Shown here one piece after another: positions 1-29,967 of a DNA stretch of 29,967 bases. The translations under genes and the position numbers were made by a program. Positions within the stretch are counted from its first letter, which is position 1; every line of letters starts with the position of its first letter. The notes below the pieces were generated by a model. That model ran no database searches, had not been told where the DNA came from, and was given only the letters and a program-made list of their open reading frames with translations. The DNA comes from a virus: the IMG/VR virus record IMGVR_UViG_3300037193_000528, positions 1 through 29,967 of that record. One strand, written 5' to 3'.

Positions 1-977
1 TGATCGAGGTCTTTATGGTCCAGGATTTTCGCCAGCGTCAACACATCCACGTGGAATCGCTTCGAGCGGGCCAGGAACGTGGCCGCTGTCGCCCGGCTGT
101 CGCGGAACTGCAAACCCTCGACCCTGCAGCGCTGACTCGCCGCGCGGAACACGTCGTCGCATCTGTCCCTCTTCACGGTGAACAGCGGGCCGCCCCAGCC
201 CTTCAGCGGACGCAGCAGGCGCGCCGCCGCAGAGGTCAGCGGTACCTCGCGTATCGCCCGAGTCGCGTGATAGGTCTTGCGCTTGATCTTCACAACGCGC
301 TTCACGAGGTCGGTGTTCTCGTCAGTCAGGCGCAGCAGCTCGGTCGTGCGCAGCCCGGTGCGCAGAGCCAGCAGGAACATGCAGGCAATCTGCTGCGGCT
401 TGGTGCTCGGCGCTTCGCCCGTCCGGTAGCCCAGGTCGCGCACGATCCGCTTGATTTCCATCCACGAGGCCCTGCGCGTGCGCGCCGGGTTGTCGCGCGG
501 CAGACGGACGCCTTCAAAGGGGTTTTTGTCGGTCATGCCCCACTCCAGGCGAGCCAGTCGCAGGATGTTGCGCAGCAAGACCACGTCGCGCCGCACGCTT
601 CCCTCCGACACCTGACTCAAACGCATGTCACGCCACGCGACGAAGTGGCACTTCTCGAACTCATACACGGGCCTGTGCAGCATGTCGCCGTAGCCGGGGA
701 GGTTGACGAACATCCGCTTGTAGGCCTCGATGCGCGTCTGCTCCGTACGAACGCCGACCTTTTTGGGCGACACATCCCTGCTGTACTTGTCGAAGAGCTG
801 TTCCAGGGTGGTGTTCGGGAACTTCCCGGTGCGGCCCGCCCGCATGTCCGCCTCCATCTGAACGGCGGCCTCGTCGCACTCCTTCTTCGTGCGCCGAGTG
901 ATCGACACTGCCTTGAAGCCCTTGACCCGAACCTGCCGGCGCCACATGCCGCTGGGCAGCTTTTCTGCTTCCGCCAT
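1..977 (-). CDS. int: Tyrosine recombinase (phage integrase), 3' end cut by window edge
   Basis: The reading frame starts at ATG 977 and stays open to base 1, giving 325 residues without the C-terminal end. A GAGGGG ribosome site lies a few bases upstream. The N-terminal part (to about 60) looks like an arm-type DNA-binding domain and about 60-160 like a core-binding domain. The catalytic domain shows the box I arginine (R210 in ALRTGLRTTELLRLT), a candidate beta-hairpin lysine (K234), the box II arginine (R295 in FRDSRAT) and the later histidine (H321 in LAKILDHKD). The nucleophilic tyrosine lies beyond the edge. The usual first histidine of HxxR is R292 here. It would catalyse integration and excision. 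It is divergent from the plus-strand operon and has the same orientation as the late genes. Confidence 0.93.
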   Translation of the reverse strand, partial: MAEAEKLPSGMWRRQVRVKGFKAVSITRRTKKECDEAAVQMEADMRAGRTGKFPNTTLEQLFDKYSRDVSPKKVGVRTEQTRIEAYKRMFVNLPGYGDMLHRPVYEFEKCHFVAWRDMRLSQVSEGSVRRDVVLLRNILRLARLEWGMTDKNPFEGVRLPRDNPARTRRASWMEIKRIVRDLGYRTGEAPSTKPQQIACMFLLALRTGLRTTELLRLTDENTDLVKRVVKIKRKTYHATRAIREVPLTSAAARLLRPLKGWGGPLFTVKRDRCDDVFRAASQRCRVEGLQFRDSRATAATFLARSKRFHVDVLTLAKILDHKDLD

Positions 978-1020
978 CGCGTTACCCCTCGTGAAGTGAA
1001 TGAAGTGAAGCCTCTGATCC

Positions 1021-1050
1021 GCGTGCACTTCCGTGTGCAAAACGTGTGCA
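1021..1050 (+). repeat. Phased GTGTGCA heptamer repeats (three copies, first degenerate)
   Basis: GCGTGCA at 1021, GTGTGCA at 1033 and GTGTGCA at 1044 are direct repeats spaced 12 and 11 bases apart, about one helical turn. More copies lie at 1165 (GTGTGCA), 1265 (GTGTGCG) and 1276 (GTGTGCA), the last two again 11 bases apart. Same-face phasing fits cooperative protein binding. Candidates are integrase arm sites, excisionase sites or repressor operators. Confidence 0.55.
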
Positions 1051-1264
1051 TCGCGTACATCGGATACTACACCTCACAAAGACACTTTTGGGTTTCCGAG
1101 GTCGAAAGTGGCATCAGGTTTTTCCCATGTCTATCGAGGGAAACATCGGAAATCAGACCTCACCGTGTGCATTTTTTCTTTCTTGTAATAAGTGGACGAA
1201 ACCCCCACCCACGTGCCCCCGAGGGGCAGGCAGAATCAAGCATTGGTGCGGCCTCCAGAAGGGC

Positions 1265-1282
1265 GTGTGCGCTAGGTGTGCA
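1265..1282 (+). repeat. Second phased GTGTGC pair
   Basis: GTGTGCG at 1265-1271 and GTGTGCA at 1276-1282 repeat the heptamer found at 1021-1050 with the same 11-base spacing. A single copy lies between the clusters at 1165-1171. Two clusters around a central copy resemble the arm-site layout of an integrase region or a multi-operator promoter. The binding protein cannot be identified from sequence. Confidence 0.5.
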
Positions 1283-1300
1283 CCGCCAGATAGGCCTTAG

Positions 1301-1324
1301 TTTCCGCCATTTCCGAGGTTTCGA
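1301..1324 (+). repeat. TTTCCGNNN 9-bp phased repeat, three units
   Basis: TTTCCG at 1301 and 1310 and TTTCGA at 1319 recur every 9 bases just upstream of the first gene of the plus-strand operon. A two-unit version lies on the other strand at 1138-1152, and a three-unit version on the other strand at 1874-1897. The stretch 1300-1326 matches the reverse complement of 1872-1898 at 23 of 27 positions by my alignment. Likely an operator-like element; function unknown. Confidence 0.5.
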
Positions 1325-1347
1325 GCGTCAGCCCGGGGAGAACAGCC

Positions 1348-1683
1348 ATGTTCACCCCTGACGGCTTCTTCCTCCTGGCGATGAAACAGCGCTACGGCGT
1401 CACCCAACTGCGGGTGACCACCGGGACGTACACCTTCAGCTACCTCGACGAGCGCAACCGGGTCGTGACCATGGCCCGGCCCATCCTGGCATTCAGCGTC
1501 GGCGACGCCGACATCGAGAAGCCTCTGCCCTTGGTCGTCCGCTGCCAGTGGGTGAGGAACCGCCTGGGCATCGCCACCCAGCGCATCTACGCCGTCTGCG
1601 AGTGGACCTCGGTCGAGGTCGAGAACTACATCAAAGAGACCGTCGCCAACCTCAACAACCACCCGAAAGGCTCACGCTCATGA
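1348..1683 (+). CDS. Hypothetical protein, first gene of the accessory operon
   Basis: This gene encodes 111 residues. The ATG is preceded by GGGGAGA at good spacing, and the stop overlaps the next start in ATGA, which supports it as a real translated gene. I do not recognise the family. The protein is soluble-looking, with no signal peptide or membrane segment. It has a beta-rich central part (about residues 15-75, alternating hydrophobic residues) and a short helical tail (VEVENYIKETVANLNN). It opens an operon that continues through the zinc-ribbon and MazG-like genes. It lies directly downstream of the 9-bp phased repeats, so its transcription is the one most likely controlled by them. Confidence 0.75.
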   Translation: MFTPDGFFLLAMKQRYGVTQLRVTTGTYTFSYLDERNRVVTMARPILAFSVGDADIEKPLPLVVRCQWVRNRLGIATQRIYAVCEWTSVEVENYIKETVANLNNHPKGSRS

Positions 1684-1907
1684 AACCTGCCTCGCCGCCC
1701 CGCCGCCTGACGACCGTCGACAAGGTCACCAAGACCGTTAACCAAGCGCTCGGGGAACAGGGCTGCAACTACTGCCAGCGGTACTTCAGCGCCGAGCGCG
1801 TCCGCAAGATCCGCAACCGCTTCGGGCTGGTCAAGTACATCTGCGAGAGCTGCGAGGCCGGGCGACTGGCTGCTCGGAACAACGGAAATCGCGGAAACCC
1901 GGGTTAG
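1680..1907 (+). CDS. Small zinc-ribbon protein
   Basis: The gene encodes 75 residues starting at ATG 1680, which overlaps the preceding stop by four bases. Two CxxC pairs, C29-N-Y-C32 and C55-E-S-C58, sit 22 residues apart and should bind one zinc ion as a zinc ribbon. The segment between them is rich in Arg and Lys (residues 40-52). Such small phage proteins often bind nucleic acid or RNA polymerase, but the target is unknown. The C-terminal codons (Asn-Gly rich) coincide with one of the TTTCCG phased repeat arrays, so protein and DNA signals may overlap. A longer upstream start is possible but would overlap the previous gene heavily. Confidence 0.72.
   Translation: MKPASPPRRLTTVDKVTKTVNQALGEQGCNYCQRYFSAERVRKIRNRFGLVKYICESCEAGRLAARNNGNRGNPG
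1874..1897 (-). repeat. TTTCCGNNN phased repeat inside the end of the zinc-ribbon gene
   Basis: On the minus strand, TTTCCG recurs at 1897, 1888 and (as GTTCCG) 1879, a 9-base period. It is an inverted copy of the array at 1301-1326. The two copies bracket the first two genes of the operon. Since it is coding DNA, chance through Asn-Gly codons (GGAAAY) is a real alternative. Confidence 0.4.
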
Positions 1908-1988
1908 ACATTTCAAGCAATCCGGGCCTTCTCGCCTGCAGACCCGGAAAAAAAATTGCAAGCAGCAGGCCATAGAAGGGAAGGAAAA
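1908..1988. other. Short spacer with inverted repeat and A-tract before the MazG-like gene
   Basis: The 81-base spacer starts with ATTTCAAGCAAT (1910-1921), a 12-mer also found in two late-gene spacers. GCAATCCGGG (1917-1926) can pair with CCCGG (1943-1947) and ATTGC (1955-1959), with an A-tract (1948-1955) bulged out. It is not a terminator on the plus strand because the hairpin is followed by A rather than T. It ends with a strong purine-rich ribosome site (GAAGGGAAGG) for the gene at 1989. Confidence 0.4.
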
Positions 1989-2675
1989 ATGACATACGTC
2001 ACCAACGGACTCAGCTTCAACACACTGCGCGAGGCCAACGCCGCCCGCCTGCCTGAGTTCAAGAACAGCCGAGGGCAGCCAGCCCATCAGAAGATCGACG
2101 GAAGCGACTGGAGCCCCGCCCAGTGGCTGCAGGCGGTCCTCGGAGAGCTGGGCGAGTGGGCCGTAACACGGCTCGACTACGAGAGCGGCCTGATTGACTT
2201 CAACGAGTACACCGTACGTTCGACCAAAGAGCTGGCCGATGTCGTGATCTATCTCGACATTCTGGCGCGCCGATCGCTCGACCAGCTCAGCCCTTACCAA
2301 GTCGAGGGCCGGCAATGCCAAGGTCATCCGTTCGAGAACTGCCCAAGCCAAGCTTTGATGCGCGTCGTCGCGCTGCTCGGCACTTACGCCAACCACCGCA
2401 AGAAGCTGGAGCGAGGCGACTACACCCCGGCCGAATACGCCTCTCACAAGATTCCGCTGATGCATCAGCTCGCGTGGCAGACCGCCCAGCTCGTCGAGAG
2501 CGAGGCCAAGCCGCTCGCCATGCCGCACCCCGGCGACGTGGTGGTGCAGGCACACCCGACCGGCGTGAACCTGAGCCTCGCGACCGTGGACAAGTTCAAC
2601 GAGGTGTCCGAGCGCGTGGGCTCCAACGTACGCATCGCCGCCGACGACTGGTACTACCACGACAGCATGGGTTGA
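1989..2675 (+). CDS. MazG-like nucleotide pyrophosphohydrolase
   Basis: This gene encodes 228 residues. ATG 1989 was chosen because a GGGAAGG ribosome site precedes it. Residues 41-100 match the all-alpha NTP pyrophosphohydrolase pattern: E53xxE56 (LGELGEWA), then E81xxD84 (KELADVVIYLD). This is the EXXE-12to28-EXXD magnesium site of the MazG/dUTPase-like superfamily. Enzymes of this family hydrolyse (d)NTPs to monophosphates and pyrophosphate. Phage copies may sanitise or rebalance nucleotide pools or lower alarmone levels, and the substrate here cannot be told from sequence. The C-terminal 100 residues contain further helices and a tail ending WYYHDSMG that I do not recognise. Its position in an early-type operon next to integrase fits a host-takeover role. 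Confidence 0.82.
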   Translation: MTYVTNGLSFNTLREANAARLPEFKNSRGQPAHQKIDGSDWSPAQWLQAVLGELGEWAVTRLDYESGLIDFNEYTVRSTKELADVVIYLDILARRSLDQLSPYQVEGRQCQGHPFENCPSQALMRVVALLGTYANHRKKLERGDYTPAEYASHKIPLMHQLAWQTAQLVESEAKPLAMPHPGDVVVQAHPTGVNLSLATVDKFNEVSERVGSNVRIAADDWYYHDSMG

Positions 2676-2679
2676 GACC

Positions 2680-2901
2680 ATGAGCGAGCAGCCAGCGTTT
2701 CAAGTGGGCCAACGTGTCGTGAAGGTCGTCGGCTACTGCGTCCATGGCGTCGTGCGCTCGGTCTTTCAAACCAGTCGCGGCGAGTGGCGGCTCGTCGTCG
2801 AGATCCCCGCCGAGCGGGGCACCAGCTTCTGCCACATCTTCAATGCCAGCCAGCTCGCGCCGGACCAAGCCGCGCCGGGAGGCAGCGGGAGCAGTCCATG
2901 A
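2680..2901 (+). CDS. Small hypothetical protein, SH3-like beta barrel suspected
   Basis: The gene encodes 73 residues. It starts four bases after the MazG-like stop and ends in a four-base ATGA overlap with the next gene. The sequence VGQRVVKV...HGVVRSVF...GEWRLVVEI...SFCHIFNASQLAP has the alternating short strands and turn positions of small SH3-like barrels that bind nucleic acid or partners. This is a pattern-based guess. No catalytic motif, signal peptide or membrane segment is seen. The C-terminal ten residues are Gly/Ser/Pro rich and probably disordered. Confidence 0.7.
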   Translation: MSEQPAFQVGQRVVKVVGYCVHGVVRSVFQTSRGEWRLVVEIPAERGTSFCHIFNASQLAPDQAAPGGSGSSP

Positions 2902-3419
2902 AAGGCGACTGGCGGATGCTGCCGATGCCTGCGGTGTTCGAGGCCGACTTCGCTGCATGGCTACAGAGCCTGAGCCGCAAGGCTCGGGCCGTCGAGGCCA
3001 CGATGCATTGGACCGACCTCGGCCCCTTCGCCGTCAGTGCCTATAGCCTCCATGCTGATCTCGCGGGGCGCTACGAGTACCTTCGCCACCGTGGTCAGGC
3101 GCCCGTGATCCGGCCCGACGACACCACGCCCGAAGGCTTCTATCTCCTGGCGGTCGAGACCCGGCACCAGCAGATCGGGCTGCACCACCCCTTCGCTCCG
3201 ACGCCGTACGAACGGCTGAGCCCCTTCAGCCACTTCATCTATCAACGCATGGCCGATCGTGTGGCGGCTGCGGCGGGCTTCGGCTCGCCCAGCACACACA
3301 AGGCCTTGCTTGATGACGGCCTGGGCGATGGGCTTGACGACGGACTCGACGATGGGCTCGCCCTGGCCTCTGACGAAGACGGCCTCGACGCCGGGCTTGA
3401 TGACGGATTGGAGCTATGA
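2898..3419 (+). CDS. Hypothetical protein with C-terminal DGL repeat tail
   Basis: The gene encodes 173 residues from ATG 2898, overlapping the previous stop in ATGA. Residues 1-135 form an unrecognised globular domain with many aromatic residues. The last 36 residues are a low-complexity acidic tail built on Asp-Asp-Gly-Leu: DDGLGDGLDDGLDDGL, then EDGL, DAGL and DDGL. Four 12-bp units code for the first part (3312-3359). The four units use different synonymous codons for Gly and Leu, so the peptide pattern itself appears to be kept. The two following genes carry shorter versions of the same motif. Possible roles are protein-protein docking, a degradation or localisation tag, or an ancestral duplicated linker; none is established. 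Confidence 0.75.
   Translation: MKGDWRMLPMPAVFEADFAAWLQSLSRKARAVEATMHWTDLGPFAVSAYSLHADLAGRYEYLRHRGQAPVIRPDDTTPEGFYLLAVETRHQQIGLHHPFAPTPYERLSPFSHFIYQRMADRVAAAAGFGSPSTHKALLDDGLGDGLDDGLDDGLALASDEDGLDAGLDDGLEL
3312..3359 (+). repeat. Four tandem 12-bp units coding for DDGL-type tetrapeptides
   Basis: Units begin at 3312, 3324, 3336 and 3348. They encode DDGL, GDGL, DDGL and DDGL. Third-position bases differ between units (GGC, GGG, GGA, GGG for Gly; CTG, CTT, CTC, CTC for Leu). The sequence GACGGCCTGGG at 3315-3325 recurs exactly in the next two genes at 3671-3681 and 3865-3875. Confidence 0.8.
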
Positions 3420-3694
3420 AGAGCTTCGAGACGATCTCATCCTCATCGCTCTTTCTCGGCCCAGCGGCCAAGGGGCTCCCCGGCGTTGCCACGCTGTTCG
3501 AGGTCCACGGCCATCAGGCCATGATCGTGACGCCGAGCAACGCGACCCTCACTGCGCTTTGCAAGGAACTGGGAATCAAAGCCCCTATAGCAAACATCGC
3601 CGAGCCCGTCGTCGTCGTCTTGCGATCCATCAGGATGGAGCACGAGCAAGACGACGGGCTCGGCATTGACGACGGCCTGGGAGACGGACTTTGA
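3416..3694 (+). CDS. Hypothetical protein with DGL-repeat C-terminus
   Basis: The gene encodes 92 residues and starts at ATG 3416 in an ATGA overlap with the preceding stop. The first 75 residues are a compact, mostly hydrophobic alpha/beta-looking domain (for example PGVATLFEVHGHQAMIVTPS and EPVVVVLRSIRM). The end reads QDDGLGIDDGLGDGL, three DGL units reaching the stop codon. No known family is recognised. Translational coupling to the genes before and after makes co-production of the three DGL proteins likely. The start codon is within four bases of the previous tail, so tail and start evolve under joint constraint. Confidence 0.72.
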   Translation: MKSFETISSSSLFLGPAAKGLPGVATLFEVHGHQAMIVTPSNATLTALCKELGIKAPIANIAEPVVVVLRSIRMEHEQDDGLGIDDGLGDGL

Positions 3695-3945
3695 TTACAA
3701 GCAAACCTACGGGACACATCATGGACAGAAGCTTCCTAGACAGCCTGCTCGGCCCGTTTCCGATGAGCACGCCCCCTGTCCGCAAGGGGTTCTATGCCGT
3801 AGAGCTGAACGCAGGGCAGTTCGAGATGTGGTACTGGGACTGCACGCAGTGGCTCGACAGCGACGACGGCCTGGGTGACGTTCGAGATCCCGTCCGAGCC
3901 ATCGGCTGGTGGGGCAAGTTCCCGCCACCCGGCGACGGCCTCTAG
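3691..3945 (+). CDS. Hypothetical protein, last gene of the accessory operon, with DGL motifs
   Basis: The gene encodes 84 residues from TTG 3691, which overlaps the previous stop as TTGA and has GGGAG seven bases upstream. ATG 3721 (74 residues) is an alternative with a weaker ribosome site. A central segment KGFYAVELNAGQFEMWYWD has the aromatic beta-hairpin look of a small fold I cannot name. It is followed by WLDSDDGLGD and a final GDGL at the C-terminus, so it shares the DGL motif with the two genes before it. Its TAG stop (3943-3945) overlaps the TAG stop of the convergent spanin gene (3942-3944) in the palindrome CTAG. No transcription terminator separates the two units. Confidence 0.65.
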   Translation: MITSKPTGHIMDRSFLDSLLGPFPMSTPPVRKGFYAVELNAGQFEMWYWDCTQWLDSDDGLGDVRDPVRAIGWWGKFPPPGDGL

Positions 3946-4499
3946 CGTATGAGGCAGGCCGCCTCAACCCATGCCTTCAAGGCGTCGTAGTCGGCTGCAC
4001 AGTGCTCGGCACTGATGACGGCACGGTCGGCATAGGTAGCAAGGACTCCCGCAGCCTCGTCAAGCCGTCGCTGCACGTCGGCAAGCAGATGGGCGGGCGA
4101 GCTGGCGGCCGGGCCTGCGGCGACAGTGGCGGGATCTCCGGTGGACGCATGACAGGCGGCGGCAAGCGCGGCAAATCGGCCGCGCAAGCGCTGAGCAGCA
4201 GCATCAGCGGCAGCAGCATCGCGCAGCGCCTGCTCACGTGCCTTGTCGGCAACGATAGCGTTCTCATGCTGAGCGGTCTCCCACCGACGCCTCTGCGCCA
4301 CGTGCTGCTCGATCAGCTCGCGGCTCGTTCGCTCCAGCTCGGCGAGCTTCGTGGCATGGCCCCGCTGTACAACCGCAATCTCGACGCGGGCGTGGGCCAA
4401 ACGTAATGACTGCACGGCCAGGAGTACGAGAGACGCAGCCAGTGCCGCCGCCAGTACCCAGGGCAGCGGGTCCAACAGGATCAGTCTGAGCCATTTCAA
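3942..4499 (-). CDS. Rz: Rz-like inner-membrane spanin
   Basis: The gene encodes 185 residues from TTG 4499. This start is chosen because it overlaps the endolysin stop as TTGA and has GGAGG five bases upstream; an upstream ATG would lie deep inside the endolysin gene. A single N-terminal transmembrane helix (about residues 10-30, PWVLAAALAASLVLLAV) is followed by a long Ala/Arg/Glu-rich coiled coil in the periplasm. This is the classical Rz topology, and 185 residues is slightly longer than lambda Rz. Rz pairs with the outer-membrane lipoprotein Rz1, whose gene is embedded in a different frame here. Together they disrupt the outer membrane in the last step of lysis. Confidence 0.88.
   Translation of the reverse strand: MKWLRLILLDPLPWVLAAALAASLVLLAVQSLRLAHARVEIAVVQRGHATKLAELERTSRELIEQHVAQRRRWETAQHENAIVADKAREQALRDAAAADAAAQRLRGRFAALAAACHASTGDPATVAAGPAASSPAHLLADVQRRLDEAAGVLATYADRAVISAEHCAADYDALKAWVEAACLIR
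3977..4267 (-). CDS. Rz1: Rz1-like outer-membrane spanin lipoprotein, embedded in Rz
   Basis: The gene encodes 96 residues and lies entirely inside Rz in another frame, the lambda-type embedded spanin arrangement. The N-terminus has a basic stretch (RHVSRR), then a hydrophobic core and a lipobox, LLSAC with C28 as the lipidated cysteine. The mature part is very rich in proline (PRLPPPVMRPPEIPPLSP), typical of Rz1. ATG 4267 has GGGAGA upstream. A shorter start at Met17 would still keep the lipobox. It would bridge to the Rz coiled coil across the periplasm. Confidence 0.85.
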   Translation of the reverse strand: MRTLSLPTRHVSRRCAMLLPLMLLLSACAADLPRLPPPVMRPPEIPPLSPQARPPARPPICLPTCSDGLTRLRESLLPMPTVPSSVPSTVQPTTTP

Positions 4500-4996
4500 A
4501 CCAACCTCCCACCTGCGTTCACGTAGGCCACGCGCAAGTCGTCCATGTCGTTGACGTGCTGGCCGTAGATCGCACCCGGCAGCGAAGCCCAACGGCTTGC
4601 GCACTTGCGCACGGCCACGTCGAAGCGGCCGTGCTTGATGTCGTCGAGCGCCTTGCACTCGCGGATCATCTGGATCGCAATGGCGTCCTGCGACTCGGGG
4701 CCGAAGTCAGGCAGCTTGAGCCGCGCCTTATAGGCGTCGTAGTAGCGCGCGAGGATCTGATAGCGCCCGGCCGCAGTGGAGTTCACACGGACCAGCTTGC
4801 CGTCGTCACCCTTGATGACCAGCCTGATGAGCTTGCGCGGATGGTCGGCGTAGCTGGTGAATCGCTGTACGTTTCCTGGGACTGAGCCGACCAGCACGTC
4901 GTAGCCGTTGTCACTGGCCGCAATGATCCTCGGCCCCAGCTCGCTGAACGCGATCATGTCGAGGAACGCCGCAAGGTTGTCGTTCGCCCCGCTCAT
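4496..4996 (-). CDS. R: Lambda R-type endolysin (lytic transglycosylase)
   Basis: The gene encodes 166 residues, near the 158 of lambda R. It resembles lambda R along its length: FLDMIAFSE with E19 at the same position as the catalytic glutamate, then NGYDVLVG, the YADHPRKLIRL segment, and STAAGRYQILARYYDAY. Further matches are FGPESQDAIAIQMI and CASRWASLPGA.YGQ. It would cleave the glycan strands of peptidoglycan without hydrolysis. There is no signal peptide, so it needs a holin to reach the wall. It starts in an ATGA overlap with the upstream membrane-protein gene and is followed by Rz/Rz1. Confidence 0.95.
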   Translation of the reverse strand: MSGANDNLAAFLDMIAFSELGPRIIAASDNGYDVLVGSVPGNVQRFTSYADHPRKLIRLVIKGDDGKLVRVNSTAAGRYQILARYYDAYKARLKLPDFGPESQDAIAIQMIRECKALDDIKHGRFDVAVRKCASRWASLPGAIYGQHVNDMDDLRVAYVNAGGRLV

Positions 4997-5343
4997 GATG
5001 CACCTCTACGATCGTCGTGCTCCCTTGGCTCGTCGTCGAACTTGCCCCAATCGGTGATCCGGCGCAGCGCGTGGCCGCTGTTGCGAGTGCGGAACAGGTA
5101 GCCAATGATGACGACGGTGATGCCTGAGTTGATCAGCAGCATTGCACGGGCGAGCCCCTGCACGTCGGCGCCGGCGATCTTCAGCATGTGCAAGGCGATG
5201 ACAACGAAGCCCAGCGCCATGCTGCACAGGCCCACCTTGATGATGAGTCCGTCGCGGACCCTGGTACTCAGCACGGCGGCGATCAGCGCGATAGCAATGA
5301 TCCCGCTCGACAGCGCATTGATGATGGCGATCGCGTCATTCAT
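4993..5343 (-). CDS. Small membrane protein, possible holin or holin-like regulator
   Basis: The gene encodes 116 residues with three hydrophobic segments at about 7-25 (IINALSSGIIAIALIAAVL), 35-55 (IKVGLCSMALGFVVIALHML) and 66-84 (ARAMLLINSGITVVIIGYLF). The C-terminal 30 residues are charged. It sits between the putative holin gene and the endolysin and is coupled to the endolysin by ATGA. Three-helix topology and position fit a class I holin or an accessory lysis protein. No sequence family is recognised, so which of the two membrane proteins forms the lethal hole is undecided. Confidence 0.7.
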   Translation of the reverse strand: MNDAIAIINALSSGIIAIALIAAVLSTRVRDGLIIKVGLCSMALGFVVIALHMLKIAGADVQGLARAMLLINSGITVVIIGYLFRTRNSGHALRRITDWGKFDDEPREHDDRRGAS

Positions 5344-5346
5344 GCT

Positions 5347-5655
5347 CTACCCCCTGCGGCTGATCCAGCTCGTGACGATCTCCGCAAGCTTCAGCTCGCT
5401 GATCGCCTTCCTGGCCGCCGCGATGATCGACAGGCCGAGTAAGCCCATGACAAATGCCACGCCGAGCATGTCGCTCTCCTTCGCGAGCCGTAGCCAATCG
5501 GCTGTCGGCTGCGCGCCATAGCCTGCGATCAGTGCACCGCATAGCAAGTTGAACAAGTGAAGACGCCAGGAGTCGTCAGGACTGAAACGCAAGCTCACGA
5601 AGGCACCCGCTGCCCCGACGAGGAAGGGCGAGTTCAGGAGCGCATTCCAGTCCAT
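5347..5655 (-). CDS. Putative holin
   Basis: The gene encodes 102 residues. It has an N-terminal hydrophobic stretch (about 8-22, NSPFLVGAAGAFVSL), a second (33-48, LHLFNLLCGALIAGYG) and a third (62-80, MLGVAFVMGLLGLSIIAAA), ending in a charged tail. Size, topology and position immediately upstream of a second membrane protein and the endolysin suggest a holin that permeabilises the inner membrane. The start ATG 5655 lies three bases after the upstream stop. An N-terminal motif MDWNALLNSPFL is reminiscent of other phage membrane proteins encoded next to lysozyme genes, but this is from memory. Confidence 0.68.
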   Translation of the reverse strand: MDWNALLNSPFLVGAAGAFVSLRFSPDDSWRLHLFNLLCGALIAGYGAQPTADWLRLAKESDMLGVAFVMGLLGLSIIAAARKAISELKLAEIVTSWISRRG

Positions 5656-5658
5656 GGC

Positions 5659-5919
5659 TCAAGTCGCGATGAACACGACCGGTCGACTAGTTGACGCTGC
5701 CGCAGCATTTGGGCGCAGCACCTCGACGGCGAGCTGAGAGGTGCGGATCACGGTGCCGGTGTTGATCCGCAGCACCTCGACGGCGAGCTGAGACGCCTGA
5801 ACTTTGGCTGCCGTATTCGTGCGCAGCACCTCGACGGCGAGCTGGGACGCCTGAACTTTGGCTGCCGTATTCGTGCGCAGCACCTCGACGGCGAGCTGGG
5901 ACGCGCGAGCGACGGTCAT
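5659..5919 (-). CDS. Short repeat protein with SQLAVEVL motifs
   Basis: The gene encodes 86 residues and is coupled to the upstream gene by ATGA. Residues 6-77 are four copies of an 18-residue unit with core SQLAVEVLR, the linker being TNTAAKVQ in the first two. I recall similar small phage proteins with a repeated (S/T)Q-x-x-VEVL motif encoded just after a tail surface protein, but their role is not known to me. Alternating hydrophobic residues in each unit suggest one or two beta strands per repeat, perhaps a short fibrous or beta-helical piece at the virion surface. The C-terminal RPVVFIAT may be a capping strand. Confidence 0.75.
   Translation of the reverse strand: MTVARASQLAVEVLRTNTAAKVQASQLAVEVLRTNTAAKVQASQLAVEVLRINTGTVIRTSQLAVEVLRPNAAAASTSRPVVFIAT
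5714..5898 (-). repeat. 54-bp tandem repeat, four copies (last partial on the plus strand)
   Basis: A 23-base core (plus-strand start CGCAGCACCTCGACGGCGAG) begins at 5714, 5768, 5822 and 5876, exactly 54 bases apart and in frame (18 codons). The units starting at 5768 and 5822 are nearly identical at DNA level across and beyond the core; the linker of the unit starting at 5714 differs. This points to recent duplication and likely copy-number change between relatives. Confidence 0.9.
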
Positions 5920-6941
5920 GCCGTAACCCTCACGCCCGCCTCCATCCCATTGACCGCGGACTCCGTCCAGGCGCCGCCGCCGTTCGGGTTCGTTTCATAG
6001 ACCTGACTGATGTAGGCCTGCGATGTACCGAGCGCCGCCGACGCACCGTCGCCGTTCGTACCGCCATGTCGAACGAAAGTACTCGCGTTCTTGGCGCCGG
6101 CATCGTCCTTGGCCACCGCCGCGTTCACCTGCACTGCATAGATCGTCTGCGATGCCAGCGCGGCGAGGTCTTGCAATGCATAGCTGTCGCGGTCGCCGAC
6201 ATTCGTACCGTCCACGTAGTCGGTCGTGTTCGGCGCCGTTTCGTCGACGAGCGTGTAGTGCGTCGTCCCCGTGCTCGGCGTGAACTGTGAGTAATTGCCG
6301 TCGCCGTTCGGATACAGGGTGTCAATACGTACGTCGCCGAGAAAGTCGTTATTGACGCTGCCCGATTGGTCGCACAAATAGAAATCATCCTGTCGAATTT
6401 CGCCACCGCCAATGCTTAACGAACCGAGCAATAATTCATTCGCCGTGGCAAGCGTGCTGTGATTCTTAAGATCAATGCCTGCCGCGGCATTAATCCAATC
6501 AACCCCATTAACCCTAACAATACAAGAGTTAGCAGAAATCGAATCTGCGATGGTGAATTTCCATTCGACATAGACCCACTGAAGCAAAGGAATTGCCAAC
6601 GATGACGTCGCAACAACCGTTCCATTCCTACCAACCCGAAGCGTCCCGTCGATACCCAAATACAGTTCGCATTGCGCAGTGCTGGATTGCTGCAATGCGC
6701 ACAATCTTGTTGCATTGTTGGAGTGCGCGAGTGTGTAGAGTGCAAAGCCAATCACGAACGAAGACGTCGATGGAATCGTCTTAGATGCCAAATATGCGGA
6801 GTTGCCACTCGACCATAAACACCCCCCTCCGCGTCGGCCGCTTGTTGTTTGAACTGTCGTGCTTGTGCCCTTACTCGTCCATTTCTTCGTGATATCAGCG
6901 CTAACATAATGATCAAACCCATCCATAAACAAAAGCGACAT
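5916..6941 (-). CDS. Tail surface protein with LamG/concanavalin-like N-terminal domain
   Basis: The gene encodes 341 residues and has GGAGATAACGAG directly upstream of ATG 6941. Residues 1-190 look like a jelly-roll lectin domain (MSLLFMDGFDHY, then SSFVIGFALYTL, QCELYLGIDGTLRVG, WVYVEWKFTI, IVRVNGV, and EIRQDDFYLCD). Residues 190-341 form a second part ending WTESAVNGMEAGVRVTA. From memory, this type of ending is widespread in phage virion proteins encoded just before repeat proteins like the next gene. A role in binding host surface glycans is plausible but inferred. The 5' half is distinctly AT-richer than the rest of the window (about 49% GC by hand count at 6421-6960), whereas the 3' half returns to high GC, so the gene looks mosaic. 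Confidence 0.72.
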   Translation of the reverse strand: MSLLFMDGFDHYVSADITKKWTSKGTSTTVQTTSGRRGGGCLWSSGNSAYLASKTIPSTSSFVIGFALYTLAHSNNATRLCALQQSSTAQCELYLGIDGTLRVGRNGTVVATSSLAIPLLQWVYVEWKFTIADSISANSCIVRVNGVDWINAAAGIDLKNHSTLATANELLLGSLSIGGGEIRQDDFYLCDQSGSVNNDFLGDVRIDTLYPNGDGNYSQFTPSTGTTHYTLVDETAPNTTDYVDGTNVGDRDSYALQDLAALASQTIYAVQVNAAVAKDDAGAKNASTFVRHGGTNGDGASAALGTSQAYISQVYETNPNGGGAWTESAVNGMEAGVRVTA

Positions 6942-6952
6942 CTCGTTATCTC

Positions 6953-8389
6953 CTATCGCGTGCCCGCGAGCACGAGGCCCACATTGGCGAGGGTTGCATC
7001 TGGGGTGCCGGGCGCGACGACTGACAGCACGTCGCCGGCTGCGAAGTTGACGGCCGCGCCGCCCGAGCTAACGAACGTCGCCGAGGTGGCGCCGCCCGCG
7101 AAGGTCATCGTCCCGACGCTCGCACCGTTTTTCTGAACGTCGAACGCCGTTGAGCCCGTTGCCGCTGCGCTTGCTTTGCCCTGGCTGTTCGCGAAGTTGG
7201 CCGGGAAGGTGACGGCACGCGCGATGGGCACGCGCAGCACGATGGCGCTCTCAGTCGGGATGCCCGGATAGAAGGCCGACATATCGAAGGGCTGCGCGGG
7301 CAGCGTGATCGTGAGCACATTGCCCGCGTCGTCATAGCTGATCGTCAGCCCCAAGCCTTGAAGCAGTGCCGCGACGCGATCGTCGACCGCTTCCGCAAAG
7401 CCGCTCAGTCCAGCCGGCGAGCCCAACGCCGCGCCCACCTCCTGCAGCGCGGCCTCGACATCGGCCCCGGTGAAGTAGCCGCCGGCATCAGCAATCGCCA
7501 CGTCCTCGGCATCGCCGCCTGCTGAGTCGATAGCAATGCCGTAGATGTTCGTCCCGTCGTGGTACGCCAACATGCGTGAGCCCTGTGGCATCACCGTGCC
7601 TGCACCACTTGACCCCTTCAACGTCAACGTGAACGAACCCGTGGTGTCGTTGCGTACCAGCCAGACACGCGGCGTTGCCGTGAGGCCCACCGTCACGTCG
7701 ATGTTGCCCGTCAGCGCTCCGGTGAAGCGCAGTATCGAGTTGTTAGCCTCGGTCGACGTGAGGGCCACGTTCGCGCTGCCGGCCACCGACTTCGAGAGCT
7801 GGCCGGTCTGGAACGTGCGCGCGAGGTCACCGCTCACCGCCTTGGTCTCGCCTGCCTCCAGGCGTGCGTCGAGTGAGCTGTACGTCGCAGCCAGCGCCGT
7901 GCTCACAAGCGTCGCAGCGATGTCGTCAGCCGTCAGCACCGTGGGCGCAATCCGCGTGATCGTGCCGAACGCGGAGCCTGTCCACACCACCGAATAGATT
8001 GCATCGGTGCTGCTCGTCGAGCGCGAGACCGCCCCGGTCGACGAGTTGACGTTGATGTAGTACGTGTTCGCAGGCTGACCCGTGAAGCTGATCGTCGAGA
8101 TGCCGGGGTGCTCGACCACGAGGCCATCGTCTGCGAACCAGACATAACCGGGCTGCACCGTGATGTTCGAGCCGCTGCCCGTCGTCACCATCGACTCCGA
8201 GCCGATGATGCTGAAGGTCGTGCCGAACAGCGCGCGAAACGCCTCGGCCGTCGACAAGGCCGAACCTGTCGCACCGCTCAGCGCCGAATCAAGCGCATTG
8301 ATTGCCTCAATGATCGCCGAGTAGTTCGAGTTGTGCTTGGCGATGTAGCCGGTATCGCCGTTGTTCAGTGTTTGAAGCGTCAAAGGCAT
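6953..8389 (-). CDS. Tail fibre-like protein
   Basis: The gene encodes 478 residues. ATG 8389 has AGGGGG eight bases upstream. The N-terminal 45 residues (TLNNGDTGYIAKHNSNYSAIIEAINAL) are helical and resemble the start of many phage fibre or appendage proteins. The body alternates Ser/Thr/Gly-rich beta strands. One segment (about 55-140) resembles a short beta domain found in phage tail proteins, and another has a trimer-like beta pattern (about 200-290, NILRFTGALTGNIDVTVGL). The C-terminal 100 residues are a Gly/Ala-rich beta sandwich (FDVQKNGASVGTMTFAGG). It probably forms a fibre at the tail tip, but receptor and symmetry are unknown. Confidence 0.7.
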   Translation of the reverse strand: MPLTLQTLNNGDTGYIAKHNSNYSAIIEAINALDSALSGATGSALSTAEAFRALFGTTFSIIGSESMVTTGSGSNITVQPGYVWFADDGLVVEHPGISTISFTGQPANTYYINVNSSTGAVSRSTSSTDAIYSVVWTGSAFGTITRIAPTVLTADDIAATLVSTALAATYSSLDARLEAGETKAVSGDLARTFQTGQLSKSVAGSANVALTSTEANNSILRFTGALTGNIDVTVGLTATPRVWLVRNDTTGSFTLTLKGSSGAGTVMPQGSRMLAYHDGTNIYGIAIDSAGGDAEDVAIADAGGYFTGADVEAALQEVGAALGSPAGLSGFAEAVDDRVAALLQGLGLTISYDDAGNVLTITLPAQPFDMSAFYPGIPTESAIVLRVPIARAVTFPANFANSQGKASAAATGSTAFDVQKNGASVGTMTFAGGATSATFVSSGGAAVNFAAGDVLSVVAPGTPDATLANVGLVLAGTR

Positions 8390-8408
8390 TGTTCGATCCC
8401 CCTGGCTG

Positions 8409-9944
8409 TCATGAATTCACGATCGTCATGACCGCCTTGATCTTGACCAAGTCGGCGCCGCTCACGGCCTGAGAGTCGGCATACGCCGCCACGCCATCAG
8501 CATTGAAGTTGATCGACCCTGCCGAGTCGACGACATAGGCGCCGTACTCCTGCAGCGTCGTCGCGAACACACGGGCTGCCGCCGAGCTGAGGCCCAAGCT
8601 GTCGATGTCGACGCTGCGCGGGATCGCGAAGCGCGTGCCGAGGATCGTCGTGCCGCCGTAGCTCGAATGGAACTCGGTGCGGGTTGCCGGCCACTGCGGA
8701 ATGTTGTTGGGCGAGTTGCCAAGCAGCTCGAACGGTAGCAACAGCGCAAGCGCATGGTTCATTGGCCCGACCGTCAGCTCTTCGGCCCGGATCAACCCAC
8801 CGAGCGATGAGCCACCGTAAGCCCGAGCAGCCGCCCAGCCGAGGTTGACGAACGCCGAGTTGAAATACTCGCCGACCAACTGCTCCGTGCGCTCACCGCA
8901 GATGTTGACCCCCAGGCCCGTGAGCGGCACCTTGACGTATGCGACGGCCTTCTTCCCCTCGGCGTCTTCCTCGGCGTGCCAGAACTCATGCGAGTGCAGA
9001 CGATCCGGGTCGATGATGGTGATGTGCGCGTCCTTGCCCTCGGGAAAGTCGGTCCAGTAGGTCCCGTGCACACCATCGCTGCGGCCAGGGTCCGGGTGAG
9101 CGCCAGCCGGCATGCGGATCGTGACATCGCCATCGCGCGGCCGGCTGCCCCAGTACGAGTCGGTGCTGTTGCCGTCGAGGTTGTGGGTCGACACGTTGAT
9201 CGTGACGAGCGGGTCGGTCTCTTCGGCGAACCATACCCATTGCGTGTACCAGTCGCCCGCGATGTTGAGCGGCGAGCTGTGGCTGCGGAACCGGCTGACG
9301 CGGATGTCGCTGGCCGAGGCATAGGTCGCATTCGCCGGGATCGGCGTGTTCCACGGCGAGTCGGCCGAGAAGGGCTTCCACGCTGTGCCGTACTCGCCCG
9401 AAGGCGGAGAGGGTGGCGGAGGCACCGGGACAGGCACAGGCAATGGCGTCGTGCCCTGACGGGGAGCCCCACCCAGGTTCGTCGCGACATCCCCCTTGAA
9501 GATGACCGTCGCGCCGTAGGGGATCGAGCCATAGGTGCCGTAGATGCCTAGCTCTTCGTAGGTCAACAGACGCCCGCTGATCGAGCGATCCTCCACCGGC
9601 CCGAAGCTGAAGTCGGTCAGGTTGACGGCAAAGCGCTTGTAGGTGCCGGGCAGTTCCTTCGAGTAGCCCACCACCTCCCATTGACCGCTGGCGGTGCGGC
9701 GCAGCCGGCAGGCATTGCCCACGTCGGCATACAGCAAGTCGCGACTGGCCCGCGCGAGCGGCACGTTCTTCAGCGTCTCGGCTTCGCTATCGATGCCGAT
9801 GTCCACGTCGACGCAATACGTGCGGCTGTCGCCATCCGTGACAAGCAATGCGGGCCGCGTGAGGATCTTCCCGTTGATCTCGTTCTTGCTGTTCTCAACG
9901 ACGGCAGAGATCACCCGGACGACGTTGCTAGCCATGCTGTTCAT
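8409..9944 (-). CDS. Tail protein: baseplate adaptor, polyproline linker and large extracellular-type domain
   Basis: The gene encodes 511 residues from ATG 9944 (overlapping the previous stop in ATGA) or ATG 9935. Residues 1-160 look like an adaptor that follows the hub protein. Residues 166-183 are a proline-rich linker (PLPVPVPVPPPPSPPSG). Residues 188-511 form one large domain with motifs PFSADSPWNTPIP, HITIIDPDRLHSHEFWHAEED, NHALALLLP, GTRFAIPRSVDID and LQEYGAYVVDSAGS. I recall similar domains in secreted bacterial proteins of unknown or carbohydrate-related function, but cannot name the family. Several His, Asp and Glu residues cluster at about 285-310, which could be an active or metal site. 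A receptor-binding or polysaccharide-degrading role is inference. Confidence 0.7.
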   Translation of the reverse strand: MNSMASNVVRVISAVVENSKNEINGKILTRPALLVTDGDSRTYCVDVDIGIDSEAETLKNVPLARASRDLLYADVGNACRLRRTASGQWEVVGYSKELPGTYKRFAVNLTDFSFGPVEDRSISGRLLTYEELGIYGTYGSIPYGATVIFKGDVATNLGGAPRQGTTPLPVPVPVPPPPSPPSGEYGTAWKPFSADSPWNTPIPANATYASASDIRVSRFRSHSSPLNIAGDWYTQWVWFAEETDPLVTINVSTHNLDGNSTDSYWGSRPRDGDVTIRMPAGAHPDPGRSDGVHGTYWTDFPEGKDAHITIIDPDRLHSHEFWHAEEDAEGKKAVAYVKVPLTGLGVNICGERTEQLVGEYFNSAFVNLGWAAARAYGGSSLGGLIRAEELTVGPMNHALALLLPFELLGNSPNNIPQWPATRTEFHSSYGGTTILGTRFAIPRSVDIDSLGLSSAAARVFATTLQEYGAYVVDSAGSINFNADGVAAYADSQAVSGADLVKIKAVMTIVNS

Positions 9945-11395
9945 ACCCTGAAGCCCTCCACTTCAAGGACAGCGCTCGTGCCATGCGTCAGCTCACGCCG
10001 AAAGCCGGTCACGAAGACGCGCGAGCCATCGGCCAGTTCGAGGATGTCGCCGACCTCGATGCGTGGGTCGTCGACGATCACGACGTTGTAGCTGCTCGCG
10101 CTGAGCGCCTGATAGATGAACTCGCGCCCGGCCACGGCCCGCGCATGGTCCTCGTTCAAGATGAAGTCACTCTCGATCTCTTGCACCTCTTCGTACCAGT
10201 CCTCCGCGTTGGGGTCGTATGCCTCCGTCGCGTTGCGGCCCTTCACGTAGTCATACGGCGTGCCCCACACCTCGTATGAACCGGTGCCGATGGACGCCAT
10301 GACCATCAGCACGGAGAACTCCAGCGCCGCTTGAACCTTCTTCCCGATGGGCAGCGTCGGGCCGCCCGTTGTAGGCGCGATGTCAGGCAGCGCACCGGCT
10401 GCCTTGACGGCCAGGAAGATGGTCAGCAAGGCAGGCACGAAGGCACTGGTCTCAAGCACGATGCGGCCACTGGTCTCGCTCGTCTGCTCGTAGTCCTCAT
10501 CGCACACGTCGAGCAACCCGCTGTTCGCCGACTGCTTGACGACGAGCCGCGTGTTGTCGGCACGCTGGGTGTTGTCATCGCTGAAGTAAACGTCCTGCTT
10601 CTGCCGGACTTGGAAGAAGCCCGCCGTGATGTTGGCCTGCCCGAGCACCTGATCCTGCTGCTCGACCTTGGTGAACATCGGGTCCAGCCAGCGCAGCCGC
10701 AACTTCGTCACAGGCGGGCGCGCCTTCGAGCCGGTGACCGCCACGATGCGCGACTCTTCGATCTCGATGTCGGCCGGGCGCAAGCAGTCGTGCGAGAAGG
10801 CGCTCAGGCGGCCAAGTCCGTCGACCCGGGGCTCGTAGCCGGCCGGCAGCATCAGCGTTTCGAGCATGGCCCAGGCGGGCACTGCCGCGAGCTGCGCCGT
10901 GCTGTGCGGCGTGGCAACGGCGAGCACCGGCATGTTGATCTCGCTTGTTTCCAGGCCCACCGACGCCGCCACGTCGCGTGCGATCACGTCGAGCCGCGTA
11001 CCTTGTGGATAGTCCTGCGTCACCCGGTTGACCCGGCGCCATGCCGGCGTGGCGTCACGCGAACGGCAGGCGAGCGTCATCGTGCGCGTGCCGGTCTCGA
11101 CGCGATAGTCGCTGATCGACTCGACGATGCCGACCCACAGCAACAGGTCGTCAAGCTTGGTCGCGATCACCTGTCCAGGCTTCGGCTGGGCCGTGCCGTA
11201 CAGCTCCAGATGCCATGCCAGCGTGACCGACATGTCTGCCGGCCCATGGGAAGCACGCGTCACGTAGGGCGACAAGTCAAGCGTCGGTTCGGCGCCTTCC
11301 TGCGTCACCGCAGGGATCGACACGCCGGGGGCGTACAGCAGAATTTCTGCCTCGCGTTTGCTGTCCCGTGGTGTCGGGGAGAAACGCCTGTCCAT
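9941..11395 (-). CDS. Tail hub / tail-tip protein
   Basis: The gene encodes 484 residues, coupled to both neighbours. The N-terminal 200 residues contain repeated beta segments (LDLSPYVTRASHG, SVTLAWHLEL, LLLWVGIVESISDYRVETGTRTMTLACRSRD) followed by TQDYPQGTRLDVIARDVAASVGL. This resembles the hub fold of phage gpD/gp27-like baseplate proteins, in which a barrel is followed by a short helical insert. The C-terminal part (DPRIEVGDILELADGSRVFVTGFRRELTHGTSAVLEVEGFRV) is typical of hub proteins that end with a beta barrel. It would sit at the tail tip below the tape measure and anchor the fibre-like proteins encoded next. The assignment is by sequence pattern, not alignment. Confidence 0.65.
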   Translation of the reverse strand: MDRRFSPTPRDSKREAEILLYAPGVSIPAVTQEGAEPTLDLSPYVTRASHGPADMSVTLAWHLELYGTAQPKPGQVIATKLDDLLLWVGIVESISDYRVETGTRTMTLACRSRDATPAWRRVNRVTQDYPQGTRLDVIARDVAASVGLETSEINMPVLAVATPHSTAQLAAVPAWAMLETLMLPAGYEPRVDGLGRLSAFSHDCLRPADIEIEESRIVAVTGSKARPPVTKLRLRWLDPMFTKVEQQDQVLGQANITAGFFQVRQKQDVYFSDDNTQRADNTRLVVKQSANSGLLDVCDEDYEQTSETSGRIVLETSAFVPALLTIFLAVKAAGALPDIAPTTGGPTLPIGKKVQAALEFSVLMVMASIGTGSYEVWGTPYDYVKGRNATEAYDPNAEDWYEEVQEIESDFILNEDHARAVAGREFIYQALSASSYNVVIVDDPRIEVGDILELADGSRVFVTGFRRELTHGTSAVLEVEGFRV

Positions 11396-11940
11396 CAGGC
11401 ATTCCTTGCAACGATCTTCAAGAACAGCGCGACCTCTTCCGTCGCCCAGTTCTTCTTCGTCGCCAGCGGGTTGAGGGTGATGCCCTCACCGCCCACCTGC
11501 AAGTCGGTGAGCAGCACCTTGAACGACAGGTCAGTCGTGTAGGTCGGATACCAAAGCACCCAGGCCGACGCGGGATCAGGCGGGGTCTGCCAGAAGAGCA
11601 GCAGCGTGCGCAGCATGCTCATCTTCATCTTCAAGCCGCCCGAGTCAGCCGTCCACCGCTCCACGACCGTCACGTCGCGGATGTCAGCCGTCCACAGCGT
11701 ATTGGCCGAGCCCTGCAGCGTCTTCGACGATGCCCACACAGGTGCCGGCAGCACGTCGCCGTCGATGTTGGTCCACGAGTTCGGCGCGTGGGTGTAGTCG
11801 AGCGTGCCGAGGGTGGGGTGCACGAGTCGCCCCTTGCCCGTCGAGACGGACGTCGCGGGCACCACCGTGATCGCTACCTCTTCAACCGCGCTCACTGCAC
11901 CGCCGATCGCCAGCGTCGCGCTGTTCGTCAGAGTTGGCAT
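11395..11940 (-). CDS. Tail-tip protein of unknown function
   Basis: The gene encodes 181 residues starting at ATG 11940, inside the end of the upstream gene, and ends adjacent to the hub start. The sequence is beta-rich with conserved-looking tryptophans (NSWTNIDGD, SANTLWTADIRDVTVVERWTADSGG, LLLFWQTPPDPASAWVLWYPTY). No signal peptide or membrane segment is seen. Position between the Ig-domain proteins and the hub suggests a distal tail or adaptor ring protein. I do not recognise a family. Confidence 0.68.
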   Translation of the reverse strand: MPTLTNSATLAIGGAVSAVEEVAITVVPATSVSTGKGRLVHPTLGTLDYTHAPNSWTNIDGDVLPAPVWASSKTLQGSANTLWTADIRDVTVVERWTADSGGLKMKMSMLRTLLLFWQTPPDPASAWVLWYPTYTTDLSFKVLLTDLQVGGEGITLNPLATKKNWATEEVALFLKIVARNA

Positions 11941-12986
11941 TCGACCTCCGCGCTCACTGTGATCGTGTCGTTGCCATTAGCAAGACCGAGCACGTCGACC
12001 ACGGCCTCACCGTCGCCATCGAGCGGCAGCGCACCCCGCGTGACCTGGGCGTTCGGCCCAGCGGCCGACGAGGTGATCAGGCCTGACGCGATGCCCTCGC
12101 CGAGGTCACCGATCAGCTTGTGCAGGACAGGCGCCTTGACGCCCGCACGCAGGCGCTTGAGCGGGATCGGCTTGCAGACGTGGACACCGATCGGCCGGTA
12201 ACGGTAGCCAACGATGCGCGTGGCGCTCGACCCGTCCGGGTTGTCAGGCTTGGGCTCGCACACCAGCAGCCGGCGATACCGCTTGTCGTAGGTGATGCGC
12301 ACCGACGAGGCAGTGCTGAGCTGCGGCAACAGCACGGCGGCGAAGAACTGTTCCGTCTCGTAGTCGAGCCCGATGATCTGCTTGTTGTCGAGCAGCACGT
12401 ACACCTTCGTTGCATCGGCGTGAGCGATCGACGCCACGTACTCGGGGAGACGGATGCGACGAATCAGCGAGCCGTCACTGAACTTGTAAACACCCAGCTC
12501 CCACACCTCAAGCGTCGACGCCATGACCATGCGGTCACGCACCTTGTCCACCATGAAGCAACGGAAGCTGATCGCGCCGAAGTGGTCAGCGTCGAACGTG
12601 TCATCGAGGTACTCGTAGTTCGGCCCGAGCGGCGCCGCGTAGCCCGTGATGTGATTGGCATACAGCTCGCCGCCAGCACCCTGAAACACATCGGTCAGGT
12701 GGAAGTTGCCAAGCTCCGGACCATGCTCGATGAACTCACCCGTGTCCGCACTGAACACGAACGTCGGCCGAGCCCAGCCCGGCCAATAGACCTGATTCGT
12801 CCACGTGGCGGCGATGATGCGCCCGTTGTTGTTTGGGTCGAAGAAGAGGCCGTCAAGCACGTAAAGGCTCTCTGCGTACGGGGGCGGGATCTCTTCGTGG
12901 TACGCAATCTGTCCGAACAGCGTGGGATCAAGCTCGGCCCGCGTGCGGTACTTGAAGACCTCGGTCTGAAAGTTCTGGCACAGCAT
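11928..12986 (-). CDS. Tail-associated protein: propeller-like repeats plus C-terminal Ig-like domain
   Basis: The gene encodes 352 residues from ATG 12986, in a TGATG junction with the upstream stop; an earlier in-frame start would lie within the upstream gene. The main part contains repeated blade-like segments (SLYVLDGLFFDPNNNGRIIAAT, AHADATKVYVLLDNKQIIGLDYETEQFF, TYDKRYRRLLVCEP), the spacing seen in beta-propeller proteins. The final 65 residues, with motif ALPLDGDGEAVVDVLGLANGNDTITVSAEVE, resemble a bacterial Ig-like domain. The following gene has a related layout. It may be a tail-surface adhesion or host-recognition protein, but this is inference. Confidence 0.66.
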   Translation of the reverse strand: MLCQNFQTEVFKYRTRAELDPTLFGQIAYHEEIPPPYAESLYVLDGLFFDPNNNGRIIAATWTNQVYWPGWARPTFVFSADTGEFIEHGPELGNFHLTDVFQGAGGELYANHITGYAAPLGPNYEYLDDTFDADHFGAISFRCFMVDKVRDRMVMASTLEVWELGVYKFSDGSLIRRIRLPEYVASIAHADATKVYVLLDNKQIIGLDYETEQFFAAVLLPQLSTASSVRITYDKRYRRLLVCEPKPDNPDGSSATRIVGYRYRPIGVHVCKPIPLKRLRAGVKAPVLHKLIGDLGEGIASGLITSSAAGPNAQVTRGALPLDGDGEAVVDVLGLANGNDTITVSAEVECQL

Positions 12987-13951
12987 CAGGTGCTTACCTC
13001 CACAGCGATGTCCGCCGAGCCCGAGGCAGACAGCGGCACCGTGTACTTGGTCCTCGCCCACCCCTGGGCGTCCGTCTTCGACAAGAGTGGTGACAGCGAG
13101 CCCGGCCCGGTCAGCTCCCAGGTGACCACCTCGTCTTCACATACCTCGCTCAGGCTGCCGAGCACCCGGCATTTCAAGGAAACCACCTTGCCCGCTGCAA
13201 GGGTCGACTCCGCGACAGGCGCCGAGATCGACGCCGGCTTGACCGTGCGGGCCCACACGCGGGTCTGCCACACCCCGCTGCCTGCGTTGTGCAGCGAGAT
13301 GAACACGTCGTGCTTCTTGGAGTACCAGATGCCCGAGCAAGACATGCCGATGCTGTAGATCGGGCCCGCCTCGACCTTCGCCACATGGTCGTACTGCACG
13401 ACCAGCCCACCGGTGCTGCCGATCCACAGGCGTTCCGGCTCACGCGCCCACGACATGTTCTGCGCATTGCTCAGGCCGGGGATACTTCGCTCGGTCGTCG
13501 TCTCGCTTGCGTCAGTGGTGAACGTTTTCACCATGCTGCCCACGACAGACAGATAGCGGTCACTCAACTTCGCATAGTGATTCGCGATCTTCGTCGCGCC
13601 GTTGGCGTTCAACACGCGGCCGACACTGCGCGTGACACGGTTCATCTCGCGCTCTTTGCCCGGGCCTGTCGACACCCAGTCGTGATACGAGTACCAACGA
13701 TCGCCAACAAGCGGGTCCGTCTCACTGGCATTGATCAGCGACAGACCGTGCGTCGTGAAGTTCCCGAACTCCGAGATCAAGCAGGCCGATCCGTCCATCT
13801 GCACGAGATAGAGCCCGTAGACGCTCACCTCGGCCACGAGGCCCACGGGGTCAACCCACTCGCAGTTGTACCCAGCGAGAAGGGCAACGTTCGCGTCATC
13901 GTTGTTGATGTCAACGATAGTGTGCGGCCCCGACAGCAGCTCAAGTGCCAT
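12986..13951 (-). CDS. Tail-associated protein with C-terminal bacterial Ig-like domain
   Basis: The gene encodes 321 residues. The N-terminal 230 residues are beta-rich with short repeated patterns (SVYGLYLVQMDGSACLISEFGNF, ERLWIGSTGGLVVQYDHVAKVEAG, GIWYSKKHDVFISLHNAGSG), again reminiscent of propeller blades. The C-terminal 90 residues match the Big-domain pattern: VVSLKCRVLG, VTWELTGPGSLSP, SKTDAQGWARTKYTVP and SADIAVEVS. It is translationally linked to the gene that follows and begins inside the end of the small upstream gene. A tail decoration or adhesion role is likely from position but unproven. Confidence 0.68.
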   Translation of the reverse strand: MALELLSGPHTIVDINNDDANVALLAGYNCEWVDPVGLVAEVSVYGLYLVQMDGSACLISEFGNFTTHGLSLINASETDPLVGDRWYSYHDWVSTGPGKEREMNRVTRSVGRVLNANGATKIANHYAKLSDRYLSVVGSMVKTFTTDASETTTERSIPGLSNAQNMSWAREPERLWIGSTGGLVVQYDHVAKVEAGPIYSIGMSCSGIWYSKKHDVFISLHNAGSGVWQTRVWARTVKPASISAPVAESTLAAGKVVSLKCRVLGSLSEVCEDEVVTWELTGPGSLSPLLSKTDAQGWARTKYTVPLSASGSADIAVEVST

Positions 13952-14168
13952 GCGTCACCCGCACGACGGCCGTCGCTGCGCCTCCACCGTTGGGGTTGTA
14001 GATCGCCATTGCGCAACCACGCGAGTCGGTCACGCTCGGCCCGTAAGGCGTCACGATGCCGGGTCCGCTCTCGACCGACCACTGCACGACCACGTTGACC
14101 GGGCCACGGAACAGCACGATCGAGGTCGCGTCATCGCGTACCGGGTTCGAGAGCGCCACGAGGCTCAT
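13941..14168 (-). CDS. Small single-domain Ig-like protein
   Basis: The gene encodes 75 residues, with ATG 14168 overlapping the tape measure stop in ATGA. Nearly the whole protein is one Ig-like domain: VVVQWSVESGPGIVTPYG, TDSRGCAMAIYNP, GGGAATAVVRVTHG. The GPG turn, the T-D-x-x-G motif and the last strand match the Ig-like ends of the next two genes. It looks like a stand-alone copy of that module placed right behind the tape measure. It could be a small tail-tip decoration protein. Function unknown. Confidence 0.65.
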   Translation of the reverse strand: MSLVALSNPVRDDATSIVLFRGPVNVVVQWSVESGPGIVTPYGPSVTDSRGCAMAIYNPNGGGAATAVVRVTHGT

Positions 14169-17100
14169 GCACGGCTCCCGATGGTCGCCATCTCGCGCTC
14201 GAGCCAGTCGCGCATGGTCATGTGCAGCGCCCGCTCGTCAAGCTGCACCATCATGCGGCTCGGGCCCGCCCGCGACGCCTGTTGAGGCTGCTTGCCGCCG
14301 TTGAGCACGTTGCGCGGGTCATCGACGCCAAGTACCTCTTCACGGCGCTTCAGGATCGTCGCGACCTCGTCACGACGCAGGCCGGGTAGGCCCCCGCCGT
14401 GGTAGCGCTGAGCCCCGATGAACGCGAGCGGCGAGACACGCACAGGCGTCATGCCGCTGTAGCCGACCACGGCGCCCGTGTGCGCCTTGCCTGCGCCCAG
14501 GCTGCCGAGGCCTGAGAACAGGCTCTTCGTGAAGTCGAACAGGCCTGACTGCTCAATCCACTTGACGATCATCTTCGAAGCGGCATTGACGAAGGCCTGC
14601 GACAGCGCGTTGCCCAGTGACTTGCCGAACTCGGAGAGCGCCTTCTCGGGCGACTTCGTTTCCATCAGAGTGGTGACGAACGAGCTGGCCGCATCCTTGA
14701 AGACCGCCTTCACCTCGTTGCCGACCAGGTCGGTCTCGCCCTGCAGCTTGATGATCTGAAGCTCGATCGCCTTGTAGGCCTCAGACCCCACGTCGCCGGC
14801 ACGCCGGTACGCCTCAGCCTGAGCCTCCAGGTTGCGCAGGTGTTCGGCGTTGATATGGCTGCGCGCCTGCAGTTCCTGCACACGGGTGAGGTCGCCCACC
14901 GCTACCGCCGCATCCGTGGCCGCATGGCTCAGGGCATAGATGTGATCGGCTTGCTTGCCCAAGGCGTTGATCTCGACGAGCTGCTTTTTCAGCGCAACGA
15001 CGCGATCAAGCGTGGCCTTTGCAGCATCCTGCTCCTTGCCGGTTAACTGCTTGACCACCTCCAGTTGCTCGGCGTAGTAGTCGTTGATGGCCTGCAGCGC
15101 TGCCTCGCGGTCTTGGCCGGTCAGCGCCTTCAGCTCCTGCTCCAGCGTGCTGACCTGACGACGCAAGGCCTTCTCGGTGAGTTCGACTTCGAGCCGAACG
15201 GCCCGCTCGGCAAGCTCCTGCTGCTTCTCCTTGCCGGCAATCTCGCCTCGCAGACGCGTGATCTTCTTCGCGGCTGTCGGGTCGCGCTCCTTGTTCTCTT
15301 CAAGGTCGGCGATCTGTTCGCGCGCTGCAACGATCTCGGCCTGAAGCCCGGCCTTCGTCAGCTCCAGACGCTTCGCGTGGTACTCGCGCAGTGACACGAG
15401 CCCTTCCTTGTAAGCCTGTTCAAGCTCCGCGGCTTCGAGCGCCAGACCGTCCTTGGTGGCCTCGGCCCGCTGCTTCGCCTGTTCAAGGCGGTCGGCGATC
15501 TCACCGCGCTCGTCAGGTTTGAGAGTCTTCGCAGCGATAGCCTTGCGCGACTTGACGATGGCGGCGACATCTGCGTCGGCCTTTTTCTTCAACGCCTTGG
15601 CCGCAGCAATCGCCTCGGCGGTGCCCTCCTTTTCGAGCTTAGCGATCTGGTCATAAGTATCCTGATACTCCGCCCGGACCTCGGCCTCAACATCGCCGAT
15701 CATCCTCGCCGTTGCCTGGGCCGACGCCTTGCGCAAGTCGGCCATCTTCTTCTCGATATCGGCGACGGTCCTTTGCGTGAGTTCGGCCTGAGCACGGCGC
15801 TTGCTCTCAAGCGCTGTGGGGTCATCTCCCCACGAGCCCGTTGCGCCGCCTTCTTTCCACGAGCCGGTAGCGCCGCTTTGACGCTTCGACGCGCCACCCA
15901 CACCGCCTTCAACGACGTTCTGCAAGTCCTCAGCATCGTCCTTCGCACCGCGGAAGGCAGCGGCCACGCGAGCCATGCCATTCTTCATGCGCTCGGCGAA
16001 GGCGTCGACATCGAGGGCCACGAGAGCCGTGAGCGCTCCGTTCACCTCGACAAGGATCTGCCACAGGCCACGCATAGCTGCACGACCCTTGTCCGTCATC
16101 GCTACCAGCGACACGAGGGCGATGATGAGCGCTGCGACGGGGTGTGCTGCGAGCAGCGTCATAGCACCGCGCAGCACACCCATCGCCACAGCGGAACCTC
16201 TCACCGCACCCGCGAGCACGAGGAAGCTCTTGCCGAGACCGACAAGCAAGCGCCCAACGTTCAGCGCGATGAAGCCAACAAACACCGCGACGACCGCATC
16301 GCTGTTCTCAAGCAGGAAGCGGGCTGCCTCGCCGGCCAAGCGCAGCAGGTTGCCAAAACCCTTGGCCGCATCGTTCAACTCACCGCTCTTGATGGCTGCG
16401 GCCGCTTCCTTCAGCAACGTGACGAACGTGTCGAGGAAGCCGCTGTCCGCAATGACGAGCTTGAGCTTGGTAACACCATCCTCGAAGGCACGCAATGCAT
16501 CAACGATGCTCTTGTCGCTCTTCTTGAATGCGCTCGTGTCCTTCGCCAGTTTGTTCAGGCCAGCCGACAGCGCGTGAACACCGATCAGCCCGGCTTCGCT
16601 TTTTTCCTTGAAATCGGCCGATGTCAACTGCATGACATCTGCCAAAGCCGCCCGCAAGTTCACGCCAGCGTCCGCAGCCTGATTCAACTCTTCGGCGCCG
16701 ACCCTGCCGAGGGTCGCCATCTGGTGCAAAGCTGTGGCAAACCTCTCGAACTGATCACCGCTGAGGCTCAAGTTCTTGCCGATGGTGAGGGCGTCAAAGA
16801 AGGCACGATCCGCTTCATCTGCGGCCACGCCGGCCGCCTTCATAGCCAGTGCAAACTTTGCGTACTGTGCGGCTGCCGGAAGCGAAACCAGACCCATCTC
16901 TTCGGTCTGCTTGGTCACCTCTTCGAGCTTCAGCTTCGCCGCATCAGCACTGCCCGTCAGCAGTTCCAGTTGCCGCAGCGTGGTTTCACGAGAGATCGCA
17001 ACGTCAACAACGCCCTTAGCCACGTTGACAGCAGCGAACAGGCCAAGGTAGCTCGATGCCAGCGACAGAATTTCACCGCGCAATCGTTGGGCCGACGACA

Positions 17101-19180
17101 ACGCCTTGCGCCCGCTGTCCTCGAACAGCTTGAGACCCTTGGCTCCCTTGGCTGCATCGCTGCCGACATTGACGGCCGCCGTGCCAAGTGCCTGTTGCGC
17201 CGTCACGACGCCGCGCGCGACGCGCTCAAGCCGCTGCTCCGCTTCCGCGAGCTTGCCTGTCTCGACGCCTGCTTCCTTCAGCTCGGCGCGCAGCTTGGCA
17301 AGCGAGGTCGACTGGCGTTCGAACTCGCCCACCAGCGAGGCGAGCTGAGCCTTGGCTGTTGCAAGGCTCTTCGACAGTGACTCGCTCGGGCTCGCCGCCA
17401 CGGCCATCTGCGAGGCGAACTTGCGCACGCTTTGCTGCGCGTTCTCGACACGCGCGCGCAGCGAGTCGACCGCCTGTTGGTTCTGCCGATAGGCGCCGAT
17501 CTGATCGGCCAGGGCGGCTGCGGCCTTGCCCGAGTCGGCCGCCAATGAGCCGTACTCGCCGCGCAGCCGGCGCACCTCATCACGCAGCTTGTTGTTCGTC
17601 CCGGCCTGTGCAAGCTGATCGTTGAGCTGGCGGGTCTGCGCCTCCAGGCCGCCCAGCGACGCCAACGCCTGCCGGCTCGGGTCGATGATCCCGCGGATGC
17701 TGTCGCCGGCCTTGCGGGTCGACGCGACCAGGGCGTCGTAGTCGCGCGTCAGCGCGTCGATCGCCGAGGCAGCCTTCAGGGCGTCGCGTCCGAGGCGGTT
17801 GAAGGCAACCCCTGCCTCCAGCTCGTCTTGAGCCGCCTTGAGCCCGATAGTGGCCTTCGTCAGGGCCTCTACGCGACCCGAGACCGCAGCAATCTTGCGC
17901 TGCGACTCCACGACACCCACCGCCACGCTCTGCAGACGTTGCTCGGCCTCGGTCAGGCGATCCACGTCGACGCCGGCTTCGCGCAGGCGCAGCCTCAGCG
18001 TCGCCAGCACCTGGGCCTCGCGCTCGAACTCGCCGACCAAGCCCTTCAGCTTGACCTGTGCTGCGCTCAGGTCCTTTGAAAGCTTCTCGCTCGGCTCGGT
18101 CGTGACCGCCATCTGCGAGGCGAACTCGCGCACGCTCTGCTGTGCCGCCTCAAGGCGAGTGCGCAACGCCGCCACCGACTGCTCGACCTTGCGATAGCTG
18201 CCGATGTCATCAACCAGGGAGGCCGCTGCCTTGCCGGCGTCGGCCGCCAGGGCGTTGTAGTCGGCGCGAACCTGCTTCAGCTCTTCGGCGAGGCGCGGGC
18301 TTCCTTGCAACGAGTTGAGCTGCGCGTTCAGCCGCTTGACCTCACCCTCAAGCCCGTCCAGTGACGCCAGGGCCTGTCGGCTGGGATCAAGGATCTCGCG
18401 GATGCCGTCACCCGCCTTGCGCGAGGATTGCGCAAGCTTGTCGTAGTCCCGGGTGAGCGCTTCGATGTTCGAGGCTGCCTTCAGCGCCTCACGTCCCTGC
18501 GTGTTGAAGGCAACGCTGCCGGCGAGTGCGTCCTGCGCCGCCTTCAGGTTGAGTGCCGCCTTGGCCGCCTCGCGCTTCGCGTCCGTCGCGTCGCGCTCCT
18601 TCTGCTCGCTGGCCCGCAACGCCGCGTCGTACTTGCGGATCGACTGCTCGGCCGCCGCCAGGGAGGCCCCGAGGTCCGTCGAGAACCGCAGCAGTGCCTC
18701 ACGCGTTTGATCGGTGTCGCCCGTACCAATCTGCGCGAGCGTGGCCTTGAACTCCTTCAGCTTGGCCGTGTTGGCGTCAAAGCTCTTCTCGGCCTTCTGC
18801 ACCTCGCGCGTCAGGCGCGTGAACTCGGTTTGCTCCTTCTTCGTGAGTTCGGCGCCTTGGGCCTGCGCTGCGTTGAACCTCTGCAGCGCAGCCTTCGCCG
18901 CCTCAACCCGCGTCGCCGCGTCACCCGCACGCTTCTCGATGGCAAGGAACTGATCGACCAGGGCGGCCCGGCTCTTCAGCTCAAGCGCGACGGCTTGCAG
19001 GTCCGACAGGTCCTGCTTCAGCTCGCGCATGCTGCGCTGCGTGCCGTCACCGGACTTCGCAAGCGCCTCTTGCGACAGCCGCAGCTTCTCGAACGTGTCG
19101 AGCAACTGCTGCAGGCTCTTCTCGCTGAGGTCGTTGGCGTTGATCCTCAGCTCGACATCGCGACGGGTCGTGTTTGCCAC
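14165..19180 (-). CDS. H: Tape measure protein
   Basis: The gene encodes 1671 residues, the longest gene, in the lambda H position after the frameshifted chaperones. The start is GTG 19180 with AGAGG upstream. Residues 1-700 are almost entirely alpha-helical coiled coil. Residues about 720-900 match the conserved N-terminal tape-measure region of phages (RETTLRQLELLTGSAD, then GDQFERFATALHQMATLGRV, ELNQAADAGV). Two hydrophobic segments follow at about 963-990 and 1010-1028. More coiled coil fills 1130-1500, then a Gly-rich end with repeated GATGSW (1103-1117). At roughly 1.5 angstrom per residue, the tail would be about 250 nm. Two copies of a 235-residue helical module (207-441 and 442-672) have been duplicated in tandem. 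Confidence 0.95.
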   Translation of the reverse strand: MANTTRRDVELRINANDLSEKSLQQLLDTFEKLRLSQEALAKSGDGTQRSMRELKQDLSDLQAVALELKSRAALVDQFLAIEKRAGDAATRVEAAKAALQRFNAAQAQGAELTKKEQTEFTRLTREVQKAEKSFDANTAKLKEFKATLAQIGTGDTDQTREALLRFSTDLGASLAAAEQSIRKYDAALRASEQKERDATDAKREAAKAALNLKAAQDALAGSVAFNTQGREALKAASNIEALTRDYDKLAQSSRKAGDGIREILDPSRQALASLDGLEGEVKRLNAQLNSLQGSPRLAEELKQVRADYNALAADAGKAAASLVDDIGSYRKVEQSVAALRTRLEAAQQSVREFASQMAVTTEPSEKLSKDLSAAQVKLKGLVGEFEREAQVLATLRLRLREAGVDVDRLTEAEQRLQSVAVGVVESQRKIAAVSGRVEALTKATIGLKAAQDELEAGVAFNRLGRDALKAASAIDALTRDYDALVASTRKAGDSIRGIIDPSRQALASLGGLEAQTRQLNDQLAQAGTNNKLRDEVRRLRGEYGSLAADSGKAAAALADQIGAYRQNQQAVDSLRARVENAQQSVRKFASQMAVAASPSESLSKSLATAKAQLASLVGEFERQSTSLAKLRAELKEAGVETGKLAEAEQRLERVARGVVTAQQALGTAAVNVGSDAAKGAKGLKLFEDSGRKALSSAQRLRGEILSLASSYLGLFAAVNVAKGVVDVAISRETTLRQLELLTGSADAAKLKLEEVTKQTEEMGLVSLPAAAQYAKFALAMKAAGVAADEADRAFFDALTIGKNLSLSGDQFERFATALHQMATLGRVGAEELNQAADAGVNLRAALADVMQLTSADFKEKSEAGLIGVHALSAGLNKLAKDTSAFKKSDKSIVDALRAFEDGVTKLKLVIADSGFLDTFVTLLKEAAAAIKSGELNDAAKGFGNLLRLAGEAARFLLENSDAVVAVFVGFIALNVGRLLVGLGKSFLVLAGAVRGSAVAMGVLRGAMTLLAAHPVAALIIALVSLVAMTDKGRAAMRGLWQILVEVNGALTALVALDVDAFAERMKNGMARVAAAFRGAKDDAEDLQNVVEGGVGGASKRQSGATGSWKEGGATGSWGDDPTALESKRRAQAELTQRTVADIEKKMADLRKASAQATARMIGDVEAEVRAEYQDTYDQIAKLEKEGTAEAIAAAKALKKKADADVAAIVKSRKAIAAKTLKPDERGEIADRLEQAKQRAEATKDGLALEAAELEQAYKEGLVSLREYHAKRLELTKAGLQAEIVAAREQIADLEENKERDPTAAKKITRLRGEIAGKEKQQELAERAVRLEVELTEKALRRQVSTLEQELKALTGQDREAALQAINDYYAEQLEVVKQLTGKEQDAAKATLDRVVALKKQLVEINALGKQADHIYALSHAATDAAVAVGDLTRVQELQARSHINAEHLRNLEAQAEAYRRAGDVGSEAYKAIELQIIKLQGETDLVGNEVKAVFKDAASSFVTTLMETKSPEKALSEFGKSLGNALSQAFVNAASKMIVKWIEQSGLFDFTKSLFSGLGSLGAGKAHTGAVVGYSGMTPVRVSPLAFIGAQRYHGGGLPGLRRDEVATILKRREEVLGVDDPRNVLNGGKQPQQASRAGPSRMMVQLDERALHMTMRDWLEREMATIGSRA
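17165..18562 (-). repeat. Tandem duplication of a ~235-residue module in the tape measure
   Basis: Residues 207-441 and 442-672 of the tape measure align with shared landmarks in the same order: LKAAQD, ALKAAS, ALTRDYD, IDPSRQALASL/LDPSRQALASL, QSVR.FASQMAV, LVGEFER, and EAEQRL. The copies are clearly diverged, so the duplication is old. Each copy would add about 35 nm to the tail at 1.5 angstrom per residue. Confidence 0.88.
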
Positions 19181-19184
19181 GCTG

Positions 19185-19855
19185 TTACCTCTGCAGTCGT
19201 TCGATCATGGTGGCGAAGACGCGCTGAGGGTCGCCCCACATCGACGCCGCCGCGGCCTGGATGCCGATCAGCTCGGTAGCGAGCATTTGGTTCACACGTT
19301 CCTTCGCCATTTGCGATTCCCGTTGCACCAGCCAGATGGGGTACTTGCCCGCGTGCGGATGCCCTTGCGATCTCAGGAAGCCAACGTCGCGCCAGACCCG
19401 TTCGACCCAGCTCTGCCGCTCAGTTGTTCGACCGCCTTCGGCCTCGGCACTGCGCTCATCAGGTCCGACAGGCGGTCGAAGAAGTTTTTTACGGAGTCCG
19501 GTTCACTGAAGGTGAGTTCATAGACGCTGAGCAGCGCGTCGAGCTGCACGGGTGCCGGCAGGCGTTTGGCCTTGTCCGCCAAGTCCGGCTCATCGGCAGC
19601 AAGCGCGATGACCTCGGCCACCAGCTCGGGCAACTCCATGAGCAACGAGCTGGCGAACGAGCGCACCTGCTCTTCGTCCGCATGGTCCGCGTCAATGCCG
19701 GTGTCGCCGAACAGCTTCAACGCCGTGCCGATCAAGCCGTGGCGGTTGACAAGCAGGTGCTGAATGTCGTCGAAGCCGAGCCCGCGAATGCTCAACTTGT
19801 TGTCGCCTCGCAGGGGGATCGTCTTGGAGGCAATGACATAGTCTCGGAGTGACAT
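19185..19855 (-). CDS. GT: Tail assembly chaperone G-T fusion made by -1 frameshift
   Basis: Ribosomes that slip back one base at A AAA AAC (19490 to 19484) leave the G frame and continue in the -1 frame. The frame after the slip is open to TAA at 19185-19187, giving about 223 residues. The extension (from LLRPPVG, then SWVERVWRDVGFLRSQGHPHAGKYPIWLVQRESQMAKERV) has no separate ribosome site and fills the otherwise empty gap before the tape measure. This is the lambda G/GT layout, in which the two products coat and solubilise the tape measure during tail assembly. Confidence 0.88.
19373..19855 (-). CDS. G: Tail assembly chaperone G
   Basis: The gene encodes 160 residues (lambda G has 140). 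It starts at ATG 19855 after the tail tube gene and a hairpin. Sequence is acidic and helical, with MSLRDYVIASKTIPLRGDNKLSIRGLGFDDIQHLL at the N-terminus and the slippery codons V-K-N at residues 122-124. The zero-frame product ends SGATLAS. It should be made in large excess over the frameshifted product. Position between the major tail protein and the tape measure is the conserved place for this gene in siphophages. Confidence 0.87.
   Translation of the reverse strand: MSLRDYVIASKTIPLRGDNKLSIRGLGFDDIQHLLVNRHGLIGTALKLFGDTGIDADHADEEQVRSFASSLLMELPELVAEVIALAADEPDLADKAKRLPAPVQLDALLSVYELTFSEPDSVKNFFDRLSDLMSAVPRPKAVEQLSGRAGSNGSGATLAS
19484..19490 (-). other. -1 programmed frameshift slippery heptamer A AAA AAC
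   Basis: The heptamer is in the correct phase, XXXYYYZ within the zero-frame codons GTA AAA AAC. The -1 frame is open from here to 19185. A AAA AAC is one of the known efficient bacterial slip sites; lambda uses G GGA AAG at the same place in the gene order. I did not find an obvious downstream stimulatory stem by eye. Confidence 0.88.
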
Positions 19856-19883
19856 GTTGGGTGTGTTCTCGTTTGAATGAAGA

Positions 19884-19905
19884 ACGGCCCTGTGCGTAGG
19901 GCCGT
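19884..19905 (-). promoter_or_regulatory. Hairpin after the tail tube gene
   Basis: ACGGCCC (19884-19890) and GGGCCGT (19899-19905) form a perfect 7-bp stem with an 8-base loop, 34 bases after the tail tube stop in the minus transcript. It is followed by only a weak T-rich stretch, so it is not a standard terminator. It could protect or attenuate the transcript of an abundant protein. Confidence 0.6.
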
Positions 19906-19939
19906 CCGTGCTCTCGACCCCGCGTGAAGCCTCACGCCA

Positions 19940-20698
19940 TCAAGGCGTGTACGGACGACCGTCGACGTAAATCCCCTCGGTGTCGTCGTCGAGCTTGTTG
20001 ATCTCGACGTTGAACGACATTTGCTGCCACGACTCACCCTTCAGCTCGTACTCGCCGTTGGGTGACAGCTTCACCTTCGGCATGAAGTAGTCGAGCTGCG
20101 CGCCCTTCGGGTTGGCCGCGATGAAGCGCAAGGCGCCATCCACGGTTGCCGAGTTCGACGTGATGATCTGCGTGCGGCTGCGCGCCAGGGTGTCGTAGGT
20201 GAACGTCACCGACGCATCACCGTCGATGTCACCGCCCGCCGTGATGTAGACCCGCCCGAGTTCTTCATCCACGGTGAAGCCGGTGGCCGCACCCGAGGCC
20301 ACCACGTTGTCGACTTGACGATCCCCACTTGGGTTGCCGGCCGTCGCACCAAGCTGGTAGTAGCGGTCGCCTTTGGGGTTGGCAATGACAGTCGTCTTGC
20401 CCACCTGCGCTGCCTGCGCAGCCACGGACGCCTCGCCGAGGAAGAACAGCGCGACGTTCATCGGGTCGATGTTGTCGGTGACGAATGCGCCGCTGCGGTT
20501 CAACGAGAGCGTCACCGAATCGTCCTTCGTACGAATGCCCTCGTCGGCGTCGAAGTGGTCCAAGTTCTCCGACGACGCGGAGAGGTTGAACGACGGTGTA
20601 TTTCCGAGGTAGCGCTCGCCGGTCTTGGTCGTGGACGAGGGCGCGAACACGTCGAAGAAGACACGACCGCGGCCTAGGGTGTACTGCTTGTTTGCCAT
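19940..20698 (-). CDS. V: Major tail tube protein
   Basis: The gene encodes 252 residues (lambda V has 246) at the V position. The sequence is beta-rich: YTLGRGRVFFDVFAP, RYLGNTPSFNLSASSENLDHFDADEGIRTKDDSVTLSLNRSGAFVTDNI, and GALRFIAANPKGAQLDYFMPKVKLSPNGEYELKG. The DHFDADEG and DYFMPKV segments are typical of siphophage tube proteins as I remember them. No extra Ig-like domain is fused at the C-terminus, unlike lambda V. It would stack in rings around the tape measure. The gene ends next to a hairpin that may stabilise its message. Confidence 0.85.
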   Translation of the reverse strand: MANKQYTLGRGRVFFDVFAPSSTTKTGERYLGNTPSFNLSASSENLDHFDADEGIRTKDDSVTLSLNRSGAFVTDNIDPMNVALFFLGEASVAAQAAQVGKTTVIANPKGDRYYQLGATAGNPSGDRQVDNVVASGAATGFTVDEELGRVYITAGGDIDGDASVTFTYDTLARSRTQIITSNSATVDGALRFIAANPKGAQLDYFMPKVKLSPNGEYELKGESWQQMSFNVEINKLDDDTEGIYVDGRPYTP

Positions 20699-20732
20699 GA
20701 TGTCCGGTCCTTTGCTTGGTGGTTGCTAGAAA

Positions 20733-21260
20733 TCAGACGCCGTAGGGGTCGTCTATCCTTTCGACGAAGCCCAGCGCTATACGGAAATAGCAATAGGCCA
20801 GGGACGAAAACTGATCTGGTGGGCGCACCGTGCCGGGCTCAACGCGGATCTCGCTAACCAGGCCGTAGAGGTTGTGCCAGGGCTGCATCTCGTGCGGCGG
20901 TAGGTCGTTGCCGATCAGCTCGCCGATGCGCTTCTTGAGATCGGCAAGCAGGCGATCCGCCGCGTCGGTCGGGTGGAGCTGCGATTGCTGAGGCGCGGCC
21001 CAACCCTGAATCATCACGATCATCTCTTCATGAACAAGGCGGCCGGTGCCGGCGTCGTCGATGTCGCGATCAGGGTTGAACGGCTCGATGATGGCTGCGC
21101 ACGGCAGAGGATCGGCATCGCCGAACTTGTCACGACCACGGAACACGCGCGTCGTGCCGCCTGCGGGGCTCAGGTTGTGCTGATACCCATTCGCCGGAGT
21201 GATGCCTTCAAGCCATTCCGTCAGCTTGATCTTCACTTGCAGGCGGATCGGATCAGCCAC
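20733..21260 (-). CDS. U: Tail terminator / gpU-like protein
   Basis: The gene encodes 175 residues from GTG 21260. GTG was chosen because GGAGG lies seven bases upstream and the start overlaps the previous stop by eight bases; longer forms read into the upstream gene. N-terminal IRLQVKIKLTEWLEGIT and central EEMIVMIQGWAAP resemble small U/minor tail proteins that cap the tail tube at the head-proximal end. It ends 34 bases before the tail tube start. Longer than lambda U (131). Assignment rests on size, position and pattern. Confidence 0.72.
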   Translation of the reverse strand: MADPIRLQVKIKLTEWLEGITPANGYQHNLSPAGGTTRVFRGRDKFGDADPLPCAAIIEPFNPDRDIDDAGTGRLVHEEMIVMIQGWAAPQQSQLHPTDAADRLLADLKKRIGELIGNDLPPHEMQPWHNLYGLVSEIRVEPGTVRPPDQFSSLAYCYFRIALGFVERIDDPYGV

Positions 21261-21891
21261 GGCTGAGCCTCCGAAACTGACGGGCGAACTCGAACGCTGC
21301 GAAGTCCGCCACCTCGGGCGCGATGTCGTCGCGCACCGTGTCGAAGACCTGGGCCACGCTCGGGCCGTACAGCAGGTACGCACCGCCACCCAGGGGCGAC
21401 GCCTTCTGCGTGGCCTGCAGCGACTCGCCTTTGCGCAGCCGCACGGCCAAGCCGACGTTGAAGTGATCCTCGCTGAACATCGCCCCTCGACGAAGCTTCA
21501 CAAAGAAGCCTCGGCGGAGCTGAGCCATGCCACCGCTCGTCTTGACCCGCACGCGCGGAGCACGCACGCCCTTCGTCCGGCGCCCGAACGTCGGCGTGCC
21601 GACCGTGAAGCGGGCAAGTGACGTGGGGCGATCACGTGTCGCGATGACAGCCGAGAGGTCACCCGTCCGCGCGAAGTGCTTGATGCGGATCTTCGAGGTC
21701 GACTCGCCTGCAGCGCCGATGTATGAGCGCGCAAACGCTACCTGCTGCCGCACCTGCTTGCTTGCAAGGCGCGACGCGAAGCGAGCGGCACTGTTGATCG
21801 ACAGCCGTGCCGCCTGCTCGGAGACGCCCGAGAACTCGCGGAAGTAGGTGGCGAGCCCCGGAAGGCCGCGCATCTCGATGAGCGGCTTCAT
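21253..21891 (-). CDS. Z: Tail completion protein, lambda Z-like
   Basis: The gene encodes 212 residues, like lambda Z (192). Recognisable features are the helical N-terminal part with many Ala and Arg, then TGDLSAVIATRDRPTSLARF, and the conserved-type GLAVRLRKGESLQATQKASP followed by YLLYGPSVAQVF. It likely sits at the head-tail interface and lets tails join heads. It starts in an ATGA overlap with the LamG-like gene and precedes the U-like gene, the order seen in lambda. Confidence 0.82.
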   Translation of the reverse strand: MKPLIEMRGLPGLATYFREFSGVSEQAARLSINSAARFASRLASKQVRQQVAFARSYIGAAGESTSKIRIKHFARTGDLSAVIATRDRPTSLARFTVGTPTFGRRTKGVRAPRVRVKTSGGMAQLRRGFFVKLRRGAMFSEDHFNVGLAVRLRKGESLQATQKASPLGGGAYLLYGPSVAQVFDTVRDDIAPEVADFAAFEFARQFRRLSRG

Positions 21892-22796
21892 GTGTCAGCC
21901 ACCCAGGTGAAAACGCCATTGACACACTTGAGCGTGAACGTGCCGACCGATGACGGTCCCGCAAGCCGCAATGGCGCTCCGTTGGGCCCGCCGATGATCA
22001 GGTCCTTGGGCGCATACATGGGGTTCTCGAAAGGTGCCGCCGGATCGGTAGGACTCGACAAGGCGAGCAACGGCCACGCGCTAGTAGCCCCCATGGGCCC
22101 GCCAGTGCCGCGGTTCTCGTTGAAACCAGGGGTGCTCGTGGAACCAGCCTCACGGTGAAAGAACAGGGTCGGGGGCGTTCCCGTAGGCAACTCACCGTTC
22201 TCGCCAAGGTAGACCGGCCAGCCATCGGCATCAGTGAACTTGCGCCGCGTCGCCTCGGGGATGTCGTCATCGACCAGTAGGTTTTGATCAAACGTCATCC
22301 AGAAGTCAGCGAGATCCATGTCAGGCGGATGGGTGTCGTTACCCCCGATGTGGAAGGGCAACCCGTTAATCGGGGCTGCAGTGATGAGGTCGCATTCGTA
22401 CTCGACAGTAAATGCTGCGCGCTCACCGTCGACATAGATCACAGCGATCATCGGTTCGACATCGACCTTGAACGCACCCAGGATGTGATGCCACACGTTC
22501 TGACTCAACGGCTCGTCGGAGTTGACTGAGAAATTGCCATCGACGGCACCGCTGCCCAAGGCAATCTGGAGGATGCCGGCGTCGCTGTAGGTGTAGGTCA
22601 GAGCTTCGCCCAGTGGATCGGACTCCCAGATAGGCACGAGGGAGCCGGCATTGCGCGACCTAAGCCAGTACGAAAACCCGAGATAAGGGCTGTCAGTGCA
22701 TTGCAGTGAGTCGGTTCGCAGGTGCCGGTCGGGGTCGAACCGCTGGGCACCAATCGGATAGGGCGCAATCTTCGCCCCCGGGAACTTGTAGGTCAT
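21888..22796 (-). CDS. LamG-like (concanavalin fold) virion protein
   Basis: The gene encodes 302 residues, coupled by ATGA on both sides. Residues 40-190 show the LamG pattern: YLGFSYWLRSRNAGSLVPIWES, ILQIALGSGAVDGNFSVNSD, QNVWHHILGAFKVDVEPMIAVIYVDGERA, and LPFHIGGNDTHPPDMDLADFWMTFD. The C-terminal part is Gly/Pro-rich with a short end domain. Its place between the connector genes and the Z gene is not part of the lambda order, so it is an accessory insertion. It may decorate the head-tail joint or the virion surface and bind glycans, but no ligand can be named. Confidence 0.75.
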   Translation of the reverse strand: MTYKFPGAKIAPYPIGAQRFDPDRHLRTDSLQCTDSPYLGFSYWLRSRNAGSLVPIWESDPLGEALTYTYSDAGILQIALGSGAVDGNFSVNSDEPLSQNVWHHILGAFKVDVEPMIAVIYVDGERAAFTVEYECDLITAAPINGLPFHIGGNDTHPPDMDLADFWMTFDQNLLVDDDIPEATRRKFTDADGWPVYLGENGELPTGTPPTLFFHREAGSTSTPGFNENRGTGGPMGATSAWPLLALSSPTDPAAPFENPMYAPKDLIIGGPNGAPLRLAGPSSVGTFTLKCVNGVFTWVADT

Positions 22797-23119
22797 AGCA
22801 CGCTCCAGGCACTGCCATTGGACTGAACGGTGATTGCTTGGAACTGCTCGATCAGCACAAGCATCGCCTTGCCGTCGATGGTCTCGACCGCGTTGCCGTC
22901 GACCTTCACGCCGTTGGCCGACGGGTCGACCTTCTTGACGTGATAGACGCGCCCGACGGCACTCGCTGCCGGAGGCAAAGCGATCACGACCTCATCGGCG
23001 CTTGCATCGACCAAGACCGTGTGATGCGTGTCGTTGAGCGTGGTGTCCTCATTGACGGTCGCGGTCTTGGGCACCACGACATCAAGAAGCCTCTTCACCC
23101 TGCGTCGGTTGATGATCAT
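22793..23119 (-). CDS. Small virion protein with beta-rich fibre-like domain
   Basis: The gene encodes 108 residues from ATG 23119, overlapping the preceding stop as ATGA. The sequence HHTVLVDASADEVVIALPPAASAVGRVYHVKKVDPSANGVKVDGN followed by VETIDGKAMLVLIEQFQAITVQSNGSAWSVL matches a small beta-repeat pattern that I associate with phage tail or fibre tips. It lies between the FII-like gene and the LamG-like gene, so the pair is probably one accessory module on the head or neck. Function not known. Confidence 0.7.
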   Translation of the reverse strand: MIINRRRVKRLLDVVVPKTATVNEDTTLNDTHHTVLVDASADEVVIALPPAASAVGRVYHVKKVDPSANGVKVDGNAVETIDGKAMLVLIEQFQAITVQSNGSAWSVL

Positions 23120-23445
23120 CGCTGCCTCACTACGTTCCACACTTGGAAGCGTCCGCCGTCCTGACGCTCAGCCACTTCCAAGTACAGAACATCGCCACCA
23201 GCAAGCACGACCTTGCCCTTGTAGGCCGGCGTCACCTGAACGGTGTCGATCACGATGCGGTTCACGTCTTCGTACTGATCGGCGTAGCCCTCGCGGTCCA
23301 GGTCCCCACCGATCCACGTCCTCGTGTGATGACGCACCTTCACGAGCACGCCTGTAGATGAACCGGGGGCGTAGTAGGTCGCATCGACGCCGAACGTGGC
23401 ATGCGCCACCTCCCGCGCCGCCGCCCTTGTTTCCTGCCACCCCAC
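23116..23445 (-). CDS. FII: Head-tail joining protein, lambda FII-like
   Basis: The gene encodes 109 residues from GTG 23445, chosen because GGGGAG lies eight bases upstream. An overlapping GTG at 23466 is an alternative. Segment VLYLEVAERQDGGRFQVWNVV resembles FWVDRVSPDDGG..HLWL at the end of lambda FII (117 residues), and the middle has the FII-like beta pattern. FII sits at the bottom of the connector and binds the tail. Position after the major capsid, with Z, U and V genes after it, agrees. Confidence 0.7.
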   Translation of the reverse strand: MGWQETRAAAREVAHATFGVDATYYAPGSSTGVLVKVRHHTRTWIGGDLDREGYADQYEDVNRIVIDTVQVTPAYKGKVVLAGGDVLYLEVAERQDGGRFQVWNVVRQR

Positions 23446-23462
23446 GGTTCGATCTCCCCGAG

Positions 23463-23690
23463 TCACATGTTGATGAGCACGGCGCACGAGCAGTTCTCGC
23501 CGTTCTCGTTGGTGTGCCCGTAGCACCGGATCGATTGCACGTGCTCTTCGCCCATGTGCGCAGCCAGCGAACTCGCCGCGTACTTCAATGGCTGCTTCGG
23601 CATGCAGTTCGCGTCGCTGTCGACGGTCGACTCGAACGCCGCAAGCACCTCGCGCTTGTTTTGACCCGTAACGGTGAAACTCCAAGACAT
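23463..23690 (-). CDS. Small hypothetical protein in the connector region
   Basis: The gene encodes 75 residues starting at ATG 23690, with AGGAG seven bases upstream. It has several His and Cys residues (C29, C57, C67, C69, His45, His50, His59) but no clear zinc motif. The segment KREVLAAFESTVDSDANC and HMGEEHVQSIRCYGHTNENGENCSCAVLINM show no family I recognise. It may be a head or neck accessory protein. It is too small to judge further. Confidence 0.65.
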   Translation of the reverse strand: MSWSFTVTGQNKREVLAAFESTVDSDANCMPKQPLKYAASSLAAHMGEEHVQSIRCYGHTNENGENCSCAVLINM

Positions 23691-23703
23691 CGTGTGCTCC
23701 TGT

Positions 23704-23913
23704 TTACAGACCGTCGTTCTTGCTCTTCGTCTTCTTGGCGTCGTCAGCCTGAGTGGTAGCAGCAGCTTTCTTGTCATCGGCTGTGGCTTCCTCAATGAAA
23801 ACGCCGAGCAGCCCACTGGCTTGCCCAGTCTCCAGCGAGACGATCTCGCCGGGCCCGACTTCCTTCTTGTCAAGCTTGACCGCCTTGACGACCACGTAAT
23901 CCTTCTTTGCCAT
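23704..23913 (-). CDS. Small head-region protein ending in NDGL
   Basis: The gene encodes 69 residues from ATG 23913 with GGAG at eight bases. The N-terminal half (MAKKDYVVVKAVKLDKKEVGPGEIVSLETG) is beta-like and followed by a helical, Lys/Ala/Asp-rich low-complexity tail. It lies at the position of lambda FI, but is much shorter. The C-terminus ends KNDGL, like the DGL ends of the three accessory-operon proteins, which may be coincidence. Confidence 0.7.
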   Translation of the reverse strand: MAKKDYVVVKAVKLDKKEVGPGEIVSLETGQASGLLGVFIEEATADDKKAAATTQADDAKKTKSKNDGL

Positions 23914-23952
23914 TTCCGATCTCCGTGTTGCTAGCAATGGGGAGGGGCAGAA

Positions 23953-23974
23953 GGGGGCACGGTCACGCGCCCCC
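23953..23974 (-). promoter_or_regulatory. Strong hairpin after the major capsid gene
   Basis: GGGGGCACG and CGCGCCCCC pair over 9 positions around a 4-base loop. In the minus-strand RNA all nine pair (one G-U), while on the plus strand that pair is an A-C mismatch, so the stem suits the late transcript. There is no T-run, which argues against a terminator. It lies between capsid and the next gene and may protect the capsid message or attenuate downstream genes. Confidence 0.65.
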
Positions 23975-23993
23975 CTGACGCATCGCGCGCGGA

Positions 23994-25028
23994 TCAGTCG
24001 TCGATGACCTTGACGCGCATGGCCGCAGCAGGCCGCGACGGCACCATCAACGGGGCCGACTGGGTCATCACGAACTCGGCAGGCGGGTCCTCGCTGTAGA
24101 AGTTCTTCGGCCAGATGCTGGCAGGCCGATAGCCCGCCTTCGGGTCGAGAATGGCACCGAAGCAGCGCACACCTTCCACGCCGGCTGGGTTGATGAGGAC
24201 GAGGCTTTCGCTGTCCATCATGTCGACCGTGTTGCCGCTGTTGTCCTCGTAAATTTCGGCGTAGGTCCAGAACTCCAGCGGCCCGATCGTGCCGCGGAAC
24301 TGCACCGACTCGCCGTTGCCGAGGGCGGTTTCCATCGTGGCGCTCGACCCGCGGCGCGTATCGAGCTTGTCCTGAACCTGATCCTTCTCCTTGAAGACGG
24401 CCCAGGCGTCGAGACCCATGATGCACTTCGTGGGCGCATAGCCCGATGCCCGCTGCATGCGGATCATCCAAGCGTCGAGATCGTCGAGCACGTCCACCTT
24501 GCCGGCATCGTCCCAGGCATCCGTGGTGAGCAGTGCCAGCGTCTGGTTCGTCGGGCGCCCGAACGTCACGGTGACGCTCGGGTAGTCCTCGCCAGCGATC
24601 ACGACTTGATCGTCAAGGATGGCACACGCGGCCATCCATTCGAGACGACGAAAGATCATGTCGCGCTGCGTCACCGTGATGTCGGCGATCACCGCATTGC
24701 GGCGTGCCTCCATCGACATGTCGCCGCCGTAGCTCTCGCCCGGCATGCGCTTGATCAGACGCCGCGGATCGACGTTGTCCTTCGGCTTGATGTAGGCAGG
24801 CTTGAAGCGACGAGTCACGTAGCCCTCTTGCCGCATGGGCTTGCCCTGCGCCATCGGCGCAACGAAGGGCGCAAGCCGGCGCCCCTTGTCCACGAGGTCG
24901 AAGTCGATGAACTCAGTATCAAAAAGCGCTTCCCGGTTGAAGCACAGGTTCAGCCAGAACAGGTTGGGCGGGTTGACCTTGCGGACCACGCCGAGAAGTT
25001 CGTGAGTGTCGTAGGTGCCGACAGACAT
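23994..25028 (-). CDS. E: Major capsid protein, lambda E family
   Basis: The gene encodes 344 residues (lambda E has 341). ATG 25028 follows AGGAGAG. Family landmarks are FFW.NLCFNREALFDTEFIDFDLVDKGRRLAPFVAP, QEGYVTRRFKPAYIKPKD, and the LEWMAACAILDDQVVI segment with the central helix. Later segments carry the beta-rich domain with the FWTYAEIYEDNSGN part. It builds the icosahedral HK97-fold shell, stabilised by the decoration protein encoded just upstream in the transcript. No N-terminal scaffold extension is present; the scaffold is made from a nested start in the protease gene. Confidence 0.95.
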   Translation of the reverse strand: MSVGTYDTHELLGVVRKVNPPNLFWLNLCFNREALFDTEFIDFDLVDKGRRLAPFVAPMAQGKPMRQEGYVTRRFKPAYIKPKDNVDPRRLIKRMPGESYGGDMSMEARRNAVIADITVTQRDMIFRRLEWMAACAILDDQVVIAGEDYPSVTVTFGRPTNQTLALLTTDAWDDAGKVDVLDDLDAWMIRMQRASGYAPTKCIMGLDAWAVFKEKDQVQDKLDTRRGSSATMETALGNGESVQFRGTIGPLEFWTYAEIYEDNSGNTVDMMDSESLVLINPAGVEGVRCFGAILDPKAGYRPASIWPKNFYSEDPPAEFVMTQSAPLMVPSRPAAAMRVKVIDD

Positions 25029-25050
25029 GGCGCTCTCCTGAAGTTTTGGA

Positions 25051-25062
25051 ATTGCTTGAAAT
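25051..25062 (+). repeat. 12-base spacer repeat ATTGCTTGAAAT
   Basis: The same 12-mer occurs at 25468-25479 and, inverted, at 1910-1921, each in a short untranslated spacer just after a stop codon. The one at 25051-25062 overlaps the last base of the decoration stop. A close variant is TTGCTAGAAAT at 20723-20733. It may be a remnant of module joining or a regulatory site. Confidence 0.5.
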
Positions 25063-25454
25063 CAGACCGCCGAGTAGCCGAGCTTCTTGAAGACGATCGG
25101 CCCGTTGCCCGTCGACTTAAGCTTCTGCGCGTCGGTCGCCCACGAGGCATCCCACACGACGCCATCGACGTTGAACTCACCCGCGATGTAGGCCGGGCCC
25201 ACCTTGTCCGCAGCCGCCGATGCCACGTTCTCGACGCAGATGGCGACAGGGACTTCCGAGCCATCGCTTGCAGTGCGCACCGACTTGATCAGCTTGCCCG
25301 ACGCCGTGACACGCCCACACACGGTCAATGCCGCCACGTCAGCACCCGAAGCAAAGGTCTCCGGGCGCGTGATGACATCGGTGGCGCCGACGATGACTTG
25401 CTCGGGGGTGAAGCTTTCATCGCTCTTGCCCGATGCAGCGAAGGATTGCGGCAT
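25062..25454 (-). CDS. D: Head decoration protein, lambda D family
   Basis: The gene encodes 130 residues (lambda D has 110), preceded by AGGAG. The ending segment shows YIAGEFNVDGVVWD and the middle VITRPETFASGADVAALTVCGRV, matching the beta-strand layout of gpD trimers that stabilise expanded capsids. It lies just before the capsid gene in transcription order, as in lambda. The shared 12-base spacer element flanks the gene on both sides. Confidence 0.85.
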   Translation of the reverse strand: MPQSFAASGKSDESFTPEQVIVGATDVITRPETFASGADVAALTVCGRVTASGKLIKSVRTASDGSEVPVAICVENVASAAADKVGPAYIAGEFNVDGVVWDASWATDAQKLKSTGNGPIVFKKLGYSAV

Positions 25455-25508
25455 GTTGAACTCCTAAATTGCTTGAAATGGAAGCGAGAATGGCTTGCCG
25501 CCATCACC

Positions 25509-25955
25509 TCACTTGAACGAACGGCCGGTGGCCGCGCCGTAGTCGCGCAACAGCGCGGCCGTCTTGTCGTCGTTCGCGTCGGCCTGTGAGCCATCCGCCC
25601 CGACGTTAGGATTCGGCGTGGCTGCCATGGCTGCCGCAAAGGGGTTGGACGCGGCTTCACTCGCAACAGCCTTCGGCGATGCGGCAAGCAGCGCCTTCGC
25701 CTCATCCACCGACATCGAGGTCTCGAAGGCCAAGTGGCTTGCAAGCTGTTCGCGACCCTTTGCCTCTTCGCAACCCTGGATCGCCTTGATGCGCAGACGC
25801 TCGTCGCCCGCGCTCGGCTGCTTCGCCGTCGTACTGGCCGCAGAAGTCGCGGCCGTCTGTTGGCTCGCAGGCTGCTGCTGCTGCTGCTCAGCCGTCGCGG
25901 TTTGGGTCGTCGCATCCGAGGTCGCCTGAGCGCCCGGCTTTTGCGGTGTCGTCAT
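25509..25955 (-). CDS. Nu3: Nested scaffold protein (Nu3-like)
   Basis: ATG 25955 (Met307 of the protease) is preceded by AGGAG at 25966-25962, six bases upstream, a strong internal ribosome site that the protease sequence alone would not need. It would give 148 residues identical to the protease C-terminus, MTTPQKPGAQ onwards. The arrangement copies lambda C/Nu3. The product would fill procapsids and be removed by the protease. The run of CAG codons (AGC-type repeat at 25871-25888) lies inside it. Confidence 0.82.
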   Translation of the reverse strand: MTTPQKPGAQATSDATTQTATAEQQQQQPASQQTAATSAASTTAKQPSAGDERLRIKAIQGCEEAKGREQLASHLAFETSMSVDEAKALLAASPKAVASEAASNPFAAAMAATPNPNVGADGSQADANDDKTAALLRDYGAATGRSFK

Positions 25956-26873
25956 TGCAAACTCCTGGGTTGAAGAGCCGGATAGCTCGTTTGAAAAGGC
26001 AACCACTGCCGCCATCGGCGACTCGACTGCATCAATGAAACCGACCTCCAAAGCGTCGGGCCCGTTGTAGACGCGCGCTTCGGTTGCAAGCACGGCGTCG
26101 ATAGTCATCGAGCGATTGCGCGCAACCTCCGTCGCAAAGCGCTCACGAAGCGTCTCAAGTTCGGCTTGCCATTCCTTGCGCACCGACTCGGGCAACGGCT
26201 GGTACGGGTTGCCATCCACCTTGTGCTCACCCGCATGCAGCAGGGAGACCTTGATGCCGTTCTTTTCAAGAAATCCGCTGTAGTCGACGTGCACCAGCAC
26301 GACACCCACTGAGCCGACGTAGGAGCTTTCAATGGCGCTCATGCGGCCCGCCGCCGATGCGACGGCATAGCCTGCAGAGCACGAATTCGCATTCGCCAGG
26401 GCAAGCGTCGGCTTGGTCGCGCGCTGATCGTGCATCCACGCGGCCAGCTCCATGCAGCCTTGCGCCTCGCCGCCAAACGAGTCCACGTCGAAGACGACGG
26501 CGCGAACGTTCGTGTCCGCTAAGGCAGCGGAGTACGCGTCGCGCAGGTAGTCATAGCCAGTGAAGTAGGCGCAGGCCCAGCCGCACTTGTTGAACAGCAT
26601 CCCCCACACGGGAATGAACGCGAGCCCGTTGTCCGACTTGGCGTACAGCTTCTCGTCGTAGAAGGCCCACTGCTGGTCCGTGGGCAGTCCTGCGTAACGA
26701 CGTGCCAGCCCGGCCGTGTAGCTCGCGATGTGCTCAGCAGTCGGGTCTTCGTTGCCGAGCGCGAGCGCTGCCTGCACGACGCTCGCGAGGCCCGTGTACG
26801 ACGCAGACAACGCCATGGCGGCAGCACTGCTGCTGCGACCGATGAAACCGTAGATGGGGTTCAGGGCCGTCAT
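25509..26873 (-). CDS. C: Capsid protease of the S49 family with scaffold tail (lambda C-like)
   Basis: The gene encodes 454 residues (lambda C has 439). Serine Ser166 in NANSCSAGYAVA and Lys218 in AGEHKVDGNPYQPL fit the Ser/Lys dyad of the short SppA/S49 signal-peptide-peptidase class. DSFGGEAQG (131-139) provides the glycine-rich turn near the oxyanion. Residues 307-454 form a Gln/Ala/Thr-rich, then helical, tail that resembles a scaffold. An internal start there (ATG 25955) would make the scaffold alone. The protease matures the procapsid by cutting scaffold and itself. It is coupled to the portal gene by an ATGA overlap. Confidence 0.92.
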   Translation of the reverse strand: MTALNPIYGFIGRSSSAAAMALSASYTGLASVVQAALALGNEDPTAEHIASYTAGLARRYAGLPTDQQWAFYDEKLYAKSDNGLAFIPVWGMLFNKCGWACAYFTGYDYLRDAYSAALADTNVRAVVFDVDSFGGEAQGCMELAAWMHDQRATKPTLALANANSCSAGYAVASAAGRMSAIESSYVGSVGVVLVHVDYSGFLEKNGIKVSLLHAGEHKVDGNPYQPLPESVRKEWQAELETLRERFATEVARNRSMTIDAVLATEARVYNGPDALEVGFIDAVESPMAAVVAFSNELSGSSTQEFAMTTPQKPGAQATSDATTQTATAEQQQQQPASQQTAATSAASTTAKQPSAGDERLRIKAIQGCEEAKGREQLASHLAFETSMSVDEAKALLAASPKAVASEAASNPFAAAMAATPNPNVGADGSQADANDDKTAALLRDYGAATGRSFK

Positions 26874-28525
26874 TGCTCGGTCTCCGTTTCGCTCTCGTCG
26901 TCCTGCTGCTCGTCACCCTGCTTGTCACCCTGCTGCTTGCTCTTCGCCCCCACCTCGGCCACGGCGAGCTGCGTCGGGACGATCTCGATGCCGAGCTGCT
27001 TGCGCAACTTCTTCTCGCGCGCCTGCTGCGCGAACACGTCGCGGAAGTCCTTGCCCGTGCGGCTGATCTCTTCTTCGTAGGTCGACAGGCCCTTCTCGAT
27101 GCGCAGCACCGCGGCTTGCGTTTCCTTCAGCTCGTCGATCTGCCCACGCGAGGCGCCGATCCAGTCGCACTTGCAGTACGCCTCCTTGTTGAGGCCTTCG
27201 TAGAAGTGCGAGGCGTTCTTGCCGGCAGGCAGCGGCGCATTGCCGGCGTTGATCTGCTCTTCGAGCCACAGCGAATAGACGGCGGACGCGAAGCGATCCG
27301 CGAACATCTTCTTGCGCGACTGCATGAACTTCCACGTCTCGACCATGGACGCCCGCGCCGACGAGTAGTTCGTCTTCGTGTAGTCCTTCGAGAACTGCTC
27401 ATAGCTCAGCCCGAGCGATGACGCGACGTAGCGCAGCAACGCCTGCTCGAAGTCGGTGCCGACCCCGCCCGGCGTGCCCATCGGCTTGAGGTTGAGCTTG
27501 GTGCCCGGAAACAGGTGGGGGATCTTCACCCCGTCGATGTGCAGGTTCTTCGAGCCGCCCGTGTAAGCAGCCAGGGCGTTCAGGTACAGCTCGACGCCGT
27601 TGTCACCCGTCCCCTGGCCGAGCTGCTGCCACAGCGTTTCCGTGGGCAGCTCGGACTCGATGGCCGCGGCATAGGTCGCGTTGACGACAGCGTTCTGCAA
27701 CACCACGTCGCGGAACTTCTTCGTCATCTTCATTTCTTTGAGCGCCGACACCATCGAGCTGATGCCGCGCGACTGATCGGGCTGCATCTGCTCGTAGATG
27801 TGGATGACTTGCAAGCGGCCCCACGGCTTGCGGAAGGGCACACGAACCCATTCCCAGTTGGCCGGGTTGTCGCTGTAGAACTCCGAGGGATGAGTCCGGC
27901 GGATGTGCGCCGCGATCGGCGCACCTCGGAAATCACGCTCGATGCCGCGACGCATGTAGGCCGTGTCGTCGTAGCCGTGCGGGTTGCTCAGACGATCGAG
28001 GTGGACCATCTGGATCGCAGTGTTTGACGGCCGGCGCTCGTTGTCTTTGAGAATCCACTCCACCGCCGACAACGACTCGCCCGCCAGGACACCGAGACCG
28101 ACCACCATGCGCACCAAACCCGTCAGGGTGTTCAACCGACTCGCATCGGGCCAGTTGTCGGGTGACTCAGCCCACAGGGTGAAGTTCTTCTCAGCCCACT
28201 CCTGAAACTCTTCGGCCCAGGTCTCGTCGGCGCCGAGCACCTTCCAATCTGGCTGCGCGTTGACGCGATACAGGCCGCCGACGATCGAGTCTCGATGCGT
28301 GGCGACAGCGCCGTTTGAGTAGCCGTCGTTGCGCACCATGTCGCGCATGCGCGCGTCGAGCGCCGACTTGTCGCGGTTCAGCTCCTGATCCGGCGATAGC
28401 AACGGCGGCTGCCACGTCGCCAGCTCACGCGAGAAGCGCGAAGCGCCGTCGTAGGCGCCACCCATGGCTTTGACCGTGGCCCGCTCGATGGGGTACGCCT
28501 GTGCAGGGGTGAATACGGCGCCCAT
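26870..28525 (-). CDS. B: Portal protein, lambda B family
   Basis: The gene encodes 551 residues from ATG 28525, or 552 from GTG 28528; the start overlaps the gpW stop. The protein shows the lambda-type portal layout: N-terminal ERATVKAMGGAYDGASRFSREL, ELNRDKSALDARMRDMVRNDGYSNGAVATHRDSIVGGLY, then FLALLNTLTGLVRMVVGLGVLAGES-like sequence and LHYEQMQPDQSRG-like clip region. It ends in an acidic Gln-rich tail. It forms the dodecameric DNA channel at the capsid vertex and binds the terminase. It is followed by the protease gene in the same transcript. Confidence 0.93.
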   Translation of the reverse strand: MGAVFTPAQAYPIERATVKAMGGAYDGASRFSRELATWQPPLLSPDQELNRDKSALDARMRDMVRNDGYSNGAVATHRDSIVGGLYRVNAQPDWKVLGADETWAEEFQEWAEKNFTLWAESPDNWPDASRLNTLTGLVRMVVGLGVLAGESLSAVEWILKDNERRPSNTAIQMVHLDRLSNPHGYDDTAYMRRGIERDFRGAPIAAHIRRTHPSEFYSDNPANWEWVRVPFRKPWGRLQVIHIYEQMQPDQSRGISSMVSALKEMKMTKKFRDVVLQNAVVNATYAAAIESELPTETLWQQLGQGTGDNGVELYLNALAAYTGGSKNLHIDGVKIPHLFPGTKLNLKPMGTPGGVGTDFEQALLRYVASSLGLSYEQFSKDYTKTNYSSARASMVETWKFMQSRKKMFADRFASAVYSLWLEEQINAGNAPLPAGKNASHFYEGLNKEAYCKCDWIGASRGQIDELKETQAAVLRIEKGLSTYEEEISRTGKDFRDVFAQQAREKKLRKQLGIEIVPTQLAVAEVGAKSKQQGDKQGDEQQDDESETETEQ

Positions 28526-28737
28526 CACATGTACGGGCGCAGGGGGCCGCGAGAGATGATGGATTCAGCCACGGCCATTTCAAGCTCTTCGATGTAAGCG
28601 CGCAGCCCGGCCACGTTGGCCGAGGTGAACTCGACCCGCTCGCCGTTTTGGTCCACCACCACGCGCGCACTGCGCCCGGTGCGCAGCTCATGCATCGCGG
28701 CCTTTGCTTGCACTAGCAGCTCAGCATTCGTCGCCAC
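28525..28737 (-). CDS. W: Head-tail joining protein gpW
   Basis: The gene encodes 70 residues (lambda W has 68) from GTG 28737. AAGGA precedes the start. The sequence is close to the lambda W pattern: ELLVQAKAAMHELRTGRSARVVVDQNGERVEFTSANVAGLRAYIEELEMA, then RRGP-like SRGPLRPYM. gpW fits between portal and tail and stabilises packaged DNA. It lies between portal and terminase as in lambda. Confidence 0.93.
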   Translation of the reverse strand: MATNAELLVQAKAAMHELRTGRSARVVVDQNGERVEFTSANVAGLRAYIEELEMAVAESIISRGPLRPYM

Positions 28738-28748
28738 AGCCCCAGTCC

Positions 28749-29967
28749 TTACGCCAGTGATTCCGCCAACTTGCTGAGGGGAGAATAAACAGCCTGTCTA
28801 GGTTTTACAACCGCATCAGGGTTATCGCCGCCACCGGGCAAGAGGACGAACGGGTTGCTGTCGTGTTCCTTGCTGTACCCGGGCGCCGTGCGCGAGTCCC
28901 ACGACAGGCGATCACAGCGCAGGTGCAAGCAGATGCCGAGGGCGTAGTACGAGAGGTCCCAGGCCTCGTTGCGAGCACCGGCCGGGCACTCCCACCCCTT
29001 CGCCGTCCTGATCTCAACGCAGATTTCCGCGTACCACTGCTCAGGCAGGCCATCAGGCCACGTGAATGAACGCTCGATACCGTCGTCGGCCATGCCTTCG
29101 CTCTTGCCATCGGCCGAGGTCTCTGCCGCCCGGTCGATCATTCCTTGCAAGGCGTCCTTCAGGAGGTTCGGGTTGAACATCAGCACGGGAATCTCGCCGC
29201 GTGCCGTGGCATGGCGGTCCTTGCGCTTGCTATCGGGGTAGGCGACGGCCACGCGGGGTGCGTGCGGCGAGGGGTCGCCCTTCAACGGAAACAGACGCGC
29301 GTGCTCACCGGCGCCGTTCTTGCGCATCCAGCGATAGAAGTCGTAGGCGTTGTTGGTGACGCCTTCACGACCGCCTGTGTCATAGCCGAGGAAGGCGATG
29401 CCCATCGACGCGCCCGGCAGTCCTTCAATCGCGTAGCGCTTGTCGAAGACATCGGTCTTGAGCAGTTCCCAGTCTTCAGGGAACGCAGCCGGCTTGACCC
29501 ACAGGCGTTCGCCGTCATCGTCGATGCGATTGCTCTTGATGATCGGGAAGTAATCGACGACGGTCAGCTTGAAGCCGTTCTTGCGCGGCCCAACGCCATG
29601 CACCTGCACCACGAAGCGGTTCTTCTGGATGTCGACCGTCGCCACAAGGAAACGCACCCATGACGGAACGCGAGGCCCGTCGTCGTCCGCCTCGACCCGC
29701 GACTCTGCCATTTCCTTCATCTGATCGGGCGTGCGCTGGATCTCACTGCCCCGCAAGTAGTACGGCTCGCCGAGGTCGGTGTTGACCACGGACTTGAGCA
29801 CTTCCTGCTCGCCCGTCTTCATGAAGTCCTGTTCGGCCTGCACGTAACGGGAGACCAGCGTGGACCACGGGGCAAACGCTGCAGCCACGCCCTTCAGCCA
29901 GAACGAGGCCGTCTTGGAGCGGAAAGGCATTCCTTGTAAGAACCCCTTTGCGTCGATCCACTGCCCA
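28749..29967 (-). CDS. A: Large terminase subunit (GpA family), 5' end cut by window edge
   Basis: The frame is open through the right edge, where the protein begins GQWIDAKGFLQGMPFRSKTASF, and 405 residues are visible; it also continues past ATG 29930, which is internal. The visible part is the nuclease half: FLVATVDIQKNRFVVQVHGVG with the expected metal-binding Asp, AFLGYDTGGREG, and the C-terminal RNEAWDLSYYALGICLHLR motif of GpA-type terminases. It would cut concatemeric DNA at cos sites and drive packaging with a small subunit encoded beyond the window. Confidence 0.93.
   Translation of the reverse strand, partial: GQWIDAKGFLQGMPFRSKTASFWLKGVAAAFAPWSTLVSRYVQAEQDFMKTGEQEVLKSVVNTDLGEPYYLRGSEIQRTPDQMKEMAESRVEADDDGPRVPSWVRFLVATVDIQKNRFVVQVHGVGPRKNGFKLTVVDYFPIIKSNRIDDDGERLWVKPAAFPEDWELLKTDVFDKRYAIEGLPGASMGIAFLGYDTGGREGVTNNAYDFYRWMRKNGAGEHARLFPLKGDPSPHAPRVAVAYPDSKRKDRHATARGEIPVLMFNPNLLKDALQGMIDRAAETSADGKSEGMADDGIERSFTWPDGLPEQWYAEICVEIRTAKGWECPAGARNEAWDLSYYALGICLHLRCDRLSWDSRTAPGYSKEHDSNPFVLLPGGGDNPDAVVKPRQAVYSPLSKLAESLA

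Follow-up and report, generated by a model that had tools for sequence, protein, structure and literature searches.

Acidic-hydrophobic C-terminal tips in Casjensviridae-like phages and the DGL tails of three small early proteins

Introduction

Why would three adjacent small phage proteins all carry repeated Asp-Gly-Leu (DGL) units near their C-termini? The question arose from an earlier note on a 29,967-base linear virus record, analysed here over its full length and referred to as the window, which corresponds to about half of a Casjensviridae-like phage. We examined the three genes, their genomic context and the C-termini of related phages, and propose that in its DGL tails the window phage has its own form of a tip found across Casjensviridae-like phages, which would serve as a docking peptide.

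Results

Three overlapping early genes with DGL tails

The locus comprises the following features.

2898..3419, plus strand: orphan gene 1, 173 amino acids; tail from about 3309 to 3416 with six DGL units and one AGL unit, ending in DDGLEL before the stop.
3312..3413, plus strand: DGL array of gene 1, made of 12-bp units and in part of a duplicated 24-bp stretch; the codons diverge, with the peptide kept.
3416..3694, plus strand: orphan gene 2, 92 amino acids; three DGL units, ending in DDGLGIDDGLGDGL before the stop; start codon ATG overlapping the gene 1 stop (ATGA).
3691..3945, plus strand: orphan gene 3, 84 amino acids from a TTG start; one internal DGL, ending in PPPGDGL before the stop.

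Recounting confirmed the coordinates and unit numbers given in the earlier note (six DGL and one AGL in gene 2898, three DGL in gene 3416 and two in gene 3691). Measured against the composition of the window's late genes, these DGL counts have Poisson probabilities of 3e-10, 1e-5 and 7e-4, respectively. Genes 3416 and 3691 terminate exactly in GDGL, with few acidic residues adjoining the tip of the latter; the internal DGL of gene 3691 sits in WLDSDDGLGDV and may be a coincidence. Codon-usage scores favour the given frames for all three genes, weakly so for gene 3691, in which a later ATG at 3721 is a possible alternative start. Translational coupling would fit the way in which start and stop codons overlap (ATGA at 3416, TTGA at 3691).

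Comparison with databases, suggested in the earlier note as a check, gave a divided answer: the DGL tail has parallels in related phages, described below, while no homologues of the three proteins were detected in annotated phages, viral contigs or the contigs of relatives. Gene 2898 had no Pfam or PHROG match, and gene 3691 matched weakly to phrog_26541, a PHROG of unknown function. A weak tail match in L016, consisting of EDGYADGKDEGY repeats, was rejected as an unrelated repeat protein. DNA pattern scans for DDGL[GD]DGL returned mostly non-coding or unrelated frames, and a scan for DGLxDGL followed by a stop gave two matches, both irrelevant. The AlphaFold single-sequence model of gene 2898 alone was of no use (mean pLDDT 40). 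An 82-amino-acid protein encoded at L155:4025-4273 (minus strand), which ends in IELEL, contains GWYDT..WWNGEYWQ, resembling GFYAVE..MWYWDCTQW of gene 3691, and on this resemblance could possibly be a distant relative.

The window belongs to a Casjensviridae-like phage

The terminase, portal, S49 protease, decoration and capsid genes of the window match Casjensviridae, with the following genes used for placement and context.

26870..28528, minus strand: portal protein, sharing about 60% identity with portals of Casjensviridae; used to place the phage.
23994..25028, minus strand: major capsid protein (Phage_cap_E); served to find relatives.
1998..2675, plus strand: putative MazG-like gene, upstream in the operon of 2898/3416/3691; so called from motif reading and synteny with AhaSv only.

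The portal is approximately 58-62% identical to those of Xanthomonas phage AhaSv, Stenotrophomonas phage Suzuki, Burkholderia phage AH2 and others, and for the closest contig (L002/L064) identity is 84% (portal) and 90% (capsid). The genes are arranged as in AhaSv and AH2, where early and lysis genes likewise converge. By its portal, capsid and terminase and by this convergent order, the phage fits Casjensviridae. The annotated members compared here measure 55-62 kb, so about half of the genome lies outside the window, including the replication genes, among them those for SSB (single-stranded DNA-binding protein), exonuclease and primase, and the small terminase gene. A scan of a genome collection with the window portal gave one distant Sphingomonas MAG locus. 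The MazG-like gene had no Pfam match, and a scan with its protein recovered no relative.

An open frame at window positions 1-990 (minus strand, running off the left end) reads like a tyrosine integrase, on which reading the phage may be temperate; AH2 likewise has an annotated integrase. In L064, two copies of the head-decoration gene flank the capsid gene (L064:4587-4976 and L064:2464-2838), with 84% and 58% identity to the single copy in the window.

A fourth DGL protein at the FI position

A further DGL protein, absent from the earlier note, is encoded far from the early genes.

23704..23913, minus strand: FI-position gene, 69 amino acids, MAKKDYVVVKAV...KSKNDGL before the stop; directly after the major capsid gene.

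Like lambda FI, a DNA packaging chaperone, this gene directly follows the major capsid gene, and it is likened to FI by position alone. Among approximately 32 genes in the window, exact DGL ends were found on three proteins (3416, 3691 and 23704), the FI-like protein and two early proteins, and no other called window gene ends in DGL. An acidic run followed by a terminal hydrophobic residue is present at the extreme C-terminus of all four tails (GDGL, GDGL and NDGL; DDGLEL in gene 2898). Under a strict generic definition of such a tip the window is only mildly enriched, and the case rests on DGL specifically and on the relatives.

Homologues of the FI-like protein hold [DE]GL or D-D-L ends across diverged linkers. 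The L064 homologue ends in KTSDGL (SDGL in both L064 and L002), keeping this end although the preceding linker has diverged, and the L073 homologue ends in KTEDGL; further ends in the family are AEGL (AH2), EEDL (UF_RH7), SDDL, KDEL, DDGLGG and DLGL. The AhaSv protein ends in GKQGAGK, lacking the tip. The wider family thus often keeps an acidic-hydrophobic end, though not in every member.

Unrelated DNA-handling proteins of one phage share a tip

In Casjensviridae, a run of Asp/Glu(/Gly) followed by one final hydrophobic residue was found on the gp2.5-like single-stranded DNA-binding protein (SSB), exonucleases, primase, sometimes helicase, small terminase, FI-like protein and several small orphans. 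The final residue is largely genome-specific, being L, V, or I and/or F depending on the genome; the expectation for any one genome is about 0.5 acidic-[LVIF] ends. In Pseudomonas phage UF_RH7, 12 proteins have acidic-L ends and none an acidic-V end, and in Klebsiella phage Soft nine have acidic-V ends (about 0.2 expected) and none an acidic-L end, a difference with a Fisher probability of 3e-6. The individual ends are as follows.

UF_RH7: SSB DEDGL, exonuclease MDDDL, primase VDDDL, helicase DDDDL, small terminase EDEDL, FI-like EEDL.
UF_RH7, continued: second exonuclease EDDEL, methyltransferase AADEL, small proteins EDEEL, EDDEL, EEDDL and EGDGL.
Soft: SSB DDDV, exonuclease DDDV, primase DDEV, small terminase DDEV, FI-like DEEV, putative RecT EDDV, and others.

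Cronobacter phage JC01 is mixed, with three acidic-I and three acidic-F ends. In AH2 the SSB ends in DPADGL, the small terminase in DPAEGL, a ParB-like protein in DPADDL and RusA in EIDDDL. Contig L075, a relative of the window (57% at the capsid), has five DGL/DGLGL ends, on the primase (TGDGL), small terminase (DEDGL), portal (SHDGL) and two small proteins (QGDGL and DDGLGL); its SSB, which ends in DDDPFA, lacks DGL, and the tip of a genome therefore need not be that of its SSB. Several SSBs do end in DGL, among them those of UF_RH7 (DEDGL), AH2 (PADGL), L181 (DDGL), L213 (DDGL) and L217 (ADGL), and 50 distinct SSBs taken from viral contigs have acidic C-termini with a mostly hydrophobic final residue. 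The tips are weak or absent in L085g and L107g, and the ends of the AhaSv small terminase and FI-like protein differ.

In three annotated genomes, the terminase large subunit, VRR nuclease, portal and DNA polymerase are without a tip. Casjensviridae DNA polymerase C-termini are often conserved as ..FYRKD or FYKKD (YRKD/YKKD), opposite in charge to the tips of the other replication proteins. In the AhaSv SSB (L069:49020-49820), acidic blocks alternate with RS/SK-rich blocks; the protein contains an internal DDDDDGLGDDDDDD and ends in DDDDLGI.

Agreement of the last residue between unrelated proteins of the same genome was assessed by permutation, with rows sharing the last three residues collapsed first for the SSB, exonuclease and primase comparisons. 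The last residue agrees in 12 of 17 cases for SSB and exonuclease (5.6 expected, P 5e-4), in 15 of 17 for SSB and primase (7.5 expected, P 1.5e-4) and beyond expectation for exonuclease and primase (P 5e-3); FI-like protein and small terminase agree in 12 of 15 (7.2 expected, P 7e-3), and all of these tests remove phylogeny only partly. On these comparisons, the last residue is matched between unrelated proteins of one genome in the relatives. The tip occurs on 19 of 33 DNA/packaging proteins and on 0 of 67 virion/lysis proteins in the three annotated genomes, which are related to one another. By annotation, its carriers there are DNA and packaging proteins together with small orphans, to the exclusion of virion and lysis proteins. 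In the control phages T7, D3, YuA and lambda, whose genes were called by the same program, the tips numbered 0-3, were scattered and did not agree in their last residue, although D3 showed a nominal enrichment (P 0.012).

Discussion

A proposed docking peptide for DNA-transaction proteins

Tails of this kind are known from other systems. The tip that ends the bacterial SSB (SSB-Ct, DDDIPF) is acidic-hydrophobic and is read by many partners. There, a single carrier has many readers; in Casjensviridae there are many carriers, and DGL/DDL/DEV differs from IPF. A closer case is T7, in which the SSB gp2.5 (ending in EDGDF) and the helicase-primase gp4 (ending in NDTDF) both carry an acidic run and one final hydrophobic residue. 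The docking partner in T7 is the polymerase: basic patches of gp5 receive the gp4 tails (PMC12593628), and the gp2.5 tail is implicated in contact with the polymerase and the primase-helicase (PMC5686142). With these tails as the closest case, the statement in the earlier note that no system of this kind had been described is too strong. The T7 tip is observed on two proteins, both ending in F, whereas a Casjensviridae genome can have as many as about 12 carriers, some of them packaging proteins or small orphans, with a last residue that varies between genomes, and gene 2898 holds tandem copies.

A Casjensviridae relative, Enterobacter phage Enc34, provides structures of an SSB (ORF6, DUF2815; 5ODJ/5ODK/5ODL) from the family of the examined Casjensviridae SSBs (E 1.6e-52 for the UF_RH7 SSB), with a similarly acidic, disordered C-terminus. 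In the available text of PMC5686142, its tail occupies the DNA-binding groove of a neighbouring molecule in the crystals and its deletion leads to dsDNA binding; the tail is treated there as the SSB's own, and a tip common to other phage proteins is not described. In the literature searched we likewise found no description of one tip common to many proteins of one phage. Acidic-hydrophobic docking tails are thus known in kind; as far as our literature searches reached, their spread over so many proteins, a last residue matched within the genome and their tandem multiplication are undescribed.

We propose, with a probability of about 0.68, that the DGL tails represent, in the window phage, the Casjensviridae-like tip, a docking peptide for DNA-transaction proteins that would engage a shared partner. 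The proposal draws on sequence comparison and on analogy with the systems above. A shared docking peptide or common partner had been among the possibilities raised in the earlier note, and the comparison speaks for it: the last residue is matched on unrelated DNA-handling proteins, and DGL is a common form of the tip, including on SSBs. The tip would be a short linear peptide docking into one shared pocket on a phage-encoded hub, gathering DNA-transaction proteins at the replication or packaging machinery. Two candidates for the hub are the most likely. The phage DNA polymerase comes first, being itself without a tip and matching the T7 case, and the DNA-binding groove of the SSB comes second because of the position of the Enc34 tail in the crystals. 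The three small early proteins would then be clients or regulators of the hub, and the seven tandem units of gene 2898 would make it a multivalent client or competitor.

An alternative that dispenses with a common partner is electrostatic self-inhibition, in which the acidic tail folds onto the DNA-binding surface of its own protein as a DNA mimic. The groove-bound Enc34 tail and the dsDNA binding seen on its deletion can be read in this way, and the tips do occur on DNA-binding proteins. Self-inhibition does not, however, predict one common last residue on the unrelated proteins of one phage and another in other phages, and DNA binding is not known for the FI-like and small orphan proteins; we regard it as unlikely.

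Somewhat less probable still is that the partner is a host protein, such as a protease or the reader of the host SSB tip, which would make the tail a host-read tag, as the earlier note had suggested, or a degron. Host SSB tips are likewise acidic-hydrophobic. Against this, Soft and JC01, both phages of enteric hosts, use V and I/F, with L in the Pseudomonas phage UF_RH7, and the restriction of the tip to DNA and packaging proteins suits replication rather than turnover. Many unrelated proteins carry the tip, and their common last residue changes from phage to phage even where the hosts are similar; one phage-encoded pocket co-evolving with the tip is the best explanation for this.

The docking proposal can be extended, tentatively and with the odds somewhat against it, to a tip-addressed network: one hub with a co-evolving pocket and a lineage-specific peptide on about a dozen proteins would couple replication, recombination and packaging, which orphans could join by gaining a tip, and multivalent members such as gene 2898 would scaffold or compete, tuning the network. 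If the docking proposal is right, a phage lineage would use one address peptide for its DNA-handling proteins, changed from lineage to lineage; the partner of small orphan phage proteins without homologues could be guessed from four C-terminal residues; and the hub pocket and its co-evolution could be tested directly with peptides in a well-sampled phage family.

Origin of the array and the shared DNA word

Tandem Repeats Finder (TRF) identified a 24-bp array of 2.1 copies and a 12-bp array of 2.9 copies at 3308-3360, which makes tandem duplication the probable origin of the gene 2898 array. Such a structure, built by slippage or duplication, is also what a neutral expansion of a GC-rich microsatellite that happens to encode DGL would leave. 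The seven units of gene 2898 are nevertheless seven different 9-mers, with pS 0.84, pN 0.08 and a ratio of 0.095 (NG86-style), and the ratio over all 12 units is 0.06. This low ratio, together with the diverged synonymous spellings, indicates that the DGL peptide has been kept, bearing out the suggestion that it is under selection rather than a product of mere slippage. With ratios that do not fit an absence of selection, DGL at the ends of three separate genes, the distant FI-like gene among them, and parallels in related phages, a neutral expansion is very improbable. We consider it highly probable that the window tails are real, have been kept by selection and are related in kind to the family-wide tip, a judgement reached from sequence comparison.

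The three early genes also share the DNA word GACGGCCTGGG, which occurs at 3315, 3671 and 3865, exactly as had been reported, and nowhere else in the window on either strand. From the codon usage of the window alone, DGLG would be spelled in this way with a probability of 0.21, and three of its four DGLG copies are so spelled. Because codon bias yields the word at this rate and mostly explains it, the 11-mer is only weak evidence for the relatedness or exchange that it had been taken to suggest, and we rejected it as a sign of DNA exchange. That the word is a DNA-level element, such as an iteron or recombination site, which codes only incidentally is scarcely credible: three exact copies do lie within about 560 bp, but synonymous sites are scrambled between units, codon bias accounts for the word at the above rate, and the DNA pattern of the DGL repeat is unmatched in the contigs of portal relatives.

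Another repeat-bearing gene lies beside the tail-end genes of the window at 5659-5919 (minus strand). It encodes a small protein made of 3.5 copies of an 18-amino-acid repeat (ASQLAVEVLRTNTAAKVQ), and TRF places a corresponding array with a 54-bp period at 5714-5904.
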